64,000 bases of DNA from Neoscytalidium dimidiatum. Its lineage: Eukaryota > Ascomycota > Dothideomycetes > Botryosphaeriales > Botryosphaeriaceae. Where the stretch lies: the NCBI GenBank assembly GCA_037367355.1, contig CM074702.1:186001-250000 (forward strand), in the 5' to 3' direction. The position numbers and the translations under genes are program-made. Shown here piece by piece: positions 1 to 64,000 of this stretch (position 1 is the first letter of the stretch; every line of letters begins with the position of its first letter). The notes under the pieces were generated by a model. It was not told where the DNA came from and searched no databases. It saw nothing but the letters and a program-made list of their open reading frames with translations.

Positions 1-1374
1 TCTCTTGCAAACTCACGAAAACGCGTTGAGCATGACTTCAGGCGCAATCTCATGTTGCTCAATTATTCTGACGACTGATAATGGTTTAGAAGAACTTCAG
101 AACGGATGTATGAATGCTCCTGAGTATACGAACTATTGTCAAGTGATACGATTCTCAGCAGTTTTCGGTCAGTGCTGGTCATGGTCGTGACAGCATTTCG
201 TGTCTGACTTCCGTTTACGGTTAACTACGCGAGTGCTTGGTTCTAGCGGTTTAGTCGCCAACACTAAGCATCTCAGTCTCTGTTCGTGCTCGAAACGGAT
301 GCACCGTAGATTGCTATTGATGATTCGGACTTTCAGATGATTGCCTCACATTACGGACTCCCCACTCGAATGTTAAGCTTTCTTGGCTCACATCTTCTTT
401 TTCTGACGCCGCTGTTGATGCGCACTGACTCTCTCGCTAGTGCCTAAGCACGCTCCAACCAACGGCGTGTTTTGGCATATGATGAAAAGGCACCACAGAA
501 GCGGCTGGTGTAACGGCTTCGGAAGATTCTGAAGCAGGCTGGTGTCTCTCAACGTCTTTGGCCAACTAACCCATTTGTAAGGAGGTTTCTAATTGCTTCA
601 AAAAAAAAAAAAATGGTAGAGTCCATGCCATTGCCTTGAAAACCTCGTATTGTTTTACCCTAAGACCATGACAATACTGATGCGCAGATTGAGGTTAGAA
701 GAACTCCACCCTAGATCATCTGCCAGCTAAGGTTCACATGTAAGATTTACCCTTCGCTGTCCGCGGCGTTTGTGGGCATGCCCTCGTGACTTGAAACATG
801 GAATTTAGCTGAATATCTGTAGAACAGTACTATATCTTAGTCCTACGGCCGGTACTTGCGCTAAGTGACCCTACGCTTGATAAGGTTTTCGTTCCAAACG
901 CTCATTCAGCCACCCAACGCTGATTCTTCTCCACAATTGCTGTGCTTACGAGATCTAGTGCAGGATGTTTGAAATTGACCTAAACAATCGTGTTTGACTC
1001 TGCCGCGGCATCTCGGCTCCTCGAGTGAATTCCCAAACGAAACTCGCCGTATCCTCATCTCGACTGTCAGAACGTAGAAACCACGCAGAACATCAGTCCA
1101 CCGCGGACAAGCTATGTCCATATGACCTCGGCGGAATGCGCAACTTCCGTGTTTCAAGCATACAGTTTCAACAGCCACTGTTTAGAAACCAAAGTATAAA
1201 CTTCTTCTTGAAGGGAATGCCACAATATAAATTCGAAAGCGTATCTCGAGTTTTTTGTTTAACATCATCCTCATCATCATCCTCCATTTGATCGCTACAA
1301 ACACTCGTTCTGGCAACGTTCGCTTCACTCGTTAAACCTACATTCCAAAAGCAATCTCTACCACATCGTTCAAA
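1..1374. other. No recognisable gene; upstream region of the Gly-rich gene
   Basis: Only short ORFs without family resemblance are present. A 13-base A run lies at 600-613. The last 200 bases hold a TATA-like ATATAAA near 1225 and a short ATC-rich run near 1265, and probably form the promoter and leader of the gene starting at 1375. Confidence 0.5.
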
Positions 1375-2313
1375 ATGCGTTTCCAAACCCTCGTTCTCCT
1401 CGCCACCACAGCCCTGGCGGCTCCAGCCCCCGGCAACGACAACGCCAAACGCCAACTCGACGCCGCCCTCGGCAAAGTCATCGACGCCATTCCCGGCAAC
1501 CCGGCCAACGGCGGCAACCCGATCGGCAGCCTGACCGCCTCCCTCGGCAGCCTCGTCAACGCCATCCCGAACCCCGGCACCGGCGGCGGCGCCGGAGCCG
1601 GTAGCACCCCCGGAGCCGGTAGCCCCCTCGGAGCGGGCGCCAACCTGGGAGCAGGCGGCAGCCTCGGCGGCAAGCTCAGCGGCGGTGGCAGCGGTGGCGC
1701 CAGCGCCGGAGGCGCGAGCGGCGCCGGCGCTGCGAAGGAGAAGCGCCAGGACAGCTCCGGCTCCAGCAACCCGCTCGACCCCTTCGGCATGCTGAGCGGC
1801 CTCACGGGCGGCACGTCCGGCGGCGGCATGCCCGACCTCAGCAGCCTGATGGGCGGCGGGCTCATGGGCGGCGGCGCCGCGCGCAAGAGCAAGCTGGCGA
1901 GGCGCCAGATGATGGGCGGCGCGGGCGGCGCGGGCGGCGGCAGCAACCCGTTTGCGGCCATCCTCAGCATGCTGCAGGGCGCGGGCGGCAGCAGTGGCGG
2001 CGGCGGCGGGCTGGGCGCTCTGAGCGGGCTGGGAGGGCTCGGCGGCAAGAGCGGCGGAGCCGGTGGCCTGGGCTCCCTTGGAGGGCTGGGAGGCCTCGGT
2101 GGCGCCGGTGCTGGCGGCTCGAGCACCACGCCTGGCGCCGGCTCGTCCACGGGCTCCGGTGCGAGCTCGACTCCCGGTGCGGGCCTTGGAGGACTGGGTG
2201 CGCTGACTGGCGGCGGAGCTGGCGGGCTCGGGGCGCTCGGCGGCGGGAAGAGCGAGGGTGGCGCAAAGGGTGAGGGCGGCGCGGAGAAGCGCAGTGTTCA
2301 GTGGGCTGCTTGA
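1375..2313 (+). CDS. Secreted glycine-rich protein with dibasic (Kex2-type) processing sites
   Basis: A single-exon 312-residue protein. Residues 1-16 are a clear signal peptide ending in ALAA. Most of the rest is Gly/Ala/Ser low complexity (GGLGGLGG-like tracts). Dibasic sites suited to the Golgi protease Kex2 occur at KR 25-26, KR 123-124, RR 176-177 and KR 305-306. The first three are each followed by Gln, so cleavage would expose an N-terminal Gln able to form pyroglutamate; the last would release a six-residue tail. This is the layout of fungal Kex2-processed repeat proteins and wall-associated Gly-rich proteins, but the pieces are not sequence repeats of each other. Coding GC is very high, which explains the long open frames on the opposite strand. 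Function unknown; a wall or extracellular-matrix protein, or a peptide precursor, is possible. The start is the first Met of the frame and begins the signal peptide. Confidence 0.8.
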   Translation: MRFQTLVLLATTALAAPAPGNDNAKRQLDAALGKVIDAIPGNPANGGNPIGSLTASLGSLVNAIPNPGTGGGAGAGSTPGAGSPLGAGANLGAGGSLGGKLSGGGSGGASAGGASGAGAAKEKRQDSSGSSNPLDPFGMLSGLTGGTSGGGMPDLSSLMGGGLMGGGAARKSKLARRQMMGGAGGAGGGSNPFAAILSMLQGAGGSSGGGGGLGALSGLGGLGGKSGGAGGLGSLGGLGGLGGAGAGGSSTTPGAGSSTGSGASSTPGAGLGGLGALTGGGAGGLGALGGGKSEGGAKGEGGAEKRSVQWAA

Positions 2314-3208
2314 GCATGCTCTTGCGCTTGCTTCTCGCGGTCAGCACGCCGGCCTTCGTTATCATCTGTGACATTTTTAGAGCAAAGTCTGTCCTTATCA
2401 TAAGAGTCATGAATTTACTGTACCTTTGTTTTGGCCAAGTTATCATCTGCGCATGCACCTTTGAAGTAACATCTTATGACATGATCGAGCTTTACCGGTG
2501 CCGTGATATTCTACTATCAAGCAAAATATCTTGCAGTCGATTCTTCAACTAGAGAAAGTTCTTTGTAGTCAACTACTTAAGAATGACTTCGTTGAAGCAA
2601 CTCTACCTTTCTAAAGTGAAGGCCCATCCTTCGGCGCTTGTTTGATTGCAAGTAAGACATCTACGCTGGAGAACCATGCCACTGACATCAAAATACTGCT
2701 ATCTAAATACGGGGTCAGTCATGAAAACAAGCAAAATTGAATCGAAGCAATTCTCAAAAACCGCTGATCAACAGTTTCAAAGGCACGGCCTGTTTCTAGC
2801 AAAGCCAGGGCATGCGTGCAACCCCTCGTCCCGGACAGAGAACTTTCCGTTTCCGGAACCAGGGCACCATTTCCAGTAAAGATTCGGTTTCGAGAGGAGC
2901 GACGCCTCCCAATCAGCTTTAATGCCGTTCTCGGATCAGTCTGACCGAGTTTTTATTCGTAAGCATGCCGCAGAAATGCATCAACTGTAGGTTAATGCCG
3001 ACTAGCGACTAACGCAAATTGGCAAGAAGTTCGGCCAGATCTTGCAGAAGATCGATATACCAAAGAATTCCAGGAATTGTCATTCAAGCAGAATTTCGGC
3101 TCGGAGTAGCATGCGATACGTATTTAAGACGTGTCTCCGTCCTCCACATTCTAATAGTATTCTTTCCAGTACGGAACGCTGAAGCTCAGTCAGAATAGCA
3201 CTGCTGAG
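2314..3208. other. Intergenic, nothing recognised
   Basis: No ORF with family resemblance. The final 100 bases contain a TATA-like 'TATTTAAG' near 3120 and lead into the NmrA-like gene. Confidence 0.5.
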
Positions 3209-4397
3209 ATGTCCACGATCAAAGTTGCTCTCCTTGGTGCAACTGGAGAGACCGGTGGTTCTATTATAGAGGGGCTTCTTGCATCGACAACACCCTTTGT
3301 GAGTATTTTATGTCTAGTTTGCAACAACTCCAAAGCACATGCCTGATACGGGGAACAGGAAATCACAGCTCTTGTTCGTCCGGCATCTTCAGAGAAGCCC
3401 AGGACTTCCTCCCTCAAAAGTCGTGGTATCAAAGTCAGAATCTACGACGCCGCCAGCCCTATCGAAGAGCAAGCCCAGGCTCTCGGAGATATCGACGTTT
3501 TGATCGCTACTGTCAGTCTTGGAGGCATCATGGACCAGATTCCACTGGCCACAGCCGCCAAATGTGCCGGGGTGAAGCGCTTCGTACCCTCATTCTTCTC
3601 CACCATTGCCCCGCCGAAAGAAATCATAGCCATTCGAGACGAGGTTCGTAATAGCATACGCCCTTCTCCCCTCAGAATTTGCTAATGTGTATTTCCGTTT
3701 GGATGAAAATTGGCGAATAGAAGGAAGAGGTTCTCTGTCATGTCAAGAAACTCGGCCTCGGCTTCACCGTCATTGACGTGGGATGGTGGATCCATAGCTT
3801 TATTCCTCAACTACCATCCTGAAGGACCGACTACATGCGCGTGGATTTGCTGGGTGAACCGAATGTCGTGCCTGGGGACGGCAATATGCCGACCGCCTTG
3901 ACCGACCCTGAGAGCGTCGGCCGGGTCGTCGCGCGTGTAATCGCCGACCCGCGAACGTTGAACAAGATGGTTTTTACGTGTTCTGAAGTAACGCCACCAA
4001 ACCATATTTTTGACCATGTGGAAAAGCTGAGCGGAGAGAGTGTTGAGCGTCGCTATGTGAGTAATTGTTCCCACCTTGCCTAACTCAAACTTCTTCACGC
4101 ATGGCACGACACTAAAACTGACAACCTCAGGTCAACGAATCCGTGCTTTTGGAGAGAATTGATGAAGCGCAAAGGGCGGTTTCGGAGAACGCAGCGAATA
4201 TGAATGCTTTACTCAGGCTCAATGTCCTGCAATATTATCATTCATGCGGGATTCGCGGAGACAACACTCCGGAGTATGCAGAGTACCTGGGATACTTGGA
4301 AGGCAAGGATCTATATCCAGATTTGAGACAAACTTCCATTCATAACTTCTTCAAGACTGTTCTGGATGGAAAGGCACGGAGGCCGCGCACAGGCTGA
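3209..4397 (+). pseudogene. NmrA-like / isoflavone-reductase-like oxidoreductase with one in-frame stop
   Basis: Four exons read well as an NmrA-like atypical short-chain reductase: 3209-3298, 3359-3643, 3721-4056 and 4131-4397, with 51-77 base introns having GT donors and AG acceptors. The first exon has the Rossmann start VALLGATGETGGS; later come VPSFFSTIAPP and IADPRTLNKMVF, as in isoflavone-reductase-like proteins. Joined, the frame has 325 codons plus stop, the usual family length. Codon 159 (3820-3822) is TGA, in the stretch reading LPS-stop-RTDY after VIDVGWW. A Gly (GGA) is usual there in my recollection of the family, so one base change may explain it. No other break was seen. It may be a recent pseudogene, a readthrough case or a sequencing error. 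It would be an NAD(P)H-dependent reductase, often near P450 genes in metabolite clusters; a P450 follows at 7.6 kb. Confidence 0.75.
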
Positions 4398-4413
4398 AAT
4401 CAAGACGAGCTAC

Positions 4414-5965
4414 CTACGAGCTGTGGTATAAACTTTTTTCAAAGCCAGTGTTCGATAGTGGAATTAAGAAGAGCTTTAGATTACTAAGAAATCCAAAGTG
4501 AAAAAAAAACAAGTGCCGCCACAACAAGCGAGTGCCCTCATGTGGCTTTCGTGTCTCCTGAAATCGGAGAAAATTGGATACGCAGGCATAAGGCAGAACC
4601 AGTACTGCACCAAGCAAGGAGACCCATTGGCCAAAACTTCCGAATGTTTCTCCTCCAGGGTCATAACACGTCCACCAGTCAAAGAGGATGATAACAAAAC
4701 CAACATGATAGGGCTCAACAGGTAAGCAAACAAGGAGACGTAAAATGCGGACAATTACATTAACCACTTAGCCAGCCAGTGAAATCCCAGCCAACATTTC
4801 TCCCCTGTAACTATGCTTGTTTCCAATGAGATAATTGTCGAGTTACAATAAGCTGAAGTATTTGAAGATCAAGGCTATAGCGCCCTGTTCTGAAGATTTC
4901 GGTCTGTGTCGCCGCCAGCATGGAGATGTTGCATGCACAGGAGCTCAAGAGCACGAAGTAAATGGTGATGAGAAGCCGATCGGCAGATACTCCAGAATTG
5001 TCCGTGTGAGAGATTATTATGTCCTCCGGGTCCCGCAGAGCCTTCCACTCGAATTGGACGCAAGGATACAGACATACATTGGGGAACTTGGTCGAGGAAT
5101 TTCTGTGAACAAACTGTTCGTCAAGAACCCGACTCCAGCGGTAGCGGCCACCTGGTATCCAAACGTCTGGATATGGATACGGGCCTTGATTCTTGAATGG
5201 TAGTGTGTCAGCGAGGCCGGGCGGGCAGAATCTTAATTGCAGAAACTGCCAAGTCCACATGTAACCCAAATAGAGTAAGGCGGACGTCAAACCGATGAGT
5301 AGCAAGCAGCTCCAAAGAATAATCAAATACTTCTCCAGGCGAGTAGAATGACAAAGAGTTGAGGACCAGATTTGCTTAGGGAGTAAAGTGAGGAAGGCCG
5401 TTCCCACAGTTCCAAGGGCCGCGTCACCGTCATTATCCCAAGCCATCGGAAGAACAGCAGCCATGTTTCATCCTCTTTTTTTTTTATAGCTGAATCTTGG
5501 GAGCTTTCAAACTTTGTTCCGTTAACTAGGACAATCTCGTGATTGTTGCTCTTGAAAAAGTAGTTCGGGGCCAGTTCCGGACGTATTATGGCTAGAACAA
5601 AAGCGTGGATGGCGGCTGCTGAGCTGTACGTCATGATCAAGCTCAATTCTATTTTGGTGAGCTATGCTGATCTTCTGTCGAGGATGACGACGATAACAAG
5701 TGTGTATTAAGTATATCGCGAAGCATAACCGTAGCCTCCACTCATTGGATAGGAGCAATCAACAAATTGTGTGTCGTAGACCGGAAGAGTTTTGATTACC
5801 CAGTAGGATGCATTTGTCAAGTAGTTGGGAAAAATCTTCTCCTCCTCAGGATAGAATGCGTCAATAAAAGGTCCCATTCTAACGAAAAGGTTCAGTGGCC
5901 GAGGATCGATGTGCAAGGCACAGCTGCATGAAGGCCAGGCGGTTACCACAATATAATTCCTACAT
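4414..5965 (-). CDS. Multi-exon membrane protein of unknown family, gene model unresolved (may be broken)
   Basis: Several minus-strand frames add up to one membrane protein. From 5' to 3': a Cys-containing segment (about 5949-5707, WPSCSCALHIDPRPLN, then FIDAFYPEEEKIFP), a segment at 5646-5460 with a hydrophobic start and FESSQDSAIKKKEDE, a segment at 5464-4811 with the membrane helix YLIILWSCLLLIGLTSALLY, and a last piece (4754-4476) starting with SAFYVSLFAYLLSPIMLVLL. An acidic/Lys stretch falls on a run of 10 T (5479-5488), and the frame changes after it without an obvious canonical intron, so a frameshift is possible. No ATG was found for the first exon; it is probably upstream of 5965. 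I do not recognise the family. The limits are approximate. Confidence 0.4.
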
Positions 5966-7593
5966 TACAGTCACTCTTATGTCGGTAATTTCAACCTTGC
6001 AACGATCCGGAATCCTCATGCGGGAATTTTAGAAAAAAGAAAACTCCTAAACGTCCACTAGCGCCATTTCACAGAAGCACAGTACACATGTGCGATTGCA
6101 GCAAGCATTCCTTACGAAACCGCAAGCGAGATGCAAGGCACTACTTATCGACATCTCGATCGAGAAGATCGTGCATAAGTTACCATGTGCAAGTTGATAG
6201 ACTCTAGAAATGGTGCGAAACTATTCCGTTTGTCCGGTCAAAGGCCAATATCACTCTCTGTAATTTGCATCATCTTAGCGTTCTCTATCTGGCAATATTC
6301 ATGAGAAGCTTTCCTACAGACGATGATTTGTGTGGCAATCAGATAGTCTGGTCGATAAGCTTGGCACAAGAAATTACCACCGCTGTGTTCAAGACCGGTG
6401 CCTGGAGCACTTTCAGCTCGTTACTTCGTTCCGCAACCCCACAGCCTTCAGCTTTGTACTTCTGGTGCTAAAACATTATACAGCTGAGAAGATTCTTTCC
6501 TTAGTAACTTGTTGCTCGGCCTACGTCGTAATGAGCAAAAATATTGACTAACGCAAGGCTGACTTGGAACAGACCAAAATTCTTTGCGTAACACTAGAAC
6601 CAGATCTCGCAGTTGGCAAAAAGATAACATACAGAGTATTTTATAGTGCCAGTTTAGGAACACATCAAACGAGTTTTGCCCTAGATTTAAGCGTTACTTC
6701 GCCTGGTCTTACCACTGCCGTGGTTGCTCTATACATGGGCGACCCTTCACTTTACAGTGCGTATCTACAGAGTTGACAGTATAGCAACGAAGATCTACTT
6801 GGTCCATCATGGCTCCCTTTTCTCTCACATTGTAGTCCAGATTGACTATGTATCCCTACCACTGCTTAGCAAGCAGCTTTAAACCGGAAGGAAAAACCTA
6901 GCCACCCAGATTCCCCGCCATAACTTGCTCGGGAATACGCAGACACTTAGGAACTTATGCACTTGGACGTCGGATGGGCGCAATATCCGAAAGAATTGTG
7001 GAGACAATGCTGCTGCTTTGTTACGAAAGACTGAAACGGAGCCGCCTAACTTGACGAGAAGGGTGAACATCTGTCAGTTGGTGGGTCTACGGTCATGTCT
7101 TTTAGTTGCCTAAACAAGAAGGCGGTAACGGATCATCTATACATAAAGGGCCGAACTTTGGGAATCAAATCCGATGTGGGTACATCAAATATGTACTGTA
7201 TTTCGCTTTCCAACCAATTGGAGAAGGGCATGTGCAGTCCGCACGAGGGTATATTCCGTGGCGGCTCGGTCGGCTGTGATCCGGCGGGCCGCAGCCTAGA
7301 CATCTCGTGTTGATCTATGCCATACAAGCTTCACGAGAAAGCATGTCTTCATGGCCGTACCGGATTTTGCGGAGTTAAGGGGCTGCTGCATACGGGAACT
7401 ACAGTTTCCGCTACTACAGCGGGGTGGTTTGTCGGAAGCAGAATTCGACTTTTCACCCGTCACCATTCAGGTCGGCACTCCTATTTCCGTCTTTCACAAT
7501 GAGAGCTCACCTATAAGAACATGTTCAGGTCTGTCCCGCCATTGTTTCCATCGTCTCATCAAGCCAACCTTGAAAGTGAACCTTCTTTACACC
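5966..7593. other. Intergenic, no gene recognised
   Basis: Short ORFs on both strands show no family features. The right end is the promoter side of the P450 gene; the left end may contain a first exon of the minus-strand membrane protein. Confidence 0.4.
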
Positions 7594-9522
7594 ATGTTTG
7601 CCGCACTTTGCATTGTTCTCATTGCATACGGACTCTACCGTCTTACTCGCATAAGCTCGAGGCCACCTAACTTTCCACCAGGCCCGCCAACTGAGCCCAT
7701 CCTAGGAAATCTGCGACAGGTGGGTTGTAACAATCCATGATTGGATCAGATGAGCGACTACTAAGTAGTTCAGATACCATCCTTTTACGAAGAGCCGTTG
7801 TTCCAAGAATGGGCTGAGAAATATGGTCCTATCTTCTCCATTATGAAAGGTCCTTATCCCTACATAGTCGTCAATGAGAAAGACGCTGCCCACGAGCTTT
7901 TTAATAAGCTCGGGCAATATACCTCGTCGCGCCCGGACAGGCCAACCGAGTTCGTCTCCAGAGGTAATTATCAGCCAGTTGCAGCGAACGGACCTGTGTG
8001 GCGTGTTGCTCGACGTCAATGGCATTCGATGCTCAACGTATCCGCTGCCAAACAGTATCTCCCATATCAGGTACTGGAAGCGACAAAACTAATCTACGAC
8101 GTCTTAAATACACCTGAAGACTTTGGGAAACATATTCCAAGATACGGCAATTCTGTTGCCATGAGTATGGCAGCAGGTTATCGTGTTCCCACTTCAAACG
8201 ATCCTGTCGTCTCGACAATCCTCACATCGATGACCAACTGGGGGAGATACAACATATTAAGCAACTGGACAAACTTCTTTCCCATACTTTTCAAACTCCC
8301 TTCTTTTCTCCCTGGTCCTCGAAGGGATGGAGAGCGAGTCTTCGCCGATTATCAGAACAATGTCCTCCGGACGATCCGGGAAGCTCAGAACTCGAACCTA
8401 CCCTCATTTTATCAGGTCATCCAGGAAAACAAAGCAGCTTTGAACTTGAGTGATATGGAGGCGGTGAGCCTACCCGCTATCATGGCCGAAGTGAGAACTA
8501 CCAAGGCCCCTCACCTTTTACAATTACTGGCTGCTAAAAGCTTCAGGCTGGCACCGAGACGACTACTAACCTGATTAACGGCTGGGTTGCAGCTATGGCA
8601 CTGTTTCCTGAAGTGCAAAAGAAAGCTCAAGAGGGTGAGTTATACCGTATCCCCATCTGTTCCCGCTCTGACTGTTACAGAAATCGACCGAGTCATCGGC
8701 CCGGATCGCCTTCCACGGGAAGAGGATGCAGATAATCTCCTATACTTGAGGCAAGCCATACAAGAGTAAGTAACTTTGCAATCCGATGGCTGTATCATAA
8801 GCGATTCCGCGCGATAAACCGGTGCCGAGGAGTCAGAAGCAATGATGACTGCCAGTCTCCCTTTTGCGGACGAATCTGTGGGACTCGTTTGTAACCAGTC
8901 GACAAAGGCTGTACCATAATGGCAACTGCTAACGCCTCTCCCTCTTCATAGACTGCACCGATGGTATACGGTTTCGCGCTTTGGCGTGGCGCATGCAGCA
9001 ACCAAATCATTCGAATGGAGGGGTTATAAAATTCCTGAGGGAACCGGCTTGATTTTGAATGCCACAGCGATCCATCACGATCCAAAAGTGTACCCCCAAC
9101 CCCACGAGTTTTTACCCGAGCGGTGGGAAGGAAAACTGGGACGTACGGCTTCCTCGGAAGACTCAGTGGGTGAGGGCACGGAGCTTTTTGATTTCGGTGC
9201 TGGGCGTCGGATTTGTCCCGGCCAACATCTTGCCAGTCGGAGTATTTATCTCGCCGCGTCGCATGTTGAGAAAGCAAGAGATGAGTCCGGAAAGGAGGTC
9301 GACATCGACATTACGGCCATGAGACCCGCATTTTCTCGGACACTTCTGCCGTATAAGGTAAAGATCACGCCGCGCAGCGAGTCGAGGTCTCAGTTGATCC
9401 GGGAAACTTGGTCTCAAATGAAGGACGAGCTACTGACGCCGGATGAGCAATGGAAGAACGTTCCCGACTCGGTTCTGGGTTTAATTCAGAAGGCAAAATC
9501 TCAGCGAATTCAGCACAAGTAA
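7594..9522 (+). CDS. Cytochrome P450 monooxygenase, microsomal
   Basis: Five exons (7594-7719, 7774-8490, 8547-8634, 8681-8765, 8952-9522) give an uninterrupted 528-residue P450, a normal length for fungal class II enzymes. The N-terminus is a membrane anchor followed by the Pro-rich hinge (PPNFPPGPP). The oxygen-binding I-helix motif AGTETT is at residues 282-287, the K-helix ExxR at 339-342 (ELHR), and the haem loop FDFGAGRRICPG puts the ligand Cys at about 427. The charged C-terminal tail is somewhat long. Introns are 46-56 bases except the last (186 bases). It resembles the fungal P450s related to the O-methylsterigmatocystin oxidoreductase group, but the substrate cannot be told. It lies between an NmrA-like gene and a Baeyer-Villiger-type relic, all three plausible members of a former metabolite cluster. 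No inactivating change was seen. Confidence 0.9.
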
Positions 9523-9724
9523 ATGTCCAATATCCCCACGATCCATGTATGCTAGGCCCGTTCATGCACCTCTGTCCCAGCGGTCATCTTCCTTACATCA
9601 TCGACAAACACTCGTTTACCCCCTTTTCATATGATTATTTGCTATAGAATTGTCCACGAACCAGCTGTATTACTGTCATTCATCAAAGCAACAGGGTGCA
9701 CGTCTTTGATAGAATTCACTCTGA

Positions 9725-11165
9725 CTATTCTGGGAAATTAGTAGACTGCCAGGACGTGTATGCAAGACCCGGACACTCTGCTGCATCCCTTCCAGCGCTG
9801 TTGATATGCCAATTACTAAAGCCCACGGCAAAGACAGTTTGCTCCAAGACGTCATCGATTGTGGAGATGAAATGCTCTTCTGCGTCCTCCTTCACTTCGA
9901 GCACGTCCACATACTGGTCGATCACCGTCCTGATGAGTGTCTTCGCAATGTACTCAACCTGGATATCCGCGGAAAAGATGTAGGACTATATTAAGGCCAC
10001 TAGCCAGCACTGAAAATCAGTGCGGCGTCGTACTTTTTCAGTCCGACAAAAGATGACTGAATTGAACGCCAGGAAGATTTCAGGGGTAAAACACTGATCA
10101 ATCTGACAGTAATTGAGTGACAGACGACCATTCAGCACTTACAGGATGGCAAAAGCCGGGGAAACTGTGCGAAAAGGTCCCAACGTGCACGCCTCCGCGC
10201 CCCTCTTCTCATTGCTCTGCTCGCGAAGAATCCGGCCATCCTTCCCCCACGAAGTCCAACGTAGCAAGAACCATCTGCACCTGGAACCCCAGTAGCCAGG
10301 GCGACGGCGTCGGATTCGTCCTCCACGCCGCTCTCGCCGACAATCCCGCGCTCGGTGACGCTGCGCAGGCGCCTCCGGCCGCAGCTCGACATTCTCCCGG
10401 TGCAGCGAGGCGAGGTAGCCCGGATCGTAGATCCGCCGCTTGCACCCCGGCGGGAAGCTGGGGCACGATGGAGCCTCCTCGGGCGCCTGCAGGTAACTGT
10501 ACGTCCGCGCGTCCAGCCCGTACACGGACGTCAGGCGGTCGGTGTCGAGGAAGATCTTGAGGCGGTAGCAGCAGCGCTGGCACACGGGGGACCCAGCGGA
10601 AGCTGTCGAGTGCGCTGAAGCTGAGGCCGCGTTGGGCCGCACGCGTAGTACCGCTGCGGGCTGCGCGCGTACTGCGTCATCTTGCGCATACGTGGCGGCG
10701 CGATGGACGGTGACACACTTGTTGGTGATAGTCGAAAGGGTAGTTGCATCATTAGGCAGGTGGGAGGAGCTGCCGATGGCGGAGACTGGGGGGATTTCAT
10801 TATGGTCAGCAAGCGCCCGCGTCCAATCCGGGTTGAAGTTGAAGTTGAAAGAATATAGATGGATCGGCAAGTCGTATCCGTTGAGATAGCAAGCCATCTT
10901 CCTCTTGAAATTTTCAGCTGGCATGGAAATGGAAGAAAAGAAGCGGCGACGCACCATCCTTGGTAAGTGTTGGCTCTCCATGTACCCTCAAGCCCTTTTC
11001 GTTTCTTGTCAGTCTATCGGAGTCTTGGATGAACATCCTGAGATACCACCTTCAAAAGCATTCAGGATCACTTCGAAATTATTGTGACCGAACTTGAGTT
11101 TGACAGTGTGGTCCATCGCTATGCCCGCAACCCCTGCTTCGATGGTGATTACATTGGGAGTGGGC
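9725..11165 (-). pseudogene. Baeyer-Villiger-type flavin monooxygenase, heavily decayed
   Basis: Minus-strand fragments in order match a fungal FAD-dependent Baeyer-Villiger monooxygenase. At about 11155-11020 is an N-terminal dinucleotide fold reading ITIEAGVAGIAM, where the usual GxGxxG has become ExGxxG, followed by KFGHNNFEVI. At 10890-10800 is the segment LPIHLYSFNFNFNPDWTR. At 10500-10380 is the segment from FPPGCKRRIYDPGYL to ENVEL. VTERGIVGESGVEDE and ALATG follow in a second frame (10360-10300), and VQMVLATLDFVG in a third. The C-terminal part at 9990-9725 includes VEYIAKTLIRTVIDQYVDVL and NWHINSAGRDAAECPG. Three frames within 200 bases, the lost Gly and missing middle parts show that it no longer encodes an enzyme. 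Related proteins oxidise ketones in fungal metabolite pathways. Borders are approximate. Confidence 0.75.
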
Positions 11166-11931
11166 ATTTCAATTGACTTCTTGTACCGGTAGGATTAGAA
11201 AAAGCTGATGTGCTTGAAATTGTCCGCTTAGTATCCTTGGAGATGGAGTTTACTTCGTAGCAGCAAGTCGAAAATTCCAAATCTTGAATTTTTGAAGTCT
11301 AAGAGTGCATGCAGGATTGCATGGAAATATGGCAGTCAATGCAGAAAGCTGAGCATAAACTCGAGGGTTATCTTTTGTGATAGGTGATTGTTTGATGGGG
11401 CCGTTGCGTGACGGCCAGGTCTGCGCGCCAATGGTCCTGTAGCGTCGATACTGCTTCTGCTCTTCATTTCTTCAGATTGTCAATCTGAGATCAGTCACTC
11501 GTCCGGCATCCAGTTCCACGTCGTTTCGATTGCCCCTTCTAGCCGTACATGTCCCAGCAACAGATCCAGTCCGGAGGACCGAAAAGAAAAATTGGAAACA
11601 CCATGGCGGACTGCATCCGACATCGTGCGTTGTCAGCGCAGACAATAATCCTCCCGCCGTAACATCAAGACGCCGGCCTCTCGGTGCTAAGCTCTCCGTG
11701 AAAACTTGATGAAGCGACGCGCCCGCGCGAACACGAGACAGTGCCGAACTAGCGATGCTCTTGTTTCCCTTGCGCTTCACACGAGAAAATGCGCTCCTGC
11801 ACTCCCTTCCACAACGACCTTCTGCCAGAGCCTGCTTTCTTCAAGAGTCTTCGTCAACTTATTGACGTTCTCCTCCTTCGTTCCACTTGCATCCACCTGC
11901 TCCCGTTAGTATGTCGCTCTCAACAAACAGG
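11166..11931. other. Intergenic, no gene recognised
   Basis: Lies between the monooxygenase relic and the 3' end of the kinase gene. Only short ORFs without family resemblance; part is likely the kinase 3' UTR. Confidence 0.4.
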
Positions 11932-12598
11932 TTATTTGACACTAACGTCAATCAAGACGCCACGCTGTCGATACACTTCCTCAACCGGCACAGTCTCCCT
12001 CTCGTATTCCGCGAAACGCCTTTCGAACTTCTCCTTGCTGTCATTGCTGTCCCGCGCCCGAGCTACATATCTAGCTTTCGCAATCTGCTTGGCAACCTGC
12101 AAAGACAGCACAATGTCCGGTTTCGTCTTCGCTCCCGCGCCGCCGCCACCGCTCGGAGCGAGTGGTAATTCGTCCTGGAAGGGCCACGAATTGAAGGATT
12201 CTAGCTGCTCGACACATCGCGGGAACCCATCGACCAGGATGCCTTGGGATTTTGGTGCGTCTACGTGGAGAGCGTCCTTGACCGCCTGGCGAATGAACGG
12301 ATTCAAATCGGCAGAGGCAAGAAATCCTTGATTATCCAGCTTGTCTTGGATTTGGATTGCGAGAGGTGTGGTGGAGTTGTCGCGCATCCAACTGCGGAGG
12401 CCATCGCCGACAGAGTAGTGCGTCAGGTTGTGTGCTTGTGCGAGATGAGTGCAGAGTGTTCCTTTTCCGGCGCCCGGTGGTCCTGAAAGCTTGTTGGAGT
12501 AGTGTCGGGGCAAGGAACTAGGGGGCCCAAAATCACGTACCCAGGACGAATATAATCGCAAAGCTGCGGGAAGCGGGGACGGTGGGAGGGGTCTCCAT
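11932..12598 (-). CDS. UMP/CMP-kinase-like nucleoside monophosphate kinase, divergent partner of the viperin gene
   Basis: Two exons, 12598-12541 and 12482-11932, separated by a 58-base intron with a GTACGT donor and TTTCAG acceptor, encode 202 residues; human CMPK1 is about the same length. The Walker A loop GPPGAGKGT is at residues 20-28, its first Gly codon split by the intron. DGFPR of the NMP-binding site is at 104-108. The region RARDSNDSKEKFERRFAEYE corresponds to the short LID and following helix of UMP/CMP kinases. The family moves phosphate from ATP to UMP, CMP or dCMP. A Gly/Ala-rich insert (SGGGGGAGAK) sits between the NMP site and the LID. The start ATG at 12598 places a normal strand-loop in front of the P-loop. 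It faces a viperin homologue across 232 bases, so it may supply CDP/CTP or act on the viperin product. A separate housekeeping URA6-type kinase presumably exists elsewhere; not checked. Confidence 0.85.
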
Positions 12599-12830
12599 GG
12601 TGTCGGCAGGCTAGGAAGTCAATAGTACGCGGATGGAGTTTAGGCATGCATGAGCGATGCCAGATCGCGTATCCGGCCCGGCATTGCCGCAGGCAGGCAC
12701 GTGCAGGCGCTTGGCCCAATGGCACTGTACCTTGACACGTACCGATCACCTACCTTTCCACATTCCGCGCCTTATTAAAGCAACCAAGGTTACACCTGCA
12801 CTCCAACGCACAGTCCGGCCGTGCCTAGTC
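12599..12830. promoter_or_regulatory. Shared divergent promoter of the kinase and viperin genes
   Basis: The 232 bases between the two start codons hold the promoters and leaders of both genes. Visible elements are a palindromic E-box CACGTG at 12698-12703, a CCAAT box at 12716-12720 (viperin sense), and an AT-rich TTATTAAAG at 12772-12780 about 50 bases before the viperin ATG. Short divergent spacing favours co-expression; the trigger is unknown. Confidence 0.6.
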
Positions 12831-13895
12831 ATGGCTATTTTTCCTCTTCTGGCGAATGTGCCGGCTGCCCTCTGCATCTGCGCCATTGTCCTCTACGCCG
12901 TTTTCACGTCCATCGGAACTAAGAAATGCTTTGACCCCAGCGCCATCGACAAGCCACCGGCGGACTCGTCGAAAGGACCGGACGCCCCGGTTTCCGTAAA
13001 CTACTTCCCGTCTCGGAAATGCAACTACACATGCGGCTTCTGCTTCCACACCGACACCTCTTCTTACGTCCTCCCTGTCGATGAGGCCAAACGTGGTCTC
13101 CGGCTGCTGAAAGAGGCCGGCATGCGCAAGCTCAACATCGCGGGCGGAGAACCCTTCCTCTACCCTCGCCTCCTCACCGAACTACTCCGCTACTGCAAGG
13201 AGGAGCTGGGCGTCGAGAGCACCAGCATCGTGAGCAACGGCAGCAAGATCAAGGAAAAGTGGCTGCGAGGAAATTGCCAGTGGCTCGACATTCTGGCCGT
13301 CTCCTGCGACTCGTTCGATCCGGAGACGAACAAAAAGATCGGACGCGGCGACGATGGAGGCAATGTGGCTCGGCTGTTTCGCATTGCCGAGTGGTGCAGG
13401 AAATACGGAATCAAGTTCAAGCTGAACACCGTCGTCAACACGCACAACTGGGACGAAGACATGGTCGCCAACATTGAACGCCTGGCGCCGTTCCGATGGA
13501 AGGTGTTCCAGTGCCTCATCGTGGCCGGCGAGAACGATGACGAGACGAGAAAGCGAGATGCGAGATCCTTCCTGGTGACCGACGAACAATGGCAAACATT
13601 CTGCGACCGGCATAAGCATATCCGATGCTACGTTCCGGAGGACAACAAGTCTATGGCGAGCAGCTACCTGCTTCTAGATGAGTACATGTGTTTCCTAGAC
13701 AAGGGCGAGGGTGTGATGACAAAGAGCGAGTCGATCTTGCAAGTCGGCGTCAGGGAAGCTATGAAGCAGGTCGTTTGGGACAAGACATCCTTCGTTGAAC
13801 GAGGCGGTATTTACGACTGGGGTAGATCGAACACGCAGCCGCAGAGTGTTTGTAGCGGCGGTGGTGGTGGTGGCAGGAAGGAGCTGGAATGGTGA
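12831..13895 (+). CDS. RSAD2-like: Viperin (RSAD2) homologue, radical SAM ddhNTP synthase
   Basis: An intronless 354-residue protein closely resembling animal viperin (361 residues in human). Residues 4-28 form a hydrophobic or amphipathic helix, as in ER/lipid-droplet-anchored viperin. The radical SAM cluster motif CNYTCGFC has Cys 64, 68 and 71, followed by FHTDTSS. Other viperin hallmarks are AKRGLRLLKEAGM, the SAM-binding NIAGGEPF, SIVSNGS, AVSCDSFD, KFKLNTVVN, FRWKVFQCL with Arg and Lys of the nucleotide site, LLLDEYM, and a C-terminus ending in Trp (KELEW), the residue that in animal viperin recruits the cytosolic Fe-S machinery. Viperins cleave SAM and abstract the 4'-H of CTP (or other NTPs in some homologues) to make the chain-terminating ddh-nucleotide. 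The first Met of this frame after the promoter begins the helix. An odd SGGGGGGR linker lies just before the tail. Antiviral or other roles in fungi are inference. Confidence 0.93.
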   Translation: MAIFPLLANVPAALCICAIVLYAVFTSIGTKKCFDPSAIDKPPADSSKGPDAPVSVNYFPSRKCNYTCGFCFHTDTSSYVLPVDEAKRGLRLLKEAGMRKLNIAGGEPFLYPRLLTELLRYCKEELGVESTSIVSNGSKIKEKWLRGNCQWLDILAVSCDSFDPETNKKIGRGDDGGNVARLFRIAEWCRKYGIKFKLNTVVNTHNWDEDMVANIERLAPFRWKVFQCLIVAGENDDETRKRDARSFLVTDEQWQTFCDRHKHIRCYVPEDNKSMASSYLLLDEYMCFLDKGEGVMTKSESILQVGVREAMKQVVWDKTSFVERGGIYDWGRSNTQPQSVCSGGGGGGRKELEW

Positions 13896-15262
13896 TCAGA
13901 CATCCCTGGAGTGGACAGGGCCCGTGCGCTAATATGAAATGGTGGACGGCATTTCGGGCGGCTGAGTCGGCAGCGTCGATGTCCTGGTGTCATGCGGCGG
14001 TGATGCGTTTGCTGACTCTTGAGCCCGGCTGGGTTGTAGACGTAGATACTTGGCTGCGGTCAGTTCTGCCGTCTGCAGCCGAGAAGGACAGAAACTGGCG
14101 GCTTGGGTTTAGGCCAATTAAATTACTGTAAGTATGGAATTAGCAGGCTTTCCCATCATGATATACAAAGACATTTCTTTTTTGTCCATGAACACCTTAG
14201 GAAGACGCGGTTCAAGCCTCATTGCTTACATTTCTGCTTGCGACTGCGGATGATTGTTCAGAGAATGTCTGGATTAAAGTACGAGAGGCTCCTGCGGTGA
14301 AGCTACTATCTTATGGAAGTGCTGGTATAACAATGTTGACCTGCTACGGTACGTACAAATCTAGCTGTGGGGCTGACCGCAGCTTTATTAGGGCATGACG
14401 AGCGGGACCTCGGAGCATAGCAAGGATCATATCTAGCCCCGTCGGAGACTACGTCCGTGAATCAGGTTATGGGGCGCATCTTTGCAGCTACGGACAGCCC
14501 ATTGCTGCGTCGACTGCTTTCGACAGTAGCTTAGAGGTCCAAAGCAACTCAGACGGCCACTGACTTGGATCTTCACGTGGCTAGCCATGACGAAGAACAC
14601 GGCAGGCAACTTACAATATTGCATACCTCGGGTCCGAAGGAGAGGAAGCGCTTGAGCAGGTCATAGTCATTCGCTAAAACCTGGTGCTGTGGGGCGGGAA
14701 AAAATTCCGAGCCCCGCAGAGGGGTTCAAGGTTTGCAACACTAGTTCAGGCACGGCCGGAGGAGCATGATGGACTGGTTGCCATGGTGGACGTATGGTAT
14801 GCGATGCTCAGCAGGAGCATGCTAAACCGCTGATTGAGTCGGCACTCAGTCCGAGCGGGGCTTTGGCGGCGGGCTTAACCATCTGTGACCACCCTTGTCC
14901 GTATTCATCTTCCCGTAATATTCTCCACTCAGGTAGCAGGACAACGGCAGTCGATTACTGATGCCAGCGGGGCTGGCTGTTCGAAAGACCGTGAACTAAT
15001 CGCGGGAGCTGCGTCATTGTGTCGTCGCTTCGAGCCCGTATCTGATAACGATTTGAGGCCCGCCGGTGCAGTAATAAATGCATACTATGCCTTAGGTTGT
15101 CCTGAATGCCTGTAAATTTCGCATCATGTCTGTTCCTTTCAGCAGCGCTAAACATACCTTCGTTCAGCCCCTTCTCGGGCCTTCTGGAACCCGCTCGGTC
15201 GGTGATAAGGCTGCCGCTGAGCACCTTCCTTTGGTCGTCGTGACTCGCAGCCAACACAGCGC
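13896..15262. other. Intergenic, no gene recognised
   Basis: Only short ORFs on both strands without domain features. The first part is presumably the viperin 3' UTR. Confidence 0.4.
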
Positions 15263-15840
15263 TCACGGGCACCCAAGCGCAACCATGTCACTCCCATCGC
15301 CTGTCAGCCATGCGAACAGCGCAAGCACTCTTGTACTCTTCTCCTACTCTTGCCTGGCGCATAGTTAGTGTGACGGCGCGCGTCCTGTGTGCACGCAATG
15401 CCTGGCGAATTAGAAGCGACTCGATTGCGCCTACGACGCCGCAGGAGACCAGCGACGCACCTCGGCTAGCTTTATAAAGCAACGCGTCCAGCACCTTGAG
15501 ACCCGGGCGAACAACCTCAAAGAGTTCATCACATATATAGGCTTTGCCGCCGACGGACAAGTCGCCGTCGCCCTGGCCCACCAGCTCGTCGTGACGCGCT
15601 TCCGTGCCACAGCCGACGTAACGCGTGCACTGAGAACGGATAACGTCCGCGCCGCCCTAGCTATCACCGCTGCTTCCGACCAGACATCAAACCCGGCGAG
15701 ACGCGCTCATGACATGACTATAAATAACGCCTCAGATGACGCGGCCTCCAGCGCGACGATGGCAGATAGCATCAACGAGGACGCTGCTGGCGAGACGACT
15801 TCGGTGTCTTGGATGACAGATGTCGAACAAGTGGACCTTT
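15263..15840 (+). pseudogene. Zn2Cys6 transcription factor remnant
   Basis: The plus strand reads a fungal binuclear zinc cluster in two parts. First, about 15286-15331, is PIACQPCEQRKHSC. After 40 bases that look like an imperfect intron, the frame continues at 15370 with CDGARPVCTQCLAN, a TAG stop (15411-15413, where related factors often have Gln), then KRLDCAYDAAGDQRR and a linker helix (IKQRVQHLETRANNLKEFI). The frame then stays open to 15840. The stop and the poor junction indicate loss of function. Downstream bases may hold the rest of the gene, but I could not follow it. It would have been a C6 pathway regulator of the type common near metabolite genes. Confidence 0.6.
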
Positions 15841-17627
15841 AGCCCATTCATGCTTTGGCATGCCGTTACAGAGCGCCGCTACCGCGCGGAAGCTTGCCGC
15901 CATCTCGAGCGTCTGGCAGACAGTTAAATGCAGGAAATGGAGATCCACCTCCTCGTTGTGGAGCACCTCGCCTCGGACTTGTCTAACTGTGGTCTTTTGA
16001 GGGATTCCTCCGTAGTTCAAGATCGCATTGTCGCTAATCTTTAAACCCTCGGCCTGGCCAGTTATCCGTTTAAGCAATGTAAAGCACCCGCTTCCGGGGG
16101 CGACCCAAGAACTAGAAGTAGCTCACCAATATCGATGTGGCCGTTTATATCGTGGAGAATGTGCGTCTGGCGGCGCGTGGATCTCCGGAACCCATTCGTA
16201 GGTAGGGCAGCAAGAACGGAGGAAGCTACGGTATACTGAAACTGTACTAGTCATCCGGAGCCGTAAACGGCATCGAGGTTTCGGAAAGTGATACCAGTTC
16301 TGGGTTGGCTCAGCCCCTTGCTCTGCCCAGCTGATACAGCAAAGCAAAACCACGATCGGACATTGAATTCTCTGCTCTCCGCGTCAAGTGTCTTGGAGTA
16401 CCAACAAGCATCTCCGAGCTCGTCGAGTGAGAAGGTTGGCTTCCTCACTGACGACGTTGAAGCGCGCGACAGGTCACCCTGCTGCCGCGAGCCGATGCGG
16501 ACAAGATCTCGAATATGGGCCTCACTCGCTGGAGTCATGAATGGATAGGGATCTGCTGGCATAATCCGGTCCCCTTCTACAGACTGCTCGAGACCGGACG
16601 CGGTGTTACCTTTTTTCCGCAAGTTGTTGCTCATGGACTTTTCCCTAGTCGTCTCCGATGAAAAGTTTAGTCGGCTTCAAGCTTCTAGACCCTGTTATCT
16701 AGTAATACCTCTGCGGCGGTTCCATCCCTGCAACGCTCAGTGATGGCTCCGGAATAACATGCAGGTGCTTATGAGCGATCGTTCGCAGTCGTTGGACGTA
16801 GTTGAGACATTCGTGCATCAATTGACGGCAGCTTGTAAACTACGACACACCGCTGTTCCACTCTCTCCTTTGACCCAACGCTTAATTTGACGGCATCAGA
16901 ATTTACTGAAAGCTTGGCAAATAACCTTACGACGGAACGAATGTTGCTCCGCCTACTATAGGTCGGAAGATTCCCGTTCGCCCTATAATTGCCTTGTTAG
17001 GTTAGATTCTGCCGATACGAATCTTATCGATTCTACGTGATTGATTGTGGCTTTAAAGGCGGGCTAATTTTCTTCCGCTTTACGTAATAGCAGGCCTAAC
17101 ACTACAGCCAAGACGCTCCGCTAGTTGTTACGGACCGACTGGGTGTTACGAACCACCAAACACACGGGCTCAGGAACCCCAAGAGAAGCCCACAAGGGAA
17201 ACCCCACCCTAAGGGCCAAGATCCCACGCCACGACAGAAGCTGCGCCGCAGCGGAGTCCGCACGGGAGTGCAGGTGTTACGAACCTACCTGTACATAGAG
17301 TAGATGGGGCAAGATCAGCCCTTAGGCTGATAATTGCTGTGCCTTTTACCAATCGACTAGCGGATGGTTGGCCGAATGGCCATGCCGCACCGACTGAAAC
17401 CTAACACGGTCGCCCGCTGTAACAGTATTCTACCCGATATATGTACGGAGGCGGTTAGCGGGGGTAGGTTCTATTTTTCTACCTTTCTTAACGACTGTAC
17501 CGTATTAACGTACGTTTAAATAAATTTGATTAAGTCCAACGTATACTTAACTCTATTTTACCCGGCGATCTCTTTTACAGAGGCTGGTCCAACGTTATAG
17601 CGCTGGACTTACATCTTTTGGTTAAGC

Positions 17628-17659
<32 letters not shown>

Positions 17660-18126
17660 GAATACGCTGTTCTTTCCCAAATATGCGTTTCTTAAAATCT
17701 TAGCGACACGTTACTATAGATCATATAATAAGTAATCACTCGAATCCCGGCTTGTTATGCATCCACCGGCCTTTATCATCCTCCCGAGTTTTGCCCCTGA
17801 TTCTTCTATCTTCAAGTAACCAATCATGCTTGCTCATACTATTCGTACCCCACGAGTCTCCACTGTAATCTCGGAAAAGGTATATGGTTCCATTAAAAGG
17901 CCTTTCCAAGCTCATTTCCACGCGAATCGGGTTAGCTACCAGCTCACCTGACTACGAGTCTTCAGTATATATACGTCGACATATAAGTCCTCTGATTCTA
18001 TACAGCTGCCTGCATCGCTTTCCTTCATTCCTATAAAGGGCACCCACACACTACAGAATCTTGCACTTGTCCTTTCGACTTCTTCTCGCTTTTCGAAAGT
18101 TTTACACGGCGATACCACTTCTCGAT
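15841..18126. other. AT-rich gene-free stretch with an LTR-like element and an A run
   Basis: From about 16650 to 17900 the DNA is visibly more AT-rich than its neighbours and almost free of ORFs over 60 codons. An A-rich run with G interruptions lies at 17629-17662. The part from 15841 to 16650 has moderate ORFs on both strands without family features and may be decayed tail of the Zn2Cys6 gene. The last 200 bases are the FAD oxidoreductase promoter. Confidence 0.45.
17126..17424. mobile_element. Candidate solo LTR or LTR-like fragment
   Basis: The hexamer TGTTAC occurs at 17126, 17144 and 17275, the last two followed by GAACC. The segment ends at 17424 with its exact inverse, GTAACA, giving TG...CA termini typical of LTRs. 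The size is 150-299 bases depending on which left end is used. I saw no convincing target-site duplication and no retrotransposon coding sequence nearby. Confidence 0.3.
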
Positions 18127-19524
18127 ATGTCGGAGACAATTTCCCCCGACTACCTCGTGATTGGCGCAGGTGCCATGGGAATGGCCTTCGTCGATACCCT
18201 TATCACCGACACGAAGGCTACAGTGGCCATGGTCGATCGCTACTCTCGCCCTGGAGGCCACTGGACAGTTGCCTATCCTTTTGTCACCCTTCATCAGCCG
18301 TCGGCCGTCTATGGTGTCAACTCTCGCCACCTCGGTGAAAACAAAATCGACCAAGTGGGCTTGAACAAGGGCCTGATGGAATTAGCGACCGGTGACGAGG
18401 TCTGTGCATATTTCAGCAAAGTCATGCACCAGACTTTCCTGCCCTCTGGTCGTGTCACGTATTATCCAAAGCACGAATATGTGGGAGAGGGGGAATTCCG
18501 ATCCATCCTCACGAACAACGTCATCCGAGTCGGACGAGACACACGCATTGTGGACTCTACTTTCATGAAGGTCATGGTCCCCGCCATGCGCCCACCCTCT
18601 TACGAGGTCTTGGAAGGCGTGAATCTCATTGCACCCAACGGCTTGGCAACACTTTCTCGACCTTACAACGCTTACACTGTGGTCGGAGCTGGAAAGACTG
18701 GGGTCGACGCGTGTCTATGGTTGATCGCAAACGGGATTGATCCAAAAAATATTTCTTGGATCATGCCCCGTGACTCATGGTTTTTCGAACGTGGTAGCAT
18801 CCAACCTACCGGGTCCGCCGAAGAAAATGCTCAAAAGTTCGCAAACGCCGCTGCAGCGCTGATGAATGCAAAATCATCCGAAGACTTGTTCCTGCGGCTT
18901 GAGGCGTGCGGGCAGATGTTGCGAATGGATAAGAACGTCTGGCCCACTATGTTTCGGTGTGCAATCGTCTCAATCCTCGAATTCGAACAGATCAAAAGAG
19001 TTGGAACGATCATACGCCAGGGACGGGTTACACGACTTAGCACCACCGAGGTGACATTAGAAAAGGGCACGTACAAACCCACGCCTGATACACTGTACAT
19101 TGATTGTACTGCCGATGGGTTAGCAAAGCTTGAGCCCGTACCGGTGTTCAATGGCAGACACATTACGCTGCAGTCGGTGCGTTTCTGCCAGCAAGTGTTC
19201 AGCGCCGCTTTCATCGCTCACGTTGAGGCTACTTATGACGATGACGAAGTCAAGAATGCTCTCTGTGGCGTTGTCCCACATCCAGACGAAACCACAGACT
19301 ATATCAACGTCAGTCTTCGGTCCTACCAGAATAATCTGAGGTGGCTTGCAGAACCAAAACTGGCTTCTTGGTTGAGAAAATGTCGGCTGGATATAAATAC
19401 TTTACGATCGCCGCCTGAAGAATCCACCGAAGCTGAAAAGCCTGAAGCTAGCGAGTCGGCACTTCTTAAGGGCCTTTGCGATAAATTGGAAAATCTCATG
19501 ATGGTGGAGAGAAGGATGCTGTAG
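18127..19524 (+). CDS. FAD/NAD(P)-dependent oxidoreductase
   Basis: An intronless 465-residue protein that reads without breaks. Near the N-terminus YLVIGAGAMGMAF (GAGAMG at 13-18) is the FAD-binding dinucleotide fold, followed by DRYSRPGGHW, where the GGHW resembles the GG(T/H)W of flavin monooxygenases. A second Rossmann motif, VVGAGKTGVDA (GAGKTG at 187-192), would bind NAD(P)H. The C-terminal 40 residues are charged and Glu-rich. This layout fits flavin-dependent monooxygenases or a related pyridine-nucleotide oxidoreductase; the substrate is unknown. I chose the Met of MSETISP because it directly precedes the first fold; the frame is open upstream to 18061. It is the only intact gene between a decayed regulator on the left and a decayed regulator and transporter on the right. 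Confidence 0.82.
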   Translation: MSETISPDYLVIGAGAMGMAFVDTLITDTKATVAMVDRYSRPGGHWTVAYPFVTLHQPSAVYGVNSRHLGENKIDQVGLNKGLMELATGDEVCAYFSKVMHQTFLPSGRVTYYPKHEYVGEGEFRSILTNNVIRVGRDTRIVDSTFMKVMVPAMRPPSYEVLEGVNLIAPNGLATLSRPYNAYTVVGAGKTGVDACLWLIANGIDPKNISWIMPRDSWFFERGSIQPTGSAEENAQKFANAAAALMNAKSSEDLFLRLEACGQMLRMDKNVWPTMFRCAIVSILEFEQIKRVGTIIRQGRVTRLSTTEVTLEKGTYKPTPDTLYIDCTADGLAKLEPVPVFNGRHITLQSVRFCQQVFSAAFIAHVEATYDDDEVKNALCGVVPHPDETTDYINVSLRSYQNNLRWLAEPKLASWLRKCRLDINTLRSPPEESTEAEKPEASESALLKGLCDKLENLMMVERRML

Positions 19525-19829
19525 AAGCAAAAGCTTAGCTAGTAGGACTTTTGAGACGTAGAAGTCTCTATAAAAAGGTCTGCTAAGGGAACCAATACAT
19601 CTCTACACAGTCAAAGTTTTGCTGCCATGATTTATTTCCAACAGTTTCTTACGTCTCGCCTCATTGTGCAAAAGCTCATTTGTACCGACATCATTCTCAA
19701 TTTCTTCGCCGTCCATGTATCCAGCTTTGGAGAGACTGTCAACAGGCGACAGAACGAACGTACCGATCGTGCGGCTTCTAATAAACCAGCAAAAAAAAAG
19801 CCTTGCTGGGTGCGACTTGTTCGGGAAGG
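19525..19829. other. Intergenic between the FAD oxidoreductase and the zinc-cluster remnant
   Basis: Holds the 3' UTR of the oxidoreductase and a 9-base A run; no gene seen. Confidence 0.4.
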
Positions 19830-20130
19830 AGTAAGAGGGCAAAAATAGCATGCATGAGATGTCGGGGGCGTAGAGTAAAATGCTCCGAGGTGTTGCAGTG
19901 TCAGGACTGGGTATGTAGTGGCAAAATATGCGTATACGAGGAGAGTCGGGATAAAACGCTCAAAAAGTAGGTTTTCCGCCTAGCCTCTTGGTGCGCTGGT
20001 AAGAATAACGAGTGACAGGGAGGCTAGGCTCAAGCACCAAACGGTTGAACTTTTAAGAGATATTGAAGTATACGCTCCAGCTGACGAAAAAAGATCTTCT
20101 GTCATTGGTTACGGCGCAGCCTCCACAGGG
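19830..20130 (+). pseudogene. Zn2Cys6 DNA-binding-domain fragment
   Basis: An exon reading SKRAKIACMRCRGRRVKCS, then QCQDWVCSGKICVYE, ends at 19966 and is joined through a 52-base intron (GTAGGT donor, CAG acceptor, 19967-20018) to a second exon with linker helix KKEARLKHQTVELLRDIEVY. The pattern is C-x2-C-x6-C-x5-C, but the next expected Cys is Trp (TGG, 19908-19910), while two residues later a Cys stands where Arg is usual. Upstream no start codon or N-terminus is evident, and after about 20130 the frame meets a stop, or a possible donor, and low-resemblance GC-rich DNA. An exact 10-base inverted repeat, GCCTAGCCTC at 19978-19987 and its complement at 20020-20029, spans the intron. Likely a truncated regulator gene. 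Confidence 0.5.
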
Positions 20131-20985
20131 TGAGTGTTCCACTCCAACACCTACCAGGCTTATTCGGTACACCGGCTGCGACCCCCCTCCGGTGCACCAA
20201 ATCGCTGATCTTAAGCACCAAGGGGGTTTGGTGTGTCTGCGGAGGGTCACAGGTGCACCAAATGCCGATCTGCAGGGGTGCGGGGGTGGTATTGAGTCAT
20301 CTTCCCCGCCACCTCCTGCGTATTCTGGCGGGTGGACGCGGAGACGCACCGTCCAAAGCCGTATACACATCTTTCAGAGCCTCTGTGTTGAGTTTCAGGT
20401 TCCAGAGAGCAGAAATCGATTGTAAATACTATATAACGTTACACACACAAATGAGAAAGTCATCCCTCAGTCCTCGTTGAGGCTCCTCCTCGTCGGGCGC
20501 ACGGCTCGCCCGGCACGGCATTGACGGGCGAAATTCAGGCCCGTTTCCGAGGCAAATAAGCGTACCCGGATTAGGTGGCGGATATGCCCGCATGCAGGAC
20601 AAAAAAAAAAAAAAAGGAAATGTGCATATACGGAGTGCGGGTGAAATGCGGAGAGGAGTGTGGAGTTCTGCAGCCAAATACCTCCCGTACCTTATTCTAT
20701 AAATGGCCTCTTCAGACGATCGTTGTGGTCCCGCTGCAAGCTGGTCACACAGCATGTCAATGTCTGAGAACCCTGCTAGCCCGCTTGCGCAAAACCGACA
20801 TGATTCGCCGCCAAGAGGAGACGCCGTGCCGTGTCCACCTTGACTGGCCAGCAGGCTCAGTGAAAGAGAGACCTAGACCGCAAGATGCAACGCGTCATGC
20901 GTGAACGTACCAAGGCCCGGATCCAGGAGCTCGAAGAGAGTCTACATCAGTCAAAACGCGAGCATGTGCAGCACGACAGGGCCGG
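20131..20985. other. GC-rich stretch without recognised gene
   Basis: Contains two diverged copies of GGTGCACCAAAT followed by a GATCT-like stretch (near 20192 and 20250) and a 15-base A run at 20600. The open frames show no family features. It separates the zinc-cluster fragment from the transporter relic. Confidence 0.35.
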
Positions 20986-22300
20986 GGAAGACGACCATAC
21001 AGACGCCGAGCGTGGTCGAGCCCAGGAGCAGCGTCGGCGGCTGGCCCAGCCGGTCCAGCAGGTAGAGCGGCGGGAAGATGGTCAGCCAGAAGGCGATCTG
21101 GATGCAGCCAGCGATGAGGCTGCTGGTGGCTTTGTTGAGGCTGCCGTTGGATTCGAGGACGATAGTGACTGTGTGGGCTTGTTAAAGGGATGATAGGGGC
21201 AGCGGTGGGTGATGTTAACCGTAGAAGGCGATATTTTTGATGCCGGTGAACTGCCGGAAGAATGGGATGAGGAAGCAGAGAATGAGACGGTGCGTGTTCT
21301 TGGCTTCTGTCTTGTTCTGGAGAACACCCTTCAGTGAGAACTTGGTAGAGTGACCCTCCAATCGGATAGCCGCCTCCATCTCTGTCTTCATCTCCATGGC
21401 TTGTGGATCGTCCCCTAGGCAGTCCATGAGTCTCGAGAAGACCATGGCGCCTCTGCTTTGTAGCCGTGGGAATAGAGCCATCTAAATCATGGTCAGTGCT
21501 CAGTCGAAGCGTAATTCGTGGACGTTTTCCATACCGCGGTGTCTTAGGAAGAATTGGAATAGTCGTAATGGTGACCAGAGCAAAGAAGTTCTGGAAGGCA
21601 ACTGGGAATCGTCATGCCATCTATTCGAGGTCAGAGACTTTGTCGCTTTCAAGGAGGCAATGCGAATCATTTACCTCGTCGGGAAGATTTCGCACGGTAC
21701 CGTAATCAAGCCAGTAAGCAAGAACCGTTCCGGACTGACGGCAGAAATTGATAAGAATTATTGGCTTCTAGAAGAAATAAGCGTATTGCAAGTTTACGTA
21801 CAATCACTTCGTTTATCTACGTGATCACAGACCGGCCCCGTGATGAAGCGCGCGAGCACTCCGAGACGTAGACTGAGACTGTGGACGTGTTCATCCCTAA
21901 AAGTCTAGTCACTTCATTACGCATTGTGCACTTTTCAGTCCGAATTTAGCTTACCGTTCCTCACTCCACATATGATCTTCCCGACTATCAACTGAGCAGC
22001 ACCATAACAGCTGGCTTGAATGGTGCCACCAACAACCACGATGACGCATCCCCAAAATATGGTCTCTGTTCGGCCGAGTCTGTTGCCTGCCAAACCAGCA
22101 ATACCGCAACCAAGCAAACATCATATGTGATATAGTCCGATGATTGTTCCCAAGTAAGTGGAACTCGGGTTATCAATCGCATCGAGGAAGCTCGGCACCG
22201 TGACAAACCCGCCGAGAACGCCCTGAGGTGGATTAGCTGGACGATCACTATTACATCTTGGACTACTCAAAAGATAAGCTTATTTACCTTGTCATTCCCA
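20986..22300 (-). pseudogene. MFS sugar transporter, decayed
   Basis: On the minus strand I can read most of a hexose-type transporter in the right order. GVLGGFVTVPSFLDAIDN and GTIIGLYHI are followed by TGA (22121-22123), then CLLGCGIAGLAGNRLGR and LIVGKIICGVRNG. After an intron comes MNTSTVSVYVSECSRASSRG, then a stop and LAYWLDYGTVRNLPDE in a shifted frame. RFPVAFQNFFALVT and TPRWLYSHGY follow, then the frame changes again to FSRLMDCLGDD, AAIRLEGHSTKFS, VLQNKTEAKN and PFFRQFTGI. Finally there is TIVLESNGSLNKATSSLIAG with YLLDRLGQPPTLLLGSTTLG, after which stops appear. At least two stops and two frame changes show that it is dead. The 12-helix carrier would have sat in the plasma membrane. 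Confidence 0.75.
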
Positions 22301-22981
22301 AATAGGAGATAACAGCCGGCGGCGCTAAACGCTATTGCTGCTCGAAGGTTACGTCCTCTTTAGTCTATCAAGCATGATGGAAGGGCAGGTCGTGCTAAGA
22401 AGGCCAAATAGTGATAATCAAAAGGACCTCGAGGGACCAGGTTTCCCAGAAATTCGTGCATGTGCTAGTAAATATGCGTCTTTTATATTACTGTCTACTC
22501 GTCAACTGCGAGGTTCCGGGTTGGTCCGAGGCCTTAGCCGCGTCTGACTTTCTTGGGCTCTAGAGAACGAATCAGGATTCAAGCTAGAGGACGCGGGATA
22601 GATTTCCGCTTATAGCACCGCGGGTAATTGTTCAAGCCCTCTAGTTTTCACAGAAGAATATGTGCTCAAGAAATAGCAGCTGCAGCCTCGAGATCCAAGA
22701 CACCGATGCTTCTTAAGGCAGCCAATACATAGGTGTATGATTGCGTCGTTGAATAATAATAATCTTTGCGTCCAGATGTTGTAATGCTACTGTTTGTGAA
22801 GTGCAATTGCATGACCTCAAGCTTTGAGCACTCATCTTTTCCACAAAGATCCACGAACACGAAAAATGACCAATTTCTTTTTTGATTCTGGACCCGAACA
22901 TATCTCAAAGACTTTTTTGTGGTATAATCTTCAAACACCCCGTTTTCATTCCCACCGGTAACCCCTCTCCCTGCAACACAC
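22301..22981. other. Intergenic, nothing recognised
   Basis: Holds short ORFs only; the right part is presumably the 3' UTR of the minus-strand aspartate-semialdehyde dehydrogenase gene. Confidence 0.4.
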
Positions 22982-24239
22982 TCAAGCATATCCCTTCAGC
23001 ACCGCAGCCTCGGCATTCAAGATGGACGAGCCGGCCGCACCGATAACAGTGTTATGGCTCAGCGCCACGAACTTGATATCGAAGATACCACTCTCATCCT
23101 CCCGTATGCGGCCCACGCTGACCGCATACCCGCGATCCGTCTCCCTGTCCAGCCTAGGCTGCGGGCGATCCGCCTCCTCCATGACCACGATCGCGTTCCG
23201 CGGCGCGGACGGGCAGCCCAGCTTCTGGGCCTCGGACACGTACTCGCGCATGGCGCGCTTGACCTCGTCGACGGCGGGCGGGGGCCGCTTCGCGAACTTC
23301 AGCGACACGCAGGCGGTGTGGCCGTCGAGGACGGGGACGCGGTTGCAGGCGGCCGAGACGCGCAGCGGCTGGTCGACGAAGCCGGTGACGTCGGCGTTGA
23401 CGGAGCCCAGGATCTTCTGGGCCTCGGTCTCCAGCTTGTCCTCCTCGCCGGAGATGAAGGGGACGACGTTGTCGATGATGTCCATGCTGCTGACGCCCGG
23501 GTAGCCGGCGCCGGATACGGCCTGCATCGTCACGACGCTGACCTCGGCGACGGGGCCGAAGCGCGCCTGCAGCGCCGCGAACGGGATCACCAGGCCGATG
23601 ACGGCGCAGTTGGAGTTGCACACCAGGAAGCCCTTCTGCAGGTTGTGGTGCCGCCGCTGGTGCGCCAGCACGTCCAGATGGTTCAGGTTGACGGTCGGCA
23701 CGACGAGCGGGACCAGCGGGTCGCGGCGGTAGTTCTTCGCGTTGGAGAAGACGGCGAGGTTGGCCTTGAGGAATGCCATTTCTGTGAGGGAGAGAGAGAG
23801 AAAATTTATCAGCGAGGGGGAGGGGTCTAAGGCTCATGAAAATGGCAGCAGCACTCACCAACATCGCCGGCCACATCGCTGTCCAGACCTGAGAAGACGA
23901 GGTCGCAGTCGGCGAACTCTTCGGGCGTGCACTTCTTCACGACCAGCTCGCCCAGCTCCTTGGACATGGGCAAGGCCTGTTTCCATTTGACGGCATCCTT
24001 GTACTTCTTGCCAGCGGAGCGTTCCGAGGCACCGACGGCGTGCAGGGTGAAGTGCGGGTGGAGGGCGAGGAGCAGGATGAAGCGCTGGCCGACGGAGCCC
24101 GTGGCGCCGAGCACACCTGGCGGTTGATGTCAGCGCGCGGGGCTCTCAAAGGGACTCAATTGAATCGGAATTCCGGAAGCGTACCGCACTTCTTCTTGGG
24201 GAAGTTGCGATTGAGGGAGGTGAAGTTCTGGGCATCCAT
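22982..24239 (-). CDS. hom2: Aspartate-semialdehyde dehydrogenase
   Basis: Three exons (24239-24185, 24116-23859, 23781-22982) encode 370 residues, the usual length of fungal Hom2. It reduces aspartyl phosphate with NADPH to aspartate semialdehyde, the branch point to threonine, methionine and (in fungi) homoserine. The N-terminal Rossmann loop is [12 protein letters not shown], split by the first intron just before it. The active-site Cys is in [13 protein letters not shown]. Further conserved parts are [31 protein letters not shown] and [10 protein letters not shown]. The start ATG at 24239 begins MDAQNFTS. Introns are 68 and 77 bases with GTACGC and GTGAGT donors. Cytosolic housekeeping enzyme, intact. 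Confidence 0.95.
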
Positions 24240-24712
24240 TTTGCAGGCCGGAGGGGTGTGTTGGAGAGCTAGAGTCGTCGCGGCGGTGGTGTTTGGTGGA
24301 GTGCTGGAATAAAGAGTCACTGGCGGGCCGTGATCGGCGCGGGTTTTGCGCGGGGCCCACCAATGACGCCCGCCCCGATGACGCACCATCTCGTCTGATG
24401 CGTGACCTGCGCACCACTGCATTCATTCTCTGAGGCCGAACACTCACCCTTTCGGATAATTTGGTGGCGTGTACACTTTCGACACGATCAATTTGGAAAT
24501 CATTAGTGAGATCAAGCTCGTTTCATATTTATGCTATCTGATCAAGCAATTCCCGAATATAGCACCACCGCCAATTGACTCAGAGATTATAGTCTCCAAG
24601 TGTCTTATGTCTCTGAGTGACGTTCCCTTGCCCTTCCAGCATTTTTGTGAACCTTTGCTGGAGACGGTGCCATGATCAGGCCTCGCGCACATAAAGAACC
24701 GCGTATGGACCC
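24240..24712. other. Intergenic, promoter side of hom2
   Basis: No gene seen; the first 200 bases should contain the hom2 promoter and leader. Confidence 0.4.
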
Positions 24713-24931
24713 TTAGTGATCGAGCTTTCCTTTTGAACAGGAATGGTTCTTGCCACAAGGTTGTCTCTTGCAAGAGGAGCTGCCAACGGGGCAAGGACTG
24801 TCCTTGCCGTGAGAATGGCCTTTACAAGAGGGCATGTTGTCGGAGCTGGAGTGGTCCTTGCAGCACGCTCCTTTCGTGCAAGAGGATTGGTTTTCAGAGC
24901 CGGATTCTTTGGAGCCCGATTGGTCAGACAT
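24713..24931 (-). CDS. Small Cys/His/Lys-rich protein, hypothetical
   Basis: A 72-residue open frame with eight Cys, five His and many Ser, Lys and Gly. Two aligned units, SSCTKGACCKDHS and SSCKRQPCGKNHS, share the pattern S-S-C-x4-C-x-K-[DN]-H-S, with a third partial unit (SCKGHSHGKDS) between. The start context (CAAGGATG) is reasonable. There is no signal peptide. The composition suggests a metal-binding, metallothionein-like peptide, but I recognise no family, and the DNA itself is somewhat repetitive, so a chance frame in a decayed repeat is possible. Confidence 0.4.
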   Translation of the reverse strand: MSDQSGSKESGSENQSSCTKGACCKDHSSSDNMPSCKGHSHGKDSPCPVGSSSCKRQPCGKNHSCSKGKLDH

Positions 24932-25381
24932 CCTTGATACTGATGTCTATTCTGAGTCTGAATTTGCGTTTGTGGGCAGCAATGGATAGTATGTCTGCGT
25001 TTGGCTCGGTGTTGCAGTGTGTTACAGGGTATCGCCCAAGGATAAAATATATACTGCTAATATTGATAGATCTACCACCTGCCTTCTTATGCTGATGCAG
25101 CGACTTTCCGACGGGCTCGTGGCAGACTCGGGTGAGGATCTCGTAGCGTGCCGCACAATCAAGGCGTGAATCAAAGCACCATGCTCACTTTGAGTATCAT
25201 AGGTTTTGCCGAAGCTTACAGCAGGAGGTGTACTCGGACAGCTGTCAATAGACGGTGCACGTGTGAAGATGGCATGATAAGATCTTATTATCGTCCGCCT
25301 TGAATCTTTCAATTCCCGCGGCCCTCTCATGTAATAAACACCTTCTTCACCACACTGCTCTACACATTATCATATCAGACA
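24932..25381. other. Intergenic, nothing recognised
   Basis: No gene found; the right end is the 3' flank of the GH53 gene. Confidence 0.4.
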
Positions 25382-26580
25382 TTAGTAATTAAACAGATTC
25401 ACGGACGCCCTCGAATACGCCGTCGTCACGGGCCAGGTGCTATAATCCGCCTGGAACAGAATCGCGTCGTCGCAGGCGCTGCCCAAGCTCGTCAGGTTCG
25501 TCCAGGCCGGCTCCCAGTAATGCACGCCAGTACCCCTGCCGGCATGGACGTCCCGCACGATGTCAATGACCTTGTGCACCCACTCGATCTGGCCGTCGAC
25601 GCTGACCGGCACGGACGGCTCGCTGAGCTCCGGGACGGGGCCCCACCGGCCGCTGCACAGCACGGGGTAGTCGGTCTCGACGACCTGGACGGGCTTCTTG
25701 TACTTGCGGGAGATGGCGTTCAGGGTGTCCTTCAGGTTGGCGAAGGTGGCGGCGGTGCCGTAGAAGGGGTAGAAGGAGAAGCCGAAGACGTCCCAGTCGG
25801 CGGTCCCGACGATGCCGGTGTCGACGAGCGCGCCGAACCAGGCCTCCTGCAGCGTCAGGTTCCAGCCGTTGTCGACGTGGATCATGACCTCGGGCTTGCG
25901 CACGCCGCCGGCCACGGCGTCGTCGACGCCGCGGCGCGCGCTCTCGTAGATGGTGGCCAGGCCGGTGAAGTTCTGCGCGCGCGCCCGGTCCGGGAAGGTG
26001 TCGACCTCGACGTAGCCGAGCGGCCACACCATGCCGTGCCGGATCTCGTTGCCCAGGCTGACGATGGAGAGGTCGACGCCGGCGCTCTTGAAGGCGTGCA
26101 GCGTGTCGTTGACGTAGCCGCGGATCGTCTTGGCCACCTCGGGCAGCGTCGTCGGCCACGCTACCGGCGCGTTGTTGTGCTGTGGGTCCGCCCAGGTGTC
26201 GGAGAAGTGGTAGTCGAGGTAGATGCGGTAGCCCTTGCTGGCGAATCGCTTGGCGAGGTCCAGAACGTAGGGGAGGTCGTATTGGCCCGGGATGGGGTTG
26301 ACCCAGAGCCTGCTCCTGATTAGCTTTCCGCCCGCTAAGTGGGCATATTGGCGTGGACGAACCTGAGGCGTACGGTATTCATGCCCCCATCTCCGAGGAT
26401 GTCATCTGCCGGGCGAGTCGCATTGTTCCTTGCGGTATCTACGTAGACGACCTGGCTCTCTTCCATGATCTTGAGGGTAGACAGGTCATGGCCCTTGTAG
26501 AAGAACGGGGCGGGCTTGGGCGCGGCCGCTGCGCCGGAGAGCAGGACTGAGCCCGCAGCGACGAGCTTCGCGATGAGCAT
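25382..26580 (-). CDS. galA: Arabinogalactan endo-beta-1,4-galactanase, GH53, secreted
   Basis: Two exons (26580-26363 and 26309-25382; 53-base intron, GTTCGT donor, GAGCAG acceptor) give 381 residues. Residues 1-20 are a signal peptide ending in GAAAA. The mature start FYKGHDLSTLKIMEE matches the conserved GH53 opening. YLDYHFSDTWADP follows, then SLGNEIRHGMVWPLG with the acid/base Glu at about 161, and VVETDYP with the nucleophile Glu at about 284. The C-terminal part has GVHYWEPAWTN. The enzyme cuts beta-1,4-galactan side chains of pectin outside the cell, as in plant-decay fungi. Several N-glycosylation sequons (NAT, NFT, NLT) are visible. Coding GC is very high, producing long shadow frames on the other strand. 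Intact. Confidence 0.95.
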
Positions 26581-28423
26581 GTTGGCGATATTTCGGCAGG
26601 GGGAATGTTAAGATGCGCTGTCTGGACGAGGGACGACTTGCTGGACCTTCTTATAGCAAAGCGGCTCAGCCATCTCTTGGAAGACGTGAGTTTCCGAGAA
26701 GAAATTCCTCCAATGGGCATCTGACATCAGTAGACCGATGGCGAAAAATACTGTTTTCTCTTGCGGCTCATGACACGGCAAGGCCCGGATGCGGAGCCCC
26801 GCACTCGGAGGATTTCCCGAACAGGCAGCTGGGAGGACACACCCATGTTGGCGCCACGAGCCAAGTCACCGAGTACCCGGTTGATTGATCGCTGGTGTTT
26901 CTGAAGTGACATGCGGTTCCTCAGGGACGGCTAGCGGCGATCAATATGCAGGCGATCATCCTCATGCCGAACGGAATTCAAGCTTCCATCGTTTTTTTCT
27001 CGAAGGCTCACTCAGCAGCAGCGTTGGCGAGCTTCAAGAGGCTCGGCTAGCAAGGCGACGCCACAAACCCCACCGGCTGCATTTACCCGGACGCTAGCAA
27101 ACTGAGCGTCCGGTCATGGATGCTCGGCATGCCGTCTTGACCGTGCTCGTTCGGATTCGGCTCATTCCACGCGCAAACTGGCCTCCAGGCTGCTGCTGAC
27201 AGCCTTCTCCGGAGACCCGCAGAGGCTGACTGAGTCGTATGAGGGCATGGGGTCAATCTAAACACTGGTCTGCGCGAAGCCACGAGGCACCTTGGTACTG
27301 ATTTCTATCGTAAGCAGTCGCTTTGTTTGAATATGCAGACCGCCTTCCTGGATACATATAATTAGGGCTGGAATCATCTCTCCTCGAGGCCCGCCGGAGC
27401 CGAGAGAAGGAGCAACTCACTCCGACCCTCCCGTCACCAGTGTCTTATTCTCGGCTATTGGCTGCAATATGCTGCTGGCTCAAAATCCGAAGACCGTCGG
27501 TGACGTTTGCTGTGGCTCTGCATGATGATTGCGGATGAAATAAGGTAAGACAGGAAGCAGGCTGGTCCACCTCCTGAGAATTTTCTGGTAGATGGTAAAT
27601 TGGATGGTGTAGTAGGTTTTGGCCGCGACTTTCCAGACCCCAACCATGAGCTCTCCGCACATCCGACCCCCGGTAGCTGCCTCGGCTCAACACGGCGTCC
27701 AACCAGAAGGTCGACGATGCCGTCTCCGTCTCGGGCCCGACGGTGCAGAGATGGATGCGTAAGCAGATGCGCAAGAGACGTTCCTCGACGCCGGGCCGAC
27801 ACGGGTGACGGGGCGCGGGAGCAGCAGTCTCCGCCGTGTCTCCGCCGTGTCTCCGCGGAGAAGCAGCCCCTCAGACCTCCCAATTTTTCACTCTCCGCGA
27901 ATCCAACGACACCTATTCATACTGACTAACGACCAGCCCTTCCCGCCCACCCGTTCCGCACCGAAGATCGCGTAACTGCAATTGCTCCCATAGGCCTCGC
28001 TTGTTCAGCCACCGCGGCCGCCGTCAGGGCCCGCTGATTCAGCCCGTGTTTTGTGTTCCTGCACGCTTTATCCGTTGCCCATCATGGTCGGGATGCCCGA
28101 GCCCGCCAGCGCCCCGGCTTTTTCCCTTTGCTGGCCAACGTTGCGCCAGGTGGAGTGACACAACGGTCATTCGCAACTTGAGCCTTTTTTTTTTTTTTTA
28201 TTGTAGCCTGATTGCCGTGCTTTCGTTCTCCGCATGTCCGCGGAGACTTCACGGTTTATACAACTATAAGAAGTGGGAGAAGCCTCCCGAGGGGCGACTC
28301 CCATTACATCACCATACACCGCCCAATCAGCTAGCTGCACCGAGACCAAGCAGCCGCATCTCCTCAAGAGCGACTCTGATATTCCTATCCCCCTCGATCA
28401 GCACACCCGCGCCCGATCCCACC
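26581..28423. other. Intergenic between divergent galA and flavohaemoglobin genes
   Basis: 1.8 kb without a recognised gene. The ends serve as the two promoters. A run of 14 T lies at 28186-28199. The flavohaemoglobin frame stays open to 28001 but without domain features. Confidence 0.5.
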
Positions 28424-29668
28424 ATGCCTCTGACCCCGGAGCAGGCCAAAATCATCAAGGCCACCGTGCCCATCCTGGCCGAGCACGGCAACACCATCAC
28501 CACGCGCTTCTACCAGAACATGCTGCGCGAGAACCCGGACCTGAACGACATCTTCAGCAACACCCACCAAGCCACCGGCCGCCAGCCGCGCGCCCTGGCC
28601 ACGTCGCTGTACGCCTACGCCTCCAACATCGACGACCTGGGCGTGCTCAGCCCGGCCGTCGAGCTCATCTGCCAGAAGCACGCCTCGCTGTACATCCAGC
28701 CCGAGCACTACAGCATCGTCGGCACCTACCTGCTCGCCGCGATGAAGGAGATCCTCGGCGACGCCCTCACCCAGGACATCCACGACGCCTGGGCCGCCGC
28801 CTACTGGCAGCTGGCCAACATCATGATCGGCAAGGAGGCCGACCTCTACGCGCGCGCCGCCCCGTGGACGACCTGGCGCCCCTTCCGCATCGCGCGCAAG
28901 GAGCCCGAGTCGTCCGAGATCACCTCCTTCTACCTGACCCCGGTCGACCCGGCCCACGCGCCGCTGCCCTCCTTCCTGCCGGGCCAGTACATCTCGATCC
29001 GGACGCGCGTGCCGGGGCTCGCGCACCTGCAGGCGCGGCAGTACTCGCTGTCGGACGCGCCCCACCCGGACCACTACCGCATCAGCGTCAAGCGCGAAGA
29101 CGGCGACGGCGACGGCGACGGCCGCCCGGGCTGCGTGTCGACCGTCCTGCACGGCGACAGGCGCGTCGGCGACGTCCTCGCCGTCAGCCACCCGTTCGGC
29201 GACTTCTACTTCGACGCCGCGGCCGCCCCGCCCGACAGCCCCGTCGTCTTCCTGGCCGCCGGCGTCGGCCTCACCTGTCTGCTCGCCATCCTGAACAGCC
29301 TGACGCGCGAGCCGTCCGCCCGCCCGCTGCGCTGGATCCACGCCGCGCGCACCGTCCGCGCGCGCGCCTTCGACGAGCACCTCGGCCGGCTGGTGCGCGA
29401 GCGCCCCAACCTGCGGCGGAAGCTGTTCGTGTCCAGGGTCGCGGACGGCGACGTCCAGGGCGAGCATTACGACGTCGCCGGCCGGCTGGACCTGGGCAAG
29501 CTGGACAAGGAGCGCGACCTGCTCGTCGGCGACAGGACGACGCGGTATTTCGTGTGCGGGCCGGAGCGGTTCATGGTCGACATGCAGAGGGGGCTGAAGG
29601 GGCTGGGGGTCGATGAGGAGAGGGTGCATTTGGAGCTGTTTGGTACCGGCGGTGTTCCGAAGGCTTAG
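28424..29668 (+). CDS. yhb1: Flavohaemoglobin, nitric oxide dioxygenase
   Basis: A single-exon 414-residue protein. The globin domain (about 1-140) has distal-pocket Tyr 30 (RFYQNML) and Gln 54 (TGRQPRALA) and proximal His 86 (QKHASLYI). The reductase half (about 150-414) has the FAD motif RQYSLSD, the NAD-binding AAGVGLTCLLAIL (Cys where Pro is usual after GVGLT) and CGPERFM near the end. It oxidises NO to nitrate with O2 and NAD(P)H, protecting against nitrosative stress; fungi have cytosolic and mitochondrial forms. I chose the ATG at 28424 because it begins the globin fold (MPLTPEQAKII). The open upstream frame contains poly-Phe from a T run and is probably leader. A short Asp/Gly repeat (GDGDGDG) from repeated GGCGAC lies in the reductase domain. 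Confidence 0.95.
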   Translation: MPLTPEQAKIIKATVPILAEHGNTITTRFYQNMLRENPDLNDIFSNTHQATGRQPRALATSLYAYASNIDDLGVLSPAVELICQKHASLYIQPEHYSIVGTYLLAAMKEILGDALTQDIHDAWAAAYWQLANIMIGKEADLYARAAPWTTWRPFRIARKEPESSEITSFYLTPVDPAHAPLPSFLPGQYISIRTRVPGLAHLQARQYSLSDAPHPDHYRISVKREDGDGDGDGRPGCVSTVLHGDRRVGDVLAVSHPFGDFYFDAAAAPPDSPVVFLAAGVGLTCLLAILNSLTREPSARPLRWIHAARTVRARAFDEHLGRLVRERPNLRRKLFVSRVADGDVQGEHYDVAGRLDLGKLDKERDLLVGDRTTRYFVCGPERFMVDMQRGLKGLGVDEERVHLELFGTGGVPKA

Positions 29669-30698
29669 ATGGGAGGAAGGGAAGGAGAAGAGAAGAGGAA
29701 GAAGAATAGAGAGATGCGTTGCGAAGACCTGTGTTTTGTATAGAGGTTGCGTCGCGCGTGGCGGACGGGACGGAAGCATTCGGCCGGTGGGAAGGTTTGA
29801 GCGGCATGGATGTTCAGGTGGCTGCTGAATAGGGCTGCTAGGATGAGGGAGATCAGCGATTCATGTAAGATACAGTGTTTGATCTGGACCGGGATCTATA
29901 AACTCGACTCAGGGAAGTTTGTTATTTTCAGCGTCACGAGCATGGTTTTGCGGCGTTGTGTGGGGGCCTTTTCTTTTCCTTCTCAAGGTAGACTGGGAGT
30001 AAGCTTTGATGATCCTACTTGTCCTTGAAGACGGATGGCTGTGAGCTTAAGCGAGATCTCCGAAGATTATAGAGTTGCAGTAGGTCATTTCAAATGAACC
30101 TTAGCACTGACGTCTTGCTATCGTTTGGGTGTGAGTCTGCCCAATTTAGGAGCCAGTAGTGATCTGACAAATAGCTTGGTCAGGCTTACAGTGCCTCGGT
30201 CCGACCAGGTGGCTAGGGCATCGGGTATCTCCATCGGATTTCGATGGGATGCAATTGATGCAGGTAATGCGTGGATGTCGACCTCGAGCTTGGGAGCCTG
30301 TTCAGTATCAATATATGAGAGATGCTACAACTTACTGATCGCGAGTGCTCAGGCACGCCAAGAAACTAGAATGGGAATACTCACAAACATCGGTTTGTTT
30401 CATGCGCCCATAATTGTAGTCGTCTGTACATCGGTAAGGAGCAGCATGCACTGAAGAGCGGAAGGTCAAGGCGAGGATAGCAGTCAGAGAAACCAGATGA
30501 TACATCATGCTGTCGCGCTACTCCATCATGCTCTGGTACACTTCCCCTCACAATGTGTACATATATACAACTGGTGATTCTCGCCCTAAGTGAAAAAGCC
30601 TCGCGGTAGCACGAAACACCATCACCTTCCCACCTATTTACACGCTCACTTCACGACCACCACTCCCACCAGCCCTCCACCTCCCACCCATTCCCTCC
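29669..30698. other. Intergenic between convergent genes, nothing recognised
   Basis: 3' flanks of the flavohaemoglobin gene and of the minus-strand SnoaL-like gene; no family-like ORF. Confidence 0.45.
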
Positions 30699-31223
30699 TC
30701 ACCACATGGCCAGCGGGTTCGTCGCATTATCCGGCCGCTCCTGAATGACGTCCCAATGCTCGCGAATGCACGTCCCCTCCATCCTCAAAATATCCACCAC
30801 CGCGCTCGGCCTCGGCGCGCCCCGCACGTCCATCCGGTAGTGCACCCAACCGCGATCGGCATCGAAGCCCTGGTTGATGATCGTGTTGTTGATGAGGCCC
30901 GGGGGGATCTGGGCGAAGCCGTCGATGGCGGTCTGGCGGCCGGACAGGAAGTTAGGGTTATGCTGGATGTAGTCCTCGGCGACGTGGTCGAGGAAGGCGC
31001 GCGTGGCGTTCTGCTCGACCACGAGCTTCTGGACGAAGGCGTTGAAGATGGCCTTCTGCTCGGGCGGGCTGGCCGCGCGCGGCGGGCAGTAGGGCGGGCC
31101 GCCGGCGGTCAGGGCGGCCGCCGCCGCTGCCGCGTTGTTGTAGCGGGTCGGTGGCCAGGGCGAGGCGCTGGCCGTGGCGCTGAGGAGGGCGAGGGCGCTG
31201 GCGGCGAGGGCGGGGATGTGCAT
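30699..31223 (-). CDS. Secreted SnoaL-like (NTF2-fold) protein
   Basis: A single-exon 174-residue protein. Residues 1-20 form a signal peptide (MHIPALAASALALLSATASA), followed by an Ala-rich linker. The body reads as a SnoaL-like alpha+beta barrel: FNAFVQKLVVEQNATRAFLDHVAEDYIQHNP, then GWVHYRMDVRG, VVDILRMEGTCIREHWDVIQE. The YIQHNP and EHWDVIQ motifs are typical of the predicted ester cyclase/SnoaL group. Fungal secreted members have no established substrate. The Met at 31223 was chosen because it starts the signal peptide, although the frame is open further upstream. Two N-glycosylation sequons are visible. Confidence 0.8.
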   Translation of the reverse strand: MHIPALAASALALLSATASASPWPPTRYNNAAAAAAALTAGGPPYCPPRAASPPEQKAIFNAFVQKLVVEQNATRAFLDHVAEDYIQHNPNFLSGRQTAIDGFAQIPPGLINNTIINQGFDADRGWVHYRMDVRGAPRPSAVVDILRMEGTCIREHWDVIQERPDNATNPLAMW

Positions 31224-34200
31224 TTTGTTGGGTGATTTGCCTTGGTCTATTTTATTTTTCTTGGTTGGTCTTCTTGGGCAAAGAGAGGCTGGCGGTTGGC
31301 AGCGATATATACGCGGTCTGTATAAATCCAAAGAGCGAGCGGGGTGGATATAGCAAAGCGCGGCTTGGTGAGGGGACGATTTATGCAAGATCGGAGCACA
31401 TGTACATGGTTTATATATCACTTCCCTGATCGGTACACCCGGATGGCGGTACCTTGCAACGAAGCTGCGATGATTAGGACCGAACGCTTTGTGGGACTGA
31501 TAAGTGCTGCTGCTGAGTCGGACATCGTTTTTCACCTGGATCGGAATGGTGAGCGGCGTGAAACCAGCGATCCCCCCGCCTGCGTCGCAGCTATCGGGCT
31601 ATACAGAGCAGTAGATGGGCCTACACGGTATCGCGGATAGATGATTCCGGGACAAAATACGAGCGGGTGTTAATGAAGAGGTGCGCTTGGCGCATTAGAA
31701 ATCGGCGAGTGGGAGGGCTTATCCCATCGGAGGATGCTTGGGCAGAGTGCATGTTTCGGGAAGGCGATGGGATGCCAGAGAGCTGCGCTGCTGGTTTAGG
31801 TAAAAAGCGGACAGCCAATGAGTCGCGGGCCAGCGCGTCGGGGGTTTCAGCAACGGCGGGGTTTGGCTGCCGAGAGGGACGGATTATGGGATGATGACGG
31901 CGAGTGGAGCGACACGTGCGCGGGGGCGAATTAAGGTTCGGCAGTTGGGTCGGCGGGATCGCGTGCATTCGGCACTTGAAAGCCATCTCGAAACGCTGGC
32001 ACTCTTGCTCGTTGGTCCCACGGTCCTGAGAGGTGGCCCAGTTTCGAGCCTTGAGCCCCCAGAGCCCCAAGACCTCCCCTGTGGCCCCCCTCCCCCAGTT
32101 CCAGCCCAGCGGGAGCTCGCGGCACTTGATGTGGGCCCAGTGTCCTCAGCTCAGCTGCGCCTCTGAGCCCGCCGTGCCTGTCTGCCACAGGTGGCGCCGC
32201 GCCATGACGTTGTAGCTGTTTGAGCGCTGCATATTGGCCGAACTGCCCTGCTGTGCCGCCGCCTCGATATGTCCGTGGCACGACCACAAACGGCCAATGT
32301 GTTTCAACCCGCCCACGGCTCTTCGAAACATTGCCAACGCCTCCAAGCCTTGTGTCCAAGACGGATCTGACAAATCCGCTCTCAAGCATACGAGGAAACA
32401 TACCAGCCCGGTCGAATGAGAGAGGATAACCGTTCCCAGGTACAGCCGATAGCGTGCCACTCCTGGACCACGGAAGTAGAAGCATGCCCCTGGCCGAAAG
32501 TCATGGCCGTCATCTTCAACGCTCACCATCGAAGACCTCTCCCTGATTTTACCGGTCTTGAATGTAGCTTGCTATGGCCTAACAACTCATGAGATGCGCG
32601 ATTTATCCTCACTGGACACTCGGGGAATTTCAAAAGAGTGGGGAGTTGCCAGTGTGTCTCGTCCAATCCCGGACCAAAAACTCAGCCTTAATTTGTGCAG
32701 GAAAAAGAACGAAAAATTACAAGACACGGACACATTCGCGATCACATTATCCCACCGGATGAGAATATTGTCACGGCTCGCCTTTACCATGAGACTCGTG
32801 TTCCGGCTTCTTCCGACTTTAGCGGACGTAAGGGCAGTATGATCAGTAATGGTGCTTTGGCATCGTCCTGAAAACTAACGAGTTCTGGACAACGCCACCC
32901 ACCGGCTACGTGTGCAACACAGCCTCGGACGTCACCTCGGCCGTGCAAAGGTACCTATGCGGTCATTTCATTCACAGCTTATTGCAGCTGTCCTGCAACT
33001 CAGCCGTTGAGGACCTGCACCCCTGACTTGTTGTCGCTACTCCGTGAAGTAGAGAGATTTCGGCACAATCCCGCTTCTGGCCATATCAATATCGATCTCC
33101 CTATAGTTATAGTAGTCACTATCAATATCGCTTGCAACTGCACACCACATGTATTCTTCACAAATATATGAAAATTGGGTTTCACATTTCAGCAAAATCA
33201 GACGCAGCCCCGCCTAAAGATTAAAACGAGCAGTAGTCCATATACTAGACTACGCTCGGACTCAAGGCATTAGAGCATCTTCTTAACATGACAAGAATTT
33301 CATTCGCGTTTCTATCTATGATTCTGCTGCAACAGGAAGTGCTCCGCTGGTACGGAAAAGATGAGGACGCAGCAAGGCTCACGTCAGGAAGACTTGATAT
33401 GAACGACATCTCCAGCAGGGGAGTATCGACAAAAAAAAAGAAAAAGAAAGGAAAACAAAAGCAGACACATGCTCTTACAGAATAGAGATTCTGACTTACC
33501 TCATATTGAGCAATGTATAGGTCTTCCTCGCTCGCATTCAGATATGAGTCGTTAAAGGGGCGCCGATGCTCCTGTTGTCGTTATATAGCGTTCGGACTCT
33601 CTAGGCCAGATTTGCGCCGTCCTCCGTTTCAACAACCCTTGGAGCCCATGATTCTGGTGTCCAATGAAAACCATGAAGCGCTTTATAGCTGTCGAACAAT
33701 GAGACCGCGTCCGCGTGACAGCCCCCTCCGCATAAGAAACGTACGACGTTAACCGTCTGCTCGGTTGTCGTCCGATGCAACGATAAGCCCCTGATACCCG
33801 CTTCCGACATCAACACTCAGCGGATGCAGTGCGGTCCGCAGGCATCGTCAGCAGTATCATGTCCGTTTACGCGAAGCAGTTGACCGGCGCCTCGCCTATC
33901 TCCAATCTCCACCGCGGCGGCATTGTCGGTGTTGAAGCGAACGCTCGCCTTCCCCGGCTGTTTTCCCCACACAGCAATCAACCTCTTGCCTCGCTTGTCT
34001 GACCGGCGCCATATGCGTAACGTCGCCCTCGTCTGTGGCCCCCCCTTCCGTACTATGCCGACGGTGAAGTACACTGTGTACGAAGTCCGAAAGCGAAGCG
34101 GTCAATATCTTGCATTGCTAAGGATTCGGGGAGTGGAGCCGAGGAGAGAATATCGGTGCGAAAGGTTGGATGCGAATACGGCTGTCAAGTTGTGGAGCTA

Positions 34201-34900
34201 CGCTATAGTAAGGGACCAACATTTGAGAATCCGAATCCTTCAGCCCTAGCGTTGAATTCCCAAACGATGTGCGGTATCTTGCTCTGACATGATCGGAAAG
34301 ACAATGTCGGATACTTCCGACCGGATTAGGCGCCTTAGACCCTTCTGGGCCTTTCTGTTCATGAATAGGCCATGTCACATGCGCTCTAGGTAATTCGGAT
34401 ACAAGCGACGTTGCCGGACCACAGTCGGAGACTGGCGCAGAAGGGGTCGGTGCACCGGTGGTTTGAAGAAACAGCATGATGTGCCGAATGTGAAACCGCC
34501 TCATCCGTTGAGACCGTTTGACTGGTACGCGCGTAATCACGATCTTGGCGGAGGCTTGAAGGTTGGACAGACATGCCGTTGCCTTGCTGCATTCGGCATA
34601 CATGGCGAGTGCGGGCTGGTTGATTTGTTGATCGAGAGATGATGGCGTACTGCAATTTTGCAGTGTGATGGCTTCGAGCAGCAACGGTGGAGCTGTGAAA
34701 GACAACATATTTCATTTGATTAGAAGAAACAGCCACTTCACCTAAGCCTCCGCAACAGCTTGTTCATGCAGGCGCACTCGCCAATTTCTCCGATCGTTGA
34801 TCTGCAGTCTCGACCAATCGACAAGGTATCAGGCAGCAAGCGGAAGTGACAGGAATGACGAAATTGGGCTGGGGAATGCAAATGTAAAGTGGTTCTCAGG
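31224..34900. other. 3.7 kb without a recognised gene
   Basis: ORFs of 60-196 codons occur on both strands but none shows a signal peptide, motif or codon pattern like the neighbouring genes. Nothing repetitive stood out beyond an A/G-rich run near 33430. Confidence 0.45.
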
Positions 34901-37384
34901 TGATTGAGAGTTCAAGAACCCGTGTTTTGGGAGATGACGACGGTAAATCGTGATAACAGAGTCAAGTGACTTATCAGCCCTGCAAGAGACATTTGTCGTG
35001 TTGCACTGAATAGGCAGGCTAAGAGCAGCGAGCGTGATAGCAAGGTCAGTTTATGTCCAAGGATTGGAACCGGTGCGGGGTCCCCGATATTAAAGGGCGT
35101 GTCAATGCAGGCCCTGCTGGTGACGTTGAGGTTTTCCTGGTGGCTAATGATCCGGTAGCACGTAGGGCTGAAGGCGCGAAGGCCGGCCGCACGAGGCAAA
35201 GCTTGACAGGACTGCACGCAAAAAGTTGCCTTCTCGACGGGCAGCGTGGGACGGCCTTGGGCACAATTTGCCATAGCCTTACAGACCACCGCCACACGAC
35301 GGAAGCACTGGACGCCTTGCCGCCCAAGTCTCCCGAAAGGGCTGGATGACGCCTGCAAGATTGTAGCTCTCCCGCTCTGCTGAGCCACTTTGGTTGATAT
35401 GATCGAATTGTGGACGCGGCTTGCGGCGTTCATGCATGGGAATCCAGGTTAGAAACGCTTTTCCATGCGGCTGCTCTGCCTTACCCGCGAGCACTGAGGT
35501 GGCAAAGGCCCCTTCAAGACCCCTTTCCCACCGCCGCCAAAGCCAAAGAGGAGGGTCCAGCAGCGCTTGCCAGCACACAGCGCGAGGCGAGGCCCCCTCG
35601 GTCCTTCTGGAAGGCGTGAGGAAGCCGGGAGGACCCAGTCGGGAGCGCACGCCAGAGCCGGTGGGCCTTGGGCCCGCCCGCCCTCACGCGGTGCGCCATG
35701 TCCTGAGCGTCAGGTCACGTACCTGAGCCGGCCAGAAGCGGCTAGGGAAGAAGCCGCAGAGGGCGTGGTCTCCGCTGTTTCTGCGTCAAGGTGTGGCGGA
35801 CCGGGCGCCCGCTGGGTCGGATGGGCAGCGGTTACGAAGAGCATCGCTGACCGGTTGAGGCTAGCGGGCGGTCTGACTGCCAACTCACAGGTGCTCGCGT
35901 AGGCCGGTGGGTTTTTATCGAAGAAGATCGAAGGGCCAGTCGGCGAGGCATGCGTCCCCAGAATCTCGGGCAGCGGAGTGGGCACGCAGGCACATGGGAA
36001 ACACGATCTGGATCTGGCTGCTGGACAGGCAGCGGCCTGGCTCGACAGCGCGGCAGCCATGTGTCACGACAATGACTCGCAGCGCGGACGGGAGATGAAG
36101 TTTGGAAGCGGCGGCTCCTGCGTGCGGCTAGTCCCTGAGAACGACTGCCCAGTGCTTCCGCGGGCGGCAGGCATTCGGGCGACAGACCGCTGGGAGGAAC
36201 GGGTGCGGTGAGGCAGTCTGGAGAAGTGCGGTGAGATCATGGCGCGGAGGGCGGGCGGCGCCCCGCCGGCAGACGAGGGCCGCGCGGATGGGAGGACGTG
36301 GGTGGCTGCTGGCGTGCTGGGGCGCGCTTGACGAGCCATCACGGCGACTGATTGATTGACTGATCGAGCAGCGTGGGCTTGGCGAGGGCGCGCTGGTGGT
36401 CGGGGAGGCAGGCAGCGCATCCGGTGCGGCAGCCAGCAGTGGGGTCGCTGCCAGCGAACAGCTCGACGCTGGCAGCGCACTGCCCAAAATAGCTCACCGC
36501 TCCGGGCCGGGCTAGGACAGAAGCAGCAATCTTCGAGAAACGCGAGCTGTCGAGGGCCGGGCCCGGGTGCGCGCCGTGCGGAAATTGGACGGACTACGCC
36601 TGAGAAAGGCAGGCTTCGAGAAGGAAATTTGCGTCTATGCGCGCCCGCGTGCTAGCCGGCCGGGCACCCCTGAGGCGGCAGCCACAAGCTCTGACGGCGG
36701 CCGGACGACAGCGCTGTCAGGGACTGCTCCGTGTCGAATCGCGCACTGGCGGGCGTGCGGGCGAGGATGGTGCCCGCTGCGAGATGATGTCGCCCGGCAT
36801 CAGGGTGCTTCGCGCAGCGGCCTGAACAGGAGGCGCGCTTGGTGGCAGATCGCCGCCGCTGAAACGCAGCGCCCATGACTCGAAACAAGGCTCGCGCGGA
36901 AGGCGAGAGCGACGACAGCGCGCGACACGGCGCGGCCGGCCACGATCAGCGCGCGACGCCCTGCCCGACTGGGCGAGGGGGCCGATCGCAGGTGAAGTGG
37001 CGAGTCTACACCGCCGAAAGAGGAATGCTTCTCGACGGCACGCAGGCCTCGGAAATTGCTCGTGCGCCTGGTGGTGAGCGAAGGGGGAGAAAAGGAGTGG
37101 GCCTGTGCCGGGGGGGCCCGGCGCGGTTGAATCAGTCGGCGCACAGGCGGATCTGGTGGAAGCTGCGTCGAAGCCGCGGCGAAGGTCACGCGTGCCCGCG
37201 AGCCTCTCTGCAGCGCCGTTGCCCGCCGGAGCTCCGCGATCCGTGCCCCTTTAAACTCCTGCGCCTTGACTCGGCGCGGCTTCTCGAAAAGCTGTGGAAG
37301 CGATGGCTGCCGCGCTGTTCCTGCATGCTCGCGGATCACTCGCACGTGTGGCTGACCACCACCACGCCAGCAGCCAGCGGGCCA

Positions 37385-37420
37385 GCAGCCCGCAGCCCGC
37401 AGCCCGCAGCCCGCAGCCCG
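37385..37420. repeat. Short tandem repeat of GCAGCCC (about 5 copies)
   Basis: Five contiguous 7-base units read directly; lies in the GC-rich gene-free block. Confidence 0.85.
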
Positions 37421-38104
37421 GCCTGCACCGCGCCCGCGCGCGTTCTCTGTGGCTCCCTCGTACAGCAGGCCACAGATCGGCCGCGCGCAGGCCGTGGCGA
37501 GTGGCAGTGGGCCGGCTATGACAAAGGGCGCTCCACCGGCGCCTGGAATTGAATGCTACACCTCGCACCGGCTGCCGGCAGCCCGCCCGCGGGTGACGAA
37601 ATGGGCGCTGGTGAGGGCCTAGCACTCCCGCCAAGCGCATTTCCGACCACCAGCCGAGATTGAGAATAGGCTTCCGCCCAGCCCCTTAGAGCCCATGGGT
37701 GATTGTTATTTTATGAAAAACGGGCGCCGGCAGCGGGTGTCAGGTAGCTAATTAGATCGCGGCCGCGGGCGAGAGACGGCCATCGCAATATCCAGCCGCG
37801 TTTCGTGGCTGCAGGCGACGCGCAGCTTGCCCTGCCTTTTGCCCTGCCCTGCCCTGCAGCTGGATGGGGTGCCGGCCGGCCGCCCCTGTCCGCGCAGCCG
37901 GCCGCTGCGCTGCGAAAAGGGCCTTCTGGGAGTTGTGCTGGTGCTCTCGTTCGTCCTCGTCAGGCGATCCCGGGGGGGCAGGCGTTTCCTGCAGCGTGAC
38001 AGCAGAGCGATCCCGGCGCGCCCGCAAGGTCGGAAGCCAAAGGGGCTTTTCTAGCGCCGCTTCTAGCGGGCTTCCACGCCTCTTCCAAACGTGGCGGCAC
38101 CAAG

Positions 38105-38168
38105 CGTGTGTGTGTGTGTGTGAGTGTGTGAGTGAGTGTGTGTGTCTGTGTGTGCGTGCGTGCGTGCA
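38105..38168. repeat. (GT)n-rich microsatellite, interrupted
   Basis: Runs of GT broken by GAGT, GTCT and GCGT steps, ending in three GCGT units. Six-frame ORFs over it (poly Cys-Val and similar) are shadows. Confidence 0.9.
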
Positions 38169-38251
38169 TAGGTTGGGCCGTGCAGCAGCCCGCCAGCCCC
38201 TGCACCTGCGACCAGCGTGCCAGCGCCCTGGGGCCCTGGAGCCCTGGCGCG

Positions 38252-38337
38252 CCTGCTCCTGCTCCTGCTCCTGGCTCTGCCGCTGCTCCTGCTACATCAC
38301 CGCGCCATCCCGTCGTCGTCGTCGTCGTCTTCGTCGA
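38252..38337. repeat. CTGCTC-type and (CGT)n trinucleotide runs
   Basis: CTCCTG units at about 38252-38290 are followed by a CGT run at 38311-38331; no supporting gene. Confidence 0.75.
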
Positions 38338-39300
38338 CGCAGCGAGCGCGCGTGGGACGCTGGCAGCCGGCGAGTGCGGCAGCGGGTGCGAGAGTGCGTG
38401 GCTGCGACTCCAACGCCCCTTGGCCACGGTGCGCGTCCCCCTTTCCGCTAGTCGGCTCCAGCGTGGAGCGGTGCGGTGAGCGCGGTGGATGCTCCAGACA
38501 AGCTTTGACGCGACAGCATGAGCGCCCCAGCGATCCCATGCTGCGAACCTCCATCGGCGCATTGACGCTGCAGCGAAGGTTGGCCAGGGTCGCCCAACCC
38601 GCAAGGCTGTCACTTTGGGACGCCGGTTAGCTCGCACGTCGACGCGACGGTAAACAACCCATGATCTACATAACTGCCTTGACGCCCCGACCTGAAAGTG
38701 ACCCTTCTTGCTGTGACCATTCTGCGTGCCCTGGCCAGACAGCCTCCCGCGTCCCCGAGTGCCCATCGCCCGAGTCAAGGCGGCTCTGCACTATACATCT
38801 ATACATACCCGGCACAGCCTGGGACCGCTCCTCAGCACCTGTTACGAGGCCACGACCACTGCCCCGGCTGCTTGCCCGCATCTGCACGTCTGGTACCTGC
38901 ACGCAGGCGTCCGAAGGTACGCGCTCCGCTCCGCCCTCCGCCTTGCCTCGATTCGATCGATCCGCCGCGACTGACGCCAGCGCCGGCAGAGCCCATCCGA
39001 CCGACGACGTGAAGAGATTTACGCGACACGGCTGTTGCGGACGGCTTGCACGAGATTACTCCGGCGAGATTTTTTTTTTTTCTGATTAGGCCCGCCCGGC
39101 GACACGACACACGCGCACCCACTCACCTTCTCTGGCGTTCGAGAAGCGCCTGCGACAAAGTTTCACGAGCGCCCACAGCCAGCGGGAAGCGCCACACGCC
39201 CGCGCTCACTCTCGCGCAGCGACCGCAGCAGAAGGCGCCGCACCCAGCACAGCGACAGGCCCAGCAGATACTCCCACCCCAGCGCCATCGGGACTGGTGA

Positions 39301-40041
39301 AACTCTGCTGCGCAGGTGTCAGAATTGTCAGGTTGAATCGGGTTAAGCCAAGGGATTAGCGCCACGCCCAATCCGGCCTAGCGCATTTTGTCAGATCCAA
39401 AACGCGAAGGAAAAGAACGGTATTCCACGTAGGTACCTTCGAACTTTCTCACCCTCTCCCTCCTCGCCCCAACCTTCCCTCGTCCTCTCCAGCCCTGCCC
39501 CGTCTCAAAGGTACGTTCTGCTCTGCGGTGCCAGCGCTTCGCCTCGCGCCCGCCCCCGGCTCGCGCTGCACCGCCAACGCCCGCCCGTCCCCTTTTCCAC
39601 GCCGGCACGTCGCGCCTGCACCACCAACTCCCTCCGCGCCCTCTCCTGCCTCAATGTCGCCCGCCCGCTGCCCGCGGCCTGCTGTTGACGATAGCTGACG
39701 TTGTCCGCGCCAGTGCTGCTCCCAGCTTTGACCCTCGCGTGGCCCGGCCCATACTACTCGCCCTCGGACGGACCACCCACCGCAACACCGCGATCCCTAC
39801 GCCGGTTTGGTGGAGCGGGACAGCAGCCTCGAAGCACGCGAACTCAATCGCAAATCACTCGGTCGCTCGCGTTGGTGTAATCCTCACCCACCCTAGGAGC
39901 GGTCAAGGAAGCCAAAGCCCGTTATACTGGTGCGCACCTCTCCCGCCTCCTCGGACTCGCCTTGCCTTTCCTTAGACCTCCTCCACGCCTGCAGCCCCCT
40001 GCAAACGCGTGGACTTCACCCTCGTTTTGGTTGTGAAGGAT
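39301..40041 (+). promoter_or_regulatory. Upstream region and likely long leader of the C2H2 gene
   Basis: C/T-rich DNA typical of fungal promoters and leaders precedes the first plausible ATG. An upstream intron cannot be excluded. No gene of its own seen. Confidence 0.4.
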
Positions 40042-41628
<1,587 letters not shown>

Positions 41629-43123
41629 TTGACTCGAACGTAATTTCGCGCGTTTAATTGTACGATGAGGTTTGAAGCGACTCCCCGGGCCGCAGCATTC
41701 ACCAGCGGCGATAATTCCCATCTCTCTGGCTGTTTTGAGCAGTCGTCATGGATGTCCCTTGCATTGGTACGGAGCGTGACGGAGCAATCTTGCGAGTGTA
41801 GCATCAGGGTCTGGTTTCATCTCATTCCTGTTTCCTTTGTCGTGGTTGAATGGCGGTCTTTCCCTTAGTACCCTAATTCGGCTCAGGGTCTTGCATGTGT
41901 GTTATTCTCTTTCTTCTTTCGGTGCGGAGATGGAGATATCCTAAGGTTTTTTCCTCTGGGTCTGGATTTCTTGCTCTGCGGGCTTGCGACCGGGCGTTTT
42001 ATTTTCTAGAGAGGGGGGCCAAAGGGAGGCGTCCAAAGGCCCTCAGCGCGACACGGGCGGGTTCTGGTTACTTCATTTTCCCTTTTCCTTGTGCACGACG
42101 GATCTGGCGGATGGGTTTCTTTCTTATACTGGGGGTTTAAAAAAAGAGAGCGTTAAAAACGAGTTTAGACATCTGATGCGTGCGCCGCGTGAAGTGTGAA
42201 GCATGAAGCATGAGGATGGTGGCAGTGAGCCCGACGGCGCCGACCGTGCGCCGGCGGAGGGCGCGCGCGCGCGCGCACACACACACGCGGGCTCCCGGCC
42301 AGGTCCATACCATGGAAGCGCGGCAACGATGGTAAGTAGATGACGCAGCACTGCGGCGGTGCGCTTGGTAGAATTTGCCACACGGATACGGGCGCATCGT
42401 CTACTGAACGCTCCCCGGCCAGGCGGCGGCGGGTGTGGAGTAGAAAAAGTCTGGCAATAGACAGTAGACAGTAGGACAAGGCGGGCAGCAGGCCGCACTG
42501 CCGGTCTCGGGTCTCCTGTCGGCGAGTGAGACGGCGGGCTGCGGCACGCGCGATTGGGCGCGACATGGGTGCAGCTGCGTCTGGCTCAGGCAGGAGAGCA
42601 TAATGGTGTTGCAGACGCGGCTTTGGAGTCCGACTGACACGTCTGCACATCCGCCGAGGGCCAACAAGGGACTGACTGCGCCGCCGTGCAAGGCACGCCA
42701 CAGCCGGAGAGAGCCCAACTGCAAGGCGCGCGACGGCTGGGCGCATTACGACTCCCAGCGCCCGCCGCCCGCCCGCCTCCCAGCAGATCCCAATACGCTC
42801 CTCGCCCGCTGCTGCTTCGAGGCACGCTCTCTGCCCGCCCCCATCGCGACTCTGCACACTGTTGTGTCGCCGTCCTCTGTCCGCCGCTGCCTCTGTGCCT
42901 GTTTGCGGAGGCGCCCGCTGGCTAATTAAAGCGCCCGCACGTTCGCCGGGCTAGCGACTCCAAGTTGCATCATCGCCCGACATTCGCCCAGCCGTCCATC
43001 CCCTCGAACCTCACCCTACGTCCCTCCGTCCGACTCTCGCTACCACCGCAAGCCCACCCACCCTCGCACACCCAGTCCTGAGCCCGCTGCCGTCCGCGAC
43101 ACAGCGCGCCCCCTACTGCCACG
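41629..43123. other. Intergenic; 3' flank of the C2H2 gene and promoter of the epsin gene
   Basis: No gene recognised. Holds a GC/AC alternating tract (listed separately) and C/T-rich leader sequence just before 43124. Confidence 0.5.
42261..42288. repeat. Alternating purine-pyrimidine tract (GC)8(AC)n
   Basis: Twenty-eight or more bases of strictly alternating GC then AC steps, a classic Z-DNA-prone sequence, between two plus-strand genes. Confidence 0.85.
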
Positions 43124-45053
43124 ATGTCGAAGGTGGTGCGCAGCGTGAAGAATGTCACCAAGGGTTACTCGAGCGTCGAGATCAAGGTGCGAAATGGTAT
43201 GCCGCGCTCCACCTCCCAGCCTCCGCGACTGCGCCCAGCTGATGCGATCCAGCCACGAGCAACGATCCTTGGGGGCCTGTCGGCAGCGACATGGCCGAGA
43301 TTGCCCAGTTAACCTTCAACAAGTAAGTCTCTGTTCCGCACGCCTGCCGGCCGCCCGCGGACGCGGCGGGCCCGTTGTAGAGAACGCTGATACATGGTCG
43401 TAGCAGTCAAGACTTCTACCAGATCATGGATATGCTCGACAAGCGCCTGAACGACAAGGGCAAGAACTGGCGCCACGTGCTCAAGTCGCTCAAGGTCCTC
43501 GACTACTGCCTGCACGAGGGCTCCGAGCTCGTCGTCACCTGGGCGCGCAAGAACCTGTACATCATCAAAACCCTGCGCGAATTCCAATACGTCGACGAAG
43601 ATGGCCGCGATGTTGGCCAGAATGGTATGCTATGCTGACCCGCCCCCGTCTCGTTGGCACCCCTCTCCTGAGCCGCTCTCGTGCTGACGCTATGTGTACA
43701 GTGCGCGTTTCCGCGAAAGAACTCACCTCCCTGATCCTCGACGAAGAGCGACTGCGCGCCGAGCGTGCCGACCGCAAATCATGGAAGTCTCGCGTTACTG
43801 GTCTGGAGGACTACGGCATGGGCGGCCACGGCAACGATGTCACCCGCCCGCGCCAGCAGCGCAGGCAACGGAACGAGGATGAGGATTTGGAGTACAAGTT
43901 GGCTATCGAGGCAAGCAAGAACGAGGCGGAAGAGGAGGAGCGCAGGCGCCGCGAACGCCAGGCGCGCGCGGAAGATGACGAGGACCTGCAGAAGGCAATC
44001 AGGCTCAGCCAGGAGGAAGAGGAGCTTCGCCGTAGGGAACTTGAGGAAGCCAATGCCAATAGCCTGTTTGACGACACGCCTGTTCAGCCCACCGTCGCGC
44101 AGCCAACCGGATGGAATCAGGGATACCAACAGCAGGGTGCCGTGGATTGGTTCGGAAACTTGGTCGACCAGCAGCAACCGCAAAACACTGGCTTCCTGAA
44201 CACTGCCTACTCCCAGCCGACTGGAATGCAACCCCAGCAGACCGGTTTCCAGAATGGATATGGATACAACGGTTACCAACAGCAGCCGACTGGATACGAT
44301 GCTTTTGGTCAACAGCAGAATTACCTGCAGCCCCAGCAGACTGCGTTCAACATGAACAACAACCCGTGGGGTCAGCAACCCAATGGCTTTGGCCAGCAAC
44401 AGCTCGTAGAGCAGCAGAACACCCTACAGCCAGGAAGCAACAATCCGTGGGCCTCTCAATCAGGCGCGCACACGACGGATTCGATCAAGCCCATGCCCAC
44501 AGGCTCCAACAACCCATTCGCTTCGTCCATCACCCGGCCTGCGACCGCTCAGCCTGTCCGTTCGACAGCCCCATCTCTCAGCACTCTCCAAGAGCAGAAG
44601 ACCGCCCAATTCAACAACAGTAACTCCGGTTTCAACCCGATCCGCGACTTCTCCGCGCCTTCGCAAAGCTTCCAAGCTCAGAGCCCGCAACAAGAGAAGC
44701 CCATGGATCCGCACACAGCACGCCTCAACGCCCTACTCGCTTCGGGAGAAGGCCAGGATACGTTCGGAAACGTCGGCAATCTCCGTATTCCTGCTCAGCA
44801 CACCGCTCCTGGAACCTTCGTCAACAGCGCGGGTGCCGGCATCAGCCGCCTGACTCAGCATCAAACCGGCAATAATCCTTTCCTGAACAGTCAATTTACC
44901 GGCATGCCGCAACAGACAGGTTTCACAAACCAAAACAGAATGATGCCGGCGCAGACGGGCCCCGCCAATGGATTTGGTGGCAATCCCTTCGGCGCTAGCT
45001 TTGGCCAGCAGCCACAACAGCAGCAGCAGCAAGGAAGTTTGATCGATTTGTGA
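43124..45053 (+). CDS. ent1: Epsin (Ent1/Ent2-like) endocytic adaptor
   Basis: Four exons (43124-43196, 43253-43322, 43407-43624, 43702-45053) give 570 residues. The ENTH domain occupies about 1-140, beginning SKVVRSVKNVTKGYSSVE and including SNDPWGPVGSDMAEIA and LDYCLHEGSELVV; it binds PI(4,5)P2 at the plasma membrane. Two ubiquitin-interacting motifs follow at about 179-195 (EDLEYKLAIEAS) and 212-228 (EDLQKAIRLSQEEE). The rest is Gln/Asn/Pro-rich with repeated QPTG/QQTG motifs, three NPF tripeptides (near 391, 512 and 548) for EH-domain partners, and the terminal clathrin box LIDL. All expected functional parts are present. It links ubiquitinated cargo and clathrin during endocytosis and contributes to polarised growth. 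The start gives the canonical amphipathic ENTH helix. Confidence 0.95.
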
Positions 45054-45936
45054 GGGGCATTGGGGCATGAGTAGATCGTGTACAGGAAACGGCCGTCGTG
45101 TTTTCATTTGGGGTATCATCAGGTCATAAGGGAGAGAGGACTTCAGGCTGGGTGCTCACCGGGTGGCTGATTGCTGACGACAAAGGGATTTCGGGAGGGA
45201 TCCACCAAAAAAGGCTCGTCGTTTTGTCTGTCTCTTCCCTATGTCCTCTCTGGTTAAATTTTCCTTGTTCTTTTTATAATTCGTGGACTAGCCTTTCCCT
45301 TCCTCCCCCGCCACCCTTTTTCCCACCCATCCTCGCCGCGTGCCTGGGGTTTTTTGCGCGCGCGAATGTGTGTAGTAGAGATTATATTATTGAGAAACCA
45401 GGCCAAACTTACTTCTGACCGAGGAAATTGTGAGAACCGATGGAAAAAGGCTGTACGGTATCATTTCTGTCTTGCTCAAACTGGGTTGGGCTTTTAAATT
45501 TTTTCTAGGGGTCTAGGACCCTGAGCATTGAGACTATAAGAATCGTGTCCCTCCGCACCTTCCACATCTATTTCAACCTTCGACAGCAACTACAAATCCC
45601 CAACGGCGCCTTCAGCCTTCCACAACACCTTCAACCTTCCGCAACACCCGAGCCTTGCTGTCGCTGTGACACCTTTATGTTACCGCTGAATCCGCTATTA
45701 GGCTCAAGCCAGGTAAATGCACACGCGAACACACGGAATGAGGTCGAAATGACTAATTATGCCGTAGTATTGTTCGAAACTCTCTCACCTTCCTAACGAA
45801 GGTGAAGCCACTGCTTGCCGAAGTCAACCCCACGTAACCGCATAACCATCAAATCAGCCAGGACAGCTGTAATTCCACTCCGCTGAGCTACTTCTCACCT
45901 CCGCTCACTCGCATACTCAGTTCCTCCTTAGCCGTC
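45054..45936. other. Intergenic, nothing recognised
   Basis: 3' flank of the epsin gene and promoter of the trypsin-like gene. A tRNA-like box A on the minus strand near 45890 was considered and rejected. Confidence 0.45.
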
Positions 45937-47855
45937 ATGAGTGGAAGTGAGCCTTGGGGCTCCTCGTTTGGACAGGGCCCAAATCCGCCATCCCAAGTCT
46001 CCAAGAAGCGAAGATACGCCACAGCCAGCGACGAAGAAGTGATGGCAGATATAGTGAAACGTCACGCCCGCATTGGATGGCCTTGCCTCACACCTCGCCC
46101 TGCCGAGGACCATTCCATCAACAACGAAGACCATTACATCAAGGACTGGCTTAAGACGACGATCTTCACCGTTATGGCAATTTTGGACGCCCAGTCCATC
46201 CCGCATGAATATGTTAACTTGGTGAATCGACGGCCCGTCACAGGAGCACAGCAGCCTCTGAGACCCACGGTGCTTATATTGGCGGGTGCGAAGGCCGGCT
46301 CCTGTTACAACGCGGTTTTGCGCCTCGTACGAGCTATCCAGGATGCTCAAGGAGCATATGACGGGGACATCTACGTGGAAATCATGGAATGGGCATACGA
46401 TGTGCCTTTGATCCTCCCCATCAAAGCCGATGAAGCTGTTCTGCTCTCCTGGGACGGCCTAGGTGCAGCTATCATCAATGTCCTTTCACAGTATGTCGTC
46501 AAGTGGAAGCTGCTTTCGTTGGTCTGGCTTGAGCCGATGTTCGGTCGAAGATACCCAGCTAGTGAGCCTGTCATGACCGCCCTTATCGAGGCCTGGGATC
46601 CTGAAAACAACATTTGGGAAGTCAACATACGTCCTCGGCTCAAGACGTTACTTGCCAACACAGATATCAAGAACATTGAGATCTGGCAGGCTGTTCCACA
46701 TTCCGTTACGAACGAACAGGTGTGTAGGAAACCTCTCTGGGAAATGTACCGGACCATGCAGGCTTTAGAGATAGGCGAGAGCATTGGCTTTAACGGCGTT
46801 CCTAATTTCGGAACACTTGGTGGCTTCATAACGCTTGAAGACCCAGTAAAGAATGGGAGGACTCAAGCAATCCTAACTAACTTTCACGTCGTCAAGAATT
46901 GTGCTGCACTTACTTCCAGTACGTATACCGATGTTTCCTACAGTCTAGTCTCAACTAATGTCATGTTTCAGGACTTACGCCTCACCCTACCAGCAAGATA
47001 TTGCAATCGCTGGACATCCCCGAGCCGTCGACGGATTGTTTACTACATTCGCCATGCGAAGCCGACGTGAGAGACACGCTTGAAGGTCTGGAGCATGAGA
47101 TCAAGCGTCAAACCGACCGTATCATGGGGCGTGATTTGAAGCCCACTGATGCGCCGAGTATTTCAGCTCGAGCTGAAATGGGAGATGAGAAGTCTATAAA
47201 AGCGATGAGGGTTCACGAAAAGAAAATGGAATGTCTCCGTTCAGAAATTGAGACGATTTCCGACGCGATCCGCGAAAACGAGTATGTAGCAGGCAGTGTC
47301 AGAGCAGTTTCTGGCTTTCAGTATCTCCAGAGGGCCGATGGTCGGAAGAGCAACATGGACTGGGCCCTGGTACGTGTTGACTCAGATCGTCCCGTAGATC
47401 TCCGCTTCAACCCAAAACTGTCACGCGGCATGCGCGATCTTCCTTCCTGGACAAACCACCGATTTGAGCATTGGCGGAAAATATCTTCGTTTGAGGGCGA
47501 AGATGTTCTCAAGGTTGGTAAAATGACAGGCTGGACTCACGGCAAGATCAACCGTGCGCGGGCATGGCTCGCCCTCAGCAAAGAAGAAGGACAAAGCGAA
47601 CTCTGGGAAAATGAGTATGGCACTGTGGTTGAATGCATGAGGGTAGAGAACCTGCGTAAAGATACACGCGCTTTCTCTAGGCCGGGCGACTCAGGTTCCA
47701 TGGTCCTCGATATGAAGGATGGCGCCTGTGTAGGGCTCCTTTTCGGAGGTGATCGAGTGTCGAGCTATGGGATCATGATGTCTATGGAAGATGTCATCCA
47801 GTCGATCGAGACTGTTACAGGGTGCAAGGTTGTGGAACCAAAATTGGCGGCCTAA
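45937..47855 (+). CDS. Trypsin-like serine protease domain with unknown N-terminal domain
   Basis: Two exons (45937-46918 and 46972-47855; 53-base intron, GTACGT donor, TTTCAG acceptor) encode 621 residues. Residues 1-270 form a conserved-looking alpha/beta region I do not recognise (for example PTVLILAGAKAGSCYNAVL and VKWKLLSLVWLEPMFG). From about 290 a chymotrypsin-fold protease can be read: AILTNFHVV with His 317, MDWALVRVD with Asp 457, and RPGDSGSMV with Ser 568, followed by CVGLLFGG. Thus the triad order His-Asp-Ser is kept, but 140 residues lie between His and Asp, including a charged, helix-prone stretch (LEGLEHEIKRQTDRIMG and KMECLRSEIETISDAIREN). No signal peptide is seen, so it is probably intracellular. 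Fungal proteins of this sort are mostly uncharacterised; protein quality control, or a death or defence effector, are possible guesses. Confidence 0.75.
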
Positions 47856-48794
47856 AGCTTCTTCAATCAACTCGGTCTGTCTAAGTTTGCTATTCGGGAT
47901 TCTACAAGGGGTCATTTGCGAATTGGTTGTTCGGCTCCAGGCCGCTGCGGGACCGGTAGGAGAAGGCGCGGAAGAGGTAGCGCGAGACGCGGTATTCGAT
48001 TGTTATTCAAGTATCCTGAGATAGACCTTGGAGAAAAATGAATTGCTTTGGCAAGAATTATCCGTATCTCGTGCTGGGCCAGACTGGTTGAATAAGTCAA
48101 TACACCTAGAAGGTCAAAACAACAAAGACCTATGCCAAGCATCACAGGTGCCGGTCCACCATTTGGGAAAGCGCAGCTTACCACATGTGTGGTTTTGAAG
48201 CAGTCATTCCGGACCTCACCTTCGTCAGTTTCTCGAGTGGCTTTAAACCAATCATCCGGACACGACCTTCGCCAGTTTTTCGAGTATTTACGTCAAGACA
48301 ACTACTTCGACTATGCGTGCCTAGAGTGACTGCTCATCACGGTACTTTCAATCAGGTCTAATAGTTTGGAATATCGAGACGTTCACGGCTCTTCTACACG
48401 ATTCACTTTCTTTGATCATAGCTAGTTATCCCGAGTTCGAGCTTTAGTCAACAATTTATGCACCACTACCCAACTAATTGTTGCGCGGATCGAAAGGAGA
48501 GCGGAGCTCGTTTTATCCTCAGAAACCGTACTGAAACAGTGTAAGACACTGAACAGTTGTTCAGACAAACTTTGGTCGCCAAATCTCTTGAGGAACAAGC
48601 AACACAACAGAAAGCTACAACGCTTCCGGCTTGTGTTCCACAAGCTGGCTCTTTCAGGGGAACTTATCTACACCAGAGCGTTGACATGAAGAGGTCTAAT
48701 TAGGAACAAAACCCAAGTCCTGTTGCGCCTCAAAGGCTCCGCAGCCACAAAACCCGTAACCCTTCACGATCCTCGAGACTGTGCCTCGCAACGC
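47856..48794. other. Intergenic between convergent genes, nothing recognised
   Basis: 3' flanks of the trypsin-like gene and of the GNAT-like gene. CCGGACAC/CCGGACCT-like stretches near 48210-48260 are a short direct duplication (AATCATCCGGAC and AGTCATTCCGGAC contexts). Confidence 0.4.
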
Positions 48795-49613
48795 TCAAAG
48801 TCTGGCACCGACCTCTCCCGTCCGCCTCGCCAACATCTCTACAATCATGGCCGCCCTCTCCGCCGAACACCAACCCACCTGCAACACCTCATCCCCGCTC
48901 CCCGCGCTCAGCCTCTCCTCGAAAAACCGATTCCACCCCTCGTCCCGATGCCTCCACCTCTCATCCCGCGGGTCCTTCTTGAAGCACTCCCCCTCCGGCC
49001 AATCATTCGACCCCCGAAACACGAACCTCCCCTCATCGAACACCGCCGCCGGCGAGATCAACATCTCCCTCCGCCACCGCCCCGCAATCGCCCTGGCGAT
49101 GGCCCAATGCTCCTCCCTCGCCTCCACCGCGGCACCCCCCACCCCCGGCGACGACGGGTAGACGTCCTCGAGGTACTGCGTCACGTGGCCCAGGCTGGAC
49201 GGCACCTCCGCCAGGCACGTCACCCACATGCCGCGCCTCCCGTAGCGCGGAACCACGTGCGCCGCGAGCTGCGCGAACAGCGCCATCACGACGCCGCGGC
49301 GGCGGTGCGCCGGATCGACGACCGTCAGCCCCGTGTGCAGGACGGGGTGGTCGACGCCCGGGACGGGGCCGGGGAGGAGGAAGGTGGAGGAGAAGGCGAT
49401 GGCCCGGGAGGGTTGGTCGGCGGCGGGTCGGCCGGCGTACGCGACGACGAGGAGCTTGTCGTCGAGCGCGGCGGGGTCGTCGGCTGCGAGGCACTGGTAG
49501 TTGGGGACCGGGTGGAGGGCTTTGGACGCGAGCGCGTGGAGGGTCGTGCGGAGGTGAGCGAGCGATGGGGCTGGGAGGTGGAGGCCCGGTTTGTCGTAAA
49601 AGCGGAAATGCAT
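48795..49613 (-). CDS. GNAT-like N-acetyltransferase
   Basis: A single-exon 272-residue protein. The N-terminus carries KPGLHLPAPSLAHLRTTLHAL. The central part has a GNAT motif-A-like segment, HTGLTVVDPAHRRRGVVMALFAQ, where RRRGV would bind the acetyl-CoA pyrophosphate, preceded by a beta strand (AIAFSSTFLLPG). The C-terminal half includes FVFRGSNDWPEGECF and a terminal EMLARRTGEVGARL. The substrate is unknown; an acyl-CoA-dependent transferase of the fungal GNAT-like type is the best call. ATG 49613 begins MHFRFYDK; the frame continues open upstream through the repeat-rich leader, where ATG 49763 is a weaker alternative. High GC creates long shadow frames. Confidence 0.7.
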   Translation of the reverse strand: MHFRFYDKPGLHLPAPSLAHLRTTLHALASKALHPVPNYQCLAADDPAALDDKLLVVAYAGRPAADQPSRAIAFSSTFLLPGPVPGVDHPVLHTGLTVVDPAHRRRGVVMALFAQLAAHVVPRYGRRGMWVTCLAEVPSSLGHVTQYLEDVYPSSPGVGGAAVEAREEHWAIARAIAGRWRREMLISPAAVFDEGRFVFRGSNDWPEGECFKKDPRDERWRHRDEGWNRFFEERLSAGSGDEVLQVGWCSAERAAMIVEMLARRTGEVGARL

Positions 49614-49621
49614 TTTCCTCT

Positions 49622-49693
49622 TCTTTTTTTTGTGTGTGTGAGAGAGAGAGAGAGGTATGAGAGAGGTACGAGAGAGGTATGAGAGAGGTACGA
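49622..49693. repeat. Low-complexity tract: (GT)n, (GA)n and 12-base GAGAGAGGTAYGA repeats
   Basis: A T run, then TGTGTGTGTG, then AGAGAGAG and four near-identical 12-base units differing in GTATGA or GTACGA. In the sense of the GNAT-like gene it is a CT-rich tract directly upstream of its start. Confidence 0.9.
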
Positions 49694-52600
49694 CGAAGTG
49701 CGGGGAAGGAAGATAATATTGCGATGGTAAGTCAATGAAGTTGTAGAGGTCTTTAGAAGCCAAGTCGTGATTCTGCCGGAGGAGAAAGCTGTCTCCAGCC
49801 TGTCTTCTAACCAGCGCATTTATAGAATGCTGACAGATGATGCGTCATCTATGTACATGTTTCGTGGCGTTGTTCCAGCCCTCTCTTGACCAGGTACAGG
49901 GACAATGATCGGCATGTCGCGGTCCGAGCGGTAGATTGATAGACATAGTGGGAGCGGACAAGATACCTGGATCCGTACATGAATGCCGTCCGACTTTAAT
50001 CTATTTTCGCCAACGCACATGGAACTATTTTTGACACGGGAAAACCTGGCTGTCATCTCCAGCAGAGCGCTGTATAGAGTAGACGGTACTGGTATACCTC
50101 GTCTCTGTCTGTCTTTTCCTTTTCTTTTTTTTTTCTTTGCCCATATCTGGAACCGCTTAAACAAAAAACAGGCTGTGATGTAAATATATTAGAAATATTC
50201 AAACAGCAGGTGAAAGTGTGAATACGGAGTCAGAGCAAGCGTCCGGACTTAAGCCCTCCAATTCAGTCTCGCGGTTGCTTCCGGACAAGCCGCTGAATGT
50301 CTATGCGGTTGCTTGGGTTGTACAGTACATAGTATCAAAACCAAAACTGCTACTATTTGAGCCTCGGACATAGCTCTCGTATAAAGAAAGTTTAGTGGCT
50401 AAAGACACTAAAATGGCAGATGTAACACTTCGTCCGTGCAATCCTTGCACAGCGAACTCAATTCCCTCGTTTACGAGAAAGAATGGTAGCTCGCTTATGA
50501 CATGTAAAATTTTCCTTATTACTAAGGCTGCTCTGCAGCTAGTCCAACGATCAAAAAGGGATTTGCCGTAGCCTCCCGTCCTGGCGGAACTTGACGGCGG
50601 TACGGACTAACGTCCGCAAGTGCTGCTGGCTTCAATCGACACCACCGTCAAGCTGAAGCCTAAACCTTGACTTGTATCTGCCATCCACCCACCGTGCTGG
50701 GAGAGACCAGTACTCTCGTCCCTGCTCTATCATGGGGTCATCGGGCTTGCCACTGGACCTAGCATATCGATTTCCAAGGACCCTTTCACACAGGCTGCAC
50801 CAATATACGAGCACGGACACCGTGATGTTGAAACATCACACTGATGATTCGCCTGGTTTTAGGGCCATTCGGCCGTTGGCGCTTAGCCAATTACATAATA
50901 TCACCTGTCTCTGGGATCTACCTGGGGATCTCGTCCTTCCAAAATTGCTCATGCTCCTGCTGATCACGCCATAAAGGCGCTTTACCACTACAAGATGTGC
51001 TTGTACTTCATAGTATCTTGTTCAAGTGTATCAATGGTGGCGGAGCGAGAGACACAAATTCAAGACATGCACTGGATAAATGTTCGACAGCATGAAAAAC
51101 AAAGGCGGAGTGGTCCGGCCTTCAGATAGCGAGTTTCATCCAAACGCAAGAAGGCCTATCCTAACGGAACCACGGTCAACACCAAAAGGTTAGTAGCTCC
51201 AGATTAGACATGTCATTTGAAAACAATCGTGGAAGACGGGCTGCTTGCTGGCCCGCTGAGCAACGCTCAGAAAAGACCACCCACTCAATAGTGCGCCAAG
51301 ATTGTGTACACGTGATCTTCTCTCCATAACCATAACGAGCCGAGAAGAGGTAAACTCTGTCGATGGGCTGTGAATTTTTTTTCTTTAAAAAAGAAAAAAA
51401 AGAGTGAAGCACGAAAATGTATGTACTGCTGTGTCCAACACAACAGCGATTCCATGCGGCCAGAGTGTCTTCACTCCGCGAGAGAAATAATATAATGGTT
51501 GTGTAGAAGTAGCACCTGACTAGCATAAGATTCCACTGCCTCTGTAGTGCTTGGAAAACTTGAGCCTCGAATGGGAGAAGAGTCAAGACCCGCGATATAT
51601 GTCTCGGCCCAACAACACCACTCACAACATCAGTTCTAATTCAGCCTCATTCGCCGAAACAAAGAATTGTGGTATCTGCTCAGAAAAACGAACAGACACA
51701 CTTCCGGCTCTCTTACCACCCTTGGAGAGCCATGCCTCCGTAGACTTTCATGGTATATGGCTAAAATCTGATGGTGATGCCCATCTTTGAATAAAATCGA
51801 TGTAGGACGCGTTGTGCAGTAGTGATGAGTGAAAAGATTGCATTGGTATCATAGTGCAAAATATTAAATGAGAGTAATTATGTACATCTAGTATACGCTA
51901 ATGAATAAGAAAAGGCTCGCTTGAATCTGAAGCATCAATGTAACGAGTATAATACAGCAGTGAATCGCCATCGTTTGTGACAATACCTCATCATAAACAG
52001 AAGATGAGATTTCTCTCCATTGCTTAGAATTAGAAAGGAAGTCATCGAAATGCCGACATAAACCGAGTAATCTTGGTGTGACCTGGGTGGGCGAAAAAGT
52101 GGACTGCTGCTGACAAGCGTCGAAAGACGCCCCGTCGGCAGACACTGGCGCCTGCGGAAGGCTTCCAGGCCATGTACTGAAGTCTAGGATGAATGACCTT
52201 AGAAGAGCGCTTGACTGTCCATTCACGCCAGCAACCCTGAAGAAACATCCATGGAACACGTGAGTTCGCCTCCCGCTTAATCCCACCTGCCTTCGTGACC
52301 GCAGCGGCACCTCATGTGCGCAAACAAGCTATTTACCCACCGCCCGTGCGCACCAACCCAATATACCGTATAACTTCTCTGAGGCGATCCAAATGTGGGG
52401 GGAAGTGCAACCTGACGCCGACTTCTGCGTAGTTGGCGTGAATACCCAAACTCGCTCTTAGCATCGTTGCGCTCTCCTTCTCAAGCACATCTATGAGTCC
52501 ACGTGCTCTTCAAACTATATCATCCTCACCATCATCAAAAATCACCGCTTCCCTCCTCATCAACGCAACATCATGTAGTTCCTCAGCAGCAGTGCAACCA

Positions 52601-54219
52601 GCGTGCCGACACCACGTTAACCCCGTACCCGCACAAACCCCCCAAGTACGCAGAATCGGGCGAAGGAGAGCAAGTGCACAAGAAGACAGCAGTGCCGAAT
52701 CCATTCCAGCGGTCTACAAGCCGCGTGAGCCCGGAGAAGTAAGGCTGGTTGCGGCGGGAATGAGGACCTGCATCCAGGCTTTTGTACGACTGGGAGAGGG
52801 AACAGGTCCTCGTCACGCACGGTGATATGAGTCACGCGCGTAAGCCACGTATACATGCTCCTCGACCGATTGTCCGCGACGGCGGAGGCGCCCCGTGGCA
52901 GCGACCAAAAGATGGCTTATGCCACCAAACCAGGCCGACACACGCGTGCCGCCGCATCTGAATCGGAGGCCTGCTATTCTCCCCGGCGATCTGCACCTCA
53001 CTGCACATCACCAGATACCAGACGAAAAGCAAGCAAATTAGCGAGCGTTTGAAAATGATCATCTATTCATAACCGTACCACACGCGACATCCATCCGTCC
53101 ACCCAGCGATCCGTACCGTGCCGACCCCCCGAATACACTCCAGACTAGACCACTAAGAGATACAAAGTAGTAGCCACCGTACAACGGAAAGAAGGGAAAG
53201 GAAAAGGTGTTAAAAAAAGACCACCCCCCTATCCTACTCTCAGCCCGGTACAGCCAGCCAGCCAGCCACTGTGTTTGTAAGCAATCCCTTCTCAAACCCA
53301 AACTTTTTGGTGATCCACTACCCAGTTCCTCTTCCCACTTATATCTGCACCACCCCACGTCCATCTTCGTGAATCATTGCCCTGGGGTTTTTAAGAGAAC
53401 CCCTTGTATTCTTCGCTCTTTTTCAAAAGAGAAAGAAGAAAGAAAGGTCTCTAATCCCCATCACCAAATTAAAAAAAGAACCCGAAACTCATCCGTATTC
53501 CATCGTGATGAGAAACACATACAAAAAGCCCCCGGAAGAGAAAAAAAAAAAAAAACTTGTAAAAAGGGAGAATCACATCTACTGCCACTCATGAGAAGAC
53601 CATGCCACGGGAGAAAGGACAAGAGGATCCGTGTCGTAGACCCGCAAATCCCCTCGCAGTGTACACAACCAGGCGAGAAGCCGAGTCTTTCCACCATATG
53701 CCTTGCTAGCATCCCACTTGCCTGGAGAAGAGGAGAGAGAATTCAAGCTCGTCATCATCGTCGTCAGAAAAGTGGATATCTCAAGAAGCAAAGCAAAAAG
53801 CAGAAAAAGGGTAGCAACCACCCGATCATCTCATAATACACATACTCATAACGTGTCATGCAAGTGTGGCGGTAAAAGAAACGGAAGGGGGAATAAACGG
53901 GGCTGAGAATGGCTCCTATCGATGCTCGGAAGAAACCATGCAAGGGGGTATTCGGAGGTGTCCGGAATAAAAGCAAAAAAGGAAGAAAGAAAGTGACTCA
54001 ATTGCCGGACAAGCCGTTTCATGGGATACTCTTGCCAGAGAAATCCTGGTAGTAGCTGGATCGGCGAGTCGTGAAGAAGAACAAAGACCCTAACTTTTGA
54101 GCACCACCAAGCGTGAACCCTAGAGCAGTGATAACGCCTGATACGCCATTCGAAGGACCCGAAGATCGAGAGTTGAGGAGCTTAAAGGTATCATCCGGGA
54201 GAGTCTACGGCTGGAACGT
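49694..54219. other. 4.5 kb gene-poor region
   Basis: No ORF shows domain features on either strand. The leftmost part is promoter of the GNAT-like gene. The last several hundred bases (from about 53200) are A/G-rich on the plus strand and may be 3' UTR of pab1. Homopolymer runs of A or T occur near 50125, 51380 and 53545. Confidence 0.45.
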
Positions 54220-56580
54220 TTAAGCCTTGTTCTCAGAGGCATCGCCGTCCTTGGCAGCCTCCTTGGGGGCAGCGTTCTCATCCTGAGGAGTGCCGTCACC
54301 CTTGCTCTGGATGTACTCTTGGTACACACCCATCGCCTCGTCAACCTTCGCACGCAGAGCGTTCTCGTCAGAGGTGCTGCTATGAATTAGTAAGTGAGGT
54401 CATTACCGAATTTGCTGAGAAAGTGAAACTTACAGGTTAATCAGCTCAGCGTTGTCCATCTCCAAGAGCATACCGGTAATCTTGCCAGCAAGTTCAGGCT
54501 GCATGGCGTGGATTTTGGGGTACAGAGCCTCGCCGAGCATCTGCTTCTGTTGTGGCGGGGGAGCAGACTGGAGAGAGCTCAAGTCGATACCCTCACCAGG
54601 AGCGGGGCCCTGTCCGGGAGCAGGGCGGCCGCTGGGGAAGCCAGGCTGGTTGCGGTTGGCGCCGCCACGGTTGTTGGGACCGCCACGGCCGTTGCCAGGG
54701 ATCTGGCCGGCCATCTGGGGCATACCACCAGGTATAGGCATGCCAGGCATAGGGCCACGGCTAGCACCACGGCCACCCATAGCAGCTTGCTGAGCGGCGA
54801 GCATCTGAGCATACGCAGGGTTGTACTGCGGCGGAATGCCACCAGGGAGAGGAGCACCAGGGAAAGGCATGCCCATGGGAGGAATCTGCTGGGCGTTCGG
54901 GCCGCCACGGCCACCCTGGATGGGCATGCCCTGAGGGAAACCGGCACCACGACCACCGGCAGGCATACCCTGAGGGAAAGGCATCTGGCCACGGCCGCCC
55001 ATGAAGGGCTGCTGGCCAGGGCCAAAGAACATCTGTGGCTGAACGAACTGCTGAGCAGGCATGCCAGCGGCGGCAGCAGCCTGCTGCATGCGGATCTGGT
55101 TGCGGGCCTGGATGGTGGCCTCGAGCTGGCTTTTGCGGACGTCCTTACGCTGGGCGAGGGCGACGTAGAGCGGCTTGCCGTTGACCATCTTCTGGTTCAT
55201 CTCAGTGACGGCCTTGGTAGCTTCGTCGGGGTTGCTGAAGCAAACGAAACCGAAACCCTTGCTCTTGCCCAGAATCTTCTGCTCGCCCTTGATGGTGACC
55301 TTGTCCATCTCCTTGGTGAGCTTGTCGACACCGTCCTTCTTCTCATCCTCGGAACCCGACTTCTCAGGCTCCTTCTCCTCTTCCTTCTTTTCCTCCTCCT
55401 CTCCTTCCTTCTGAGGGGACTCGCTGCCAGAGGAGCCAACGGGCTGGGTATCGCGCATGACCTTGGCAGAGGTGATTGTACCGAAAGGAGCGAACATGTC
55501 GCGCAGCTTCTCGTCATCGACATCGTCATGGAGATTCTTGACATAGAGGTTGACGCCCTGGTACTTGGACTGCTTCTCAGCGCGGGCAGCCTCGTACTGC
55601 TTGCGCAGCTCCTCCTCACGCTCGTGCTTCTTTTGCGCACGACCGACGTACAGCTTCTGGCCCTTCCACTCATTGTCGTTCAGCTCCTCGACAGCCTTTG
55701 CGGCACTCTCGTGCTTGACGAAGTTGACGAAGCCGAAACCGCGGCTCTTGCCAGTCTCGTTGTCGTGTGCGAGCGAAGCAGAGGTGATCTGGCCGTACTT
55801 CTCAAAGAGCTCACGGAACTCGTCATCGGTGACGTCCAGGTCGATGTTCTTGACGTAGACGTTGGTGAAGTTGGCCTTCATCTCCTCGAACTTGCTCATG
55901 CGGTCCTTCTTGGGAATGTGGTGGCCAACGAAGACCTTCTTCTCGTTCAGCAGCATACCATTAACAGCCTTGATGGCGTTGTTAGCGGCCTCAGCAGTCT
56001 CGTAGTGAACGAAGCCGTAACCCTTGGAGTTGCCGTTCTCGTCCTGAGCGACCTTGCAGCTGAGGATGTTGCCGAAGGCAGCGAAGGTGTCGTGAAGGGC
56101 CTTGTTGTCGATCGCGGAGTCGAGGTTCTTGATGAAGACGTTGCCCTGGCCAGTCTTGCGGAGAGCGGGGTCGCGCTGGGACCACATAATACGGCAAGGC
56201 TTGCCCTTGATCAGGGTGTAGTTCAGCTCCTCGAGGGCCTTCTCGCCGTCCTCGGAGCTGTTGTAGTTCACGTAGGCGTAACCAAGCGAGCGACGGGTGA
56301 CGGCGTCACGGCAGACACGGATCGAGGCGACCTGGCCGATGGAGGAGAACAGCTCGAAGAGCATGGCCTCGGTAACAGAGGGGTCAAGCTCGCCGACATA
56401 GAGCGAGGCGGAGTTCTGGTGGGCGGCGGAAGGAGCGGCAGAGGTGGGCGTGGGAGCCTCGGCGGCGCCTGCAGAGCCAACGCTGGTGTTAATGGCAGTA
56501 CCGTTCGCGTCGCCGGCGACGGGCGAGGTCGGGTTGGCGTCAGCGCCAGGAGCAGTGGCGTTGGCAGCTTCTGCAGACAT
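54220..56580 (-). CDS. pab1: Polyadenylate-binding protein Pab1
   Basis: Two coding exons (56580-54434 and 54379-54220; 54-base intron with TACTAAT branch site) give 768 residues. Four RRM domains lie at about 58-136, 146-223, 239-316 and from 342, each with RNP motifs such as LYVGELD, VFIKNLD, VYVKNID and LYVKNLH, and KGFGFVCF in the last. RRM4 is split by an acidic Glu/Lys-rich insert of about 70 residues ([19 protein letters not shown]), as in other mould Pab1 proteins. A Met/Gly/Pro/Gln-rich linker and the C-terminal MLLE domain follow (about 680-745, with [21 protein letters not shown]). The protein coats poly(A) tails and acts in translation and mRNA stability. An intron also appears to lie in the 5' leader (56694-56593). 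Start is the Met of MSAEAAN. Confidence 0.97.
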
Positions 56581-56592
56581 TTTGCTGGTGTT

Positions 56593-56694
56593 CTGCGCGC
56601 GGGTTAGCGGGCTGCGGCGGCAGCAAGGCGGCACACCAGGGTCTTCGCGGGCGGCACGCGAGGACGCGAGTCTGGCGTGGTGGAGGGAGCTCAC
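56593..56694 (-). other. Probable 5' UTR intron of pab1
   Basis: In the sense of pab1, a GTGAGC donor at 56694 and a GCGCAG acceptor ending at 56593 enclose 102 bases, 12 bases upstream of the start codon. Confidence 0.6.
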
Positions 56695-57788
56695 CAGCGG
56701 AAAAAAAAAAAGCTAGAAGGCGGGGAAGAGGCCGAGCTGGAGCTGGGGTTGTCGCGGGTCGACTTGGTCGAAGAGTCGCTCGGAAGGCAGCAAGGTGCTC
56801 CGGGCGATGGGGAGATAGGGTTTGGAGGGGCTTTGCGGTGAGGCAGCGGGCTGGGCGACTGTGCGGTTGAGGTGGACAAGTCGCGTCAGGAAGAGGAGGC
56901 TTCGCCGCGGGTTTTTTGTGGGTTTTTAACTTTTTTTTCTGTGAGGAGAATTTTTTCTGAAGGGAAGTGGGCGGAAGGGAGACAGAGACTCAAAGAGAGG
57001 CTCGCTCGGGCAGTTGCGTGGGCGTGTGTGGGTTTTGAAGGCGAGTGCTTTGTCGCGGACAAAAGCCAAAGGCTATGAAATAATTTTGTGCCAAGCCGCC
57101 TCGCCAAATTCGGCAGGGACGCACCTTGGCGCACACAACGGCCGTGGTCGTGGCCGGTGCAGTCACTTATGCCTCAGGCAGCATCAGGGCACAATCGCAA
57201 ACCTGAGCCACAAGCCGCAACGCGCCACGCCTATGCCTGTGCCTGCATTATTACACACAGTAATGAACCCGCTGCTGTCTGCCCACGGCTCGCACGCGCG
57301 CCCGACGCGTCTATCGCGCGCCACGCTGCGACGCCGTCGTCGCCTCTTGCGCCGGCGCTTCGACGCTCTTCCAGAAGCCAGCAAAGACAGGCGCTCCTCG
57401 CTCCTTAGGAAGCGACGGATGGACGCAAGCACACGCACACACACAAAGACACAGAGGGTATCCCCCACGCGAACCCACGCACATACATGTCTTCGTCAGA
57501 GCAACAATCTCATTAATCATCAGCGGCTAATCCTGTCGTGCCCGCCCGTCAAAATGCGTAAGCAGACGAGCTACCTACCCGCCCGCATCTGCAGGGCACT
57601 CTGCTGGCGCAGCGGATGTGGCGCCCGGTGCTGCAGGCTCACCCTGGGCCACTCCACCACTGCAAACGAACGATCGAATCCCGCCATCTCATTGATAACC
57701 CAGAGGTATCCTACGGACGCCATTTAGGAGAATACAAAACATGTTACAAAAGGGGTATGGTCATCTCGGTCATGCCAGGCAACCTCTC
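56695..57788. promoter_or_regulatory. pab1: pab1 promoter/leader with A-rich tracts; 3' flank of the next gene
   Basis: In pab1 sense, A tracts of 6, 5, 8 and 6 bases lie at 56917-56912, 56927-56923, 56938-56931 and 56956-56951. If transcription starts above them, the mature leader is A-rich, which in animal PABP mRNAs allows self-repression. The rest, toward 57788, shows no gene. Confidence 0.45.
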
Positions 57789-60700
57789 CTACTCCTGCAA
57801 ACTCTCGTCCCAGCCACCTCGCTCCAACAGAAACACCTGCACCCGATCCATGCAGTCTTCTATGCCCTTGCCAAGCGCCTCTCTCCATTGCTCCTCCACC
57901 AGGTTGACCTTCTCCTTCAAGTCCAATGTGAGCCGCTGCTCCTCGTCGTGGCTGATCATGCTCATCTCCTCCTCGACCGCCTGCCGATCTTCGCCCTCAA
58001 GCACGCGTTGCGTGCCTAGGAGCTTGGTATTCGCCGTCATAACCCCAGTCTTGACCTCGTGAAGCAGACAGAGCAAATTCGTTTGACTCTCGATGAATTG
58101 ATAAGCCGACTTCTGTGCGTGGGAAAGTAGCGTAAACAGATATTGCAAAGGGTGCTCGTGGTAGCTCGGATTTTCCTCGTACTCCATCGGTGGAATCAGG
58201 ATCTGGAAGTCGTCCGTGAGTGTCTCGGGCACTTTCTGCACGATGTCCAAGAGACCGGGTCCGATATCCCAAAATGCAGAGAGCTGGTCCTCGACACCGC
58301 GCGTCACGTTCTCTTCGATGATCTTAAGAAAATCTTCGAAGCGCTTGAGCGACTGTTTCTCGTGCGCAACCTTGCGCTCTTGCGCGTCTTTGGCAAAGAA
58401 TGCCTCAGCTTCGCGAACCTTATCATGATTCTTTGCGGCCATGTATGGCGTGACAACAAGCGTCTTGTACAGGTTGTTTCGCTGAGCCTCAAGCTCGAAA
58501 AGCTCCTTGTGTAGCTGCTCGCGAGCCTCGAAAATCCATTTGAGAAGTGTCAGCTTCTCGAGCAACTCCGGTTGCTCATCGCCCTCTTCCTGTGTCTGGT
58601 TCGGACTTGATGCTTGGGCTTCGTTCAGCAAACCGCTTTTCAGCTGTTCGATCAAAGCTGAAGCTTTTCTTATCCGCTCCGATAGAACTGCGTGCAAAGG
58701 CGTCATAACATCCTTTTGGAACATGTCGAAGTCCTGCTGAATTCTCCGTTGGGTGATTTGAGACTCTGTGACCTCGAATTCGGCTTCGGCTTTGGCTGCA
58801 TCACCGAACGACATCTCGCCCTTCATTATCTGTTCCTGGATTTCGGCCCTCAGCTCGGCCCTACGATCCTTTTCTCCTTTGACACCCTTCTCCCTCAGCG
58901 CATCGCTGCGGGCTTTGTAGTTTTCCTTGATGACATTTGCATCGGCAGGGTCTTGCAGCGTTCGGAGATTCGTTCTGATGGATGCCAAATCTGGATGGTT
59001 GTTGTTCACGGCTGGATGGTGCCGTGGATACGGTGGCGGAAGGGTCACAAGTCTCGACACATCCAGCTTATACGGATCCGGTGTCGCGGGAGCTGAGTGA
59101 GTCCAATACCCAAGAGGTGGCGGCGGAGGATATTGCGATGCAGCATCTTGTTCATGCCAACCCACCTTTTCCGGCGGATACTCGTTTGGTCCGTAGATGC
59201 CCACGGGTGTGGTGTCGCTTGGGCCGGGAGTGCCACCGCCAGAACGGTTGTCGCTCTCCCACTCCTGTGCCTCTGTAAGTTGCACACCCATGTACTTCGA
59301 TTCACGTTTGGACCGTTCAATCTTCTTGCCGCCACCCTGCGACCCATTCGCGCTGCCTTCCCACCATCGACTTGCAGAGCGACCTCGCGAGTCTTCTTCA
59401 TCGGGGACGGTGCTCATCGCCATGCTGGGAATCGGTGAGAGACAAGGCTGCCACGAAGTACTATCACCGCGTGCGCGTCCCGGAGGGCCGTGACTGGATG
59501 CGCTGCTGAGCGGTGACTCCGAAGCCACTCTAGGACTATAATTAGCAGATGAGACAGCAGGACTGGCGTTCACAACGCTGCTATCAACAGATGAGATCGA
59601 GTCTTTCCGCTCATGTTGTGATGGAGACATCGACTCTGCCATTTTTGAAGGGGTGGTTGAGCGTCTGCCAGTCGAGCTTGTGTTAAAGCTGCGCCACATA
59701 TCCCTTGTCAGATCCAGAATATCGCTAGCCATTGCCTCGAAAGCTGCCGAGTATCGATCGCGACGAAGTCGAGACTCATTGACGATGAAATCGGCGAAGA
59801 GTTCCAGACGTTCTTGATCCGTCATTGCAGCGCTTTCACGCTCAACGAATTCACGATGACGTTCAACTGCAGCTTGCGCGAAGATTTCCTGATCCGTAGG
59901 AAACCTTGCTTTCCCTGCAGCTACACTCGAAGACGACGATGGTCGCGAAGGGTGTAGTGGTACGACCATAGGAACATTATCGAGAGGTGTGTGCAGGATA
60001 TGGGAGATAGGTCGTTCATTTCCCGAAGAAGTAGTCGACATACTTGATGACAGGCCAGCGGAATGTGGCGGAGGCGTCGGCAAGGTTTTTGCTTGAGAAC
60101 CAGAAGCTGGCTTGTAACGCGTAGTTTGTTCATTAAATCCTTCCGCAGCAGGGCTGAAGGGAGGTGTCGGTGCGAAAGACTCCGGAGACATGACCATTTG
60201 ACGAGGCGTTGAATGGCTGGATTCAGCTTGCAAATCTCCATAAGATTTGTTTGACCTGGCGCTTGACTGCCCGCTTGTGGGAGAGGGGAAGCCGCTTCCA
60301 CTCCGCGGGGTATTCTTACGCCTCTGACTAATGGCCCCTTCATCAGCAGCAAGAATGAGATTGGTTGGTCTCTGAGCGGCCTCCATGTCTCGGGCCCAGG
60401 GATTATTGCTAGGTTCAACAGCGCTCTGGGTCTCGGTAAGCTTCTCTTTGGCGGCACGGCTCTCGCTGCGCCTTTCTCTGATGCCTCTCGCACTGGCATC
60501 CCTGCGTGCAGGAGCACGCGAGAGGCCGATATTAGAGGCCGACGTTGATGGGTATGCCGTCTGGGGTTCAGAAGGTCCGGCGACAGTGTTCGAGCGACTG
60601 GCCTCTCCTTGTCCATGTGGATCAGGTGTCGTGAGACGTAGAGCTCTTCCCCATGGGGACTTGGATCTGTTCCGTGCATCTTCCTCGCGCCAGTCTGCGG

Positions 60701-62170
60701 GAGTCGGTGGGATTGGCCCGAGCGTGCTCCCCATTGCTGCTCGCCTAGGTGCCGGAGCAGCCACGAGATCAGAGCTCGATCGTGACGAAATTTCTGACGT
60801 TCTGTTCATGCTCTGAGAGCGAGAGCTGCTCGGTGGAGGGCCAGGGGGCGGCGGTGGTAATGGCATGCCAGGTTCCCATGCTGCTGTCCGCGAAGGAGTA
60901 CTAGAACCCTCATCGCGAAGAGCCATGCCGATGCCACCTGTGGAGGCGGCACGTCTTGAAGCCGGGGGGCGCAATGCAACTTCAGGGGTCCACTGCGCTT
61001 GACGCTGCGGCGTCGCACTAGTCTTAAGGTTATTACAAAGTCATGAAGGTTAAGCGACTGCTCGCTACTTACGGTTGACTCGGGCCAGCTGCCGGCATGG
61101 GAGGATGAGTCTGCAGTGGGCCAGGAGTTCTTGCCAAGGCTTCGGTGGTCTGCAGTCTCAGAGAGTCAATTGCGCTACGAGACTGATCCGAGCTGCTCCC
61201 AGCACCTCCCCTGTTTCTTCCTGTGAGGGCTGAGAGACCAAATACCGAGCGCTTGTCTCGGCTACGAGAGCTGGACCGATCGCGCCCGCTTGCCGGAGGA
61301 GGCGGTGGAAAAGACGGAGCTCCCGAAGGCGATGAGGTAGGTCCGGACGGACTTTGACTGAGAACTCCTATCCGAGGGGAAGAAGTGTTTTGCGGCGAAG
61401 CAAACGGGCCGCTGGTGAGGGACGGCGAACCTCCCATTGCGGCAGACATGCTCTGCTGGCCTGGATTCGGAGAATAGGGAGGAGGCGGCGAGGGCATGTT
61501 CGCTATTAAGTGCCATTCTTAGTATGCTTCTTCTTCACGTTGTTAAAGGAAAAAGAGTCGTGACCATTGCGACACCACAGGGTCATGAATTCTGTCCGTC
61601 TCGGAGCGCAAACACCTGAAAGAAAAGAAGACTCGTTCGAAATGTGAAGAGGTTGTCAAGATTACTAGGAAACAGATGAAAGCATTTACCCTCCATGCCA
61701 GTCGCATCTCTGGTATTTCCTCTCAGAACGCCGCTGGACGACGGACCGGCATGCGGCATGAACTGGCCGCTAACCTGCGAGCTGTGCCTTCCCCATTCTT
61801 GCGGGTTGTAGGAGGCTACCACGGCAGAGGACGGGCCGCGAAACGCCATTGGGCTGGTGACTCTGGAGGCACTCGTCGGGGCAGTGGACGGCTGTGATGG
61901 AGGGTTGGAGGAAGCGGCATATGGAGAGAAGGGCAGCGCGGAAGGCGGCGACACCGCAGAGGCGGGAGTCTGCAGGTAAGGCGTGCCGGCGTTGGTATTG
62001 TTATGATGGTGCAAGGACGTTGTTATTGCGGGAGGTTGTACGACCATGCGCCTGGGAGGGCTCGACACAGGCGGCGATGCCTGAGGTGTCGCAGATGCAG
62101 CAGCGGGAGCGCCTGCTACCGGCGGTGGCGGGACACCAGGAGGAGGAGGGACATTGGCGTACGAAGCCAT
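57789..62170 (-). CDS. Large disordered protein with C-terminal coiled coil, fungal-specific
   Basis: Three exons (62170-61690, 61502-61073, 61017-57789) keep frame across both junctions and give 1379 residues. The first intron (187 bases) contains an alternative acceptor at 61617, so another splice form is possible. The N-terminal 800 residues or so are Pro/Ser/Ala-rich and disordered, starting MASYANVPPPPGVPPPP, with several polyproline runs that could bind SH3 or profilin. From about residue 950 the protein becomes helical and charged: PADANVIKENYKARSDALRE, KKGEKDRRAELRAEIQEQ-like stretches, LLEKLTLLKWIFEAREQLH and DEEQRLTLDLKEKVNLVEEQ, suggesting coiled coils. I know no named family; the organisation fits a cytoskeletal, septum or polarity scaffold. 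It is intact and probably conserved among moulds. Confidence 0.8.
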
Positions 62171-63275
62171 GATGGCGCGACGGAGCCTTGCTCTTGATAG
62201 CCAGCAGCGCGCATTAGCTCGGACGTGACGTGCCTGGGTACCTGGGTCGCGCGGAGCGGAGATGCGAGGGCAGGTCTGTGTCTCAGGACGGGGTGCCAGC
62301 GGCTACTGCGAGGCTGCGACAAATGGGTGGACTGGGACACGAGCGAGCGGCGCTGGAGGAGGCACACCAGCTGCAAGCCGCAAGTGCATGAAGACGGCGG
62401 CGAGTCAGACCACGCGCGGGCCAGAGAACGAGTCTTGAGCCATGGCCTGGTGAAGAGGCAGAACGGGCGTGAAGATCGTGTCCTAACGTGATTTTTCCAG
62501 CACGGCGGGAGGTCGTTCATTCGCCTAGCCTGCCGAGAGACGCGCTGATGAGAGAGGGCGCCCGGACGGACGAGCGATGCGCATGGCGGCGTCGGCGAGG
62601 TGGTGGCCCAGGCCTAGCACCGAACAGGCCAAGCAGGCGATTGACCGTGCAGAAGCGACCGGGCGAGGCAGGGGAGCGCGCGAATGAGAGGGCGGCGTGG
62701 TTGCTGCTCTGCAGGCGGCGCGGGAGAGGTGACAAGGCCCGGCGCTTAGAACTCAGGACCCTCCCTCGGTGTGACGGCACCTGGCACGGCAGGTCAAGCT
62801 TTTGGGGGCTGCTGCGCTCGCAAAAGAGCCGCGATGCGGCTACACAAGAGCGCCGCTCACGGCGGCTCAGCAACAGCAAAAGCACGCAAATATATGTACT
62901 GCGGTGCTCCCGCCGCCGTCGCTGCGTTTCAACGTGGACTACCATCGCTGGGCGGCGGCGGCGCCGAGGGCTGCAGAGCTGCGCTGGACTGCTGGCGCTA
63001 AACGTGATTACTAAAAATAGACGGCCAGTCAGACGGTCGACAAGCTTCCGGGCCCTGTCGGTCTGTCACCGCGCACGCTGCTGCTGCTGGGGAACGGTGG
63101 AGATGCACAAGGCTGCCGGTGGGGACGCTAGCTGGGGACGGAGCGGATATGCGGACATGAGCTTAAAAGTGCAGGTGAAGATTGCTGTTCATAGACCCGT
63201 CAAGCTTTGCTCCAAGACATTGCTGAACTAATTATATACACAAGATACTCCCCGCAGTGGCCTTGCCGCACTTCC
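62171..63275. other. Intergenic, nothing recognised
   Basis: Promoter of the large disordered protein (left) and 3' flank of fbp1 (right). GC-rich with shadow ORFs only. Confidence 0.45.
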
Positions 63276-64000
63276 CTATTTCGTGTACTTCGCGTGGATA
63301 TCGATCACCTTTTGCACTTCGTCGTAACTGCCGAGGAAGATGCCTGACCGGTCGTGAATGTGCGTCGGAACCACCTCCAGCATGCGCTCCATCTTGCTGT
63401 TCACCGCCTGACCACCCGCTGCTCCCTCTCAGTACTTGCTTAGTCTCGATTGGGAAATGCCAGACTTACCGTTTTCGAACACCATGGCCATCGGGCCGCA
63501 CTCGTACAGTATCCTCAGCTTTCCCTTGGGGCTCTTCTTGTCGGCCGGATACGCGAAGATGCCTCCATACAATAGCGTCCGGTAGGCATCGGCAACCATG
63601 GAACCGATATATCTTGCGCTGTACGGCTTACCACTCTCTCCGGGATACTTGAGGCTGTTGATGTATTCCTTAACCGGCTCCTCCCAGTACAGGCTGTTAC
63701 CCTCGTTCACCGAGTAGATGGAGCGGCTCCTCGGAATCCTCATGTCCGGGTGCGTGAGGATGAACTCGCCCAGAGACTGGTCCAGCGTGAAGCCGTTGAC
63801 GCCGCCACCCTTCATGGTCATGACGAGCTGGGCGGACGCACCGTACATGGTGAACCCGCTGGCAACCAGCTCGGTGCCCTTCCGGAGCATGTCCTCCTTC
63901 GTGCCCTTTGCACCCTCGGGAAGCTTCAGAATCGCGAAGATGGTTCCTACCGACACACCGGCATCCAGGTTGGACGACCCGTCAATCGGATCACATGCAA
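63276..64000 (-). CDS. fbp1: Fructose-1,6-bisphosphatase, 3' part (5' end outside window)
   Basis: The last two exons of the gene are present: 64000-63470 (entering from beyond the window) and 63418-63276, with a 51-base intron (GTAAGT donor, CAG acceptor). The visible part begins with the metal-binding DPIDGSSNLD, followed by GVSVGTIFAI. It continues with the GGGVNGFTLDQSLGEF region, the substrate-site stretches RYIGSMVADAYRTLLYGGIF and GKLRILYECGPMAMV, and a C-terminus with AGGQAV, RMLEVVPTHIHDRSGIFLG and IDIHAKYTK. It hydrolyses fructose-1,6-bisphosphate to fructose-6-phosphate, the committed step of gluconeogenesis, in the cytosol. No defects seen in the visible part; the N-terminal third is missing only because of the window edge. 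Confidence 0.96.

What the first reader, a model, noticed from the sequence alone, without database searches (positions are those of the whole stretch)
11932..13895. Divergent viperin and UMP/CMP-kinase pair in a mould
A near-complete viperin homologue (radical SAM cysteines, conserved nucleotide-site stretches, C-terminal Trp) faces a pyrimidine nucleoside monophosphate kinase with 232 bases between starts. In animals viperin neighbours CMPK2, which feeds CTP to it; bacterial viperins are often near nucleotide kinases. Here the kinase is of the UMP/CMP family instead, so the pairing looks recreated with another kinase. A two-gene ddh-nucleotide defence or signalling module in fungi is the inference; I do not know of this exact arrangement being described.
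Basis: partly seen in the sequence, partly recalled or inferred. Interest (0 to 1): 0.92.

Follow-up and report, generated by a model that had tools for sequence, protein, structure and literature searches.

The report
Fungal viperin paired with dedicated kinase
A mould carries the antiviral enzyme viperin back to back with a nucleotide-phosphorylating enzyme of its own kind, and the two genes sit side by side in a number of distantly related fungi too, which suggests a two-part antiviral system that pairs viperin with a different kinase family than the one known from animals and bacteria.

Summary
The pair is real. A complete viperin (12831-13895 with stop, +) lies head to head with a three-exon kinase gene (12598-11777, -), 232 bases between starts. 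The stated end 11932 falls inside the kinase's second intron. The kinase is not the genome's only one: a URA6 and two adenylate-kinase-like genes lie elsewhere. Linkage recurs: 34 of 119 listed viperin clusters share their longest contig with a hit of this kinase, against 2 of 119 for URA6; locus tags are consecutive in 9 of 11 comparable genomes. 'UMP/CMP kinase' is not upheld: 86.7 bits against a cut-off of 207.6 (own URA6: 238.6), own clade (100/99.9), fold ties with UMP/CMP and adenylate kinases. Catalytic residues are kept. It is no CMPK2; kinases found beside prokaryotic viperins were thymidylate-kinase family (4 of 17 loci). Best reading: a dedicated, probably pyrimidine, NMP kinase that feeds or recycles nucleotides for viperin. 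Substrate and antiviral role are untested. Viperin-kinase linkage as such is known; a 2024 paper I could not open may already cover fungi. New variant of a known kind.

The parts
12831..13895 (+). viperin gene, single exon, 354 aa, stop codon included
   Evidence: translation; NF038283 and TIGR04278; PDB viperins E 6.1e-99 or better
12837..12893 (+). hydrophobic N-terminal segment of viperin (residues 3-21), possible membrane anchor
   Evidence: mean hydropathy 2.39 over 19 residues; a segment of 1.6 or more in 14 of the 18 homologues I picked from the 120 listed
13020..13043 (+). radical SAM CX3CX2C motif of viperin (residues 64-71)
   Evidence: invariant in 16 aligned rows; PF04055 73.5 bits
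12541..12598 (-). kinase exon 1 (58 b), start codon at 12598
   Evidence: homologues align from Met1
12483..12540 (-). kinase intron 1 (58 b, GT..AG)
11947..12482 (-). kinase exon 2: P-loop, NMP-binding region, DGFPR, short LID
11897..11946 (-). kinase intron 2 (50 b, GT..AG, contains TACTAAC); the finding's end 11932 lies here
11777..11896 (-). kinase exon 3 (120 b with stop), C-terminus ..VDASGTKEEN..AHFLV
   Evidence: a similar C-terminus in homologues such as P0002, P0004, P0008
12599..12830 (.). 232-b shared intergenic region, candidate bidirectional promoter
   Evidence: promoter function inferred, not tested

Best explanation
This is a two-gene nucleotide-analogue module. Viperin (shown by sequence; activity inferred from the family) uses SAM radical chemistry to turn a pyrimidine ribonucleotide triphosphate into its 3'-deoxy-3',4'-didehydro form, a chain terminator for viral RNA polymerases. 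The neighbouring gene makes a dedicated NMP kinase of the ADK superfamily, distinct from the cell's URA6 and adenylate kinases, which raises the supply of CDP/UDP (then CTP/UTP through the general NDP kinase), and may also re-phosphorylate ddh-NMP released during RNA turnover. The shared 232-base intergenic region would co-express both. Shown here: identity of both proteins, intact catalytic residues, paralogy to housekeeping kinases, linkage recurring across fungal classes. Inferred: substrate, co-expression, antiviral role against mycoviruses.
For: Viperin identity. Linkage: 34 of 119 viperin clusters share the longest contig with a kinase hit, 8 of these on contigs of 3.4-11.5 kb; control with URA6 2 of 119, both on contigs over 2 Mb; control with shifted lengths 2 matches in 40 shifts. 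Consecutive locus tags in 9 of 11 same-genome pairs, including Chlorociboria B7494_g4878/4879 where the kinase is only 34% identical. Dedicated gene: own clade 100/99.9, with URA6, ADK1- and AK3-like genes elsewhere in the genome. Active site kept in the listed homologues, of those with a residue at the site: K26 74 of 75, R49 82 of 82, R108 120 of 120, R161 119 of 119, R163 116 of 118, R175 116 of 119. Pyrimidine leaning: the position that is Thr in AK1 (STGD) is V in 72 of 82, else I, L or A, never T; eukaryotic viperins are said to be limited to CTP or UTP derivatives (passage of PMC11249213), and UTP is named a putative substrate of a fungal viperin (passages of PMC8124187). No second PF02223 gene that could be a CMPK2: one locus in the genome.
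Against: Gln112 at the base-recognition site is shared by URA6 and AK1, unlike the Asn of human and Dictyostelium UMP/CMP kinase (alignments), so AMP is not excluded. Best NCBIfam score is adenylate kinase (99.7 bits) ahead of UMP-CMP (86.7), both below cut-off. Linkage is not universal: Diaporthe batatas has the genes 1,094 tags apart on one contig and one F. oxysporum 7 tags apart. 85 of 119 viperin clusters and 84 of 119 kinase clusters showed no shared contig, which may be sampling (only the longest contig of a cluster is shown) or true absence. No expression or infection data.
Confidence: 0.6

Rival explanations
1. The kinase acts after viperin rather than before it: it is a salvage enzyme that phosphorylates ddh-CMP/ddh-UMP (or protects the host by controlling the ddh-NTP pool), not a supplier of CTP/UTP.
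For: The cell already has a housekeeping URA6 for ordinary UMP/CMP, so a second, strongly diverged kinase (stem length 1.96 in the tree) with a LID two or more residues shorter than URA6's in the alignment and, in most near homologues, an insertion around residues 117-138 would make sense if its substrate is unusual.
Against: No direct evidence; divergence may equally reflect fast evolution of a defence gene. CMPK2 in animals, the known analogue, is thought to feed CTP (recalled).
Confidence: 0.2
2. The kinase is an AMP kinase whose link to viperin is energy or SAM-cycle related, or is unrelated to ddh-nucleotide chemistry.
Against: V/I/L/A instead of the AK1 Thr in the NMP site in all 82 rows that have a residue there; ADK1- and AK3-like genes are present elsewhere.
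Confidence: 0.15
3. The two genes are not functionally coupled; they stay together because they were spread together between fungi by horizontal transfer or because a short bidirectional promoter is hard to break.
For: Viperins of Xylariales are about as close to the window's as those of other Botryosphaeriaceae, although URA6 gives 87-93% for the named Botryosphaeriaceae and no named Xylariales among its 120 listed hits; the trees mix classes.
Against: Intact active sites in both proteins, the specialised kinase clade, and adjacency also in a distant Leotiomycete pair speak for selection on the pair. Transfer itself is not proven: AU p 0.0486 for one Sordariomycete clade with Diaporthe, 0.194 without; Dothideomycetes 0.0661; the window falls, weakly (41/53), with the other Botryosphaeriales.
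Confidence: 0.05

Closest known systems
Animal RSAD2 (viperin) - CMPK2 neighbour pair
   Same: Viperin next to a nucleotide monophosphate kinase (neighbourhood recalled); in the review PMC11249213 (passages) viperin activity is said to depend on CMPK2.
   Different: CMPK2 belongs to the thymidylate kinase family (recalled); the fungal partner is ADK family (PF00406 81.8 bits; PF02223 14.6 bits, below the cut-off of 27). The kinase was therefore recruited separately (inference).
Prokaryotic viperins with a kinase (PADLOC pVip, 'Viperins associated with kinases', 'Viperin-kinase fusion')
   Same: Window viperin matches the three PADLOC viperin models; the review says 15% of bacterial viperin genes lie next to a CMPK2-like kinase gene.
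   Different: In 17 prokaryotic viperin-like loci read here, 4 had a nucleotide-kinase neighbour that I identified, all Thymidylate_kin, none ADK. The window kinase itself has only weak PADLOC matches (15.7 bits or less).
Fungal viperins of Trichoderma virens (PDB 6B4C) and Thielavia terrestris (TtRSAD2)
   Same: Same enzyme; window viperin matches 6B4C at E 2.3e-106.
   Different: A kinase neighbour is not mentioned in the passages seen; their gene neighbourhoods were not examined here.
URA6 / UMP-CMP kinase
   Same: Same fold and corresponding catalytic residues.
   Different: 25% identical to the genome's own URA6, separate clade, score far below the family cut-off.
Shomar et al. 2024, viperin evolution across the tree of life (not held)
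   Same: Abstract, as I recall it, reports eukaryotic viperins linked to nucleotide kinases.
   Different: Could not be checked whether the fungal ADK-type partner is in it.

Membership tests
Viperin | Curated viperin model above cut-off | tested here: met
   NF038283 248.4 bits, cut-off 180; TIGR04278 387.5, below its exception cut-off 450
Viperin | CX3CX2C cluster motif and C-terminal Trp | tested here: met
   C64, C68, C71, W354 invariant in 16 rows
Viperin | Production of ddh-NTP | not testable with these tools
   needs enzyme assay
ADK superfamily (PF00406) | Pfam gathering score | tested here: met
   81.8 bits for the 202-aa form, cut-off 26.8
UMP-CMP kinase family (TIGR01359) | Curated cut-off 207.6 bits | tested here: not met
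   86.7 bits for the 237-aa protein; the genome's own URA6 scores 238.6
UMP-CMP kinase family (TIGR01359) | Groups with URA6/CMPK in a tree | tested here: inconclusive
   own clade 100/99.9; joined to the URA6/CMPK side 90/64; AK1 side not rejected, AU p 0.415
Adenylate kinase (TIGR01351, TIGR01360) | Curated cut-offs 168 and 284.1 bits | tested here: not met
   99.7 and 89.0 bits
CMPK2 / thymidylate kinase family (PF02223) | Pfam gathering score 27 | tested here: not met
   14.6 bits
Viperin-kinase module | Recurrent adjacency of the two genes | tested here: met
   34 of 119 clusters on shared contigs, consecutive tags in 9 of 11, control 2 of 119
Viperin-kinase module | Head-to-head orientation conserved | not testable with these tools
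   seen in the window only; no DNA of the other fungi was available
Viperin-kinase module | Functional dependence of antiviral output on the kinase | not testable with these tools
   needs deletion and LC-MS

The most novel reading that the evidence does not exclude
Fungi built, independently of animals and bacteria, a viperin-kinase immune module around a dedicated kinase clade of the ADK superfamily, and this two-gene unit has been passed between fungal classes as a mobile antiviral cassette; the kinase may act on ddh-nucleotides themselves.
Probability: 0.3. Interest if true: 0.8.

Novelty: new variant of a known kind. Interest (0 to 1): 0.55.

Why it matters
It would show that viperin's partnership with a nucleotide kinase arose at least twice with different kinase families, which argues that the pairing is biochemically needed rather than inherited. 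It would also give fungi a nucleotide-analogue defence besides RNA interference, testable in ordinary yeast hosts, and a new NMP kinase clade to screen for ddh-nucleotide chemistry.

Tried and rejected
Chance adjacency: rejected by the contig and locus-tag evidence with two controls. Kinase = the genome's only UMP/CMP kinase: rejected. Kinase = CMPK2 homologue: rejected by family score; one PF02223 locus in the genome, on another contig. Viperin-kinase fusion in fungi: none of the 120 listed viperin hits (of 1,444) carries PF00406 among its precomputed Pfam domains; four long ones (P0161, P0185, P0191, P0230) were printed and I saw no kinase stretch by eye. Viral relatives of the viperin: none confirmed in viral contigs with a single-sequence query, which finds close relatives only; the best viral fold matches of the kinase model are named adenylate or UMP-CMP kinases of giant viruses. 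Horizontal transfer between classes: suggested by identities, not established by AU tests. Literature: ten full-text searches (listings capped) listed no paper that by title or start of abstract describes a fungal viperin-kinase pair; the paper most likely to, Shomar et al. 2024, and Bernheim et al. 2021 (PMC7610908) and Lachowicz et al. 2021 (PMC8672371) are not held. Papers seen only as passages: PMC11249213, PMC10732462 (plus its section 9), PMC12988326, PMC12114427, PMC12737575, PMC12911909, PMC8124187. Window neighbours: Pfam at E 0.001 on 17 of the 30 ORFs of 220 aa or more plus one shorter ORF showed no further nucleotide-metabolism family; exons of spliced genes can be missed that way.

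Full report
The observation. Window 12831-13895 on + is an uninterrupted viperin gene, 354 residues and a stop. It passes the NCBIfam viperin family model NF038283 (248.4 bits, cut-off 180), scores 387.5 bits with TIGR04278 (cut-off 450, kind 'exception', not reached) and matches nine distinct solved viperin sequences at E 6.1e-99 or better. The cluster cysteines C64, C68, C71 and the last residue W354 are invariant in 16 aligned rows. On the other strand, with 232 bases between the ATGs, lies a kinase gene. Its coordinates needed correction: exons 12598-12541, 12482-11947 and 11896-11777, introns of 58 and 50 bases, 237 aa. The end given in the finding, 11932, is a stop codon inside intron 2. 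Exon 3 gives the C-terminus that most aligned homologues have; one homologue, P0006, ends as the unspliced reading does and may carry the same gene-model error (inference). Splice sites are predicted.

Which organism. The genome has 43.76 Mb in 40 contigs. Its URA6 is 93% identical to that of Macrophomina and Botryosphaeria, 91% to Neofusicoccum and 87% to Diplodia; Aplosporella (77%) and Saccharata (74%) follow with the bulk of other Dothideomycetes. So it is a member or close kin of the Botryosphaeriaceae (ranks recalled).

Is the kinase the only one? No. PF00406 finds matches at four places: C5:2011k, C4:4031k, C10:1590k and the window. Read exon by exon, the C5 gene is URA6-like, the C4 gene ADK1-like and the C10 gene AK3-like; the C5 gene is confirmed, the other two names rest on my reading and on their place in the tree. 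PF02223, the thymidylate kinase family to which CMPK2 belongs (recalled), has one locus. Viperin has one locus. Only the best candidates are scored in these searches.

Is the adjacency seen elsewhere? One search found 132 kinase homologues (120 listed) and one search found 1,444 viperin homologues (120 listed). Among the listed ones, leaving out one of each without a contig (both labelled Quercus suber, probably a fungal contaminant), 34 of 119 viperin clusters have the same longest-contig length as a kinase hit; on the kinase side it is 35 of 119. Eight of these contigs are 3.4-11.5 kb. Shifting lengths by 1 to 20 in either direction gives 2 matches in 40 shifts. The same comparison with URA6 (118 lengths; two of its 120 rows have no contig) gives 2 of 119, both on contigs over 2 Mb. 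This undercounts, because a cluster shows only its longest contig; equal length is taken as the same contig. In 11 same-contig pairs both genes carry tags of one genome; 9 are consecutive: Monosporascus ibericus, M. sp. 5C6A, M. sp. CRB-8-3, Diplodia seriata, Diatrype stigma, Daldinia eschscholtzii, Fusarium poae, Fusarium sp. FIESC RH6 and Chlorociboria aeruginascens. Against: Fusarium oxysporum LZL87 (7 tags apart) and Diaporthe batatas (1,094 tags apart on one contig). The Recurvomyces pair carries tags of two isolates and was not counted. These genera belong to Dothideomycetes, Sordariomycetes and Leotiomycetes (recalled). Orientation in these genomes could not be read.

Viperin details. 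The N-terminus is hydrophobic (19-residue mean 2.39), and so are 14 of 18 homologues that I picked, at 1.6 or more, although the sequence there is poorly conserved. A membrane anchor, as in animal viperin (recalled), is likely. Fungal viperins were studied before: Trichoderma virens (6B4C) and Thielavia terrestris, for which UTP is named as a further putative substrate (passages of PMC8124187). A review says that eukaryotic viperins are limited to CTP or UTP derivatives (passages of PMC11249213).

Comparison with prokaryotes. A scan of genome contigs kept 80 of 128 confirmed loci; I took the 17 at E 3e-33 or better (L020-L035, L056) as viperin-like and left the other 63 (E 6e-12 or weaker by the listing, apart from a few near 1e-12) aside. 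In ORFs of 100-450 aa of these 17 loci a P-loop pattern occurs eight times: four small kinases (L022, L025, L026, L027), two larger ORFs (L025, L027) not scanned, and two that look like chance, one of them in a viperin ORF. The four kinases are Thymidylate_kin by Pfam. A profile of A2 gave one weak match, 15.2 bits, to the L025 one. So no ADK-type partner was seen in this small set; flanks were at most 3 kb.

Evolution. Trees of 27 rows (the window and 26 named fungi; Daldinia loculata and Orbilia were included although their two genes were not shown on one contig) mix fungal classes in both genes but are poorly resolved (6 and 4 starred of 24 inner branches). The concatenated tree (25 rows, without Chlorociboria and Recurvomyces) groups Orbilia, Zopfia, Byssothecium and Diaporthe (99/97) and places Xylariales, Botryosphaeriales and Lepidopterella together (86/89); within that the window falls with the other Botryosphaeriales, weakly (41/53). 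Viperins of Xylariales are 82-85% identical to the window's at near-full coverage (Daldinia vernicosa 86% over 90%, one 328-aa Monosporascus protein 79%); those of Botryosphaeriaceae are 87% (B. dothidea), 81% (Diplodia, Macrophomina), 86% over 77% (Lasiodiplodia) and 76% for a shorter B. dothidea protein. This suggests transfer of the pair between classes, but holding Sordariomycetes together is rejected only marginally (p 0.0486) and not without Diaporthe (p 0.194), nor are Dothideomycetes (p 0.0661) or Xylariales (p 0.485) rejected as clades. I leave it as suggestive.

Mechanism. I take the kinase as viperin's partner that supplies or recycles pyrimidine nucleotides (0.6), with a salvage role on ddh-NMP (0.2), an AMP-related role (0.15) and no coupling (0.05) as rivals. 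Shown: identities, active sites, linkage, separate paralogues. Inferred: substrate, joint regulation through the 232-base region, antiviral function.

Known or new. Linkage of viperin to a kinase is known in bacteria (passages of PMC11249213; PADLOC models) and in animals (recalled). Here the partner is another kinase family. Ten full-text searches listed no description of the fungal pair, but Shomar et al. 2024 is not held and, as I recall its abstract, reports linkage of eukaryotic viperins with nucleotide kinases; fungi may be in it. Hence: new variant of a known kind, interest 0.55.

Noticed in passing
7798-8574 and 8986-9522, +: Two ORFs that together look like one cytochrome P450 gene split by an intron (PF00067).
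   Followed up: no
28001-29668, +: Flavohaemoglobin-like ORF: Globin plus oxidoreductase NAD-binding domain.
   Followed up: no
54433-56694, -: Poly(A)-binding-protein-like ORF: five RRM stretches and a C-terminal MLLE domain.
   Followed up: no
43632-45053, +: ORF with a DUF1720 match (26.9 bits, cut-off 21.4).
   Followed up: no
G000:C8:349714-350637 and other contigs: Piwi-domain matches at five places (six rows) in the genome, so RNA interference is probably also present.
   Followed up: no
P0114 and P0234 (Chlorociboria aeruginascens): Consecutive kinase and viperin genes with a kinase only 34% identical to the window's; the LID differs (R..KGREADD), so the linked clade is diverse.
   Followed up: partly
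L022, L025, L026, L027: Bacterial viperin-like loci with a thymidylate-kinase-family gene beside viperin.
   Followed up: partly
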